NCBI GenBank assembly: GCA_013388755.1
Contig: JACAEQ010000139.1
Location: forward strand, 1 to 49,541
DNA length: 49,541 nucleotides
Reading direction: 5' to 3'
From: Chloroflexota bacterium
GTDB lineage: Bacteria > Chloroflexota > Chloroflexia > Chloroflexales > Roseiflexaceae
Both the position numbers and the translations under genes were made by a program. Below are positions 1 through 49,541 of the stretch, in pieces. Numbering within the stretch: position 1 is the stretch's first letter; each line of letters begins with the position of its first letter. The notes below the pieces were generated by a model. The model was not told where the DNA came from and did no database searches. It was given only the letters and a program-made list of their open reading frames with translations.

Positions 1-1214
1 CAGGCGTGCTCCAGACGCAGGCGCGGGTCGTCGGGGGCGAGAGCGAGGGCGTGCTCGATGGTCGCCAGCGCCTCGGGCAGGCGATCGGCGCGGCGCAGGA
101 TGCCGGCCTTGAGGGCCAGGGCACTGCCATTGTCGGGCAGGAGACGCAGAGCGGTATCAATTGCCGTGAGCGCCTCGTCGTAGCGGCCGAGGTCGTCAAG
201 AAGATCCGCGTGCATGATCAGGAGATCGACATGCTGCGGGTCGTAACCGAGCGCGGTGGCGGTGGCAGTAAGCGCCTCATTGAGCCTTCCGTAGAGGCGC
301 AACGCATAGATCTTGTGAGTGACGGCGAAAACGAGCGTTGGTTCCAGGGTAAGCGCGTGATCGAGATCCGCCAGCGCCTGAGCGTGATCGCCACTTGCCA
401 GGCGCGCAGCGCCAAGGCCGGCCCAGAAGCGTGCATCATACGGCTTCATCGCCAGCACATGCTCGAACTGCTGGATCGCCTCGGCATAGTGTTCGCTCAG
501 GCGGAGCGCCTCGGCATAGTTTGCGAGGTCCTCGTCGCTTTCAGGCAGTAACTCGGTCACCCTGGCAAAGGCGGCGAGCGACTCCTCCAGCTTTCCCGCC
601 TGAACCAGCATGAACGCCGCCTCGCGATAGGCGCCGGCGGCTTCGACAAACCGGTTATGCTGCTCATGCTCAGTGGCAAGCAGTGTCGCAATGCGCGCGA
701 TCTCGGCGGTACTCGCCGTACTGTCGGCGCCTGACTCGGCCGCAAGTCGAAGCATGTCAATGGCTTCGGCATACCGGCCCAGGTGCTCAAGCACGCCGGC
801 GTACTCGCAGAAATCCTGGCCAGACGCAACGTCGCGTGCCATCTCAAAGAGCGTGACGGCATGTTCCAGCATGTCGTGCGCATCTGCGCTCATACCCTGT
901 TCGAGTGCATTGGTGCCAAGTTGTGCGTACGCTCGCGCCTGCAGCAATCGCTTACGCTGCAACAGGGCTGATGGGAGCGTGTCGTCGTCAGGCATGGATC
1001 GTAAGGATTCGATCAGCGACTGGAGGATCGCGTTTGCATTGGTGTGGTCGCCGCTGGCCACCGCGGCGCGCGCCTGATCGAGGCGTGCGTACAGGGTGTG
1101 GAGCTGGTCTTCGACCAGGCGTGGTTGCCCCAGGATTGCACTGCTCACAGGCAGCTCCGTGCCAGGCACGCCGGTTTCGAGCGGCTTCCGAAGCTGGCTA
1201 ACGACGCTGTCCAT
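1..1214 (-). CDS. TPR-repeat protein (partial, C-terminus outside window)
   Basis: An open frame runs from an ATG at 1214 to the window edge without a stop, giving 404 residues of an incomplete protein. After a short N-terminal segment it consists of helical pairs of about 34 residues with the TPR pattern, for example a run around residues 210-245 (ANYAEALRLSEHYAEAIQQF) and LGRYDEALTAIDTALRLLPD later on. TPR arrays bind proteins or peptides; no catalytic motif, signal peptide or membrane segment is visible. The start overlaps the last 17 nt of the upstream pseudo-peptidase gene, so translation is probably coupled and the protein is likely a scaffold for the two peptidase-like proteins. What lies beyond residue 404 is unknown. 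Confidence 0.85.
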   Translation of the reverse strand, partial: MDSVVSQLRKPLETGVPGTELPVSSAILGQPRLVEDQLHTLYARLDQARAAVASGDHTNANAILQSLIESLRSMPDDDTLPSALLQRKRLLQARAYAQLGTNALEQGMSADAHDMLEHAVTLFEMARDVASGQDFCEYAGVLEHLGRYAEAIDMLRLAAESGADSTASTAEIARIATLLATEHEQHNRFVEAAGAYREAAFMLVQAGKLEESLAAFARVTELLPESDEDLANYAEALRLSEHYAEAIQQFEHVLAMKPYDARFWAGLGAARLASGDHAQALADLDHALTLEPTLVFAVTHKIYALRLYGRLNEALTATATALGYDPQHVDLLIMHADLLDDLGRYDEALTAIDTALRLLPDNGSALALKAGILRRADRLPEALATIEHALALAPDDPRLRLEHA

Positions 1215-2790
1215 AGGGCTTCTCTCCTTTCCCCGGATGCTCGCGTTTGTCGAGCAGCGCATCAATTGTCGCGCGCGTCAACTTACTCAACCTGTCAATG
1301 CGATCACGGCGCTCCATTTCCGATCGCCCTTCCGCAACCATCTCACGCCACAGCTCGATGCGCACCCACCACGCTGCGTTCAACACATCGCGCAGGTCGG
1401 CGGTGGCGGGAATGTTCCGGGGGTCAAACGTTGCGGACCGAAACTCGTCCTTGAGCCAGGCGATTTCGCTGCACTGCTGTGAGTTGGGGTACCGCGCTCC
1501 CGGGATCTCCATATGGAGTTTCTGGCCAAAGACTTCGATCAGATGCTGCACATCCGTGAGATTCTCAAGCGCATCGTCAGCGTGCCCACAATGCGTGAGC
1601 ATCTCGTTCCAGTGTTCCTCGATGGTCCGGGTGAATCCCTGTAGTTCGCCACGGTTCTGCTGCACCCAGTGCAATGTGTGGAAGATGACCTGTGCGCGAC
1701 GGATGTCGGAGGGATGATCGAGGGGACTCTGCTGTGACAGATCAGTGCCGGGTGATGCCGGCTCTCCGGCAGATGGCCCTGATTGGCCTGCCGGTACCGT
1801 GATACGCATCGTCTGACCGAGCGGGTCAAAGCGTAACATTACGGCTGCGCACGCATATGCGGGGCCCATACTTGATGCGGCGAAGATATCAGCAAAGTAA
1901 TCCTCGATGTGTCGCCTGTCGATGCCCCGATTCGTCTGCTCCTTCTCGATCAGTATCTCAATGTCTCGCCGGGTGGGGAGCAGATAGGCAAACTCATGCG
2001 CAATGAGCGGTAATGCCCAGATGGTCCATTCCGGAAAACTCAGGCGGATGATTCTGGCGACTGTCTTGGTCAGAGCTTCCTGGTGCGCCGGAATCGTCAG
2101 TGAGTGATGCAGGTCGGTCACCTGTATTGGTTTGAGCAGTTCGTCGCCAATACGACTGATGCCATCATCGAGCTCTGAGTCGCGGAGCGCCAGACCACGC
2201 AACAAATCGACATAATCGCGGAACAGGCTCTGGGTTTGCGGCAGCACCGTTTCGCAAAAAAATCGCCACATCTTACGATTCAGCGCCGCGGTCTCTTCGG
2301 GTGATTGAGCCATTGCTTGCAGATCGCGACGGATGTCGTTGACGCCGTTGCCGACATGTCCCGCCACCTGTTCAATGTTCGCTTTTGCCTGCTGGGCAAG
2401 CTCCACCAGCAGACCTTCGCCACCCTCCGTGACCAGCACGCGGTGCCTGATTCGCTGGTTCAGATGGTCGCCGGCATCAGTAATGATGTCCGACAGATCG
2501 TCGAAAGCTTTCGAAATCTCCTTGAGCTTATCGCGGATTGAATCGAGTCTGGGCTTATAGATTTCGGGCAGTTCGCTGGTATTACGCAGTTCGCGCACCA
2601 TCCGCAAGGCGTCGTTGCAATTATCCCGCAGGGTTGTGTCAATACTGCTCTGCAGGTCCTCAATCAGGCGCTGCCGGATGGTCACCAATCCTTCCAGCCG
2701 TTGCCTGTCGAGCGCCGCAAAGTCTTTGACCTTGTGCTCAAGAATCTCGGTGAGTTCTTGCAGGCGCGTTTCCATGATCAGGTTATTCAT
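1198..2790 (-). CDS. Coiled-coil protein with degenerate gluzincin-like domain (pseudo-peptidase)
   Basis: This 530-residue protein belongs to no family I recognise. Residues 1-160 are charged, heptad-like and probably coiled coil. Residues about 245-450 align with the neighbouring metallopeptidase-like protein: RLSFPEWTIWALPLIAHEFAY here against RLRFPEFTVWSLPFAAHELGH there, then DIFAASSMGPAYAC against DLFATYTLGPAYAC, and LNAAWWVR against VNGAWYWR. The HExxH motif reads HEFAY (265-269), so the second zinc His is Tyr. The Glu at the third-ligand position is Asp (297). It is therefore probably an inactive paralogue with a regulatory or structural role. The ATG at 2790 is preceded by GGGGAG and overlaps the upstream stop as ATGAATAA; a further upstream in-frame start would lie deep inside the previous gene. 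No signal peptide or membrane segment is seen. Confidence 0.82.
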   Translation of the reverse strand: MNNLIMETRLQELTEILEHKVKDFAALDRQRLEGLVTIRQRLIEDLQSSIDTTLRDNCNDALRMVRELRNTSELPEIYKPRLDSIRDKLKEISKAFDDLSDIITDAGDHLNQRIRHRVLVTEGGEGLLVELAQQAKANIEQVAGHVGNGVNDIRRDLQAMAQSPEETAALNRKMWRFFCETVLPQTQSLFRDYVDLLRGLALRDSELDDGISRIGDELLKPIQVTDLHHSLTIPAHQEALTKTVARIIRLSFPEWTIWALPLIAHEFAYLLPTRRDIEILIEKEQTNRGIDRRHIEDYFADIFAASSMGPAYACAAVMLRFDPLGQTMRITVPAGQSGPSAGEPASPGTDLSQQSPLDHPSDIRRAQVIFHTLHWVQQNRGELQGFTRTIEEHWNEMLTHCGHADDALENLTDVQHLIEVFGQKLHMEIPGARYPNSQQCSEIAWLKDEFRSATFDPRNIPATADLRDVLNAAWWVRIELWREMVAEGRSEMERRDRIDRLSKLTRATIDALLDKREHPGKGEKPYGQRR

Positions 2791-4030
2791 CGCTCGCTCC
2801 CCTGTGCGGCCTGGCGAGCACACGGCAGACGCCAAGCGCGGTTGAGTCCACTGTAGCGATCGAGCGGTCCGCGCTCAATGTATCGACAGGAACACGGAGA
2901 TCGCCTTCAAAGAGTCGCCAGTACCAGGCGCCGTTCACAACTTCCGCAAGTGCCGGCGGGCGGTGGTGCCGCCGGGCGAAACGTTCACAGATTTCCTCTG
3001 GTGTGCCGCCGGCCATGAGTTCATCCCGCATGGAGAGGGCGCCAGGCCAGCCGTTAAAGCGTGCTGCACTGAAATGACGCTGGATCGCAGGAAGCATCTG
3101 GGCCAGCCAGCGGTTGATGCGTGCGGCGGCATCGGTGTTGCCGGCAGCAGCGTTGTGCTGCACCAGGCCACCAGCACCCTGGACGCATGCTTCCCAGCAG
3201 GCGCGAAGGTGGTTGATGACCACGGTATAGTTACGACCAGAGTCGAGGAGCTCGAGCACACGCAGCAGCCAGGCGACGCGAAAATCATCGCCTGGATGGG
3301 CATCTGGTGTGACATCGGCAGTATGCGGCGCGGCCTCAAGGACGACCATGCTGCATGCATAGGCCGGACCAAGCGTGTAGGTTGCAAACAGGTCGCAGAA
3401 TAACTCCTCCAGGCGTTGCCGCTGGCGTGGTTCGTCGGTGTCCTGCAGTTGCTCTTCGCATCGCAGGATGTCGGAGAACAGGTAGGGGAAGCGACTGCCG
3501 CGTTCGCGCTTGATGACGTAGTGACCCAGTTCATGAGCGGCAAATGGGAGACTCCAGACGGTAAACTCAGGGAAACGCAACCGGATGATATCGGTGCGAT
3601 AGGCGAAGGAGGGATTCGGTGCAAGAATGGTCAGACGCGGGTACCCAATATCGGCGCGGAGGCTTAGTTCGGCCAGCAGCGCATCGGCAACCTGGCAGAT
3701 ACCGTTGTCGAGGCCGGCGCTTCGAAGGATCGTTCCACCGAGAAAATCGAGACATTCGGCGAAGATGGCTTCGCACTCGCTGCGCGTTGCAGCCAGTCCG
3801 TCCCATGGAATGGCGGCAGGCGACTGCGTGGCGATGCCGAGGCGCAATTCGGCAAGCCTGCGAGTCTGGGCATCCACCAGTTGCTGGAAACATTGCTGTG
3901 CAGCTTCATAGTGCGCGGGATCCGAACGCCGGGCGGCCTCGAGTGCCTGCATGCTGCGTACGAGTGAAGCGTCAAGCGCTGCGAGCTGGGCGAGGAAGAT
4001 CTGCCTTGCGCGCACGGCGTGTTCGTCCAT
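2783..4030 (-). CDS. Putative zinc metallopeptidase (HELGH, gluzincin-like), uncharacterised
   Basis: This 415-residue protein has a helical N-terminal half (1-100). Its core carries HELGH at 166-170 and, about 40 residues later, EELFCD (208-213), which supplies a Glu in an ExxxD context. HExxH plus ExxxD is the zinc-binding pattern of gluzincin metallopeptidases, so proteolysis of a protein or peptide substrate is the likely activity; the substrate is unknown. Conserved blocks LGPAYAC and NGAWYWRL are shared with the downstream paralogue. There is no signal peptide, so it probably acts in the cytoplasm. The ATG at 4030 has AAAGGAG eight bases upstream and is preferred over an in-frame start at 4057. 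It is the first gene of an operon transcribed from an extended -10 promoter near 4204. It could also be a structural protein that retains a metal site. Confidence 0.82.
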   Translation of the reverse strand: MDEHAVRARQIFLAQLAALDASLVRSMQALEAARRSDPAHYEAAQQCFQQLVDAQTRRLAELRLGIATQSPAAIPWDGLAATRSECEAIFAECLDFLGGTILRSAGLDNGICQVADALLAELSLRADIGYPRLTILAPNPSFAYRTDIIRLRFPEFTVWSLPFAAHELGHYVIKRERGSRFPYLFSDILRCEEQLQDTDEPRQRQRLEELFCDLFATYTLGPAYACSMVVLEAAPHTADVTPDAHPGDDFRVAWLLRVLELLDSGRNYTVVINHLRACWEACVQGAGGLVQHNAAAGNTDAAARINRWLAQMLPAIQRHFSAARFNGWPGALSMRDELMAGGTPEEICERFARRHHRPPALAEVVNGAWYWRLFEGDLRVPVDTLSADRSIATVDSTALGVCRVLARPHRGASDE

Positions 4031-4199
4031 CGCGGCATCTCCTTTGATGCTGCTCACCAGTCGTGCCCACCACTGGACACGACCGGTCGTGAACGACAGA
4101 TTTCAGCCCGGCATGCTGGCCGCCACGGGCCGGCACCGGTATTGGGGGCAACCGCCCGGCCTGGCAATCGCCGCGACCGGGCAGTGTTGCGTCAGGTGT

Positions 4200-4208
4200 A
4201 TTATACCA
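4200..4208 (-). promoter_or_regulatory. Extended -10 promoter of the peptidase-like operon
   Basis: Read on the minus strand this is TGGTATAAT, a perfect extended -10 (TGn plus TATAAT). No good -35 is present at 16-18 bp. Transcription would start near 4193, leaving a leader of about 160 nt before the ATG at 4030. No riboswitch or small ORF was recognised in that leader. Confidence 0.6.
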
Positions 4209-4307
4209 GCCAGCGCTTGCGATAGACCATCAAGGTACGCTACCTGACGGGAAGAACCCGCCACTCCTGGTTGCATCGAGCGTCCGTATGGTGCTGCCGA
4301 TAGCAGG

Positions 4308-5621
4308 CTACGCCACTGCTTCGTCCATAGCAACCTCCGTGGCCGGATGTGCGGCGCGAGCCGGGCGCGGCACGCGGAGGAGCAGCCAGGCAAGGCCCAT
4401 CAGGCCAATCAGGAGCATCACGGCAAACAATGCTTCGTAGCCTGCAATCTCCGCAAGCCATCCCGAGAGCAGTGGCCCGAAGGCGGCGATCGGCGCCATG
4501 ACAATGTTTGAGACCCCGATATACGCCGGGCGCTCGGCAGGGGTTGCGAAGCTGAAGACCAGTGTAAAGCCGGAGAGGACATAACCGGCCTGTGAGAAAC
4601 CGACCAGCACGAAAACAAGATAGAACCAGATCGGCGCCGGCGCGATCAGCGCCAGCAGAATTGCCACCAGGCCAACAGCGGTCGAGAGCCCCAGCACCTG
4701 CTTGTGCCCCCAGCGATCCGCCAGTGCGCCGAGCAGCGGGTCGCTCACTGCCTGTGCTGCCAGCAGGGCCGCTGTGAACCCGCCGACATCGGCGCCGGAG
4801 AGATTGAAGCGTTCCAGCGCCGATGCGGTCAGGAAGTTATGGCCGACCAGCGCGAGCGCGATCGCGGCGCGACTGACCAGGTAGTTGCGAAAGGCGGGAT
4901 CGCGTTGCAGGAGTGGGCGTACGCCACGCAGGAACGATGTGATTGGCTGGGCCGGTTGCGGTGGCATGGCTGGCTCGATGGTTGACGCCAGGAAGACGAA
5001 CGACACAACCATCGAGCCAAAGCATACCAGCGACAGGATGCCGACGCTCTGCGGAAAGGGGTATGCCGTTAGAATCCAGGCAGCCACTGCCGCGCCGCCA
5101 ACCCCGAGCGCGCCGCCGAGCCCGCTCTGTAATCCGAAGAAGATCCCCCAGCGCCTGCCGGGAATGACCCGCGCAATGAAATCCTGCCACGGAATCGACG
5201 CGACGCCGGCCGCAAAGGCATGCACCATGTAACAGAGAAAGAAGACCGCCAGCAACCCTGCGCCCGGAAGATCCGGCCAGATCAGCAGCACCAGGCCGAG
5301 CAACAGGAACGGCAGCCGCTCAAAGAGCGTCGCCAACAGCAGCATCGGCTTGCGACGCGGCAATGCTGCAACCAGCGGGACGATAAACAGGCCAGGGAGA
5401 AACCAGCCGGTGTAGTTGATCGTTGGAATGAGCCCCTGAATCCAGCGGTCCGGCGAGAGACGTTCCACGAAGAGCGGTAGCACGGTGAACCGTGATACCA
5501 TGCTCAGCCCCAGGTAGAATGTGCCGCCATCGAGAATGTTGAGCCAGAAATTGCGTGTTGCGTGGCGTTTGATCACAGCCTCGGCTTCGGTGGTCATCGC
5601 CACGGCGGTATGGTCGGTCAT
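4308..5621 (-). CDS. MFS transporter
   Basis: A 437-residue, strongly hydrophobic protein with about 12 predicted membrane spans. It shows the major facilitator pattern: a soluble N-terminus, a first span starting around LNILDGGTFYLGLSM, the loop ALADRWGHKQVLGLS between spans 2 and 3 of the second half (related to the D-R-x-G-[KR] motif), and a charged C-terminal tail. The substrate cannot be told from sequence. The chosen ATG at 5621 gives a normal N-terminus; the same frame is open upstream to 6005 but there it overlaps the preceding gene antisense-free and has no transporter character. The Shine-Dalgarno is weak, and the ATG at 5597 is an alternative. It lies 145 nt downstream of another MFS gene on the same strand. 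Confidence 0.85.
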   Translation of the reverse strand: MTDHTAVAMTTEAEAVIKRHATRNFWLNILDGGTFYLGLSMVSRFTVLPLFVERLSPDRWIQGLIPTINYTGWFLPGLFIVPLVAALPRRKPMLLLATLFERLPFLLLGLVLLIWPDLPGAGLLAVFFLCYMVHAFAAGVASIPWQDFIARVIPGRRWGIFFGLQSGLGGALGVGGAAVAAWILTAYPFPQSVGILSLVCFGSMVVSFVFLASTIEPAMPPQPAQPITSFLRGVRPLLQRDPAFRNYLVSRAAIALALVGHNFLTASALERFNLSGADVGGFTAALLAAQAVSDPLLGALADRWGHKQVLGLSTAVGLVAILLALIAPAPIWFYLVFVLVGFSQAGYVLSGFTLVFSFATPAERPAYIGVSNIVMAPIAAFGPLLSGWLAEIAGYEALFAVMLLIGLMGLAWLLLRVPRPARAAHPATEVAMDEAVA

Positions 5622-5766
5622 AGTGGTTCCGTTGGGGCGGCTTTGCCTACCATTCTTCCACAAGGGTACCACGCTGGCGCAGGCCCAACAGAGCGGAGTC
5701 TGCGCCGCTGCGTACCTTCTGTCCCTTCCCCTTCGACATAACGTGTGGGCAGGGTGGTCGCCGGCA

Positions 5767-7272
5767 TTAATCCACCGCCACTGCCGGTTGTGCAGCATGC
5801 TCGTCACCGCGCCCGCGTTCGGCGGCAAGCTGCGCGATTTTGCCGCGCGGCGCGAGGATCGTGACCAGCAAGCCGAGCGCGGCAGCAATGAATGCCACGA
5901 CGAACACACCGCTGATGCCGGCGGCCAGTGCGGTGCGCAATGTTTCGTTCGTCGCCATTGCGCTCCCTGGCGCTTCGAGCAGACTGTTAAGCGAGACGGT
6001 CGCATCCAGACCGGCGGCTACCAGTTGCTGCGCAACAATGGTGCTGAGTATCGCGCCCATGATGCCGATGCCGAATGCGCCACCGATACTGCGGCTGAAC
6101 TGGAGCGTCGAGGTAGCGGTGCCGAGCTTGCCCCGCTCCACCGTACTCTGCACCGCAATCAGAAAGGCGGGGATCGAAAAGCCCATGCCGAAGCCCATCA
6201 ACCCCAGGTATACCATCAGCAGGATGCGGCTGGTGCCGGTATTGACGAACATCAGCGGCAGCGCGCCAGCCGTAAGCGCGACCATGCCGGCCAGCGCCAG
6301 CGAGCGGTACCCGATGCGCAGCAGCAGGCGCGTGCCGATGATGCTGGAGAAGACCCACGCCAGCAGCATTGGTGTCAGCGCCGCGCCTGCAACGGTCGCG
6401 CTGGTTCCCAGCACGCCCTGAACATAGAGCGGCACAAAGGTGGAGCTGCCGAACATCGAACAGCCCGCCAGAATGCCATGACCGCATGCCACCAGAAACA
6501 TCCGATCGCGGAACAACCCGATGGGTAGCACCGGGTCAGCCACGCGGCGTTCGATCCAGACCAGTGCAGCAAAGAGCGCCACGGCACCCGTCAGTACCGG
6601 CACTGCCCACGATGCTCCCAGATCCGACAGCCCCATCAACAGGGCAACGGCTCCCGCGGTGAGCAAGACTGAGCCGGCATAGTCCACCGAGCGCCTGCGC
6701 TCGTTCTGCGGGCGCGCCCGATCGATCCAGGCCAGCCACACAATCGCCGTCGCAACAAGGCCGGGTACGATATTGATCCAGAAGATCCATTCCCATGACG
6801 CCCGGTCAACAATGAACCCGCCCAGGAGCGGGCCAATGACCGATGAGACACCCCAGACACCGGAAAACAGCCCCTGGATGCGCGCGCGCTGCTCCAGCGA
6901 GAACAGGTCGCCGATGATAATGAACACCAGCGGCAGCAGCCCTCCGGCACCGATCCCCTGAATGGCGCGGAAGGCGATCAACTGTGGCATGGTTGCCGCC
7001 AGGCCACACAACACCGAGCCGGCCAGAAAGATGGCCATCGCCACAGCGAACACCGGCCGCCGACCAAACAGATCGGAGAGCTTGCCATACAATGGCACGG
7101 TGGTTGTCGAGGCGAGCATGAAGGCGGTAAAGACCCAGCTGTACTGCTCGAGCCCGCCGAGCCGGCTGACAATCGTCGGCATGCCGGTGCTGACAACCGT
7201 CGATTCCATGGAAGCGAGAAACAGGCTGAGCATGAGCCCGGCCGTGATCAGAATAACGCGCTGGCGAGACAC
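5767..7272 (-). CDS. DHA2-type MFS drug/metabolite exporter
   Basis: A 501-residue protein with about 14 membrane spans and an N-terminus typical of the EmrB/QacA (DHA2) family: LFLASMESTVVSTGMPTIV in span 1, the loop GKLSDLFGRRPVF (motif A, GxLaDrxGrkxxl) and RAIQGIGAGGLLPL (motif B). Members expel hydrophobic or cationic drugs, or other small molecules, in exchange for protons at the cytoplasmic membrane. The start is GTG at 7272, with GAAGGAG five bases upstream. The gene diverges from a glycosyltransferase. Its extended -10 (7302-7310) overlaps a 12-bp palindrome, so a local repressor is plausible, but no regulator gene is adjacent. Confidence 0.9.
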   Translation of the reverse strand: MSRQRVILITAGLMLSLFLASMESTVVSTGMPTIVSRLGGLEQYSWVFTAFMLASTTTVPLYGKLSDLFGRRPVFAVAMAIFLAGSVLCGLAATMPQLIAFRAIQGIGAGGLLPLVFIIIGDLFSLEQRARIQGLFSGVWGVSSVIGPLLGGFIVDRASWEWIFWINIVPGLVATAIVWLAWIDRARPQNERRRSVDYAGSVLLTAGAVALLMGLSDLGASWAVPVLTGAVALFAALVWIERRVADPVLPIGLFRDRMFLVACGHGILAGCSMFGSSTFVPLYVQGVLGTSATVAGAALTPMLLAWVFSSIIGTRLLLRIGYRSLALAGMVALTAGALPLMFVNTGTSRILLMVYLGLMGFGMGFSIPAFLIAVQSTVERGKLGTATSTLQFSRSIGGAFGIGIMGAILSTIVAQQLVAAGLDATVSLNSLLEAPGSAMATNETLRTALAAGISGVFVVAFIAAALGLLVTILAPRGKIAQLAAERGRGDEHAAQPAVAVD

Positions 7273-7301
7273 AATGGCTCCTTCAAGATGCGGACCTCAT
7301 G

Positions 7302-7310
7302 ATTGTACCA
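7302..7310 (-). promoter_or_regulatory. Extended -10 promoter of the DHA2 exporter
   Basis: The minus strand reads TGGTACAAT (extended -10). The start site would be near 7295, about 23 nt before the GTG at 7272. It overlaps the palindrome at 7307-7318. Confidence 0.5.
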
Positions 7311-7318
7311 TGCATGGT
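7307..7318. promoter_or_regulatory. 12-bp palindrome between divergent promoters (candidate operator)
   Basis: ACCATGCATGGT is a perfect palindrome. It covers the upstream part of the minus-strand extended -10 and lies at the -35 position of the plus-strand promoter, so one bound dimer could control both genes. Confidence 0.4.
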
Positions 7319-7332
7319 CGATCTGTGAAAAA

Positions 7333-7341
7333 TGGTATAAT
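7333..7341 (+). promoter_or_regulatory. Extended -10 promoter of the glycosyltransferase gene
   Basis: TGGTATAAT is an exact extended -10; the start site would be near 7348. The ATG at 7374 follows after a short leader containing AGGA. Confidence 0.6.
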
Positions 7342-7373
7342 CCGTGTAACCAGTGACGAATAGGAATGCACAT

Positions 7374-8537
7374 ATGAGGATTGCAATCTTTAGCGAGACC
7401 TTCCTGCCCAAGATTGATGGCGTGGTCTCGGTGCTCTGCCTGGCGCTGCAGCACCTGCGCGACAAAGGGCACGAGGTGTTGCTATTCGGCCCACCTGATA
7501 TGCCGGAAGAGTATGCTGGCCATCGTCTGGTGCGCACCGGCGGGCCGCGTTTCTGGCTCTACCCGGAGCTACGGATCAATCTGCCGAGCATGCACATCGT
7601 GCGTGAGTTGCGTGCATTCCAGCCCGATGTCGTGCATGTCGTCAATCCGGCCTTTCTCGGCCCGACCGGCATTGCGCTGGCGCGGTTGTTCGATCTGCCG
7701 CTGGTCGCATCGGCGCACATGGATATTCCCAGCTACACGACACACTACGTCGGCGAGTGGGGCGTCCCGATCGCATGGTGGTTGTTTCGCACGGCGCACA
7801 ATATTGCTGACCTGAACCTGGCGCCATCCAGCGCGATGGTGAACCAGTTGCGTACTCATGGCTACAAACGCGTGCGCTGGTGGCATCGTGGCATTGATAC
7901 GGAACGCTTTCGCCCCGATCTCCGCGATCATGTGATGCGCCATCGCCTCAGTGGCGGCCATCCCGGCGAGCTCCTGGCGATCTACGTCGGCAGGATCACG
8001 CGCGAAAAGAACGTGCACCTGCTGCGTGACGCATTGCAGGGCCTTGAGGGAGTACGTCTCGCACTGGTGGGCGGCGGCCCTGAACTGGATCAGATGCGGG
8101 CATATTTCGCGGGCACGGAGACCACGTTCACCGGCTATCTGCGTGGCGACGAGCTCGTTTCTGCGTTTGCATCGGCGGACGTCCTGGTCTTCCCGTCAAC
8201 CAGCGAGACGTTCGGTCTCGCGCCGCTGGAGGCGATGGCATGCGGGTTGCCGGTCGTTGCCTCGCTGACCGGTGGCCTTGTTGATACCCTGCGTGATGGG
8301 GTCAATGCGCTGGTGTACGATCCGAACGAACCGGCTCAGCTTGGCGAACGCGTTCGCATGCTGCGTGACTCTCCCGAATTGCTGGCGCGGCTGCGTGCAG
8401 GCGCTATCGCGCATGCCCGTGGCCGGAACTGGCAGGCAACGATGGATCAGTTGATCGGGTTCTACGAACTTGGCATTCGCTATCATCGTCAGTCACAGAT
8501 CCGCCGCCGGTTGCGCCTGAGCCGGCTGCCCGCGTGA
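7374..8537 (+). CDS. GT4-family glycosyltransferase (SqdX/MgtA-like)
   Basis: A 387-residue GT-B enzyme. The N-terminal domain begins with RIAIFSETFLPKIDGVVSV and carries HMDIPSYTTHYVGEW. The C-terminal GT4 domain has YVGRITREKN, the nucleotide-sugar signature SETFGLAPLEAMACGLPVVA, and WWHRGIDTERFRPD. This pattern matches the SqdX (sulfoquinovosyl diacylglycerol synthase) and MgtA (mannosyl lipid) group, so a lipid acceptor at the membrane face is likely; the donor is not resolved. The ATG at 7374 has AGGA eight bases upstream; a GTG at 7353 is an alternative. The stop overlaps the next start by one base (TGATG), so the pair is co-translated. Confidence 0.88.
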   Translation: MRIAIFSETFLPKIDGVVSVLCLALQHLRDKGHEVLLFGPPDMPEEYAGHRLVRTGGPRFWLYPELRINLPSMHIVRELRAFQPDVVHVVNPAFLGPTGIALARLFDLPLVASAHMDIPSYTTHYVGEWGVPIAWWLFRTAHNIADLNLAPSSAMVNQLRTHGYKRVRWWHRGIDTERFRPDLRDHVMRHRLSGGHPGELLAIYVGRITREKNVHLLRDALQGLEGVRLALVGGGPELDQMRAYFAGTETTFTGYLRGDELVSAFASADVLVFPSTSETFGLAPLEAMACGLPVVASLTGGLVDTLRDGVNALVYDPNEPAQLGERVRMLRDSPELLARLRAGAIAHARGRNWQATMDQLIGFYELGIRYHRQSQIRRRLRLSRLPA

Positions 8538-9286
8538 TGGCGCCAATGGATTCGACAACGATCAAGATATACGGGCCGCTCCGCGATCTCACGCTTCCAC
8601 CGATCTGCCCGGCCTGTGGCGCAGCGGCCAGTGTTCCTCTGCGTATCGAGCGCGTCTTTGCCCGCGAGCGAAGGCGACGGGGTGTGATCAGCACCGCGCC
8701 GCGCGGGATCACAACCTATCATTGCGTTGCGCTTACGGTGCCGTTCTGTCACGCGTGCGCTGCACGGCACATGGCGGAACGGGCCGCGGCTGCTGATACC
8801 CCACCTTCACATCTGCGTTCGACGGCGTTCATGTATGGCGTGGTTGCGGCTGTTGCCATGGCTGGCGCGCTGCTGTTTGGCGCCTTTGTCTGGAACGCGT
8901 ACCCTGGCGGCTGGCGGCCCGCGCTGACGTTTGCTGCCTCCATCGCCGCCGGGTGTGCCGCATTTGCCGGCTGGTTCGCGCACCAGGTCATCAATACGCT
9001 TCGCGCCGGGGCGACGCCACCGCCGACCTCGATTACGGCGGTGTTTGATGTTAGTGACAATCAGGCGGCGCGTTTCGAGCCGGAGTGGCGCGTCTATCGG
9101 TTGCGCAACGCCACGTATGCGCGGGCGTTCGCACAGGCCAACGCGGCGTGGCTATGGGATGAAACCAGCCCGCGCTTTGCACGCGCCGCCAGGTTGCGCC
9201 ACCTCGCCGGCACACTGCGCGTCGCCACCATTGCTGTGCTGCTGGTCGCGTTCATTCTCTTCGCGCTGCGTGCCGGGAGGCCATAG
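8537..9286 (+). CDS. Zinc-ribbon membrane protein, uncharacterised
   Basis: A 249-residue protein of unknown function. Cys pairs CPAC (24-27) and CHAC (71-74) should form one zinc ribbon on the N-terminal cytoplasmic side. They are followed by two membrane helices (about 98-119 and 129-150), a soluble stretch of about 75 residues and a C-terminal helix (about 226-244). It is translationally coupled to the glycosyltransferase (TGATG), which suggests a shared membrane process, but nothing in the sequence gives a reaction. A second in-frame ATG nine bases downstream is also possible. It converges with the ABC gene on the other strand, 31 bp away, with no clear terminator between them. Confidence 0.8.
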   Translation: MAPMDSTTIKIYGPLRDLTLPPICPACGAAASVPLRIERVFARERRRRGVISTAPRGITTYHCVALTVPFCHACAARHMAERAAAADTPPSHLRSTAFMYGVVAAVAMAGALLFGAFVWNAYPGGWRPALTFAASIAAGCAAFAGWFAHQVINTLRAGATPPPTSITAVFDVSDNQAARFEPEWRVYRLRNATYARAFAQANAAWLWDETSPRFARAARLRHLAGTLRVATIAVLLVAFILFALRAGRP

Positions 9287-9317
9287 TCCTCGTTCAGTCG
9301 GGTCGTTCCGATGCCAC

Positions 9318-11099
9318 TTACCCGCCGCCCTCCTCAATATCCCACAGTCGCCGCATCTCGTCACACGAGGCCAGTAATGCTGCGAGCGCGCCAATCGCCG
9401 CTACCTGCCCGTCTCGTAGCACGATGATCTGATCCGCACGCTGCAACACGGCTCTGCGATGTGATACTGCCAGGATGGTCGCCCGGCGATCGTTAGCGAC
9501 GCTGGTTACTCGCTGCCAGAGCGTCGCCTCTGTCTCGACGTCGAGCGCGCTGGAGAGGTCATCAACGACCAGTAGCTCTGGTTTGCGTACAAGCATACGC
9601 GCTGCAGCTGCACGCTGTACCTGTCCTCCCGACAGACGCACGCCGCGAGGCCCGACCAGGGTGTCAAGGCCGTTCTCCAGCACGGCAATGTCTGTATCAA
9701 GCACGGCGGTATGCACGGCTTGAGCCAGCTCTGTACGTTCGAGGAGTGCGCCGAGCGCGATATTCTCGCGTAGTGTGGCTGAGAAGAGCCGCGGAGTCTG
9801 CGCGGTGTACGCAGCGCGTGGCGGTGTCATGAACATCGCCGGGTCATCAACCGGCGCACCATACCAGCGCACCTCGCCCGAGTCGCGCGGCAGCAAGCCA
9901 AGGATCACTCGCAGCAGGGTTGTTTTTCCACTGCCGATGCGCCCGGTAATGACTGTTAGCGACCCGCGCCTGATGCTGAAGCTGATATCCTCAATGCCGC
10001 GACCTGACCCCGGGTGGCGGTAGGTCAGGTTATTGACGGCAAGGAGCTCCGATCCCGTTGCAGCATGCAGACTGCGTACTTCCCGGGGTGCATCGTGCCT
10101 CCTGGCCGGCTGCAGCAACGTTCGTGGCTCGTCCGGCGTCAGCTCCACCAGCCGGGCGATCGAGACCGCCTGCTGATTATAGTCGCCGATGAACGATCCA
10201 ATCAATGACGGGAAGCCGGCGGCATACGCCATGTAGTAGACGAAGAGCGCAAAATCACCCACGCTGAAGGTTCCGGCGCTCATGCGTTGCCCGGCCAGCA
10301 GTAACACCATGCCGACTGCGATTGCGCCAATGATGTCATACAGCGAAAACATGAACTCGTGCAACAGGCGTGCGTGCACCGCCGCCCGGCGCCGCTGATG
10401 ACCCAGATCGCTCAGGCGCAGAATAACATCCTGCACTGATCCGGCGATCTTGACGGCCTGCACCGCGCCGAACAGCTCTCCGAGAAAGCCGATCACCCGG
10501 TCGGATGCGGCCCGGTTCGCCTCCCACGCTGCCAGCAGTCGTGTCCAGCCGGCCCGCACAATGCCGATGACCGCGAACAGTGGCAGTACCACCACCAGCG
10601 TAACGGTCAGGTCAATACGCGCCATGATGATCACGGCGATCAGAAACATGAGCGTCTCGCCGGTGACGTGCGGTATCCAGGTGGGAAAATCACACACCTC
10701 GGCGACGTCGTCGTCGTAGCGGCTGATCGCTTCACCTGACGCAACCGGGGGTGGTAGAGCGCCGGGACGGCGCAACTGCGCCGCCAGCAGGTTGTGGCGC
10801 AGCATGAGCCCGGCTCGCCGCTTGAACGTGATCGCGTTCCAGATATCGGGAAACGATACGGTGAGTTGCGCCAGGCCCACCGAGAGATAGAGTGCGACCA
10901 GCACTGGCACACCGAGTGTCGCCGGCGTCGCTCCAGTGATGGTGTCAAACACGGCTTTCTCGATCAGGCCCAGTGCCGCTGGCGCGATCTGGTACAGAAT
11001 GTGGCAGGCGCTGTGTACATTGAACGATCCAGGGAAGGCGCGGATCAATGCCCGGTTGAGCGACCAGGTTGCCAGCGCCGATGGTTTTGTTGTGGTCAT
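9318..11099 (-). CDS. ABC exporter half-transporter B (degenerate catalytic Glu)
   Basis: A 593-residue fusion of a six-helix type I exporter membrane domain (about 1-320) and an ATPase domain. Walker A is GRIGSGKTT (about residue 383), the signature is intact LSGGQ (about 486), and the H-loop is VSHRR. The Walker B region reads LLVVDDLSSALD: the catalytic Glu is Asp. This fits the non-canonical half of a heterodimeric exporter such as BmrCD or TM287/288, paired with the upstream gene product. There is no C39 peptidase domain. The ATG at 11099 overlaps the upstream stop as ATGA and is preceded by GGAGGG. The substrate is unknown; a peptide, lipid or drug are all possible. Confidence 0.9.
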   Translation of the reverse strand: MTTTKPSALATWSLNRALIRAFPGSFNVHSACHILYQIAPAALGLIEKAVFDTITGATPATLGVPVLVALYLSVGLAQLTVSFPDIWNAITFKRRAGLMLRHNLLAAQLRRPGALPPPVASGEAISRYDDDVAEVCDFPTWIPHVTGETLMFLIAVIIMARIDLTVTLVVVLPLFAVIGIVRAGWTRLLAAWEANRAASDRVIGFLGELFGAVQAVKIAGSVQDVILRLSDLGHQRRRAAVHARLLHEFMFSLYDIIGAIAVGMVLLLAGQRMSAGTFSVGDFALFVYYMAYAAGFPSLIGSFIGDYNQQAVSIARLVELTPDEPRTLLQPARRHDAPREVRSLHAATGSELLAVNNLTYRHPGSGRGIEDISFSIRRGSLTVITGRIGSGKTTLLRVILGLLPRDSGEVRWYGAPVDDPAMFMTPPRAAYTAQTPRLFSATLRENIALGALLERTELAQAVHTAVLDTDIAVLENGLDTLVGPRGVRLSGGQVQRAAAARMLVRKPELLVVDDLSSALDVETEATLWQRVTSVANDRRATILAVSHRRAVLQRADQIIVLRDGQVAAIGALAALLASCDEMRRLWDIEEGGG

Positions 11100-13054
11100 G
11101 CATCCCTCCGCCGTACATGATGCGCCTCAATCAGGCTGTCAGGCATAGGTGCCGTGCCGTTCGTCCAGTGTGGTGCCACAACGCCATCGTTGCCGGCGGA
11201 CACTTCTCGCGGCCCGTCATGCTGAGCCCGGGTCAGCATCTGCTGGTCGTCGCCATTGCTGCCGGGCAGTCCCAGTCCCCGGCGCAGCAAGGCGGCGAAA
11301 CGCGAGGCGGGGTCGGCGGCGAGCCGGGCGCGTGGCCCATACTCTGCCAGGCGCCCGGAGTCAAGAATGGCGATCATATCAGCGCGCTGGACAGTGGCAA
11401 GGCGGTGTGCAACGATGATGCCGGTTCGCCCGGCCAGCAGTCGGTCGATGGCCTGTTCGAGCAGGCGTTCAGTTGCCGGGTCGAGGCGCGACGAGGCTTC
11501 GTCAAGAATGATCAGGCCGGGATTACGCAGAAAGACACGCGCAAACGCCAGCAGTTGCGCCTCGCCAGCCGAGAGCCCGACGGCGCCGACACCCAGCCGC
11601 GTGTCAAGCCCATGCGGCAGGCGTAATGCCCAGTCGCGCAGTCCCAGTTCGCCCAGCGCCCGCTCGATCTCGGCATCGTCAATTCGCCGGCTGAACAGTG
11701 TCAGGTTGTCGCGCAGCGTCGCATTGAATAGCTGCACCTCCTGCGTCACGATGCCCACCCGCGTACGCAGATCGTCGAATGCAAGGTCGCGCAGATCATG
11801 GCCGTTGAGCCGGATGCTGCCTGCCCCTGGATCGTAGAGGCGAAACAGCAGGCGTGTAATCGTGGATTTGCCGCTGCCGGTACGGCCCAGCAGGCCGAGA
11901 ACCGTTCCGGCGTCCAACCGGAATGAGATGTTGTGCAATACCGGGCCGGTTGTGCGTGGCGACGCCTTGCTCGCGATGGCGGACGCACGATCTTCAGCGG
12001 CGTCATCATCATACTCAAACGTTACGTCGTCGAATATCACGTCAAGCGCTCCAGCGGGGAGCGTAGCGATCGGGCGTTCGTGAACGCGCGGGCTGAGCCG
12101 GCGCAGCTCCTCAATGCGTGCGATGCCTGACGCAGCGCGCTGGAGATCTTCGGCCTGCTCACGGATGCGTTCCAGCGGCGGCGCAAGCATGCCAATGTAA
12201 TAGACCACCAGAAACGCGGTGCCGACACTTGCCTGGCCACTGGCGTACAGCCATGCTCCCAGTGCCAGGCCGATGGCGTAGCCGGCGACAAACAGAAACG
12301 TGGTGGCCGCAGATGTGATGTTGCCAGCCATGAGTGCGCCGCGTTCGGCTTCCAGGCCGCGCTGCGACAGCACCGCGTGTTGCTCCAGGATGTGAGCTTC
12401 GGATCCTGAAGCACGGATATCCTCTGCGCCACCGATCCGCTCTTCGATGAAGCCGAATAGCTCGGCGCGTCGTCGTGATACGTCAATCCAGCGCGTGGTC
12501 GCGACACGCTGCAATCCGACCAGCGCGGCGAAGGCGAGCACCGTATAGAGGCTCAACCCCAGGCCGACGCGCCATGCTTCGCGCCACAGCATGGCCAGGA
12601 TGCCGAGCACCAGCAGCGTATTCCCCAGCACTTTAACGGTGAACTGCGAAAAGAAACCTGCCAGTGCACTGCTGTCACCGTCAATGCGTTCAATCAGTTC
12701 GCCGGGAGTGCGCTGCTTGTGGAATCCCATGTCGAGCTGCAGGCAGTGGCGCGCCAGGTCGGCGCGTAGCGCGTTGGTTGCGTTCCAGCCGATATATTCG
12801 CTAAGATAGAGCGCTGCGAACCCGGCGAGGCGCTGGCCAAGCGCCAGGCCGAGAAACAGCGCCCCGACCGCCAGTAACGGTCCATGTTCGATGCCTTGCT
12901 GCGTCGCATCAATGAAGGTGCGCAGCACCTGCGGCGCGGCAAGCTGCAATCCAATGCTGGCAGGGATCAGGATTGCCAGCAGAGCGACACGTGCGCGTTG
13001 TGGCGCAAGATAGGCGATCAGCAAGACGGAGTACTGCCGGATTGCTGTTGTCAT
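11096..13054 (-). CDS. ABC exporter half-transporter A (catalytic Glu present, signature LSAGE)
   Basis: A 652-residue membrane-ATPase fusion. Six membrane helices span about residues 15-310. The ATPase domain has Walker A GRTGSGKST (about 388), a variant signature LSAGE instead of LSGGQ (about 492), Walker B LIILDEASSRLD with the catalytic Glu (about 518), and H-loop VAHRLA. With half-transporter B this predicts one canonical ATP site (A Walker motifs with the B signature) and one degenerate site (B Walker motifs with the A signature), the arrangement known for heterodimeric exporters. The ATG at 13054 sits four bases after AGGAGGT and overlaps the kinase stop as ATGA, so kinase and both transporter halves form one operon. 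Earlier in-frame starts lie inside the kinase gene. Confidence 0.9.
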   Translation of the reverse strand: MTTAIRQYSVLLIAYLAPQRARVALLAILIPASIGLQLAAPQVLRTFIDATQQGIEHGPLLAVGALFLGLALGQRLAGFAALYLSEYIGWNATNALRADLARHCLQLDMGFHKQRTPGELIERIDGDSSALAGFFSQFTVKVLGNTLLVLGILAMLWREAWRVGLGLSLYTVLAFAALVGLQRVATTRWIDVSRRRAELFGFIEERIGGAEDIRASGSEAHILEQHAVLSQRGLEAERGALMAGNITSAATTFLFVAGYAIGLALGAWLYASGQASVGTAFLVVYYIGMLAPPLERIREQAEDLQRAASGIARIEELRRLSPRVHERPIATLPAGALDVIFDDVTFEYDDDAAEDRASAIASKASPRTTGPVLHNISFRLDAGTVLGLLGRTGSGKSTITRLLFRLYDPGAGSIRLNGHDLRDLAFDDLRTRVGIVTQEVQLFNATLRDNLTLFSRRIDDAEIERALGELGLRDWALRLPHGLDTRLGVGAVGLSAGEAQLLAFARVFLRNPGLIILDEASSRLDPATERLLEQAIDRLLAGRTGIIVAHRLATVQRADMIAILDSGRLAEYGPRARLAADPASRFAALLRRGLGLPGSNGDDQQMLTRAQHDGPREVSAGNDGVVAPHWTNGTAPMPDSLIEAHHVRRRDA

Positions 13055-13950
13055 ACGACCTCCTGAAGTGTTGCCGGAAGATCGCCGGTAAGATAGCGGC
13101 TCCACAGATCGGCAGTGATGGCGACGCCATCCGCACGCATGCCGTAGCGCGCGAAGAATGTACACAGCCGGGCGATATCTCGCTCCAGCAGCGTGTACGC
13201 AGCATCGCCATACCGCGGGTCCACCGCCTGCGCCATATCGATCACGGTGACGCGTTCGCCGTCGAACAGGACATTGTAGGGTGAAAGATCGCCATGCACG
13301 ACATGGTGCGCCAGAAACAGAGTCACATTGGCGATTAACCGGTCGAAGAGTCGCGCACCAACTGCCCGGTTCAGGGTAACATCGCACAATCGCGGCGCCG
13401 GGATGCCATCCTCACCTATAAATCCCATCACGATCGTGTTGCCGGTATGGGCATACGGTTGTGGCACATCCGCGCCGGCAGCGAACAGGCGTTCCTGTAC
13501 CTCGTACTCCAGCTTGATCCATGATGCCACACGTACTTCGCGGCCACGTTCACTTGCGCTGGCCGTGAGCCGCCCGCGTACCCGGTTGACCGGATGCCCG
13601 TGCTCATCGAGGCTCAAACGTGTGTTCCGGTAGATGGCATCATTCTTCAGGCTGCGGAACATACGCGGCCGGTACACCTTGGCTGCCAGCATGGCAACAT
13701 CGGCGGCCGGGCCGCCGGTGCAGCAGTAGACAGTCGCCTCTTTGCCGCTACTTGCCTGACCGACGACATCGGCGATCAATCCCTGCGCATGAAACACGCT
13801 GAGTGCTGACAGAACCCAGTCGGAGTCGCGGCGCCCGGCGAGGAACGTTGGTTCGAACATAGTATCGGCAGCCGGGTGCAACGCGCGCTGGTGCTTGAGC
13901 CAGCGCTGCACGTCGCGGCTGCTTTCGTAGCTTTGTTTTCTGGGCTTCAT
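13051..13950 (-). CDS. RIO1-type atypical protein kinase
   Basis: A 299-residue RIO-family kinase. Visible motifs are the P-loop-like SSGKEATVY (68-75), AAKVYR with the ATP-binding Lys (91), the catalytic loop HGDLSPYN (219-226, Asp221) and VIDMAQ with the metal-binding Asp (238). RIO proteins are ATP-dependent kinases or ATPases. Archaeal and eukaryotic members act in ribosome maturation; the role of bacterial ones is poorly known. Here it is translationally coupled (ATGA) to a heterodimeric ABC exporter, which points to modification of the exported molecule or control of the exporter rather than ribosome work. The ATG at 13950 has AGGAT six bases upstream; the frame extends to 13995 without a better start. 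Confidence 0.88.
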   Translation of the reverse strand: MKPRKQSYESSRDVQRWLKHQRALHPAADTMFEPTFLAGRRDSDWVLSALSVFHAQGLIADVVGQASSGKEATVYCCTGGPAADVAMLAAKVYRPRMFRSLKNDAIYRNTRLSLDEHGHPVNRVRGRLTASASERGREVRVASWIKLEYEVQERLFAAGADVPQPYAHTGNTIVMGFIGEDGIPAPRLCDVTLNRAVGARLFDRLIANVTLFLAHHVVHGDLSPYNVLFDGERVTVIDMAQAVDPRYGDAAYTLLERDIARLCTFFARYGMRADGVAITADLWSRYLTGDLPATLQEVV

Positions 13951-14300
13951 ATGATCCTGTCTGTTTTGTATGAGTGGTAACCGGCTTGCTTGCACCGGCC
14001 GTTCAAAATGGTCAGTCCGGGTGCCTGTGACGATTCAAGGCTGCCGGCTACGGCGGCACGGCCGCAGCAGCCAGCAGCAGGCAATCGCTGGCGCCGCGTG
14101 AATTGCCGCGCTGGAATCGCACAACCGCAGGGCATAGGATGCGCCTGCGGCCGTGAAGAGGCTCAGGGGGGAGAGAGGGGATCAGCGCTGCATCGGTCGC
14201 TGACGCGCAGAACAGGCGAACGTACCACTATAGGGGGTGCTCGCAAGTAGCGGCCAGGCGACGCACATGCCGGGCTGGGAGGCTGACGGACCTTACGCCA
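13951..14300. other. Intergenic region between Cys-tailed peptide and RIO kinase
   Basis: About 350 bp on the path from the 28-residue peptide gene to the kinase. No convincing promoter, terminator or conserved RNA was recognised. A 62-codon minus frame (13947-14135) lacks a ribosome binding site. Whether the peptide and the kinase share a transcript is therefore open. Confidence 0.4.
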
Positions 14301-14387
14301 TCAGCAGCAACAGGCGCATTCGTCGACGCGTGCACCCGCGCCGCGGCGCAGGAACGTGCCGACACGAATTGTAGCCTGTGCTGTCAT
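14301..14387 (-). CDS. 28-residue peptide with Cys-rich C-terminus (candidate RiPP precursor or Cys leader peptide)
   Basis: The ATG at 14387 is preceded by AAGGAG with a seven-base spacer, an ideal ribosome binding site. The frame encodes 28 residues: it starts MTAQATIRVG, continues with a basic Gly/Ala/Arg stretch, and ends DECACCC before TGA. Four of the last five residues are Cys. It lies 62 nt after the methyltransferase stop, and a TTGACG-17-TACCGT promoter fits just upstream. Two readings are possible. One is a precursor of a modified or metal-binding peptide, given the nearby methyltransferase, kinase and exporter. The other is a cysteine-responsive leader peptide like the poly-Cys upstream ORFs described in mycobacteria. 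A chance ORF cannot be excluded, but the Shine-Dalgarno argues for translation. Confidence 0.55.
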   Translation of the reverse strand: MTAQATIRVGTFLRRGAGARVDECACCC

Positions 14388-14424
14388 GGGCGTTCTCCTT
14401 GATCAAACGCTTGATTCTGCGTGC

Positions 14425-14453
14425 ACGGTACCATACGTCGGCCGGCTCGTCAA
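14425..14453 (-). promoter_or_regulatory. Candidate sigma-70 promoter for the Cys-tailed peptide
   Basis: On the minus strand: TTGACG (14453-14448), a 17-bp spacer, then TACCGT (14430-14425) preceded by TGG. The start site would be near 14418, about 30 nt before the peptide ATG. The -35 overlaps the methyltransferase stop codon. Confidence 0.4.
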
Positions 14454-15220
14454 TCCGACTTCGGACGGATGCCGCCGAATATGGCGTGCCCGGCGCGCAT
14501 CCAGTAGACATCAACGCCAACCAGGCCTGCCTCGCCCAGCCAGAGCAGCTGATCGTGCAGCCGTGATGGCGTGTCATATGGTTCAGGGTCGGTATCCGGA
14601 TAGCGATACATGTTCCACTGCTCGCGCTCAAACTGCTTGAACGCGTCGTCACACCCGTCGAGCATCATAGCACGTTCACGCACTGCAATATCCCACTCAT
14701 CAGCAGCCAGTGCTACGCCACGCGCATCGGCAGGCTGCACCAGGTCGGCAATAATCAGCGCGCCGCCGGGTGCAAGCATCGCAACCAGATCGCGGTAGAG
14801 CATCCGCTTGCCGTGATCGTCAAGATGGTGAATCGCAAGTGACGACACGATCGCTCGCGCATGGATGCCGGGATCGCGCCAGTCGCGCGCTGTCAGGTCG
14901 AACCGTATCGTGTGGAAGCGCATGCCGTAGCGCGCAAGACGCGCGCTGGCGCGCGCGAGCATTGTTGGCGACGCATCCATACCGGTGACAGTCGCGTGTG
15001 CATAGCGCGCCAGGATCGCCTCGCTGAGCAATCCCTCGCCGCAGCACAGATCAAGTGCGCGGAACGGTTCATCGCCGGCGGGAACCAGCGAGCAGATTAT
15101 GCGGATTTGCGCTTCGCGATCGGGTACAGCATACCGGCCAAGATCGATGAACGTCTGTGAGTCATGCTCGCTCCAGCCGGAGGGTCGCGCCGATGCGGCT
15201 GGCCATGGATCGTCGATCAT
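14450..15220 (-). CDS. Class I SAM-dependent methyltransferase
   Basis: A 256-residue Rossmann-fold methyltransferase. The SAM-binding motif I is ALDLCCGEGLLSEAIL (about 55-70), followed by the acidic strand end VTGMDASPTMLARA, then FDLTARDW and VSSLAIHHLDD (motif IV region) and LAPGGALIIADL. The substrate is not evident; similar proteins methylate small molecules, lipids or tRNA. The ATG at 15220 has AAGGG five bases upstream. The gene is divergent from the deaminase, with an inverted repeat (15238-15259) between them, and stands just upstream of the Cys-tailed peptide on the same strand, so it could modify that peptide, though this is only inference. Confidence 0.85.
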   Translation of the reverse strand: MIDDPWPAASARPSGWSEHDSQTFIDLGRYAVPDREAQIRIICSLVPAGDEPFRALDLCCGEGLLSEAILARYAHATVTGMDASPTMLARASARLARYGMRFHTIRFDLTARDWRDPGIHARAIVSSLAIHHLDDHGKRMLYRDLVAMLAPGGALIIADLVQPADARGVALAADEWDIAVRERAMMLDGCDDAFKQFEREQWNMYRYPDTDPEPYDTPSRLHDQLLWLGEAGLVGVDVYWMRAGHAIFGGIRPKSD

Positions 15221-15237
15221 AAGGGCACCCTTGTATT

Positions 15238-15259
15238 ATTGTGCGAAGAAGTGCACAAT
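15238..15259. promoter_or_regulatory. Perfect inverted repeat in divergent intergenic region (candidate operator)
   Basis: ATTGTGC, eight bases, GCACAAT. It occupies the centre of the 69-bp space between the divergent methyltransferase and deaminase genes. On the minus strand the left arm also supplies TTGTGC with TACAAG 17 bp downstream, a possible promoter for the methyltransferase, so a bound dimer could repress it. Confidence 0.4.
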
Positions 15260-15289
15260 GCTCCTAATAGTAACACAGGGGGAATGCCG

Positions 15290-15862
15290 ATGAATCAGCT
15301 TCCTTTCTTTATCACCATACCGCTGCCCGACTGGCTCACCGAACGGCTGGCCGTTCCCATGCACCTGCATGATGATGAAGCGCGTATGCGGTTTGTCATC
15401 GAGTTATCGCGGGAGAATATCGTGTGCGGCACGGGCGGCCCATTCGCAGCAGCCGTGTTCCGCGCCGCTGATGGCATGCTGGTTGCCGCAGGGGTCAATA
15501 GCGTGCTGCGGCTGGAGAATGCCGTGTTACACGCCGAGGTCATGGCACTGATGTTCGCCCAGGCGCGGCTTGGCTCGCATACGCTGCGAACCGGGGGTGG
15601 CATCCATGAACTGGTGACCTCATGCGAACCATGCGCGATGTGCCTTGGCGCGACACTGTGGAGCGGTGTCGCACGCCTGGTATGCGGTGCGACCCGCGAG
15701 GACGCCGAGCGTGCGGGATTTGATGAAGGGCCAGTCTTTGCCGCATCGTATGCCTACCTGGAGCAGCGCAGCATTGCCGTGGTGCGCGGTGTGCTACGCG
15801 CTGAGGCCGCCGCCGTGCTCGATCACTACCGGGAGAGCGGTGGAGTGGCCTACAATGGTTGA
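15290..15862 (+). CDS. CDA-fold nucleoside/nucleobase deaminase
   Basis: A 190-residue zinc deaminase of the cytidine/guanine/tRNA-adenosine deaminase superfamily. The catalytic HAE (HAEVMALMF, about 81-83) and PCxxC (SCEPCAMCLG, about 111-119) give the zinc ligands and the proton-shuttling Glu. Family members deaminate guanine, cytosine derivatives or adenosine 34 in tRNA. The extra N-terminal 40 residues and the tail make it longer than TadA or typical guanine deaminase (about 155), so specificity is uncertain. The ATG at 15290 has AGGGGGA six bases upstream; the in-frame ATG at 15284 sits too close to that site. It is a single gene divergent from the methyltransferase. Confidence 0.88.
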   Translation: MNQLPFFITIPLPDWLTERLAVPMHLHDDEARMRFVIELSRENIVCGTGGPFAAAVFRAADGMLVAAGVNSVLRLENAVLHAEVMALMFAQARLGSHTLRTGGGIHELVTSCEPCAMCLGATLWSGVARLVCGATREDAERAGFDEGPVFAASYAYLEQRSIAVVRGVLRAEAAAVLDHYRESGGVAYNG

Positions 15863-16317
15863 GTGGAGTAGGGCACCCCAAGCCGTTCATCAGCGTCGCT
15901 TGCAGGCTACTATCGCGCAAGTGCGTACCCTGAAAGACTCGTCCGCCACGCGACCCCGTTGCCGGGCAGGCCATCTGGTAAAAGCGTTTTGACTATTCCA
16001 ATCAGGTATTCTGAACATTCTGTAATGTGAAGTAGGGTAATTCTCCCCTGTTTACCCGGGTGCCATTGGCCTACCATTATCACGCCCCATTTACTACTAC
16101 TACAACGAGTATAACCAGACCGGAACTTGATACAACACCGGGCGCCTGGCAGGCGACACGTCGTTGTGTCAATTGCTATGTCACGCCCGCATGCTTCGGT
16201 CCCCGGTGGTAGCTGGCTCACCGGGTGTGGTATGACCTGTTCTCGCATGCCGGTGTGCAGCGCGCGCCACGTGTTCAGGTCTCGGCAGATTGGATGCGAA
16301 ACGCAGAAGGTGCAACC
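15863..16317. other. Leader region of the polysaccharide locus
   Basis: About 455 bp without a supported gene. It must hold the promoter for the long plus-strand polysaccharide operon, but no strong -35/-10 pair is visible; TATAAC near 16111 is the best weak candidate. A small inverted repeat GACAC-N6-GTGTC lies near 16157-16172. No known riboswitch was recognised. Confidence 0.35.
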
Positions 16318-17709
16318 TTGGAACTGAAACCGGTACTTCAACACCTGGCACGCTGGGGATGGCTGCTTGCCATCAGCACAGTGATCGCTGGCCTGGCTGG
16401 CCTGCTGGTAAGCCGGCAGCTCAGCCCGGTCTACAGGGCTACCACGACGGTGCTCATTAGCGAACGAGCGCGCAGTGACCAGTCGGTCTCAGAGACGCTG
16501 GGTCGCAGTCAATTGCTGGCCGAGACCTACATTCAGCTCCTGAAAGGCCGGCCGGTTCTTGACATGATCATTGCCCGGTTGAGCCTGCCGGTGAACCATG
16601 AGCAGCTTGGCCGGAGGATCCGTGCAGAGATCGTGCCGGGCACGCAACTGGTGACGATCAGCGCCGAGGACCAGAGCGCATCTGAGGCCGCGCTGCTGGC
16701 AAATACACTGGCAGAGACGCTCCGCTCGCAAGGTACCCGTCTGCTTGGCACGACCTGGCAACGAACCTCACTGACCATCGTTGAGCCAGCTACGCCGCCT
16801 CTGCGACCGGTCTTCCCGCGCACACCGATCAATGTTGCAGTTGCTGCGATCCTGGGTCTGCTGATGGCGTCTGGCCTTGTGGTGCTTCGGTATACACTGT
16901 CTGGTTTCGTTGAAACCCCTGGGGATGTTCTGCGCGGGACCGGACTGGAGACTCTGGCAGTGGCATCCGGTAACAGCAAGGTGCAACTCGAAGGATCGTC
17001 GGGTATCCTGAATGACCTGGGAGCGCTCATGCCGGAGCCTTACCGGAAACTGCGTGCCAGAATCGTTGCCCAGATATCAGGTCAGGACCCGGTTGCTATT
17101 GTTGTAGCAGGCACGGATTATGGCGTTGGAACGGGCGTTGTAGCGGTGCATCTCGCGGCTGGTATCGCTCAGACCGGGAGACGGGTGATCCTGGTTGACG
17201 CTGGCCTGCATGAACCATCGCTGCACCTGCATTTTGGTCGTGACAATGACCGTGGCCTTACCACCGTACTGCGCAGGAGCGTAGATGATGTTGTCACAAA
17301 GCTTGTGCCAACTGCGGTGCCGAATCTGCGCTTTCTTCCGGCGGGTCCGAAGATTGCTGCCGCTGCCGGGTTGCTTGCCTCGCGCGAGTTCACGTCGGTC
17401 ATTGCATATCTCAAGACCGAGGCGGATGTCGTTATTGTCGCTTGCGGATCGGCACAAGGAGAGGTTGATAGCCTTGATGTCGCCGTCACGTGCGATGCGG
17501 CTGTGCTTGTGGTCCAGCCGGGAATAAGTCGCGCCCCTGTACTTGCCGAGCTGCGGACGCACCTGGAACAGGCAGGAACGAGGGTGCTGGGTGCGGTACT
17601 GGTTGACCGGCCCGTTATATCGGCATTGATCGCTGGTCATAGCGTCAGGTCGCCGAAACGACTGTTGACTGGCCCGGCAGATATCAGCACGCAGACTGGT
17701 AGTGATTAG
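16318..17709 (+). CDS. Wzz-type chain-length protein fused to degenerate BY-kinase domain
   Basis: A 463-residue inner-membrane protein. Membrane helix 1 (about 14-31) follows a MELKPVLQHLARWGWLL start, a periplasm-type Wzz domain spans 35-170, helix 2 is about 171-192, and a cytoplasmic BY-kinase/ParA-like domain follows from 240 (EPYRKLRARI). The nucleotide loop reads AGTDYGVGTG (264-273) and lacks the Walker A Lys; Walker A' is VDAGLHEPSL (293) with Gly in place of the usual Asp. No C-terminal Tyr cluster is present. It is probably a catalytically dead regulator of polysaccharide length. I chose the TTG at 16318 because AGAAGG lies seven bases upstream and the resulting N-terminus is typical; an ATG at 16294 has no ribosome binding site. 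First gene of the polysaccharide locus. Confidence 0.85.
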   Translation: MELKPVLQHLARWGWLLAISTVIAGLAGLLVSRQLSPVYRATTTVLISERARSDQSVSETLGRSQLLAETYIQLLKGRPVLDMIIARLSLPVNHEQLGRRIRAEIVPGTQLVTISAEDQSASEAALLANTLAETLRSQGTRLLGTTWQRTSLTIVEPATPPLRPVFPRTPINVAVAAILGLLMASGLVVLRYTLSGFVETPGDVLRGTGLETLAVASGNSKVQLEGSSGILNDLGALMPEPYRKLRARIVAQISGQDPVAIVVAGTDYGVGTGVVAVHLAAGIAQTGRRVILVDAGLHEPSLHLHFGRDNDRGLTTVLRRSVDDVVTKLVPTAVPNLRFLPAGPKIAAAAGLLASREFTSVIAYLKTEADVVIVACGSAQGEVDSLDVAVTCDAAVLVVQPGISRAPVLAELRTHLEQAGTRVLGAVLVDRPVISALIAGHSVRSPKRLLTGPADISTQTGSD

Positions 17710-17754
17710 CGTTCCCTGTAACTCCCGGTATCTGACACGAGAGTAGCGAGCGAT

Positions 17755-19107
17755 ATGGCGTTCCTCCGATTTCAGGAGAAGATTGCCGTGAACCAGCACG
17801 GGCAACTGCAGACGGTGGGCGTTTTCGCGCTGGCTGCAATCGGGTTGAGCGGGATTGCCGGAGCGATGGCAGCCCTGGTGTTGTACACCGCCCCCCAGCT
17901 GGCACCCCTGCTCCTGCTGGGCCTGATCGGTGTCATCCCGGTTGTTGCCCTTGGCCTGGCGCGCTTTCACGCGCTCGTTTTTCTTGGCATTGCAAGTCTT
18001 GGTGTCGTGCGCTGGGAGCCGGCACCGGTTGACATGCTCCTGCCCCTGCTGCTTGTGCTTGGCCTGCTGGCGGGGCGTCTGTCGCTCAGGGAGCTGCAGA
18101 ACGCATCGATCATTCATGCCAGTCTGTGGGTGTTTGTGGCGATCAATCTTGCATCATTGCTGGTTGCCCGGGATCTCGTTTACAGCATACGCTACCTGGT
18201 GATCACCTTCTACTTGATGGGTCTGGCCTATTTTGTCAGGCTTTACATCACGTCGCAAGAACGGATGCGCCTTGTGCTGTTCGGTTACGTTGTTGCGGCG
18301 CTGCTCTCCGTTTTCCTGGTCGGCCTTGAGCTCTTCGGGCTGAGCCCGACAAGCGAGTTCTTCATTCGCGAACAGCGCGCGCTGGCACTCTTCAAAGATG
18401 CCAATGTTTTTGCGCCGTTTCTCATCCTGCCAATCTTGTTTCTGTTTGATGAGTTGCTCCGCCCGCATCTTATTCCGGGGCGTTCATGGCTCAAGATCGG
18501 CGCCATGCTGGCACTGTGCGCCGGGGTATTTCTGGCTTTTTCACGTGCTGGCTGGGCGAACCTGCTCGTCGCGCTCATGGCTTACCTGGCGATGAGCGCC
18601 CGATCGCTCTCGTGGTGGCAGTGGGCCAGGCTTATCCTCCTTACTCTGGTGGGTCTGGTTGTGCTGGCAGTACTGGTTGTTCAACTCAACCTGCTGTCGT
18701 TCCTGCTCTGGCGGGCGACCCCGCTGCAATCGTACGATAGCGACCGGTTTGGCACGCAGATGGTAGGGATCGAGGCCGGCCTGAGCCATCTGTTCGGGAT
18801 CGGGCCAGGGATGCTGTTTGATGCGCATAGTCTGTATGTGCGCACGTTTGCCGAGTATGGCGTCTTTGGCTTTGTGGCGCTCTTTATCGCGCTTCTCGTG
18901 CCGCTCTTCTATTGCTTTCGCCGTGCACGTAGCGCTTCGGATCGGGTGCACGGGCTGTCGGCACGGGTCGTCACTGCCTGTATGGTCGGGCTGTTACTCA
19001 ACGGGCTGGTCATCGACTTGATCCACTGGCGTTCGTTCTGGGTATTGTTCGCGCTCTGCTGGATTGTGGCGGCGGTCCAGTCATACGAGGAGCGGCAGAA
19101 ACGATGA
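17755..19107 (+). CDS. O-antigen ligase/polymerase-like membrane protein (Wzy_C)
   Basis: A 450-residue protein with about 11-12 membrane spans. It carries the features of the O-antigen ligase/WaaL-Wzy family: FSRAGWANLLVAL in the middle, a large external loop, then GIGPGMLFDAHSLYVRTFAE, where the conserved His precedes the next spans. Such enzymes join undecaprenyl-linked glycans to each other or to an acceptor on the outer face of the membrane. The start is uncertain: ATG at 17755 has a poor site, while GTG at 17788 has AGGAG nine bases upstream and may be the true start (439 residues). Its stop overlaps the flippase start as ATGA. Confidence 0.87.
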   Translation: MAFLRFQEKIAVNQHGQLQTVGVFALAAIGLSGIAGAMAALVLYTAPQLAPLLLLGLIGVIPVVALGLARFHALVFLGIASLGVVRWEPAPVDMLLPLLLVLGLLAGRLSLRELQNASIIHASLWVFVAINLASLLVARDLVYSIRYLVITFYLMGLAYFVRLYITSQERMRLVLFGYVVAALLSVFLVGLELFGLSPTSEFFIREQRALALFKDANVFAPFLILPILFLFDELLRPHLIPGRSWLKIGAMLALCAGVFLAFSRAGWANLLVALMAYLAMSARSLSWWQWARLILLTLVGLVVLAVLVVQLNLLSFLLWRATPLQSYDSDRFGTQMVGIEAGLSHLFGIGPGMLFDAHSLYVRTFAEYGVFGFVALFIALLVPLFYCFRRARSASDRVHGLSARVVTACMVGLLLNGLVIDLIHWRSFWVLFALCWIVAAVQSYEERQKR

Positions 19108-20735
19108 GTGGTGCAGCAACACAAAAGCTCGCGGCAGATTCGGGCCGCACATCGCTGTTTATGGGCCTGGGCGTCGTGGCGAAGCTGGCGGTTGATGTCG
19201 TGGTGATTACCGGTTTCGGTTTGACAGGCGAGACAGATGCCTTCTTTGTCGCCTATACGCTGCTCATTCTCGTTGAGTCGCTGATCTACCCGGCCAGCCA
19301 GTCAGGTCTTGCGCCGATCTTCATCAGCGCGGCTACCCATGGCGGCCAGGAGCGGGTCTGGGCTGTGTTCAACAGCCTGTTCACGCTGGCGGTTATCGCA
19401 TCAACAGTACTGGCAGCGGGCGCCGTTATCGCGAGTGCGGCACTGAGCTGGTTGCTGGCGCCTGGCCTTGATGTTGAGACGAGCGCGCTGGCAGCCCGGC
19501 TGTCAGCGCTTATGCTTGCCGGCTTACTCTTTGTTGCCCCGATCGGGGTCATGCGCGCGTTCCTTAATGCACATCATCTGTATGGCGCCCCGGCCTCGCT
19601 CGAACTCCTACGCGGTGTGACGGTCATCGCTGTGGTGGTGGGTACTGGTTTGCTGACCGGCGCGCTGCAGATCGATTATCTGGCCCTTGGCTATAGTATC
19701 GCGGCGCTGGTGCAGGCGCTCGTCTTCGGCGCCGTTATCTGGCGGCGTATCGGGCCACACTTCCGGCCGGCGATCGATCTGCCGTTGCTGCGCGCCGTTG
19801 GTGCCAGACGTATGCTCACCCTCCCATTGCTCGAACAGGGGGTCGGTCAGGGAGTGCTGGTCGCCGAACGGGTAATCGGTTCGTTCCTCCCTCCCGGTAG
19901 TATCAGCGCCCTGAGTTATGGTCACCGGCTCGCTTCCGTCATCGGCAACACACTCTTCACCGGTGTTGAGGTCGTGTCGCTCTCGTCACTGGCAACGAGC
20001 CTGTCGGTACGAACTGCCGCCGGTCTGCGCGAGGCGCGCGCAACACTCCTGGCCGGCGTGCGACTGGTCGTCATCCTGGGCGCGCCGATCGGGACGATGA
20101 TCTGGGCCGTGCAGCAGCCGGTGACCCGGCTGCTGTTCGAGCAGGGAACAGGTGCAGATGGAAGCACGGCCGCGCTTGTGCTTGGTATCTATGCATTGAC
20201 TATCCCGTTGTATGGGTACCTGCTGCTGGCGCGAAGTTACCTGTACGCAGCCGGGCGCCCGCTGTTTCCGGTAGTGATTGCCATTGCGCAGTTGATTGCC
20301 ATGGTGAGCGTTGCTCCAGCCCTCGCTGGTGTGTATGGCACAGCGGGGATTGCCTGGGCCTACGCAGCCGGGCAACTGGTGGCCGGCGTTGTGGCTGCCC
20401 TGACCCTTAACGGTATCGCAGGGCCGGGTCAGAACCGGGCGGTTATGAGCCTCATCGCGCGGACGGTAGTCGCGGCACTGGCGACTGCCGGTGCTATGAC
20501 GTTTATCATCGGGCAGTCATCAATCCTGACGGCGTGGGCCGGGCACGCGACGATCGTCGCTCAACTGGTCATACTTGTACTGGCGGGTAGCCTGGGTGCT
20601 GTGGTGCTTGTCGGGATGTTGCTGACCATGCACGTCGAGGAAATACGGGCGTTGTGCACAACCGTCGTGGCCGCCATCAGCAGGCGATGGATGCTCCTGT
20701 ATCAGGGCCGCCAGAGCGTCGAGCCGGAGTCCTGA
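19104..20735 (+). CDS. MurJ/MviN-type lipid-linked glycan flippase
   Basis: A 543-residue protein with about 14 membrane spans and MOP-superfamily features: GRTSLFMGLGVVAKLAVDVVV and GETDAFFVAYTLL near the N-terminus, LLEQGVGQGVLVAERVIGSFLPPGSIS and LSYGHRLASV in the middle. Members flip undecaprenyl-linked sugars across the cytoplasmic membrane. Because it sits inside a polysaccharide locus and starts in an ATGA overlap with the ligase-like gene, it is more likely the dedicated flippase of this glycan than the peptidoglycan lipid II flippase, but sequence alone cannot separate these. The gene ends 21 bp before the glycosidase-like gene. Confidence 0.87.
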   Translation: MSGAATQKLAADSGRTSLFMGLGVVAKLAVDVVVITGFGLTGETDAFFVAYTLLILVESLIYPASQSGLAPIFISAATHGGQERVWAVFNSLFTLAVIASTVLAAGAVIASAALSWLLAPGLDVETSALAARLSALMLAGLLFVAPIGVMRAFLNAHHLYGAPASLELLRGVTVIAVVVGTGLLTGALQIDYLALGYSIAALVQALVFGAVIWRRIGPHFRPAIDLPLLRAVGARRMLTLPLLEQGVGQGVLVAERVIGSFLPPGSISALSYGHRLASVIGNTLFTGVEVVSLSSLATSLSVRTAAGLREARATLLAGVRLVVILGAPIGTMIWAVQQPVTRLLFEQGTGADGSTAALVLGIYALTIPLYGYLLLARSYLYAAGRPLFPVVIAIAQLIAMVSVAPALAGVYGTAGIAWAYAAGQLVAGVVAALTLNGIAGPGQNRAVMSLIARTVVAALATAGAMTFIIGQSSILTAWAGHATIVAQLVILVLAGSLGAVVLVGMLLTMHVEEIRALCTTVVAAISRRWMLLYQGRQSVEPES

Positions 20736-20756
20736 GTCATAGTAAGGATACCCGTG

Positions 20757-21836
20757 ATGTCTGGATGGTGGACGCCATTCTCGGTCGCCGTCGCCCTGGT
20801 CGCACTCGCGGCAGTTGTCGGAGTTGGAGCACAGGGAGTCGGGAGCAGGCCGGAAGGAGGAGATGCGGTGAATCATCTGATGCCGATCGCCGCTACTGGC
20901 CGGGCCGGCGATCCGGTGTTCCCGTTTTACGGCACCCAGTATGTGCCGGTTGATGAGTTGCCTGTGGTGCGGCGGCTTGGCTTCACGGTAGTGCTTAACG
21001 ATTTTGCCTACGATGATGGCCCTGCCGAGTGGATTGGCTATCTTGACGCCGCTCATGCCCAGCAGCTCAAGGTGGTGGCCTGGCTCTGGCCTGAAGGCTG
21101 GACGCTCGATCGACGCACTGGAGTGTGGACGATTGATCCCCAGACGCAACGTTTTCTGCGGAGTGTAGCCGGTCACCCGGCGCTGTTTGCCGTCTATGGC
21201 CTGCACGAGCCCTACTGGAACGAATGCGACGGCTGCGGCTATACGACGGCGCAGCAGCAGGCGCTCTATCGGGCGATCAAGGCGATTTCGCCGGTTCCGG
21301 TGTACTCCGAGATCAATGGGTTTGCATTCTGGGCCGAGCGAGGCAGCGCGACAACGATCGCTCCTGGCGTGTGCGATTACTGCCAGACAGCCTTCTACCC
21401 ATTTATGACCGATGGCAGCTATAAGCGCAAGGAACTCATTGCCCACATCCAGCGTGAAATTGATGCTCTGCGGCGCCACGCGCCCACGTCACGCCTGATC
21501 TGGACGATGCCATCTATGTCCCATGTCGGTGACCAGTTGCGGATGCCGACAGCCGACGAAATGCGCGATTATGCGCGCCTGGTCTATGCGCAACCGGAGA
21601 TAGCGGGCGCCTGGTGGTATCCGTGGCGCTGGGACAATGATCTCTATCCGGATTATCTGGCGAAACACCCGGAACTGTTCCCGGCCGTGTGCGAGATCGC
21701 ACGCACCATTATCGCGCCGGCTCGCCCAACAGCGACACCCACATCTACGATGGTCCCTCGGGTGACGTCAGTTGCGGCGCGATGTACGTTGGACCTGTTT
21801 TTGCCGAAGGTCGATGCGTCTGGAAGGCGCAATTAG
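20757..21836 (+). CDS. Exported glycosidase-like (TIM-barrel) protein
   Basis: A 359-residue protein with an N-terminal hydrophobic segment (about 5-28) that acts as signal peptide or anchor. The body has a barrel-like order of strands: FTVVLNDF, LKVVAWLWPEGW, LFAVYGLHEPYWNEC, VPVYSEINGFAFW, CQTAFYPFM, LIWTMPS and AGAWWYPWRWDND. Acidic residues at strand ends (HEPYW, YSEIN) would fit a retaining glycosidase, but I cannot name a family. A Thr/Pro-rich linker (PARPTATPTST) leads to a short tail ending LDLFLPKVDASGRRN. Its stop codon TAG lies in the left end of a MITE-like element. It may trim or release the glycan made by the locus. The ATG follows AAGGA; GTG at 20754 is an alternative. Confidence 0.72.
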   Translation: MSGWWTPFSVAVALVALAAVVGVGAQGVGSRPEGGDAVNHLMPIAATGRAGDPVFPFYGTQYVPVDELPVVRRLGFTVVLNDFAYDDGPAEWIGYLDAAHAQQLKVVAWLWPEGWTLDRRTGVWTIDPQTQRFLRSVAGHPALFAVYGLHEPYWNECDGCGYTTAQQQALYRAIKAISPVPVYSEINGFAFWAERGSATTIAPGVCDYCQTAFYPFMTDGSYKRKELIAHIQREIDALRRHAPTSRLIWTMPSMSHVGDQLRMPTADEMRDYARLVYAQPEIAGAWWYPWRWDNDLYPDYLAKHPELFPAVCEIARTIIAPARPTATPTSTMVPRVTSVAARCTLDLFLPKVDASGRRN

Positions 21837-21998
21837 TGCCTGTCCGAAAAACGATGCGCCGCGTGTCATTGCGAGGAGCACGATCGGTAGCGTGCAGCGA
21901 GCAACGCATGGCTGAAGCAACCTCCTCTCACGCTGGTCGATTGCTTCGCTTCGCGCGCAATGCCATCTAACCATCCATCCGCTATTCGGATAGGCACT
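21835..21998. mobile_element. MITE-like element, 164 bp, 14-bp terminal inverted repeats
   Basis: The left end AGTGCCTGTCCGAA and the inverse of the right end, AGTGCCTATCCGAA, match at 13 of 14 positions. No transposase is encoded. Inside is a second imperfect palindrome running from about GTCATTGCGAG to CGCAATGCCAT, a layout of dispersed bacterial repeats. No target duplication is evident. The left end supplies the TAG stop of the glycosidase-like gene, and the right end lies 47 bp before the next gene. Confidence 0.7.
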
Positions 21999-22045
21999 CA
22001 GGGCAATGGCCGTCGCAAGGCGCGCATTGCCGGAGAGAGAAAAAC

Positions 22046-23239
22046 ATGCGAGCACTACAGATAGCCGGAAATTCCAGTTATGGTGGAGGCGATTACCTGC
22101 TGATGAAATGGTGCCGGTACTTGCTGGAGCGCGGCTGGCAGGTGGACGTCCTGGCGACTGATCCGCTCGTCGTTGCGGAGCTACGACGCATCGAAGGCCT
22201 TGGTGTGATCGATCACATTCTGATTCCGCGCGACATCGTGCCCGGCCTCCAGTTGCGCGCGGCCAGGCAACTCTATGAACTGCTGCGCAACGGGCGCTAC
22301 GATGTTGTCCATACCTATACCGCAACACCGGGATTCCTGGGCCGGATCATCTCCCGGCTTGTCGGGATTCCGGTCATTCTTCACCATCAGGCCGGCTGGG
22401 CCGTGAACGAGTTTTCAACAGCCAGCGAGCGTCTCTTCTACACACCGCTGGAGTACCTGGCGACCCTGGCATCCACCCGCACGATCTGTGTCAGCCACGC
22501 GGACGCAATCAATGCCCGGCGTTTTCACTGCGCGCCAGGCTGGAAGCTGGCGACGATCTGCAATGGGATCGACCCGGCGCCGTTCATTGCGTCGAGCCCG
22601 GCTATTGCCGGCCTGGGCCTGCGGCGCGAGCTCGGGATACCGGACGATCACCTGCTTATCGGAAACACGGGCCGTCTGGCTGCCCAGAAAGACAATGCCA
22701 GCCTGATCAGGGCGATGGTTCCGCTGCGGAAGCTCCTCGGCTCGCGGCCATTCACCCTGGTGCTCGTCGGCGACGGCCCTGAACGCGCGATGCTGGCGGA
22801 GTTGCAGGAGACGCTTGGGTCAGGGCAGGACGTGCGTTTTCTCGGCTTCCGCCGCGATATTCCTGCGATCCTTGATGGCCTTGACATTTTTGTGAGCCCA
22901 TCGCTCTGGGAGGGGCTCTCCATCTCGTTGCTCGAGGCGATGGCTGCCGCGCGCCCGATCGTGACAACCGACATTCTGGCAAATGCGGAACTGATTGACC
23001 ATGAGGTGACCGGGCTTCAGGTGCCCACCCGGGCGACGGAAGCGATTGCGGCGGCCATCGCGCGCTATGTCACCGATCGCGATCTGGCGCAGCGCTGCGC
23101 CGTTGAGGCGCGTCGCCGCGTCCTGGAGCAGTATACGATCCAGCGGATGCTCGATGAGACATATGCGCTGCAGATGTGCCTGCTGCCGCCACGGTTGCGC
23201 GAACGGGCCGCAACACGGTTCCAGGAGGTGGAGGCATGA
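22046..23239 (+). CDS. GT4-family glycosyltransferase
   Basis: A 397-residue GT-B glycosyltransferase. The N-terminal domain has NSSYGGGDYLLMKWC (the glycine-rich loop near the acceptor site) and VVHTYTATPGFLGRI. The C-terminal GT4 domain has GNTGRLAAQKDNASLI, LVGDGPERAML, FLGFRRDIPAIL and the signature SLWEGLSISLLEAMAAARPIV. It should transfer a sugar from a nucleotide donor to the growing lipid-linked chain in the cytoplasm; sugar identity is not resolved. GGAGAGAG precedes the ATG. It starts 47 bp after the MITE and its stop overlaps the next start as ATGA. Confidence 0.9.
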   Translation: MRALQIAGNSSYGGGDYLLMKWCRYLLERGWQVDVLATDPLVVAELRRIEGLGVIDHILIPRDIVPGLQLRAARQLYELLRNGRYDVVHTYTATPGFLGRIISRLVGIPVILHHQAGWAVNEFSTASERLFYTPLEYLATLASTRTICVSHADAINARRFHCAPGWKLATICNGIDPAPFIASSPAIAGLGLRRELGIPDDHLLIGNTGRLAAQKDNASLIRAMVPLRKLLGSRPFTLVLVGDGPERAMLAELQETLGSGQDVRFLGFRRDIPAILDGLDIFVSPSLWEGLSISLLEAMAAARPIVTTDILANAELIDHEVTGLQVPTRATEAIAAAIARYVTDRDLAQRCAVEARRRVLEQYTIQRMLDETYALQMCLLPPRLRERAATRFQEVEA

Positions 23240-24180
23240 CCGGTGAGATCCTTGCCGAGTGGTTGCGCAGGCGCGGGAGTCGTATCATCCGCGGCGCCGG
23301 CAGCCTCTGGTACGATGCTGGCGCTCGCGTGTTCCAGCCGGTGCCGTTTCATCAGGTCTTTTCACCTGCCGACCATGAGCTGCGTGCATTGATGCGCGAT
23401 GCCGGCGCTGTGGGGTTGCGCTACTCGACCTCGCCTGATGCGCCTGAGGGGTTGCTCAGTTACCACGTCGTCTTCGATGCGGGTGCCTACACGATCGACA
23501 ACATCGGTCCACGCACACGCAACAAGGTGCGCCGCGGGCTGCGCGCGAGTCGTGTGGCGCCAATCAGTCTCGACGACCTTGCTCACAAGGGCTGGCTGTT
23601 GCAGCGCGATACGCTTGAACGCCAGGGCAGGTCGCAGAGTATGAAGCAGGCTGAATGGGTGGCGCTGTGCCGTGCGGCGCATGATCTGCCCGGCTTCGAG
23701 GCATGGGGCGCCTATGTTGGCGATGAGCTCGCGGCCAGTATGCTGATCGCTCGCGTTGATGATGTCGTCTCGGTGCTCACGTCCCAGAGTCATCGCGCCT
23801 ATCTCGACCACTACGTGAACAACGCGCTCTGCTTTACCGTGAGTAGCGATGTCCTGAGCCGGCCGGGTGTGCGCGCCGTGTTCTACAGCACCCATTCGCT
23901 CGATGCCCCGCCAAGCGTTGATGAGTTCAAGTTCTTGATGGGGTATAGAGCCAGGCCAGTACGCCAGCGCGTCTGCTTCAACGGAATGGTTGCTCCCCTG
24001 ATGAACCCGCTGTCCCACAAGTTGATCCGGCGGATGCTCCAGGCCAGGCCTGAGAGCGTCACTCTCAGCAAGGCTGAAGGACTGCTTCGTTTTTATCTGG
24101 AGGGCCGACAACCTGCCCAACAGCAGCACCTGCCCCCTGTGTTGCGAAAGGAACGCTTCGATGAGCAAGCGCCTGTTTGA
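23236..24180 (+). CDS. FemAB/GNAT-fold acyltransferase-like protein
   Basis: A 314-residue soluble protein. The segment IDNIGPRTRNKVRRGLR (about 95-112) and the later WGAYVGDELAASMLIARVDDVVSVL, SQSHRAYLDHYVNNALCF and FLMGYRARPVRQRV follow the order seen in FemAB-related and BioF2-like acetyltransferases (second GNAT domain with strand-helix GELAA-like motif). It probably acylates or aminoacylates a sugar in the glycan, using acyl-CoA or a tRNA donor. It starts in an ATGA overlap with the glycosyltransferase and its end overlaps the sugar-phosphate transferase by 20 nt, so all three are co-translated. Confidence 0.72.
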   Translation: MTGEILAEWLRRRGSRIIRGAGSLWYDAGARVFQPVPFHQVFSPADHELRALMRDAGAVGLRYSTSPDAPEGLLSYHVVFDAGAYTIDNIGPRTRNKVRRGLRASRVAPISLDDLAHKGWLLQRDTLERQGRSQSMKQAEWVALCRAAHDLPGFEAWGAYVGDELAASMLIARVDDVVSVLTSQSHRAYLDHYVNNALCFTVSSDVLSRPGVRAVFYSTHSLDAPPSVDEFKFLMGYRARPVRQRVCFNGMVAPLMNPLSHKLIRRMLQARPESVTLSKAEGLLRFYLEGRQPAQQQHLPPVLRKERFDEQAPV

Positions 24181-24808
24181 TCTCATCATCGCCGGAGTCG
24201 GCCTGGCCCTGACATGGCCGTTGATCCTGGCAGGCGCTCTGGCAGTCAGGTTGACGTCACCTGGTCCGGCCTTCTACCGGGCGCGGCGTGCCGGGCGTCA
24301 CGGTGTGCCCTTTACGATGTATAAGCTTCGTACCATGCGCGTCGGCCTCGATGATGTGAATCGTCGCGTGACCGAGGAGCATGACGACCGGATCACCCCC
24401 GTCGGGCGCTGGCTGCGCCGCCTGCGCATCGACGAATTGCCGCAGCTGTGGAATGTGCTGCGTGGTGATATGTCGGTGATTGGCCCACGCCCGGAGGACT
24501 GGGATATCGTGGAGCGGTACTATACACCGGAGATGCGCCGCACCCTCAGCGTGCGCCCGGGCCTCGCGGCGCCCTCGGATGTCTACTGGTATCCTGACTT
24601 TACCTACCATGATCCGCCTCCTCCAGGAGTGCCGTTGCAGGAACATTATCTGCGCCGTCACCTGCCCGCACGCCTGGCGGTTGACCTTCGCTACATCCAG
24701 CACCAGTCACTCCTCCTCGATCTGCAGGTCATGGTGCAGGTGATTGTTTGTATCGTGGTTCATACCTGGGCGCCGCCGCGGCGCCGGCTCATGAGTACGG
24801 AAGTGTAG
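24161..24808 (+). CDS. Initiating undecaprenyl-phosphate sugar-phosphate transferase
   Basis: A 215-residue bacterial sugar transferase (small PglC/WcaJ-core type without the long N-terminal membrane domain). It shows the N-terminal KRLFDLIIAGVGLAL re-entrant helix, PGPAFYRARRAGRHGVPFTMYKLRTM, the RIDELPQLWNVLRGDMSVIGPRPE signature with the catalytic Asp-Glu pair, and VRPGLAAPSDVYW. It moves a sugar-1-phosphate onto undecaprenyl phosphate, the first membrane step of the pathway. An extra hydrophobic C-terminal stretch (LLLDLQVMVQVIVCIVVHTW) is present. It overlaps the upstream gene by 20 nt. Confidence 0.92.
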   Translation: MSKRLFDLIIAGVGLALTWPLILAGALAVRLTSPGPAFYRARRAGRHGVPFTMYKLRTMRVGLDDVNRRVTEEHDDRITPVGRWLRRLRIDELPQLWNVLRGDMSVIGPRPEDWDIVERYYTPEMRRTLSVRPGLAAPSDVYWYPDFTYHDPPPPGVPLQEHYLRRHLPARLAVDLRYIQHQSLLLDLQVMVQVIVCIVVHTWAPPRRRLMSTEV

Positions 24809-24858
24809 ATCAGACGGTTATTCGTAGCTTCAGAGATGTGGACGCCGCGGCGGCGCCC
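24768..24858. repeat. 16-bp perfect GC inverted repeat around the sugar transferase/WbqC junction
   Basis: GGGCGCCGCCGCGGCG at 24768-24783 and its exact reverse complement at 24843-24858, separated by 59 bp. The left arm lies in the end of the sugar transferase gene, the right arm about 30 bp before the WbqC ribosome site. In mRNA it would form a very stable long-loop hairpin between the two genes. Confidence 0.5.
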
Positions 24859-24900
24859 GCCTGGGTCGCTGTGTGTCGCAAAGCGGTCAGGAGCAACAGT

Positions 24901-25620
24901 ATGCTGGTAACGATCCATCAGCCTGAACATCTACCCTGGACTGGTTTCTTCGATAAATTGCGCCAGGCCGATCTCTTCGTCCTGCTCGATACATGCCAGT
25001 TTGCCAAGGATGATTTCCAGAATCGTAATCGCATCAAGACGGCACAGGGCCCGGCGTGGCTGACTGTTCCGGTGTATAAGGCCGGTCGTTCCGAACAGAC
25101 GATTATGGATACCCAGATCTGTAATGACCGTGCCTGGGGCCGGCAGTGTCTTGCGCTGATCACGCAGAGTTATGCCAGGGCGCCCTTTTTTGCGGCCCAT
25201 AAGCCGTTCTTCACCGAACTCTACAACCGCCGCTGGGAATCACTGGTTGAGCTCAACATAACGTTCATTACGTACCTGGCTGAGCAATTCGGCCTTGGTG
25301 GGCGCTTTGTGCGTGCGTCCGAGCTGGGTATCACCGAGCGGGGGCCGACCAGGGTCAATCTGGCGATCTGCCGCGCCGTCGGTGCAACAACCTACCTTTC
25401 AGGCAGAGCGGGACGCACGTACCTGGACGAGGTGGCCTTCGCCGAGCATGGTATCGCCGTGCGCTATCAGGAGTTTCAGCATCCGGTCTATCCGCAGCAG
25501 TGGGGTGATTTCGTGCCGGCGATGTCTGCGATTGACCTGTTGTTCAATTGTGGCCCGGATAGCCTTGTGATCCTCAGTATGGCAAATGCGCACGTGAGTG
25601 TTCAGGAAGGTGTTGTGTAG
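24901..25620 (+). CDS. WbqC-family protein
   Basis: A 239-residue protein of the WbqC family. The family start is clear: MLVTIHQPEHLPWTGFFDKL, then LDTCQFAKDDFQNRNRIKT, SYARAPFF, a central WESLVELNI and the C-terminal QHPVYPQQWGDFVPAMSAIDLLFNCG. WbqC-like genes are found in O-antigen and other polysaccharide loci. Their reaction is not firmly established; a role in amino-sugar acylation or amide formation has been suggested for relatives. CAGGAG lies eight bases before the ATG. The frame is open upstream to 24748, overlapping the previous gene, but that start has no ribosome site. Confidence 0.88.
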   Translation: MLVTIHQPEHLPWTGFFDKLRQADLFVLLDTCQFAKDDFQNRNRIKTAQGPAWLTVPVYKAGRSEQTIMDTQICNDRAWGRQCLALITQSYARAPFFAAHKPFFTELYNRRWESLVELNITFITYLAEQFGLGGRFVRASELGITERGPTRVNLAICRAVGATTYLSGRAGRTYLDEVAFAEHGIAVRYQEFQHPVYPQQWGDFVPAMSAIDLLFNCGPDSLVILSMANAHVSVQEGVV

Positions 25621-25674
25621 ATCCGGCGTTGCCGCGTGGCACGACCGCGCCAGTATCTCAATGAGGAGCAGCAT

Positions 25675-26358
25675 ATGACGAAACGAGTCCTGGTTATCGC
25701 TGCCCATCCAGACGATGAAACGTATGGGATGGGTGGAACGATTGCCCGCCATGTTCGCCAGGGCGACCAGGTGACGGTCATGATCATGACCGACGGTGTA
25801 ACGGCACGGCATACGGTGACGGCGCCGCAAGAGGCTGCTGCCCTGAAAGCCTGTGCGATTCTCGGGGTCGAAGATGTGCGTTTTGGTCGCCTGGCTGACC
25901 AGCGCCTCGATGCGCTGCCGCTCCTGGATCTGATCCGGCCAATCAGTGCGGTGATCAATGAACTGGGTGCCCAGATCGTTTACACGCATCACCGCGGTGA
26001 TGCCAACCAGGATCACCGGGCGATCTTCGCGGCGACCCTGGTGGCGATTCGCCCGACCAGCGCCTGCCCGGTTGAGCAGGCATACAGTTATGAGGTCGCT
26101 TCCTCGACTGAATGGGGCGCGCCATTTGCCGAAACGGCCTTCGTACCAACGCACTTCGTGGAGATCACGGCCACACTCGAGGATAAACTGCGCGCTGCCG
26201 CAGCCTATGCCGAGACGCATCAGAGCGAGGTGAGACCTTTCCCACACCCGCGTTCAATCGAGGCGACCCGGATCTATGCATGGCAGCGCGGCGTGAATGT
26301 CGGCGTGCCGGCAGCCGAAGCGTTTGTTTCTATTCGTCAAATCGTTAAGGAGGTCTAG
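25675..26358 (+). CDS. PIG-L/LmbE-family N-deacetylase
   Basis: A 227-residue zinc deacetylase. The motif AAHPDDE (about 9-15) gives the zinc-binding His-Asp pair and the catalytic Asp, and YTHHRGDANQDHRA (about 103-116) supplies the distal His. Members remove acetyl groups from N-acetylglucosamine-type sugars on lipids or small molecules. In this locus it would create a free amine on a glycan sugar. The ATG at 25675 follows AGGAG. Its stop lies one base before the aminotransferase GTG, with that gene's ribosome site inside its last codons. Confidence 0.92.
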   Translation: MTKRVLVIAAHPDDETYGMGGTIARHVRQGDQVTVMIMTDGVTARHTVTAPQEAAALKACAILGVEDVRFGRLADQRLDALPLLDLIRPISAVINELGAQIVYTHHRGDANQDHRAIFAATLVAIRPTSACPVEQAYSYEVASSTEWGAPFAETAFVPTHFVEITATLEDKLRAAAAYAETHQSEVRPFPHPRSIEATRIYAWQRGVNVGVPAAEAFVSIRQIVKEV

Positions 26359-26359
26359 A

Positions 26360-27556
26360 GTGAGCGCATTGATGCGCCAGAAGCGCCCCGTTCGCGAGCA
26401 GTTCCTGCCCTATGCCCTGCCTCTGATTGGCGACGAAGAGATTGCCGAAGTGGTTGACTCGCTGCGTTCAGGCTGGATCAGTACGGGCCCGAAGGTCAAA
26501 CGCTTTGAGACTGATTTTGCTGCCTACGTGGGAACGAAACACGCCATCGCGGTCAGTTCCTGTACCGCTGGCCTGCATATTGCACTTACGGCTCTGGGAA
26601 TCGGCCCGGGCGATGAGGTGATCGTTCCGACTCTCACCTTCTGTGCCACTGCAAATGTGGTTGTGCATCTTGGCGCGCGGCCAGTCCTGGTGGATGTGGG
26701 CGCTGACGGCAATGTCACGCCGGAGGCGATTGCGGCGGCCATCACACCGCGTACGAAAGCGGTCGTTCCGGTTCATTTCGCCGGGCAGTCCTGCGATCTT
26801 GCTTCAATCTATGATATTGCGCTGGAGCGTGGTCTGCCGGTGATTGAGGATGCTGCCCACGCTGCTGGCAGCATCTATCGCGGTAAGAAGATCGGGTCCG
26901 ATGTGCTGGGGCCGGCAGGTCTGACACGGATAACCGTCTTCTCGTTTTATGCGACGAAGAACCTGACCACCGGCGAAGGCGGGATGATTACCACGGCTGA
27001 TGCCAGCCTTGCCGAGCGTATGCGCCTGCTCAGCCTCCACGGAATGAGTCGTGATGCCTGGAAGCGCTACACCAGTGCCGGCTCCTGGTACTACGAGGTC
27101 ATTGCTGCAGGCTATAAGAACAATATGACTGACATCCAGGCTTCGCTCGGCCTGCACCAGCTCCGCCGTCTGGATGAGTTCACTGCCATCCGCCAGCGCT
27201 ATGCCGCGCGCTACGATGAGGCCTTTGGCGCCTTGCCTGCGGTCAGCATGCTGACACGTCACAGTGACCGCAATCATGTCTACCATCTCTACGTCATTCA
27301 GCTTGATCCGCGTGCCGGCATCGAGCGCGCCACCTTTGCCGAGGCGATGCGCGATCGGAAGATTGGCACCAGTGTGCATTTTATCCCGGTCCACCTGCAT
27401 CCTTTTTATGCCGAGCAGTTTGGTTACCGGCGTGGTGATCTGCCGGTGGCTGAGGCAATCTATGACCGTAGCATGTCGCTGCCGCTCTATCCGTTGATGA
27501 GTGAGCATGATCTGGAGGATGTGATTGCTGCAGTTGCAGATCTCGTCCAGGAATGA
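26360..27556 (+). CDS. DegT/DnrJ/EryC1/StrS sugar aminotransferase
   Basis: A 398-residue PLP enzyme. The N-terminus LPLIGDEEIAEVVDSLRSGWISTGPKV, the PLP phosphate loop SSCTAGLHIAL, EDAAHAAGS with the Asp for the pyridine nitrogen, and FSFYATKNLTTGEGG with the Schiff-base Lys all fit the family. It transfers an amino group from Glu or Gln to a keto-sugar nucleotide, the usual route to amino-deoxy sugars. The start is GTG at 26360, five bases after a perfect AAGGAGGT; the ORF open to 26297 has no better site. Its keto substrate may come from the next gene or from elsewhere in the genome. Confidence 0.93.
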   Translation: MSALMRQKRPVREQFLPYALPLIGDEEIAEVVDSLRSGWISTGPKVKRFETDFAAYVGTKHAIAVSSCTAGLHIALTALGIGPGDEVIVPTLTFCATANVVVHLGARPVLVDVGADGNVTPEAIAAAITPRTKAVVPVHFAGQSCDLASIYDIALERGLPVIEDAAHAAGSIYRGKKIGSDVLGPAGLTRITVFSFYATKNLTTGEGGMITTADASLAERMRLLSLHGMSRDAWKRYTSAGSWYYEVIAAGYKNNMTDIQASLGLHQLRRLDEFTAIRQRYAARYDEAFGALPAVSMLTRHSDRNHVYHLYVIQLDPRAGIERATFAEAMRDRKIGTSVHFIPVHLHPFYAEQFGYRRGDLPVAEAIYDRSMSLPLYPLMSEHDLEDVIAAVADLVQE

Positions 27557-27789
27557 TCTCTCTGGAAGCCTGACCACCTTCCGGGAAGGTTGAGTGTGGC
27601 AAGTGATGGGTCGTGGGCAACTTTGCCGGAAGATCGATCGATGTGCAGGTATCTGGTTGCTGCCGGCGTATCCGTATTGCTGGCGTAACCGCTGTCGAGC
27701 GTCCGCTGCGTGGTGCATGATCACCGGATGCAGGGCGTCTGGAACATCTGCCAATGATGGCGGACTCGTAGCACAGGGAGGAGTTCATC
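27557..27789. other. Gap between aminotransferase and SDR genes
   Basis: A 233-bp gap, wide for this operon. It contains a short hairpin (ACCTTCC-G-GGAAGGT near 27574-27590) without a U-tract. A 15-codon ORF was judged unsupported. It may hold a promoter for the SDR gene, but none is clear. Confidence 0.35.
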
Positions 27790-29406
27790 ATGGTGGGGTC
27801 GCTATTCGATGTACGCCACTGGCGCCCTGAAATAGTCGTCCGGGTGATTGCCGACGGCCTGATGCTGGCGGGCGCCTATCTGCTGGCTCTAACGCTCGAG
27901 TTTGAGTGGTTCGTGTTGATGGCCGGTGCCGGCTCGCAACCGCAGCTGATGGACACGTTCTTCCGTTCATTCATTATCGGGCTTCCGGTACTATTGTTCA
28001 TCTGTTTGCCAATCTTTGCGCTGGTTGGTTTCTACACGCGCAACCGGGCGTACGCGAGTCGATACAAGGTACTGGTCATCGCGCAGGCGGTCAGCACCGG
28101 CTACCTGGTGTTTGGCTTTCTCTCGTACCTGTTGCCGCAGGTGTTTCCTGTACCCCGCGCCGCGCTGCTGAGTGCCTGGTTGATATCGCTAGTGTTGCTG
28201 ATCGGGGCGCGCTTCTGGTCGAAGATCTGGGAACGTGTGGCGCTGCATTCCGAGCAGCGTCCTCTGGCGGGTACGGTACGTACCGCTCGTGATGGGCGCA
28301 CTATCCTGGTTATTGGTGGTGCCGGCTACATTGGCTCGGCACTTCTGCCGATGCTGCTCGAACGCGGCTATCGGGTTCGCCTGCTCGATCTCCTTCTGTT
28401 TGGCACCGAGCCAATCAAGGGGTGCCTTGGCCATCCCAATCTCGAGCTCATCAGGGCGGATTTCCGCAATGTCGATCAGGCCGTCAAGGCAATGCGCGGC
28501 ATTGATACGGTGATTCACCTCGGCGCGATTGTCGGTGACCCTGCCTGCGCCATTGATGAGGATCTGACGATTGAGGTCAATCTGATGGCCACACGCATGC
28601 TGGCCGAGGTTGCCCGCGGTTCAGGCGTCGAACGCTTTATCTTTGCCAGCACCTGTTCAGTCTATGGCGCCAGTGACGAAGTTCTGAATGAGTGCTCGGC
28701 GCTCAATCCGGTTTCGCTCTACGCGCGGAGCAAGATTGCCTCTGAGCGCGTGCTGCTTGAGCTGGCAAGCGAAAGTTTCGCACCGGTCATTCTGCGCTTT
28801 GGCACGGTCTATGGCTTTTCAGGGCGCAACCGTTTCGATCTCGTGATCAATCTACTGACCGCGAAGGCTATCACGGAAGGGAAGATTACAGTCTTTGGCG
28901 GCGATCAATGGCGTCCCTTCGTTCACGTCGAGGATGCGGCGCTTGGCGTGTTCCACGCCCTCGAGGCACCTCTCGCCGTGGTTCGGAACGAGATCTTCAA
29001 CGTTGGCTCGAACCGTCAGAATTACACGATTCGCCAGATTGGCGAGTTGATCCATTCGCTTGTGCCTGGCGCCGAGATCATCGAGCAGGGCAGTGGAAGC
29101 GACCGCCGTAACTACCGGGTTAATTTCGACAAGATCCACCGCATGCTTGGTTACGTGCCGCGCTGGACGGTCGAAGCCGGCATACGTCAGGTGATTGCAG
29201 CCTTCGAGCGTGGTGAGATTGAGGATTATCGTGATGCCCGGTATTGCAACACGAAGTCGATAACGCAAGTGCTGCAAATCCGATCGATCCAGCCAGTCAA
29301 CGGGTGGGCGAAGGAATTGATCAATGCGCAGTATGAACCGGAGCCTGCCCGCGTGGTAAACGGTGCACCGGGAAAGGAGCGGGCGGTCGAACTTGCGGCA
29401 ACCTGA
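27790..29406 (+). CDS. Membrane-anchored SDR sugar-nucleotide epimerase/dehydratase fusion
   Basis: A 538-residue protein with two parts. Residues 1-145 hold four membrane helices like the N-terminus of CapD/FlaA1/PglF dehydratases. Residues 170-500 form an extended SDR enzyme: GGAGYIGS (176-183) for NAD, HLGAIVGDPAC, STCSVYG (287-293) and the catalytic Y311xxxK315. The SDR sequence resembles NAD-dependent epimerases rather than the CapD catalytic domain, and the second Rossmann domain usual in CapD proteins is missing. It should epimerise or dehydrate a nucleotide sugar at the membrane. GGGAGGAG precedes the ATG. The tail (from about 500) is polar and unlike either family. Confidence 0.86.
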   Translation: MVGSLFDVRHWRPEIVVRVIADGLMLAGAYLLALTLEFEWFVLMAGAGSQPQLMDTFFRSFIIGLPVLLFICLPIFALVGFYTRNRAYASRYKVLVIAQAVSTGYLVFGFLSYLLPQVFPVPRAALLSAWLISLVLLIGARFWSKIWERVALHSEQRPLAGTVRTARDGRTILVIGGAGYIGSALLPMLLERGYRVRLLDLLLFGTEPIKGCLGHPNLELIRADFRNVDQAVKAMRGIDTVIHLGAIVGDPACAIDEDLTIEVNLMATRMLAEVARGSGVERFIFASTCSVYGASDEVLNECSALNPVSLYARSKIASERVLLELASESFAPVILRFGTVYGFSGRNRFDLVINLLTAKAITEGKITVFGGDQWRPFVHVEDAALGVFHALEAPLAVVRNEIFNVGSNRQNYTIRQIGELIHSLVPGAEIIEQGSGSDRRNYRVNFDKIHRMLGYVPRWTVEAGIRQVIAAFERGEIEDYRDARYCNTKSITQVLQIRSIQPVNGWAKELINAQYEPEPARVVNGAPGKERAVELAAT

Positions 29407-29446
29407 ATGCGGCAATGCTTCGCTGCAGGATAGCCTGTCAGGCAAA

Positions 29447-29485
29447 GGCTGGCTGGCGCCATGAGCCACTGGTGCCCTGCCAGCC
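29447..29485. terminator. Bidirectional hairpin between convergent genes
   Basis: GGCTGGC and GCCAGCC are the outer arms, with a further GGCGCCA/TGGTGCC inner stem (one G-U pair). It lies between the SDR gene (plus) and the SpoIIE gene (minus). Short T runs flank it on the plus side (TTCTG), so termination is likely but not ideal. Confidence 0.5.
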
Positions 29486-29534
29486 TTCTGTCCATGGCCG
29501 CGGAATCGCGCGCTTTCTGCTGAACACTGACGAC

Positions 29535-32417
29535 TCACGACCTCGCATCTTGCTCGACCTGCGCTACCACCAGCGTAATATCGTCGTGCTGCGGCGTATC
29601 GCCCATGAACGCCATGACCGCAGTGATGATGCATTCGATCAATGCCTCAGGGTGCAGACCGACATGCGCCGCCAGGAGCGCGTCGAGGCGTTCGAAGCCG
29701 AATAATGCGCCGGTTGCGTCGTGTGCCTCGACCAGCCCATCGGTGAAGAAGAGCACGGTATCACCGGGCGCAAGATCGACATTCAGCGCCTGGTATGGAA
29801 TCTCGGCGAAAATACCAAGTGGCAGGGTCGATCCCGGTGGGTAGAGGTATGTCACGCTTCCGTCGGGGCGCGCCAGCACGGGCGTCAACTGGCCGGCATT
29901 CGCGACCGACAGCTTTCCCGTCGGCTCAATCGTCGTATAACAGAGCGCCACGAAGGTACCGCGTGGTACGTCGTGGGCCACGCTCCGGTTCGTCTCGCGC
30001 AATACCAGCGCCGGCTCCTCATGATCGATCGCCTCGGCGCGCCCCACCGAACGCGCAATCGCCATGAGCAGCGCACCAGGGACGCTTTTGCCCGAGGCAT
30101 CGCCAATCATGATGGCGATCGCGCGCCGCTCACCCAGCAGGAAGCAATCGTAGAAGTCGCCGCCTACCTCGCGCGCCGGCAGGCAGCGCGCCGCCAGTGC
30201 TATGCCGGGTCGGTGCGGCAATGTGCGCGGGAACAGGTTGGCCTGGATGCGACGGGCGATCTCCAGCTCTTGCTCGCGCCGCGCAATCGATTCGGCGTAC
30301 AGGCGCGCGTTCTCGATAGCTACGGCTGCGCTTCCGGCGAATATCTGGGCGACTTCGGCATCTCGCCGGGTGAAACGCCCGGGCTGGCTCGAGTCGATGT
30401 TCAATACGCCCAGGATCTCGCCTTTGATCAGCAACGGAACGCCAAGCCACGAACGGATGGTGGCGATATACGGTTCAGGCGCCCAGAATGGTGACTGGCT
30501 CACATCATCGATCAGGAGCGGGCGCCTGTGTTGCACGACCCACACCGCAGCGCCCGGCTGGTTGAGCGGGCGGTGCATGTGCTCCATCGGAGTAGCCGCA
30601 TCCCAGCCGGCCATGGCCGCGGCGCGCAATATCTGGCCCTCAAGAAGCATGATCGTCGCGCTGTCGTAAGGGATGACCTTGTTCAGTTCGCGCAGGATGA
30701 CATGCAGGATTTCGCCGGAGCTGAAGGCGGCGCTTAACACGCGCGCCACCTCGCGTAACGTGTCGGCGGTGCGGCGCGCCTCCTGTTCGGCGGCGAACAG
30801 TATCACATTCTGTATGTGGAGCGCCACCTGGCGCGCCACCGCAGCGAGAAAACGCTGATCACGCGCATCGAACGCGTTGCGTGTATATCCCTGGACCGCC
30901 AGCACACCCAGGGGGATGTCCTCATGGCCGACAAGCGGCACACCAAGCCATGAAACGGCCGGGCGTTCATCTCCAACCACATGCCATCCCAGATCGGGAT
31001 ATCTCCCGATCTCTTCCGGTAAGTTGCCGAAGTGCAATGGACGGCGATGCTGTAAGATCCAGGCCGTGAGTGAGCCGGGCGGCGGCGGCTGACGCTGCCA
31101 GTAGGTGTATTCCTGGCCGGAGTCGATCGTCAGGCCATCGCGCACCAGGCCGTGAGCCGCGTCGTAGACGACGACGGAGAAGACATCGGCGCGCATAAAG
31201 CGCGCGAGGGCACGGGCAACATGGCGCAAGAGGGTGCGGAGCTCCAGTGTCGTACTTGCCGTCTGGCTGATATCGCTCAATGCCGAGAGCTCAGCGACCT
31301 GGCGCTCGCGCTCGGCAAACAATCGGGCATTTTCAACGGCAAGCGCGAGTTGATGGCCAATCATGCGCACCAGCTCGACTTCGGGATCACTCACGACACG
31401 GGACCGGGTATCAACCAGGGTGAGTGTGCCGAGCACACGCTCGCCGATCTGCAATGGCACGCTGATGAGTGCGCGATAGTGCAGGCCAAGGCGCGCCCAG
31501 CGCTCATTGTGCGCCAGATCGCCGATGACCACCGGGCGGCGTTCGGTCACCACGCTGCCCACCAGGCTGCCGGTGACGGGGACACGCCCTAATCCTTGCG
31601 TATATTCTGGCGGCAGGCCATACGCTGCAGCAAGTACCAGTTCATTCAATTCGGGCACAAGCAGCCGTACTACGCCGCCAGTCATGCCAAGCTGCTCCAC
31701 CAGCAGCATCAGGGAGCGATCGAGGAGCTCGGAAAGTGGGCGTTGCAGGACCAGTTCTTCGGTCAGGGCGGCCAGGGTTGCCAGTTCACGCGTCCGCGCC
31801 GCGACCCGCCCGGCCAGTTCGTTGCTCAGCGTGCGCTGCTGCTCGGCAAGCGAGGCGTTTTCGAGCGCCACGGCGAGCAGGTCGCCGATGCGCTGCAACC
31901 AGGCGAGACTGTCGTGATCATAGATTCCCGGCTGGTAGCTTTGCAATGAGATCACACCGACCGTTTCGTTCCCCAGGAGCAGCGGCACACCCATCCACGC
32001 GCGCGACCGTTTTGTTGAATCACCGAACTGTTCAGGCGTGATATCGAGTGCACTGTGTTCGACAGCAAGATCCTGAAACAACAACGGCACATGGTTGCGC
32101 ACCAGAATGCCGGTGAGCGGGCCATATGGCTCATCTTCCAGGTACTCGACACGCCCCTGGTCGTATAACAACGCAGCGCGGAACGTATCCGGGCGACGTG
32201 AGTTACAGAGGGCGATATACGCCGCATCGAAGCGGAAAACGGTCGCCAGCGCGCGATAGATGGCCTCAAAAATCGCGCGGGCGCTGGTCTGTCCCAGGCA
32301 GGCGATGCTTACATCGTGGAGCACGCGGAGCACACCCAGTTCGCGCTCGCGGGCGGCGCGCAGCGTGTTGAGTTCCTGCTGGAGGCTGGCTGTTGGATCA
32401 GGAGCGAACCCGGTCAC
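29535..32417 (-). CDS. Four-GAF sensor with SpoIIE/PP2C phosphatase output
   Basis: A 960-residue cytoplasmic signalling protein without membrane spans. Four GAF domains lie at about 25-190, 210-375, 385-550 and 555-705; each shows the repeated ending with SWLGVPLL-like and GVLxxxS strands. The linkers are coiled-coil. The output domain (about 720-960) is a PP2C-type SpoIIE/RsbU phosphatase: REVGGDFYDCF and MIGDASGKSVPGALLM with metal-binding Asp, FTDGLVEAHD and the final HDDITLVV. It should dephosphorylate an anti-anti-sigma factor of SpoIIAA type in response to small ligands, redox or light bound by the GAF domains. No partner gene is adjacent. The start is GTG at 32417 with a distant AGGA; a nearby alternative start cannot be excluded. 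Confidence 0.9.
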   Translation of the reverse strand: MTGFAPDPTASLQQELNTLRAARERELGVLRVLHDVSIACLGQTSARAIFEAIYRALATVFRFDAAYIALCNSRRPDTFRAALLYDQGRVEYLEDEPYGPLTGILVRNHVPLLFQDLAVEHSALDITPEQFGDSTKRSRAWMGVPLLLGNETVGVISLQSYQPGIYDHDSLAWLQRIGDLLAVALENASLAEQQRTLSNELAGRVAARTRELATLAALTEELVLQRPLSELLDRSLMLLVEQLGMTGGVVRLLVPELNELVLAAAYGLPPEYTQGLGRVPVTGSLVGSVVTERRPVVIGDLAHNERWARLGLHYRALISVPLQIGERVLGTLTLVDTRSRVVSDPEVELVRMIGHQLALAVENARLFAERERQVAELSALSDISQTASTTLELRTLLRHVARALARFMRADVFSVVVYDAAHGLVRDGLTIDSGQEYTYWQRQPPPPGSLTAWILQHRRPLHFGNLPEEIGRYPDLGWHVVGDERPAVSWLGVPLVGHEDIPLGVLAVQGYTRNAFDARDQRFLAAVARQVALHIQNVILFAAEQEARRTADTLREVARVLSAAFSSGEILHVILRELNKVIPYDSATIMLLEGQILRAAAMAGWDAATPMEHMHRPLNQPGAAVWVVQHRRPLLIDDVSQSPFWAPEPYIATIRSWLGVPLLIKGEILGVLNIDSSQPGRFTRRDAEVAQIFAGSAAVAIENARLYAESIARREQELEIARRIQANLFPRTLPHRPGIALAARCLPAREVGGDFYDCFLLGERRAIAIMIGDASGKSVPGALLMAIARSVGRAEAIDHEEPALVLRETNRSVAHDVPRGTFVALCYTTIEPTGKLSVANAGQLTPVLARPDGSVTYLYPPGSTLPLGIFAEIPYQALNVDLAPGDTVLFFTDGLVEAHDATGALFGFERLDALLAAHVGLHPEALIECIITAVMAFMGDTPQHDDITLVVAQVEQDARS

Positions 32418-32751
32418 GGTGCTGGTATTCCTGGTGCGATGTTGTTATGCCAGAGTCTACTCGCTGGAACGAGTTCATGCAAGTTCAGGTGCTGGTGCCT
32501 GTTTGCACGTAACTGCTCACTTTTCTCCTGGGAATGGTGTTTTCCTGTCGGCGGGAAGATATGCTTCGACGCTTGCGGCAGCCATGTCGCCGCCGATCCT
32601 TCATTTCGGGGCCTCCCCGAACTCCCGTTTTGGGCGACTGGCAGGATCGTTTATCCCAACCGTGAATGGTCACGCTTGCACAACTTCCGGGAGTGTGGAG
32701 ATTTTCGTGTTACGATACCGGTGTGTCCGCGTCAGTAAGAGGAAGCGCGCC
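32418..32751. other. Divergent intergenic region
   Basis: 334 bp between the SpoIIE gene (minus) and the lactonase (plus). It must carry both promoters. TACGAT at 32711-32716 is a weak -10 for the plus gene, but no matching -35 was found. No other structure was recognised. Confidence 0.3.
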
Positions 32752-33597
32752 ATGAAGCTGAAATCGCTGGTGGAGCCGGGCGATCCTGAGCGGATCGCCG
32801 GCGGCTTTGAGTTTACCGAGGGCCCGGTCTGGCACCCGGAGGGCTTTCTGATCTTCTCCGACATCCCGGCGAATCGCCAGTACCGCTGGCATCCGGGCGA
32901 TGGCGTGAGCGTATGGCGGGAGCCAACCGGCAATTCAAACGGTCTCACGCTCGACCGGCAGAACCGCGTCATTGCCTGTGAACATGGTGGCCGGCGCGTC
33001 TCGCGCGCCGAGCCAGGCGCTGCGCCGGTGACCCTGGCGGATAGCTACGGCGGCCGGCGCCTCAACAGCCCGAACGACGTCGTCATGAAGTCGGATGGGA
33101 CGATCTATTTCACTGATCCACCGTACGGCATCCAGCCGGAAGAGCGCGAGCAGCCATGCAACGGGGTCTATCGCATTCTGCCGGATGGAACGATTGAACT
33201 GCTGGTGGATGATTTTGATCGGCCGAATGGACTGGCGTTCTCACCGGACGAAACGACGCTGTATATTGATGACTCGCCCCGGCGCCATGTTCGGGCATTC
33301 GATGTGTTGCCCGACGGGCGCCTGGCAAACTCGCGTATCATTGCCGACATGGATCATCCGCAACCTGGCTCGCCGGATGGAATGAAGATTGATGTTGAGG
33401 GGCACCTGTATGTCACCGGTGCAACCGGCGTCTGGGTCTTCGAGCCTGACGGCGCCTGCCTGGGGGTGATTGTCACGCCGGAACGCCCGGCGAACTGTGC
33501 CTGGGGTGACGCTGATCGCCAGACTCTCTACATAACGGCGCGCACGTCGCTCTATCGCATCCGCACGCGTGTCCCCGGCTTGCCGGTGGTCCGGTGA
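32752..33597 (+). CDS. SMP-30/gluconolactonase-like six-bladed propeller hydrolase
   Basis: A 281-residue SMP-30/gluconolactonase/LRE family protein. Metal-site Glu in FTEGPVWHPEG (about 21), the loop LNSPNDVVMKSDGTIYFTDPPYG, RPNGLAFSPDETTLYIDDS and SPDGMKIDVEGHLYVTG supply the conserved Asn and Asp ligands. Family members hydrolyse sugar lactones such as gluconolactone, or other lactones and organophosphates. There is no signal peptide, so it is cytoplasmic. The ATG at 32752 has GAGGA nine bases upstream; the longer open frame upstream lacks family sequence. A neighbouring oxidoreductase on the other strand may supply lactone substrates, but the genes are convergent. Confidence 0.9.
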   Translation: MKLKSLVEPGDPERIAGGFEFTEGPVWHPEGFLIFSDIPANRQYRWHPGDGVSVWREPTGNSNGLTLDRQNRVIACEHGGRRVSRAEPGAAPVTLADSYGGRRLNSPNDVVMKSDGTIYFTDPPYGIQPEEREQPCNGVYRILPDGTIELLVDDFDRPNGLAFSPDETTLYIDDSPRRHVRAFDVLPDGRLANSRIIADMDHPQPGSPDGMKIDVEGHLYVTGATGVWVFEPDGACLGVIVTPERPANCAWGDADRQTLYITARTSLYRIRTRVPGLPVVR

Positions 33598-33608
33598 CCG
33601 CCATCCAA

Positions 33609-33644
33609 CGAGAACGGCCCCGGCATCTGCCAGGGCCATTCTCG
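33609..33644 (+). terminator. Terminator-like hairpin after the lactonase gene
   Basis: CGAGAACGGCCC and GGGCCATTCTCG form a 12-bp stem with one mismatch and a 12-base loop, 11 bp after the lactonase stop. The following sequence (TCTGGTTCGTCC) is only moderately T-rich. Confidence 0.5.
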
Positions 33645-33903
33645 TCTGGTTCGTCCTCAGACTTCTGCGCTGCGTAGCAACGTACTGGTGCCTGGTAAGG
33701 CGGGCGTGCGCGTCTCCACGAGACTGGCAAGGATGCCGGGTGCGATGTTGTGCTGTGACGTGTTCGTCTGGTCTCGTGAGCCTGAGTGTCCCATTGAAGC
33801 CGGCGAATGTGATTGCTCGCTCGAATGACCAGCTTCGCACCAAGTGTACCAGGTACGGATGCTGCGGGCAATAACGCGAAAGTCTCTTTAACCCGTACAC
33901 AAC

Positions 33904-33933
33904 AGTACTATGCCGGATGCCACCGATAGTACT
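33904..33933 (-). terminator. AT-type inverted repeat after the oxidoreductase gene
   Basis: AGTACTAT and ATAGTACT are perfect 8-bp arms with a 14-base loop, six bases past the oxidoreductase stop on the minus strand. No U-tract follows, so it may be a weak terminator or an mRNA-end hairpin. Confidence 0.4.
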
Positions 33934-33939
33934 AATTTC

Positions 33940-35058
33940 TCAGAACGTCGTGGCCAGTTCTTGCACCTGACCGGTGTCAGCGGCGCGATAAGCAGCTTCG
34001 ATGATCTCGATCACGTGGCGCGCATGCTCGGCGGTAACGATCGTTGGCGTATCGTCACGGATCCAGTCGACCAGCTGCATGATGTCTTCCCACACATGCT
34101 GTTCCTCAATGTCACGGTGCACGCCGACGACATGCGGCAGCAGGATCTGATCGCCCTGGGAATGCGTTGCGGCTTCGTCACGTCCGGGATAGTCAAATGG
34201 TTCGCCGTTCAGCTTACGCCCGACGATGGATCCTGCCGTGCCGAAGTAACTACCGGCGAAGCCTTCGGTGAGCCGGCCAGCCGGCGTGCCATATGCCAGC
34301 GCAAAGAGATTATCGCCGAAGTCAATCAAGATCAGCGTGTTGTCATCGGCATCGACGGGATGCATCTTGCCGGCAAACTCACGTTCGCGCAGGCGCACTC
34401 CCGACATGGCGGTGACACGTTTCGCCGGGCCAAGGATGCCGGTCAGGGCATGCAGGCTATAGACCGTCATATCATAGAGCGGGCCGCCGCCCGGTTTGCG
34501 ATAATACCAGGTCGGGTCAATATTGCTCAACGGGTCGGCGCCGCCGCGTACGCGCTCTTCCTCGTGATACCGGCCAAAGGCCGCGCCGCAGGCAGCCCAG
34601 CAGAGCGTGCCGATCGCGCCCGCGGCGATCAGCTCTTTGACGCGTTGATTGTGCGGTCGCAGCATTTCGCCGGGTGACGCCACCATCTTGAGCCCACGAG
34701 TGGCAGCGCGCTCGATCAGGTCGGTGGCCTCGGCGGCGGTTGTGGTCATTGTCTTGTTGAAGTGAATATGGACGCCGGCGTCGAGCGCCATCTTCCCCTG
34801 CTCGTAGTGCAGGCCGATGGGCGTGGCGATCGTGATCGCATCGACGACCCCGGCGGCCAGCATGTCGCTGTAATCGGTGAAGGCATACTGGCAGCCGAAC
34901 TTCGCGGCGGCAGCCTCGGCGCGCCCGGGTGCCGGGTCGCAGACCGCCACCAGGCGCAGGCGGTCGTGCAGGTCGGGCTGGCTGAGGTGCGGCAGTAACC
35001 CGCGAACGGAAACGCTGCCAGCACCAACGACGCCGAAACGGACAACGGTGTCAGTCAT
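33940..35058 (-). CDS. Gfo/Idh/MocA-family NAD(P)-dependent oxidoreductase
   Basis: A 372-residue enzyme. The Rossmann start is FGVVGAGSVSVRGLLPHL with GAGxxS, then VCDPAPGRAEAAA. HIHFNKTMTTT holds the family position usually read as EKP (here NKT), a visible departure. YDMTVYSLHALTGILG corresponds to the conserved Dxxx-H catalytic region. Members oxidise or reduce sugars and inositols. With the EKP Lys context altered (the Lys itself is kept), activity is likely but the substrate is unknown. GGAGAG precedes the ATG at 35058. The frame continues upstream to 35277, but without a ribosome site or family similarity. Confidence 0.88.
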   Translation of the reverse strand: MTDTVVRFGVVGAGSVSVRGLLPHLSQPDLHDRLRLVAVCDPAPGRAEAAAAKFGCQYAFTDYSDMLAAGVVDAITIATPIGLHYEQGKMALDAGVHIHFNKTMTTTAAEATDLIERAATRGLKMVASPGEMLRPHNQRVKELIAAGAIGTLCWAACGAAFGRYHEEERVRGGADPLSNIDPTWYYRKPGGGPLYDMTVYSLHALTGILGPAKRVTAMSGVRLREREFAGKMHPVDADDNTLILIDFGDNLFALAYGTPAGRLTEGFAGSYFGTAGSIVGRKLNGEPFDYPGRDEAATHSQGDQILLPHVVGVHRDIEEQHVWEDIMQLVDWIRDDTPTIVTAEHARHVIEIIEAAYRAADTGQVQELATTF

Positions 35059-35343
35059 GGTTGCTCTCCATTGCGCTTGCCCAGCGTGAACAGAGCCGGT
35101 AGGTGATAGCCGATGGCAGGCCCGATCGTCATGCGCATTGGGCGTTGTGCGGCGCAGCCGACCGGACCACGTCCGCCAGCGACATGAGTGCTGCGGTGGC
35201 AAGGTATCACAGCGGTACACGCTGCAGCGACCAGGTGTTCCCGAATCAAGGTGGCGCGGTGCGGCGGCTTCGCCCACTGCACCACGCCACCAGAGACGAT
35301 AGGTACCGCCGGTACGATCGAATGCTACCTGGCGTAACGTGCC

Positions 35344-37188
35344 TCAGTGACCGCTATCGAGCAGGTCCCAGTGCTCCGGCGAGCGCCAGAGCGTCGAGAG
35401 TTTCAGGTCACGGATCGAGCGCAACTCCTTGGGCAGCCGGTCGTAGAGCTTGATGAACAGTTCTTCGTGGAGCAGAATCTCTGCCGCCCACTGGTCGCGA
35501 TCAACCGACATCAGTTCGGTGAACTTCGCCTCGCTGAAGTCCTCCATGCCGCGCCAGTCAATATCGTCATAGCGTGGCATCCAGCCGATCGGGCTTTCGA
35601 TACCGACCGCCCGGCCGTTGGCGCGTTCGACGATCCACTTCAGTACCCGCATGTTTTCGCCGAAGCCGGGCCAGAGGAAGTTGCCGTCGGCATCTTTGCG
35701 GAACCAGTTCACGCCGAAGATCCGTGGCGGGTTCGGGATGGTGCGGCCGAACTGGAGCCAGTGATTGAAATAGTCGGCCATGTGATAGCCGCAGAATGGC
35801 AGCATCGCCATCGGGTCGCGCCGCACCTCGCCGATCTTGCCGAAGGCGGCGGCCGTCATCTCGGAGCCCATCGTTGCGCCGAGATACACGCCGAACATCC
35901 AGTTGAACGACTGGTAGACCAGTGGGACGACCGAACTGCGGCGACCGCCGAAGATGAAGGCGCGGATCCGGACACCATCTGGATCATCCCACGCCGGGTC
36001 AATGACCGGATTCTGCGATGCCGGCGAGGTGAACCGGGCATTCGGGTGCGCCGCCTTCTTACCGCTCGCCGGGGTCCAGTGGTTCCCCTGCCAGTCAATC
36101 GCCTCCGGCGGTGGTTCCTTCGTCATGCCTTCCCACCAGACACCACCATCGGGCGTCAGCGCGACGTTGGTGAAGATGGTGTTGCGCGACAGTGTCGCCA
36201 TCGCGTTGGGGTTGGTTTCATAGGATGTGCCGGGTGCAACACCGAAATAACCGCTCTCCGGGTTGATCGCGTACAGTTTGCCGTCGGGGCCGGGTTTGAT
36301 CCACGCAATATCGTCGCCGACCGTGGTGACCTCCCACCCTTCTTCCTGGAATGCCTTCGGCGGGATCAGCATGGCGAAGTTGGTCTTACCACAGGCGCTG
36401 GGGAACGCGGCGGCAACGTATGTCTTCTTGCCGCTCGGATCCTTGACGCCCAGAATGAGCATGTGCTCGGCGAGCCACCCCTCGTCGCGCGCAATGACCG
36501 ACGCAATACGCAGCGCAAGGCACTTCTTCCCCAGCAGTGCATTACCGCCGTAGCCGCTACCGTATGACCAGATGGAACGTTCTTCGGGGAAGTGAACGAT
36601 GTACTTGACGGTTGGATTGCAGGGCCACGGAACGTCCTTCTGGCCGGGTTCGAGTGGCGCACCCACCGTGTGCATGCAGGGAATGAAATCATTGTCGCCA
36701 AGCGCCTCGATCACACGCCTGCCCGTGCGGGTCATGATCGCCATATTGACGACCACGTAGGCCGAATCGGTGATCTCGATGCCGATCTGGGAAATGGGCG
36801 AGCCGATCGGTCCCATGCTAAAGGGGATGACGTACATGGTGCGGCCACGCATACTGCCATTGAAAAGACCATGCAGCGTCTCTTTCATCTCCCTGGGCGG
36901 CATCCAGTTGTTGGTTGGCCCCGCGTCGTTGCGGCTGATGCTGCAGATGAAGGTGCGATCCTCAACTCGCGCGACGTCGCTCGGGTCGGAACGTGCCAGG
37001 AAGCAGTTGGGCCACTTCTCCTGATTCAATTTGATGAATGTCCCGGCCTCAACAAGGTGTTGACACAGTGCATCATACTCTTCTTGCGATCCATCACACC
37101 AGTGCACATGGTCAGGCTTGCACAGGTCAGCCATCTCCTTGACCCACTGTATGAGCTTCTCATTTGTAACGTACGCTGGGACTTCCAT
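35344..37188 (-). CDS. pckG: Phosphoenolpyruvate carboxykinase (GTP)
   Basis: A 614-residue protein matching the GTP-dependent PEPCK family in length and sequence. Seen are [16 protein letters not shown] near the N-terminus, the P-loop [13 protein letters not shown] with the reactive Cys, [11 protein letters not shown] with metal-binding Asp, [11 protein letters not shown], and a C-terminal GTP-binding region with [19 protein letters not shown]. It converts oxaloacetate plus GTP to PEP, CO2 and GDP in gluconeogenesis, or runs in reverse in anaplerosis. AGGAGGT lies eight bases before the ATG at 37188. It is a monocistronic gene, 250 bp downstream of ettA. Confidence 0.97.
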
Positions 37189-37245
37189 TGGCGCTTACCT
37201 CCTCTCGGCACATCGTGAAACATATCACGATCCCTTCTGTACACC

Positions 37246-37254
37246 ACTGTACCA
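37246..37254 (-). promoter_or_regulatory. Possible extended -10 for pckG
   Basis: TGGTACAGT on the minus strand, about 58 bp before the pckG ATG. It resembles the extended -10 elements elsewhere in the window; no -35 is evident. Confidence 0.3.
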
Positions 37255-37437
37255 TTAACCGATGTTTGATTGTGGTAGTAGTTGTGCAACGTATAGAGAA
37301 GGATCGGTAACGGGTGTCACAACACATGCGGCGGAACGTACAGCTTCCGACAGGCTTGCGATATGGTACCAATCCGGCAAAGGGACGCTGCGCGCGCACA
37401 ATCGGCTATCGTCTGGCACCTCTCGCCGTTGTTCGTA

Positions 37438-39114
37438 TCAGTCGCGTGTCAGCTGGCGGTACACCGTGCGATGCGGCTGGTCGGCAGCCTTACCGAGGCG
37501 CCGGCGATGATCCTCCTCATATTCGCTGTAGGAGCCGGGGAACCAGACGACGTTCGAGTCATTCTCAAATGCCAGGATGTGCGTTGCGACGCGGTCAAGG
37601 AACCAGCGATCGTGCGAGATGATGACGGCGCAACCGGCAAAACTGAGCAGCGCATCTTCGAGCGCGCGCAGCGTATGGACGTCAAGGTCATTCGTGGGTT
37701 CGTCGAGTAGCAGCACGTTTGCGCCAGAGCGCAATACCCGCGCTAGGTGCACCCGGTTACGTTCGCCGCCGGAGAGCGTCCCTACCTTTTTCTGCTGGTC
37801 GGCGCCGGTGAAATTGAACCGCGCAACATACGCACGCGAGTTGATCTGGCGATTGCCGAGCTGAATGACCTCATCGCCACCCGATATTTCCTCCCAGACC
37901 GTCTGATCCGGGTTCAGCGTTTCGCGGCTCTGGTCCACATACCCGAGCCTGACGGTCGAGCCGATTGTGAGTGAGCCACTATCGGGCTGTTCCTGTCCGG
38001 TGATCATACGGAACAGCGTCGTCTTGCCGGCGCCGTTCGGGCCGACGATGCCGATGATACCGCCGGGTGGCAGGTCAAATGTGAGATCATCATACAGCAG
38101 CCTGTCGCCGTAACTTTTGGCGACATGTTCAGCACGCACAACGACATTGCCAAGGCGCGGGCCAGGCGGGATGTAGATTTCGAGGTCGCGCTCGGCGCGT
38201 TCGGCATTCTGGCTGAGGAGCTGTTCGTAGGCGGCGATACGGGCCTTACTTTTCGCCTGGCGCGCGCGCGGTGCCGCATTGATCCATTCCAGTTCGCGCG
38301 CCAGTGTCTTCTGGCGCTGGCTCTCAGCCTTCTCGGTGGATGCGAGTTGCTGCTGCTTCTGCGCCAGCCACGACGAGTAGTTGCCGCGCCACGGGATGCC
38401 CATGCCACGTTCGAGTTCGAGAATCCAGCCAGCGACATTGTTCAGAAAATGCCGATCGTGGGTGACGCAAATCACCGTGCCTGGATATTCCTGCAGGTGG
38501 CGTTCGAGCCAGGCGACCGACTCGGCATCGAGATGATTGGTTGGTTCGTCGAGCAGTAAAATGTCAGGTTTCTGGAGCAGCAGGCGACAGAGCGCGACAC
38601 GACGGCGCTCACCACCGGATAGGACCGCGACGGGGGTGTCGCCGGGCGGGCAGCGTAACGCGTCCATCGCCAGTTCCAGCCGGCTATCGAGATCCCAGGC
38701 ATCGAGGTGGTCAAGCTGCTCCTGCAGCGCGCCCTGTTCCGCGATCAGCGCATCCATGTCGGTATCCGGATCGCTGAAACGCTCATTGATCTCATCATAG
38801 CGGCGCAGCAGGTCCACAATCGGCTGTACACCCTGTTCAACAGCCTGACGCACGGTGAGCGCTTCGTCAAGGCGCGGTTCTTGTTCCAGATAACCTGTCG
38901 TGTAGCCGGGCGCGATCACCGTCTTGCCCAGGAAATCGTGGTCGACACCGGCCATGATGCGTAGCAGGCTTGATTTGCCCGACCCGTTCAGGCCAATGAC
39001 ACCAATCTTCGCACCGTAGAAGTACGAGAGCGAGATATCTTTCAATATGTGTCGGTTCGGCGGCACGACCTTGCCGACCCGGATCATGGAATAGATGATT
39101 TTATTGTCGGTCAC
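37438..39114 (-). CDS. ettA: ABC-F translation factor EttA (energy-dependent translational throttle)
   Basis: A 558-residue twin-ATPase ABC-F protein without membrane domain. The first ATPase has GLNGSGKSSLLR and LSGGERRRVALCRLLL with DEPTNHLD; the second has GPNGAGKTTLFR and LSGGERNRVHLARVL with DEPTNDLD. The linker between them is the helical P-site tether typical of the family, and IYIPPGPRLGNVVV opens the second domain as in EttA. EttA binds the ribosomal E site and gates entry into elongation according to the ATP/ADP ratio. The start is GTG at 39114 after GAGGG, which gives the family N-terminus TDNKIIYSMIRVGKVVPP. Confidence 0.96.
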   Translation of the reverse strand: MTDNKIIYSMIRVGKVVPPNRHILKDISLSYFYGAKIGVIGLNGSGKSSLLRIMAGVDHDFLGKTVIAPGYTTGYLEQEPRLDEALTVRQAVEQGVQPIVDLLRRYDEINERFSDPDTDMDALIAEQGALQEQLDHLDAWDLDSRLELAMDALRCPPGDTPVAVLSGGERRRVALCRLLLQKPDILLLDEPTNHLDAESVAWLERHLQEYPGTVICVTHDRHFLNNVAGWILELERGMGIPWRGNYSSWLAQKQQQLASTEKAESQRQKTLARELEWINAAPRARQAKSKARIAAYEQLLSQNAERAERDLEIYIPPGPRLGNVVVRAEHVAKSYGDRLLYDDLTFDLPPGGIIGIVGPNGAGKTTLFRMITGQEQPDSGSLTIGSTVRLGYVDQSRETLNPDQTVWEEISGGDEVIQLGNRQINSRAYVARFNFTGADQQKKVGTLSGGERNRVHLARVLRSGANVLLLDEPTNDLDVHTLRALEDALLSFAGCAVIISHDRWFLDRVATHILAFENDSNVVWFPGSYSEYEEDHRRRLGKAADQPHRTVYRQLTRD

Positions 39115-39429
39115 GGTGAACCCTCGGGCGAAGACGGTGATTGAGAGATATCACAGAATTTCCAGTGATGCGGAGTCAGACAACCCTGTTAGATCGATAG
39201 TTTACCACAAGCGAGGCGCAGACCGTGAAGGTAGAGTTGTTCGTCACTGCGCACACTTCTCGAACGCATGTTGTTTTGCGGCGGCGGGGCGATGTGACAT
39301 CGTGTGGGGCAGGGGCAGTGGATGGAACAGATTCTATCGTCGAGCATTCGGTATAATACGTGGCATACTTGCAGACACGGGAAGCGCGGGTGGCGCGCTC
39401 GCTTGCAGCAGATGGTGGTGAGGGCAATC
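39115..39429. other. Divergent intergenic region of ettA and the GH172 gene
   Basis: 315 bp between divergent genes. The plus-strand -10 at 39352-39357 is the only clear element. The remainder shows no supported ORF, repeat or RNA structure that I recognise. Confidence 0.35.
39352..39357 (+). promoter_or_regulatory. -10 element upstream of the GH172-like gene
   Basis: Exact TATAAT, giving a start near 39364 and a leader of about 65 nt before the ATG at 39430. No good -35 is seen and the TGn extension is absent. Confidence 0.45.
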
Positions 39430-40515
39430 ATGACCGGCTTCAACGGCCTGGGGATGCACCTGGGCAACCTGGCGCACCTGTCGAAGGCGCGCACGCGTTC
39501 AATTAGCCCGGAGAATGTCACCGGCGAGAAGGGACAGGGTGGCAGGGCCATTGACGGCACGGGCGCGTCGTGCGCCCGCGATCTCGGCGTCGGATGGAAG
39601 ATCTCGCCCTCGATCCGTATCGCTCCCGGCGAGACGCGCGTCCTCGCCGACGTGCGTGGCTCAGGAGCCATCCAGCATATCTGGATGACACCCACTGGTC
39701 ACTGGCGCCACACTATCCTGCGCATCTACTGGGATGACCAGGAGACGCCATCGGTCGAGTGCCCGGTCGGCGACTTCTTTGCCTGTGGCTGGGGGCAGTA
39801 TGCACAGGTCAGTTCGCTGGCCGTGTGCGTCAATCCGGGTAGCGCCTTCAACTGCTACTGGGAGATGCCCTATCGCAAGGGCTACCGGATCACCATGACG
39901 AATATCGCGGCGCAGGAGATGACGCTCTATTATCAGGTCACGTATGCTGAGACGGATGTGCCTGACGATGCCGGGTACTTCCATGCCCAGTTTCGCCGTG
40001 CCAACCCCTTGCCGTACAGGGCGGTGTATACGCTGCTCGATGGTGTGCGCGGGCATGGGCACTATGTCGGTACGTACATGGCCTGGGGTGCCAATAATAG
40101 TGGCTGGTGGGGCGAAGGCGAGATCAAATTCTACATTGACGGTGACGACGAATACCCGACGATCTGCGGCACCGGCACCGAAGATTACTTCTGCGGCTCG
40201 TACAATTTCGATGTTGGCAAAGAGAACGGCGGTTATCGTGAGTTCACCACTCCCTATGCCGGTCTCCCGCAGGTTATTCGCCCTGATGGCCTCTATCGCT
40301 CACAGACACGGTTCGGCATGTACCGCTGGCACATCACCGATCCGATCCGTTTTGCGCAGGACTTGCGCGTGACGATCCAGGCGCTTGGCTGGCGCAGTGG
40401 TGGGCGTTACCTGCCGTTACAGGATGATATTGCGTCGGTTGCCTACTGGTACCAGACGATCCCGGCAGCGCCGTTTCCGCCGCTCCCCGACGCTGATTAC
40501 CTGGAGGTGATTTGA
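39430..40515 (+). CDS. DUF2961/GH172-family glycoside hydrolase-like protein
   Basis: A 361-residue protein of the DUF2961 family, some members of which are now classed as GH172 and act on fructofuranosides or arabinofuranosides. Typical blocks are ISPENVTGEKGQGG near the N-terminus, GSGAIQHIWMT, RIYWDDQETPSVECPVGDFF, INNSGWWGEGE-type NNSGWWGEGEIKFYIDGDD, and CGTGTEDYFCGSYNF with the acidic residues of the active site. It has no signal peptide and so should act in the cytoplasm on an imported oligosaccharide, or in trimeric/hexameric form as known for relatives. The ATG at 39430 follows GAGGG; in-frame starts just upstream are weaker. Its stop overlaps the next start (TGATG). Confidence 0.87.
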   Translation: MTGFNGLGMHLGNLAHLSKARTRSISPENVTGEKGQGGRAIDGTGASCARDLGVGWKISPSIRIAPGETRVLADVRGSGAIQHIWMTPTGHWRHTILRIYWDDQETPSVECPVGDFFACGWGQYAQVSSLAVCVNPGSAFNCYWEMPYRKGYRITMTNIAAQEMTLYYQVTYAETDVPDDAGYFHAQFRRANPLPYRAVYTLLDGVRGHGHYVGTYMAWGANNSGWWGEGEIKFYIDGDDEYPTICGTGTEDYFCGSYNFDVGKENGGYREFTTPYAGLPQVIRPDGLYRSQTRFGMYRWHITDPIRFAQDLRVTIQALGWRSGGRYLPLQDDIASVAYWYQTIPAAPFPPLPDADYLEVI

Positions 40516-40751
40516 TGGGTGATCAGGAAAAAGACGATCCACTTGTGATGGGCATGATTGCCGGAGCGCTGGTCGGGGCGATTGCCGCGGCTGCACTGCT
40601 GGCGCGCCGCCCGCCCCTCGGCGCCGGGAGTGACACGCGGTCGCTGGAGCTTCCTCCACCGGATAGTGCAACGATCGCCGAGGCGCGTGTGGTGGCCGGC
40701 TCCATTGTTGCCAGGCTCCGTGACGCGTTCCCGAACCTTGAACGAGCGTAG
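40515..40751 (+). CDS. Small membrane protein, uncharacterised
   Basis: A 78-residue protein of unknown function. It has an acidic N-terminus (MGDQEKDDPL), one Ala/Gly-rich membrane helix (about 12-30, MIAGALVGAIAAAALL), a Pro-rich linker and a C-terminal amphipathic helix. The coupled start (TGATG) and the GGAGGTGAT ribosome site inside the end of the GH172 gene support real translation. Co-translation with the hydrolase suggests a membrane tether or partner for it. Confidence 0.72.
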   Translation: MGDQEKDDPLVMGMIAGALVGAIAAAALLARRPPLGAGSDTRSLELPPPDSATIAEARVVAGSIVARLRDAFPNLERA

Positions 40752-40830
40752 ATCTGCGGCAATGTGGGACCCCGTGGAAGGATGGCTTACGAACGGCAAG
40801 ATGGCCGGGGACGTGCGCATCGTATGCACA

Positions 40831-40839
40831 TGGTATAAT
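40831..40839 (+). promoter_or_regulatory. Extended -10 promoter of the 46-residue membrane peptide gene
   Basis: Exact TGGTATAAT. The start would be near 40846, giving a leader of about 16 nt that contains the GGAGGAG ribosome site. Confidence 0.6.
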
Positions 40840-40861
40840 GGCCGCCGGAGGAGAGGCACCT

Positions 40862-41002
40862 ATGAGAGACATGGTACTCGACGACGAAATGAAACGGCGC
40901 CTGCTGGTCGGGTTGCTCAGCCTGCTGCTGACGACGCTTGCCGCCCGCCTGGCGGTGTATATTGCGGAATTGATACTTGGGCCGGAAGAGCAGACGGCGT
41001 GA
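40862..41002 (+). CDS. 46-residue membrane peptide, uncharacterised
   Basis: An ATG at 40862 with GGAGGAG upstream opens a 46-codon frame ending in TGA at 41000-41002. The peptide has an acidic/basic N-terminus (MRDMVLDDEMKRR), one Leu-rich membrane helix (about 14-40, from LLVGLLSLLL to LILG) and an acidic tail (PEEQTA). It has its own extended -10 promoter 16-25 bp upstream and no partner gene on the strand. Its size, hydrophobic core and private promoter fit a small membrane regulator or a toxin-like peptide, but there is no direct evidence for either. It converges with plsC-like gene 16 bp away. Confidence 0.65.
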   Translation: MRDMVLDDEMKRRLLVGLLSLLLTTLAARLAVYIAELILGPEEQTA

Positions 41003-41018
41003 CGCCGGTCGGTACGGC

Positions 41019-41690
41019 TCAATGGTCAACCCGTGCTCCGGCCAGCATCCGTTCGCGGTAATGCCCCCAGTAGCGTTCCGGCATCAACGATGCGATCCGT
41101 AGCATCATGTCGTCGGTGAGCTCGGTCATCCGGTCGAAGGGGATCGTGGTGCCCTCGACCTGTGGATGGTACGGCTCACCAAAGCGGATGGCGATTGGAT
41201 GGCGCCGCCAGGTGGCGCCAATCCCGGCTTCGGTTCCCCATATCGCCACAGGAACGATCGGGCAACCGGTGCGCACCGCCAGGCGCACCGCGCCGCCGCG
41301 CCCCGGCTGTAACTGCCCGGTATCGCTGCGGTGCCCCTCGGGGAAGACGATCAGCACCACACCCTGTTTGAGCGCCTCTTCAGCCGCCTCAAGCGCCGCC
41401 ACGTCGCGCTTGCCACGTTTGATCGGAATGACATGCATCTGGCGGAACCACCAGGCAACAATCGGGTTGTTGAACAGCTCTACCTTGGCGATCCACCAGG
41501 GGCGGTGCGACAATGGTAATGATGCGCCAACGATGAGAATATCGTTCCAGTGCAGGTGGTTGACTGCCAGGATGACGCCCTGTGGCCGGGGAGGAAGGTT
41601 CTCACGCCCTTCGATCGTCCAGTTCCACCATATCCGGCGCAACAGGTTGAGCGGCGTCCAGAGCAACAGATAGAAGAACAGACCAATCAT
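41019..41690 (-). CDS. PlsC-family lysophosphatidate acyltransferase
   Basis: A 223-residue 1-acyl-glycerol-3-phosphate acyltransferase. An N-terminal membrane helix (about 2-18) is followed by NHLHWNDILI (the NHxxxxD catalytic motif), IPIKRGKRD, FPEGHRSDTGQLQPGRGGAVRLA (the EG substrate motif) and CPIVPVAIWG. It acylates lysophosphatidic acid, or a related lipid, at the inner membrane in phospholipid synthesis. The ATG at 41690 has AAGGAG six bases upstream, and the longer in-frame start lacks one. Together with the DUF2231 gene just upstream on the same strand it may form a two-gene operon. Confidence 0.92.
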   Translation of the reverse strand: MIGLFFYLLLWTPLNLLRRIWWNWTIEGRENLPPRPQGVILAVNHLHWNDILIVGASLPLSHRPWWIAKVELFNNPIVAWWFRQMHVIPIKRGKRDVAALEAAEEALKQGVVLIVFPEGHRSDTGQLQPGRGGAVRLAVRTGCPIVPVAIWGTEAGIGATWRRHPIAIRFGEPYHPQVEGTTIPFDRMTELTDDMMLRIASLMPERYWGHYRERMLAGARVDH

Positions 41691-41724
41691 GGCAATCTCC
41701 TTGCATGTATCCCCGGCGCGTGCA

Positions 41725-42159
41725 TCACACGCCCATGCGTAGTGTATAGACCAGGTAACCACCAATCCATCCGGTGAAGATCAGCAACGCCACACCGATG
41801 CCAAGCCGCACCAGGTAACCGCGTCGCCGCTGTGCGTCATCCAGCAATGCCGGGTTGCGCCGCCGCGCCTGCCATGCCTGCCAGTAGACGGTCATCACTG
41901 CCAACCCGGCCAGCGCATGGGCGTTCACCCAGATGAGTTCATCATCATGCGATCGCGCCGGGTCGGTGAGCTGGCGCGCCGCATCCAGCGTGCCACTGGC
42001 TACCGCCGGCAATAGTAACAGCCAGCCGAGCCACAGACAATGGTAGGCTGCCGTTTCGAGCGTGCGATCGCCGCGCCACAGGTAGAGCGCGGTCATTATT
42101 GCATTGCCGATCAACAAACCGATCGGCAGGTGCACGGTCATTGGGTGCAGTGGATACAT
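41725..42159 (-). CDS. DUF2231-family four-helix membrane protein
   Basis: A 144-residue integral membrane protein with four helices. The HPMTVHLPIGLLIGNAIM start and NAHALAGLAVMTVYWQAW are the His-bearing segments that mark DUF2231; these histidines may bind heme or another metal, but the function of the family is not established. The ATG at 42159 follows a promoter with an exact extended -10 and a leader of about 25 nt without a strong Shine-Dalgarno. It is the first gene of a likely pair with the acyltransferase. Confidence 0.85.
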   Translation of the reverse strand: MYPLHPMTVHLPIGLLIGNAIMTALYLWRGDRTLETAAYHCLWLGWLLLLPAVASGTLDAARQLTDPARSHDDELIWVNAHALAGLAVMTVYWQAWQARRRNPALLDDAQRRRGYLVRLGIGVALLIFTGWIGGYLVYTLRMGV

Positions 42160-42190
42160 GATACCGTCGTTGCGGAGTGAACGGGCTCTG

Positions 42191-42199
42191 ATTATACCA
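42191..42199 (-). promoter_or_regulatory. Extended -10 promoter of the DUF2231/acyltransferase pair
   Basis: TGGTATAAT on the minus strand; start near 42184. It sits 14 bp downstream of the protease stop, so the two units are separate. Confidence 0.6.
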
Positions 42200-42212
42200 T
42201 GCCGACGGGACG

Positions 42213-45200
42213 CTACCGGCGCGCAATGATGCTTAACCAGAAGCCATGCGGGGCTGCACGCATCGTTGCATCAAGCGTGACCGTCGTCGTGCGCCGGCGT
42301 GGATCGCTGCTGATGATCGTCAGCAGGGTACGAAGGCGCGCCCCCTGCGGCGGTGCCTGCCAGCGATAGGTGATAGCCAGAGGTGCGCTGGCGCCAGGCG
42401 CCACGATGCCACGCCTGGGACCCACGTCGGCCCATCCTTCCGGCCGGGCCTGTGGACGGAGTTCAATCGCCAGCCCTGGAGCAATCGGCGTGTCGGCGCC
42501 GCACCCGATCAGTTGTACCTGCGCCAGATTCTTTTGCGCACCGACGCTGAGGCGTGCCGGCAGCGCGCCAAGGTCAGCGTATTGATAGACAATGCGTCCG
42601 TCAGCGTGGAGTAATGCCTGAAAGGTATAGGTGACCTCTGATGGGCCGTCTGCCGCCGGAACGCGCTCAAAGCTGACGACGAACGTCCCGCCGCCGTTGA
42701 TGGTGCCGTAGCGCACGGTCCCGCCACGTGACGGATCGAGATCGGCGCGGAACGGGGCCAGCAGATCGTAGAATGCCTCGCTGGCGGGCAGACAGCGTTC
42801 CTTTAGGCCGGTATACTGATATGGCCAGCCGAACGAAAGCGCGCCGTCCGATGTGACGGATGTCTCGGTATAGACATAACTAAAGAGTGGGAAGTTCAGG
42901 CCGAGCGGCACATCGTCAATACGACTGGTGTTGGTGAGGGTAAGGGTGGGCGCGTCGGGCGGAAGATCGACCCACTGGTATACCGGCCCGCCCGGCTCAT
43001 CACTGCGGTAGATACCGAATGGCGCGTATGCAACCGTGGCCTCGAAGGTGAGCGGCTGCGTGCCCTGATTCGTCATCTGGATCGTCTCGGTGACCACGGT
43101 GGCAAAGTCGAGCGTAGCTGCTACGCGGTCAGCAGACAGTGCCAGGCGTGGCACATCGGGCGACAGCGCGAACGTGATTGGCCCGCCTGCCGGCACGGTC
43201 ACCGTTTGTTGCTGCGGGATGTATCCGAGGGCGGATGCCGTCAGTGTGTACGTTCCAGGTGCCAGTGTGAGTGTGAAACTACCGTCTGCTGCTGTCGCCA
43301 CCGTCTGCCCTGAGGCGACGCCGACACGTGCCGCCAGTGCCGTGCCGGTGTCTGCGTCGCGCACGGCGCCGGTCACTGCCACGGCGCCCGGCGGGAGCAC
43401 CTGCAGCGTTACCTCTACTGTCGTTGGCGCGCGGGCCAGGTCCCCGGGATAGATCTGGATGCGCGCGGTGTAGGTTCCCGGCCCGGGGACAAGCCCGGCA
43501 TCGAGGGTGACATCAACCGTGGTGCTACCACCTGGCGCAAGCATCGCCGAAGGGGCCGCGAGACTCAGCCAGGGTACATCCACCCGCGCCCGCGCCACGG
43601 CGGCGTAGGCATCAATGACGCCCCAGCCGTATACATTATTCGCGCCGCCGTTCAGCGTGCCGCCGCAATCGCTGGTGGCGATCCGCCGCGCCGTATCGCG
43701 CATGATGGCATATGTGGCATCATAATCGCCAATCAGCGCCGGGTTGGCCGACCAGAGGAGCGCGACCAGACCGGCCACGTGTGGCGTCGCCATTGATGTG
43801 CCGCGCAGAGTGTTGTACCCGCCAGGAACCGACGAATAGATACCGACGGTACCGTCGGTGACGCCAGGGGCGGTGAAATCCGGTTTCATACGGCCATCGG
43901 CTGCGGGGCCGCGCAGGCTGAATGACGCGATGGCATTGTTGCGATCGACGGCGCCGACCGCGACCACATCAGTATAATCACCAGGCGAAGCGATCGAGTT
44001 GCAGGCCCCAGTTCCATTGCCGGCCGCAAAGACCGGAAAGATGCCGGCGGCTCGCCAGGCCGCGGTGAAGCCGGCATACCACGGATCGTTGCCGGCCCCG
44101 GCCCATGAGTTGTTGGCTATCATGGGGCGCAGATCCGGGCGCGGGTTCCGATCATTCAGGTCGGTTGGCGCGAGCAGCCATTGTGCCGCACCAATCAGGT
44201 CGCTTTCGGAACAGTATGAGCCGTCGCATCCCTGTGCAGCGATCCAGCGCGCGCCGGGCGCCACGCCAAAACGCTCGCCGCCGTCGAGCGCGCCGAGTAC
44301 GGTGCCGAGCGTGTGCGTGCCATGGCCATTCTCGTCGGTTGGAACAAGAAATGCACCCTGCGGGTCATACCAGTTATAGTTATGGTTGTATTCCCCGCTG
44401 CCAGACGCTCCGCGGTAACGGTCGCGCAGGGCGGGGTGGTTGAAGGCGACGCCGGTGTCGACCGAGGCGACGACGACCCCGCTACCGGTGACGCCGAAGT
44501 CGTTCCATGCGCGATCGGCGCCGATCGCGCGAATGTTCCAGCAGACCGGATTGCCGTCCGGGCTGCAGCGAGTGTCAATCGCCGCCGGCGTTGCGGCCTG
44601 CTGTGTGATCGCCAGCGTGGCGTCGAGCCGAACCAGCGCCACCTCACTGCGCGCGGCGAGTGCCTGTGCGTCGGCGAGCGCGCCGTCAACCTGGATGGCA
44701 TTGACGATCCAGAACGGGCGATACGGCAACCCGCGCGCGGCAAGTTCGGCGCGCAAACCGCGCTGGGTGCGATTGGCGTGCTCCACCAGTGCGCGATATA
44801 CGAACCAGCCACGTTCGGCCCAATCGGTCAGGGTGTAGGCGGCGCTGAGATCCGCCTGGTCACGCAGGTAGACGATAAACGGGCCACGCGCGGCAGGTGT
44901 GGCAAGTTCCGTTGCCAGGCGCGCATCCACCGGTTGATCCTGCGACGGCAGCGGCACGCGTGTCGGCCCGGCGGCACCGGTGATTGCCGGCAGCGCCTGG
45001 GTTCGCGCCTCGTACAACGCGGCAGTCAGCGGATCGCCACCGGTGTTGGTGATGGTGAGGGCGCGCGTGACTCGCTGGCCAGGCGCCGCTATCTCGCTGA
45101 TGGCGGCGGGTGTTGCGGCAATGGTGCCACTGGCGCTGGCCGGTGGCGCGCTACCGGGAGTCAGGAGCGATGCGATCAGCGGTAGAACGAGCGAGACCAG

Positions 45201-45233
45201 AAATAGACGCGAATATGCAGCGCGTAAAATCAT
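42213..45233 (-). CDS. Secreted S8 subtilisin-like serine protease
   Basis: A 1006-residue exported protease. Signal peptide about 1-35; an N-terminal propeptide-like part (about 100-210); the peptidase S8 domain about 240-570 with Asp259 (VVASVDTGVAFNHP), His304 (NGHGTHTLG), Asn375 (NNSWAG) and Ser480 (GTSMATPHVAG). A carboxypeptidase-regulatory-like Ig domain follows (about 660-740, GAVRDADTGTALAARV), then further beta domains and a hydrophobic C-terminal tail APHGFWLSIIARR. It degrades extracellular protein, probably for nutrition. The ATG at 45233 has AGGA ten bases upstream and begins just before the signal sequence; a perfect TTGACA-18-TATGCT promoter stands 43-72 bp upstream. Divergent from the nuclease gene. 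Confidence 0.93.
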   Translation of the reverse strand: MILRAAYSRLFLVSLVLPLIASLLTPGSAPPASASGTIAATPAAISEIAAPGQRVTRALTITNTGGDPLTAALYEARTQALPAITGAAGPTRVPLPSQDQPVDARLATELATPAARGPFIVYLRDQADLSAAYTLTDWAERGWFVYRALVEHANRTQRGLRAELAARGLPYRPFWIVNAIQVDGALADAQALAARSEVALVRLDATLAITQQAATPAAIDTRCSPDGNPVCWNIRAIGADRAWNDFGVTGSGVVVASVDTGVAFNHPALRDRYRGASGSGEYNHNYNWYDPQGAFLVPTDENGHGTHTLGTVLGALDGGERFGVAPGARWIAAQGCDGSYCSESDLIGAAQWLLAPTDLNDRNPRPDLRPMIANNSWAGAGNDPWYAGFTAAWRAAGIFPVFAAGNGTGACNSIASPGDYTDVVAVGAVDRNNAIASFSLRGPAADGRMKPDFTAPGVTDGTVGIYSSVPGGYNTLRGTSMATPHVAGLVALLWSANPALIGDYDATYAIMRDTARRIATSDCGGTLNGGANNVYGWGVIDAYAAVARARVDVPWLSLAAPSAMLAPGGSTTVDVTLDAGLVPGPGTYTARIQIYPGDLARAPTTVEVTLQVLPPGAVAVTGAVRDADTGTALAARVGVASGQTVATAADGSFTLTLAPGTYTLTASALGYIPQQQTVTVPAGGPITFALSPDVPRLALSADRVAATLDFATVVTETIQMTNQGTQPLTFEATVAYAPFGIYRSDEPGGPVYQWVDLPPDAPTLTLTNTSRIDDVPLGLNFPLFSYVYTETSVTSDGALSFGWPYQYTGLKERCLPASEAFYDLLAPFRADLDPSRGGTVRYGTINGGGTFVVSFERVPAADGPSEVTYTFQALLHADGRIVYQYADLGALPARLSVGAQKNLAQVQLIGCGADTPIAPGLAIELRPQARPEGWADVGPRRGIVAPGASAPLAITYRWQAPPQGARLRTLLTIISSDPRRRTTTVTLDATMRAAPHGFWLSIIARR

Positions 45234-45275
45234 TACGATGTATCCTGCGATGAGCGCCGCGCCGGCGTTGCTAAC

Positions 45276-45305
45276 AGCATAGCACCCGGCAGAGTACAGT
45301 GTCAA
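45276..45305 (-). promoter_or_regulatory. Sigma-70 promoter of the secreted protease
   Basis: TTGACA (45305-45300), an 18-bp spacer, TATGCT (45281-45276), read on the minus strand. The start would be near 45269, about 36 nt before the ATG. Confidence 0.65.
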
Positions 45306-45530
45306 GGAATATCGCGTGGGATGCGGGTGTAGTATATGAGAAGATTGTCATTCCGTACTACCCATTGCTTAACATGTTTTGGTAGCCTCCTTAATGAGGG
45401 CATGGGTACAATGAGGGCTATCGCAGGGTTTTTCGATCACACCAGCCACGCCATCGTCACGCGGGCCGGCAGATGTGTTGCCGGCGCGTGCCGTGGGCAC
45501 CGTTTCCTGTGGTGTACAGAGGGGGGAAAG

Positions 45531-48500
45531 ATGCTGCATGTCCATCGCCGCCGCGGCGGCGCATCCACACGCCTGGCGGTCGCCGTCGCCACGCTTGCGG
45601 CGTTGCTCGCCGCCATGATCGGTACGCCGCACCCTGTTCAGGCTGCCGCAGTTCCCTTGAGCGCAGTCTACAGTCAGGAGTTCAACAGCCTGGCTTCCAG
45701 TGGCACCAGCAACCCCTGGGTTGATGACAGTACACTGGCAGGCTGGTATGCCACTCGCCAGAATGGCGGCGCCTTTACGACCTATCGCGCGAGTAATGGC
45801 TCGGACAATGCCGGCGCGCTCTACAGTTTTGGTAGCACGTCAGGCAACGAGCGTGCGCTTGGCTCCATTTCCTCAGGAACACCAGGCACCATTTACTATG
45901 GCGTGCGCCTCGTGAACGACACATCCGCAACGATAACCGAGATGACCGTCAGCTACACGGGCGAACAGTGGCGCAATGATGGCTCGACCACGAAGAATCA
46001 GCGCCTCGATGTAAGCTATCAGGTTGGTGCGACCTCACTGACGACCGGTACCTGGATCGATGTTGATAGTCTCGACTTTGTTGCACCGGTGGCTGCACCG
46101 GATAGTGCCGGCCCGCTAGCACTTGATGGCAATAACCCCGCCAATCGCGTGGCGCTCAGCACAACGATTTCCGGGTTGAGCATCGCTCCGGGCCAGGAAA
46201 TCTGGCTGCGCTGGCTGGATATCAATGATCCTGGCCCTGGCGGCGATCAGGCGCTGGCGATCGACGATCTGACCATCAGTGCCGCGATCGCCCCCGGCGA
46301 CGCCGCGCCGTTCGTTACCGGCGTCATTCCCGCGAGTGGTGCGACCGGCGTGCCGGTGGATACCACTATCAGTATGACGTTCAGCGAAGCGGTCACGATT
46401 GCGCCCGGTGCCTTCACCCTGAATTGTGCCGGTAACCCTGTCCCTCTGGCAGTCAGCGGTGGTCCGGTGACCTTCACGCTCGACCCTGACACGAACCTGC
46501 CCGGCGGCGCGAGCTGCACCGTTACCGTCGTCGCGTCTCTTGTGAGCGACCAGGATGCCAGCGACCCGCCGGACACAATGGCGGCTGATGTTACCAGCAG
46601 CTTCACCACGGCTGCCGCCGGCCCGGCGATCACCCGCATTCACCAGATTCAGGGTAGTGGTGCCGCCGTTACCGGTGCCGGCCCGTTCACGGTTGAGGCA
46701 ATCGTGATCGGCGACTACCAGACGCAGGGCAGTGGCCAGTTACGTGGCTTCTTCCTGCAGGAAGAGGACGTTGACGTGGATAGCGACCCGGCGACCTCGG
46801 AGGGCATCTTCGTCTTCTGTAGCGGCTGCCCGGTGAACGTCGAGGTTGGCGATCGCGTGCAGGTTACCGGCAATGCCAGCGAGTTCTTCAACATGAGCCA
46901 GTTGAGCGCGACCACTGTGGCCAGTGTTCAGGTGCTCAGTTCGAATAACCCGTTGCCGACACCGGCCACAGTGACGCTGCCGGTACCTGGCGTGCCACCC
47001 GGCAACCTGGCGGCGGCGCGCGCCGCGATCGATGCGTACTATGAGCAGTTCGAGGGCATGCTGGTACGCTTCCCGGCGACGCTCACCGTGGCGGAGTATT
47101 TCGAACTTGCGCGGTATGGGCAGATGGTGCTGGCCGCCGGTGGCCGCCCACGCCAGTTTACCGATGTGAGCCTGCCGGACGTCAATGGTTTCGTCAATCA
47201 CCAGATTGATCTCGCCAGCCGTACGATCATTCTCGATGACACCAATAACGTTCAGAACGATGCAATCACCGGCGGCGACAGGCCTTATTTCTGGCCGCGC
47301 CCCGGCCTGAGCACCAGTAACTTCTTCCGCGGCGGTGATACGATCACCAGCCTCACCGGTGTCCTGCACTGGTCGTTTGCCGGCCAGACCGGTACGGACG
47401 CCTGGCGCATTCGCCCTGTCGAGCCGGCGTTTACGTATTCATTTACAAGCGTCAACGCCCGCCCGGCCGCGCCGGCGATCAATGGCAGCCTGAAGGTTGC
47501 TTCCTACAATGTGCTGAACTACTTCCTTACCGTTGATACGACCGCGTCGAACTCGACTGGGAACTGTGGCCCGGCAGGCACCGCCGATTGCCGCGGCGCC
47601 GACAGTGCCGCCGAGCTGGTTCGCCAGCGCGAGAAGCTCACTCAGGCCCTGCTTGGCCTCGATGCGGACATCATCGGATTGATCGAGCTGGAAAACACTC
47701 CCGGCGTTGACCCGGCGCTACAGATCGTGACGGACCTGAACGCGCTTGCCGGCCCTGGCGCATACGCCTCGATTGCCACCAACGTGATCGGCGGCGACGC
47801 CATTCGCGTCGGGATCATCTACCGGCCCGCCGCCGTTACGCCGGTCGGCGGTTTCGCCATCCTCGACAGCAGTGTTGATCCTGAGTTCGACAGTAGCCGC
47901 TCGCGCCCGGCCCTGGCGCAGACCTTCCGCCAGAATGGCACCGGCGCGGTTTTCACCGTCGTGGTCAATCATTTTAAGTCGAAAGGTGACTCCGGCCTGG
48001 GTGGCGCAACCGGCATTTGCACGTTGCAGGGGCCCGGTGCAAGCCCCGACTGCGACCAGGGTGATGGCCAGGGCTTCTGGAACAGCAGTCGCACCCGCGC
48101 CGCGGCCGCTCTGGCTCGCTGGATTGCAACCAGACCGACGGGTAGCGCTGATCCTGACGTCTTGATCATCGGCGACCTGAATAGTTACCGCAACGAGGAT
48201 CCCATTCGCGCGCTGGAGGCGGCCGGCTACATTGATCTGATAGATACCCGTGTCGGCGCAAGCGCCTATAGCTATCTCTTCAGCGGCCAGCTCGGTTACC
48301 TCGATCACGCTCTGGCCAGCCCCGGCCTGGCCACTCAGGTGGCGGATGTGACCGAGTGGCACATCAATGCCGACGAGGTGCCGTTGTTCGACTATAACGA
48401 CACCGTTCAGGATGCCGGTGAGGCGTCGTTTGAACGCGAGTCGACCAGCCTGCCGCTCTACGCGACGGATGCGTACCGTACATCCGATCACGACCCGGTG

Positions 48501-49442
48501 CTCGTCGGGCTGAATCTGGTGAACGCGCCGCCGGTCGCGGTGGACGACAGCTACGTCACGGCGGAGGATACACCGCTGACGGTGGCGGCGCCGGGCGTTC
48601 TGGCGAACGACAGTGATGTGGAGGGTGGTGCGCTGGCGGCGGCGCTGGTTGGTGCCCCGGCTGGCGTGACGCTGAATGCCGATGGTGGTTTCACGTATAC
48701 GCCGGCGGCGAATTTCAGCGGCCAGTTCACGTTCCAGTACACCGCCTCCGATGGCAACGGCGGGATGGCCACAGCAACGGTAACCATCACCGTCACGCCG
48801 GTCAATGATGCGCCGGTGATTGCGATCAATGGCGGCGCCGGTTTCTGCTCAACCGTCCACCCGAGCGGCCGGTTCAGCCTGACGATCAGCGATGTTGATA
48901 CGCCGCTTCAGGAAGTGACCCTGACAGCCGGCACCAGCAATCCGGCAAACGTCCCGATCCATGGCATTCGTTTCGCCGGGTCGGGCGCCAACCGGACGAT
49001 AGAAATCACGGTTACACCGCATATCCGTGATGTGGCTCGCGGCGTAGTGACGATCACCGCATACGATGGACAGGCCAGTACGGTCCTGGAGATCAATGTG
49101 CTCATCGGGTCGCTGCTGGCTGACAGGCTGGCCGGCGACAGCGGGCGTTCGAACCTCGTCTTCGGCCTGACCGGCGCCGATGTGCTGAGTGGCGGCGATG
49201 CGGCCGACCTGCTATGCGGTGGTCTCGGCGATGATGTGATCACCGGCAATGGGAGCGATGACACACTGGACGGTGGCGCGGGCGATGACACGCTGGATGG
49301 CGGCGCCGGCAACGATACGCTTGCGGGGGATCTGGGCCGCGACAGGTTGACCGGCGGACCGGGTGCCGACTGGTTCAGAAGAAGTCTGGGCCCCGATACG
49401 CTGGTGGATTTCAACCCGGCGGAAGGGGATCGCAGATCGTAA
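45531..49442 (+). CDS. Secreted ExeM/NucH-like endonuclease with cadherin-like and RTX repeats
   Basis: A 1303-residue exported protein. Signal peptide about 1-38. Then come a beta-sandwich domain (about 42-250), an SbsA Ig-like domain (about 258-365), an OB-fold like that of ExeM/NucH (about 370-480), and an endonuclease/exonuclease/phosphatase domain (about 651-990) with [40 protein letters not shown] and [10 protein letters not shown] (catalytic Asn, Glu, Asp and His). A cadherin-like/VCBS domain (about 1000-1100) and another Ig-like domain follow, then RTX-type calcium repeats ([15 protein letters not shown], about 1190-1303). It should cut extracellular DNA. GGGGGGAAAG lies just before the ATG at 45531. 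RTX repeats usually go with type I secretion, so a signal peptide plus RTX is notable. Confidence 0.92.
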
Positions 49443-49503
49443 CCGTGCCTTAGAGCCAATACCTTTCAAATAAGGCGTTCTGCACCGCACCGCCCCCCAC
49501 CCG

Positions 49504-49522
49504 ACCTCCCCCCGCTGGAGGT
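49504..49522. repeat. Small hairpin after the nuclease gene
   Basis: ACCTCC-N7-GGAGGT, followed by more alternating GGAGG and CCTCC stretches up to the window end. It may be a terminator or part of a dispersed repeat that continues beyond the window. Confidence 0.3.
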
Positions 49523-49541
49523 AGGAGGCGGACTCCCTCCC

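Follow-up and report, generated by a model that had tools for sequence, protein, structure and literature searches.

Organisation of the locus

The window is a stretch of 49,541 nucleotides that forms an entire contig (C96) of a 145-contig Chloroflexota genome (G000). An ORF and sequence check of the window places a metallopeptidase-like gene (A), a degenerate paralogue of it (B) and a TPR gene next to one another, all on the minus strand, and the arrangement given in the initial annotation, with an 8-nt and then a 17-nt overlap, is present:

2783..4030, minus strand: gene A, 415 aa, metallopeptidase-like with HExxH...ExxxD...HPxxxxR; no signal peptide or membrane helix by hydropathy
1198..2790, minus strand: gene B, 530 aa, degenerate paralogue with a longer helical N-terminus; 8-nt overlap with A
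1..1214, minus strand: 5' part of the TPR gene, 404 aa, ending at the contig edge; 17-nt overlap with B (1198-1214)
4208-4200, minus strand: candidate promoter, a perfect extended -10 (TGGTATAAT) about 170 nt upstream of A, good -35 absent

Since the window is the whole contig, the TPR gene is cut by the assembly. The 8 nt common to A and B (ATGAATAA) hold the ATG of B and the TAA of A, and purine-rich Shine-Dalgarno-like sequences precede the genes (AAAGGAGA-like before A and the TPR gene, AGGGGAG before B). All proteins of the trio look cytosolic. The earlier claim that one promoter serves the three genes found support in the perfect extended -10 but not in a sigma-70 consensus scan, which, with its own thresholds, reported no minus-strand promoter and did not list TGGTATAAT; a single promoter for A-B-TPR is plausible.

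A metallopeptidase-like protein and its degenerate paralogue

Conservation of the catalytic region was assessed in 15 family members, all of them single-copy or A-type:

3521..3535, minus strand: HELGH of A, residues 166-170; H166, E167 and H170 invariant in the 15 members
3392..3406, minus strand: E209-x3-D213 of A, presumed third zinc ligand region; invariant in the 15 members
3293..3298, minus strand: H245-P246 of A, HPxxxxR motif; P246 and R251 invariant, H245 in at least 90%
1984..1998, minus strand: HEFAY of B, residues 265-269, at the HExxH position; second zinc histidine lost

A combines HExxH with a downstream glutamate as presumed third ligand, as in HExxH zinc metallopeptidases (gluzincin or M48-like), and its sequence marks it as a probable zinc protein-cutting enzyme. 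No credible family was returned for A or B by the Pfam, NCBIfam and PHROGs scans, and the sole library match of A was PADLOC capP (E 5.6e-6), over 62 aa around HELGH and E..D only. Pfam M78 did not match A, PF01435 matched one family member only and weakly (E 0.02), and for the PmbA/TldD family there was no Pfam or NCBIfam match of A and only unrelated weak matches of B. A probably belongs to a metallopeptidase family that the libraries do not yet include. Solved structures, searched with P0001 and with a profile of 15 relatives, gave only coiled-coil and chance matches. AlphaFold models from six sequences were weak (mean pLDDT 67 and 48); with Foldseek and VIA-align these low-confidence models found no fold match, only helical-bundle matches to the N-terminus, and we therefore make no statement on the fold.

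Sequence comparison identifies A and B as true paralogues, with 35% identity over 152 aa (E 5e-22 when the two sequences are compared with each other; E 3e-26 for B against the A profile). The equivalent of H170 is lost in all three Bs found in this study (Y, Y and Q in HEFAY, SEYGY and HDLGQ), E209 and H245 are lost in two of the three and the first histidine in one, so that a zinc ligand is missing from every B, the mark of a pseudopeptidase. B retains a well-conserved FPEWTIW stretch before the former active site while the active site itself drifts, and is inactive as judged by its sequence. In a tree of the core, the Bs form one clade (support 96/98) and A and B together are supported at 93/91, which argues for one old duplication kept as a pair that has moved as a unit. 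The A sequences did not resolve as a clade in this tree, and a single A clade was not rejected (p-AU 0.18). In the simplest history, a single duplication would have been followed by a single loss of the second zinc histidine, after which the genes would have been transferred together between phyla. The initial description of a degenerate copy beside an active-looking one therefore holds in all three trios, with B as a single old clade.

Recurrence of the trio

When 84,980 species genomes were scanned with patterns from the A/B core, two loci emerged, both of them trios with the same gene order. Matches were confirmed by their similarity to A, which means that B and the TPR gene were not directly selected for, although the patterns came from stretches common to A and B.

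L028, Microcystis viridis FACHB-1342 (Cyanobacteriota): A at 8758-9975 (HEFGH), B to 11428 (SEYGY), TPR gene at 11448-13199
L029, Burkholderiales MAG (Pseudomonadota): A at 8764-9930 (HEFGH), B at 9945-11330 (HDLGQ), TPR gene from 11327, overlapping the stop of B

The A of each trio keeps HExxH, E..D and HP..R, and B and the TPR gene lie tightly spaced downstream of every A-type gene known here (3/3, in three phyla). The repeated co-occurrence of all three genes that the initial annotation had predicted was thus found; homologues occurring singly, which it had set against its claim, were encountered only in the wider family, and then mostly with pAgo or dCTP deaminase partners. Beyond the seed genomes, no A-type gene was detected in 400 Chloroflexota, 339 Cyanobacteriota and 299 and 200 Pseudomonadota genomes, nor in 145 genomes of the window's class. 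A looser match in the Microcystis family is a dCTP deaminase fusion (L039) rather than a trio, and one further match (L004, genome G091) was a chance match within an aminotransferase gene. No A-type gene was found on plasmids or viral contigs; the plasmids carry pAgo-type relatives only, and the viral contigs no relative of A or B at all. The trio is rare and sporadic, and has probably spread horizontally. Neither the trio nor a metallopeptidase of this kind linked to pAgo or dCTP deaminase was described in the literature searched.

Genes next to the trio

The Microcystis and Burkholderiales TPR proteins share a C-terminal part whose conservation goes beyond generic repeats, which allowed the missing 3' half of the window's TPR gene to be located: a C-terminal probe matched the window's genome only once, at the extreme end of contig C15 (E 3.5e-18).

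G000:C15:45731-46953 (L041:9732-10952): probable 3' part of the TPR gene; frame open at the contig end, orientation fitting C15 before C96
L041:8284-9726: C25/CHAT-like protease gene, 480 aa, starting 5 nt after the TPR stop

The ends of C15 and C96 do not overlap, and repeat spacing, counted by hand, indicates that about 13 residues are missing, or about 13 plus whole repeats. The 3' half of the TPR gene probably sits at the end of C15, and the operon probably continues there. The C25-like protein matches Pfam PF01364 (C25) above cut-off, with a weak CHAT match, and its His263/Cys319 dyad is intact and kept in 11-12 homologues from Chloroflexota; its gene is followed by one for a DUF6585 membrane protein.

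Different genes adjoin the other two trios. In Burkholderiales, a matrixin-like protease gene (Pfam M10/M12A above cut-off) lies 18 nt upstream of A, while the Microcystis trio has, 62 nt upstream of A, a gene whose helical product carries two membrane helices at its C-terminus. Among the products of the operon, none was recognised as a nuclease, toxin or NTPase.

Both kinds of protease partner also occur side by side elsewhere, since in the window's genome (L063:5516-9183) an astacin/matrixin-like gene overlaps the start of a gene for a C25-nitrilase (carbon-nitrogen hydrolase) fusion that directly follows it. C25-like proteases of related Chloroflexota are found in a conserved cluster with a response regulator (L061:4452-9138 and L064:6019-10506); the cluster includes three small proteins of about 110, 145 and 245 aa, and those of 110 and 245 aa were tested and matched no Pfam family.

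Single-copy relatives of A

All catalytic residues are kept in the single-copy relatives of A. Distant relatives form the last gene of five plasmid operons, from Spirosoma, Emticicia, Runella, an Aphanizomenonaceae cyanobacterium and Rhizobium, which also encode a PD-(D/E)XK-type nuclease, a pAgo-like protein and a protein of 120-145 aa, and in four of the five an HTH or sigma-factor gene. The same pAgo gene set is carried by a Chloroflexota genome (G163, L021).

Six pAgo-type operons: L005:954-6507, L007:1991-8149, L008:2952-8137, L009:3235-8143, L010:2958-8224, L021:7468-13013

Pfam recognised Piwi in the Rhizobium pAgo only; position, length and our reading of the sequences suggest that the remaining pAgo-like proteins are also pAgos. 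None of the papers searched names the HExxH relative as a pAgo partner. The Runella operon is followed directly by multiubiquitin, ThiF and DUF6527 genes (L008:8450-10629).

Other relatives stand with dCTP deaminases, enzymes with known roles in defence against phages or plasmids. One genome of the Microcystis family (L039:6932-8839) encodes, amid transposase-like genes, a 635-aa protein in which the HExxH domain seen in A and its relatives is fused to a C-terminal dCTP deaminase domain. A Chloroflexota locus (L027:1573-6187) holds genes for a ThiF-family protein, a 163-aa protein, an HEAGH relative of A and a dCTP deaminase-like protein, the last overlapping the HEAGH gene by 4 nt. pAgos are likewise known in anti-phage or anti-plasmid defence (PMC2743648, PMC6299218). 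In one Chloroflexota family, an HExxH relative lies in a conserved cluster (L006:8541-14100, L022 and L023) with genes that look receiver-like and ATPase-like by eye and have no Pfam match, and with a small adjoining gene in L006; in L026 the HExxH relative stands alone.

A putative protease switch

It is quite possible that A, B and the TPR protein form the constant core of a rare cytosolic protease switch that has spread horizontally and works with a lineage-variable partner, a reading we favour tentatively because of the conserved linkage, the degeneration pattern and the neighbours, and because of precedents in Canu, pro-nuclease/protease pairs and multi-peptidase conflict systems. A would be an active zinc metallopeptidase; B, its non-catalytic duplicate, would pair with A, present A's substrate, or both; and the TPR protein would act as a sensor or as a scaffold holding the A-B pair. 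On a trigger, A would be released to cut and activate the partner, or would itself be activated by it, the putative partner being C25/caspase-like in the window's genome, matrixin-like in Burkholderiales and a two-helix membrane protein in Microcystis. The outcome would probably be damage-limiting or suicidal proteolysis, as in bacterial conflict systems. The idea of a variable effector draws on three cases, each different and each seen once; two of the genes lie upstream and one downstream. The initial annotation had suggested quality control or a conflict system, with B binding a substrate or regulating A and the TPR protein as adaptor; we infer the setting and these roles likewise.

The C25-like neighbour, the variety of partners and the links of the wider family to defence speak for a conflict system, and the lack of a defence island around the locus, none being present in the window, speaks against it; the lack of mobile copies of the trio and the total of only three trios also count against a defensive role. 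It is conceivable, if somewhat doubtful, that the trio represents a new class of conflict system, in which an undescribed metallopeptidase family (with other branches in Argonaute and dCTP-deaminase operons) forms a metalloprotease/pseudoprotease switch that acts on interchangeable effectors such as a caspase-like protease.

Several known systems resemble the trio in part. In Canu and in nuclease-protease pairs, a protease activates its partner in phage defence (PMC12799240). Canu (CanABC) and the other protease-activated pro-effector systems have TPR genes in some loci, as the trio does, and would share with it a caspase-family protease with a partner and activation by proteolysis; the counterpart of the caspase-family protease would be the C25/CHAT-like gene that follows the TPR gene on C15, across a putative contig junction. 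Unlike Canu, the trio operon has no pro-nuclease (none of the metallo-beta-lactamase type of CanC was found among the neighbours of the C25-like gene, the next gene encoding the DUF6585 protein), its core is a metallopeptidase with a dead twin, and its probable clan-CD protease is C25/CHAT-like. The peptidase conflict systems of multicellular prokaryotes (PMC7159879) are alike in their several peptidase domains, inactive regulatory copies, TPRs and sporadic distribution, but differ in their metallopeptidase family and in the core genes MoxR-vWA, GTPase and NucA-trypsin, none of which could be identified in this operon or the two other trios. The pAgo operons with a Cas4-like PD-(D/E)XK nuclease (PMC2743648, PMC6299218), in the examples found here, end in a distant relative of A with complete catalytic residues, but this relative is single-copy, with no dead twin and no TPR, and is preceded by the 120-145 aa protein.

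The trio could instead be a maturation or quality-control peptidase, in which the TPR protein recruits a dedicated cellular substrate for an active/inactive A-B heterodimer to trim, and the neighbouring proteases are incidental. TldD-TldE is an example of an active/inactive metallopeptidase pair, and there, as in mitochondrial processing peptidase and FtsH-FtsHi, an active enzyme is kept with an inactive paralogue, although these families are unrelated to A and B and the trio has in addition a TPR protein and C25, matrixin or membrane-protein neighbours. Such pairs are an established arrangement (review PMC11266112), and both the cytosolic appearance of the proteins and a chromosomal setting without defence genes would suit this role. 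The extremely sporadic distribution, with the seed genome as the only A-type match in each of the Chloroflexota, Cyanobacteriota and Pseudomonadota samples, makes a housekeeping role less likely, and the co-located C25-like and matrixin-like proteases also speak against it; we regard this explanation as unlikely.

We consider it improbable that A is a regulator of the IrrE/ImmA/CapP type, cleaving a repressor on a damage signal and so switching genes on, with B and the TPR protein tuning it. CapP (of CBASS CapH-CapP; IrrE/ImmA, M78) is a cytosolic regulatory metallopeptidase with local similarity to A around HExxH and E..D, capP gave the only library match of A, and an HTH or sigma-factor gene shares most of the pAgo operons with A relatives; yet that match is confined to the active-site stretch with no full-length M78 match, the trio has no CapH-like repressor or CBASS genes, and no HTH or repressor gene adjoins A in any of the three trios. 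Least probable, with only a slim chance, is that B is an independent substrate-binding protein that merely shares an mRNA with A, as the FPEWTIW stretch conserved before a drifting former active site might suggest, given that A adjoins B in all three phyla and no B without A was found in any genome searched.

The trio is probably a rare, undescribed protease switch. The last-gene position of the wider family in several pAgo operons offers a testable clue to a pAgo-operon component that has no name in the papers searched. If the favoured reading is true, the trio would add a new protease family and a pseudoprotease-gated switch to the regulated-proteolysis or immune devices of bacteria, and would allow the control of an active enzyme by its dead paralogue to be tested directly.
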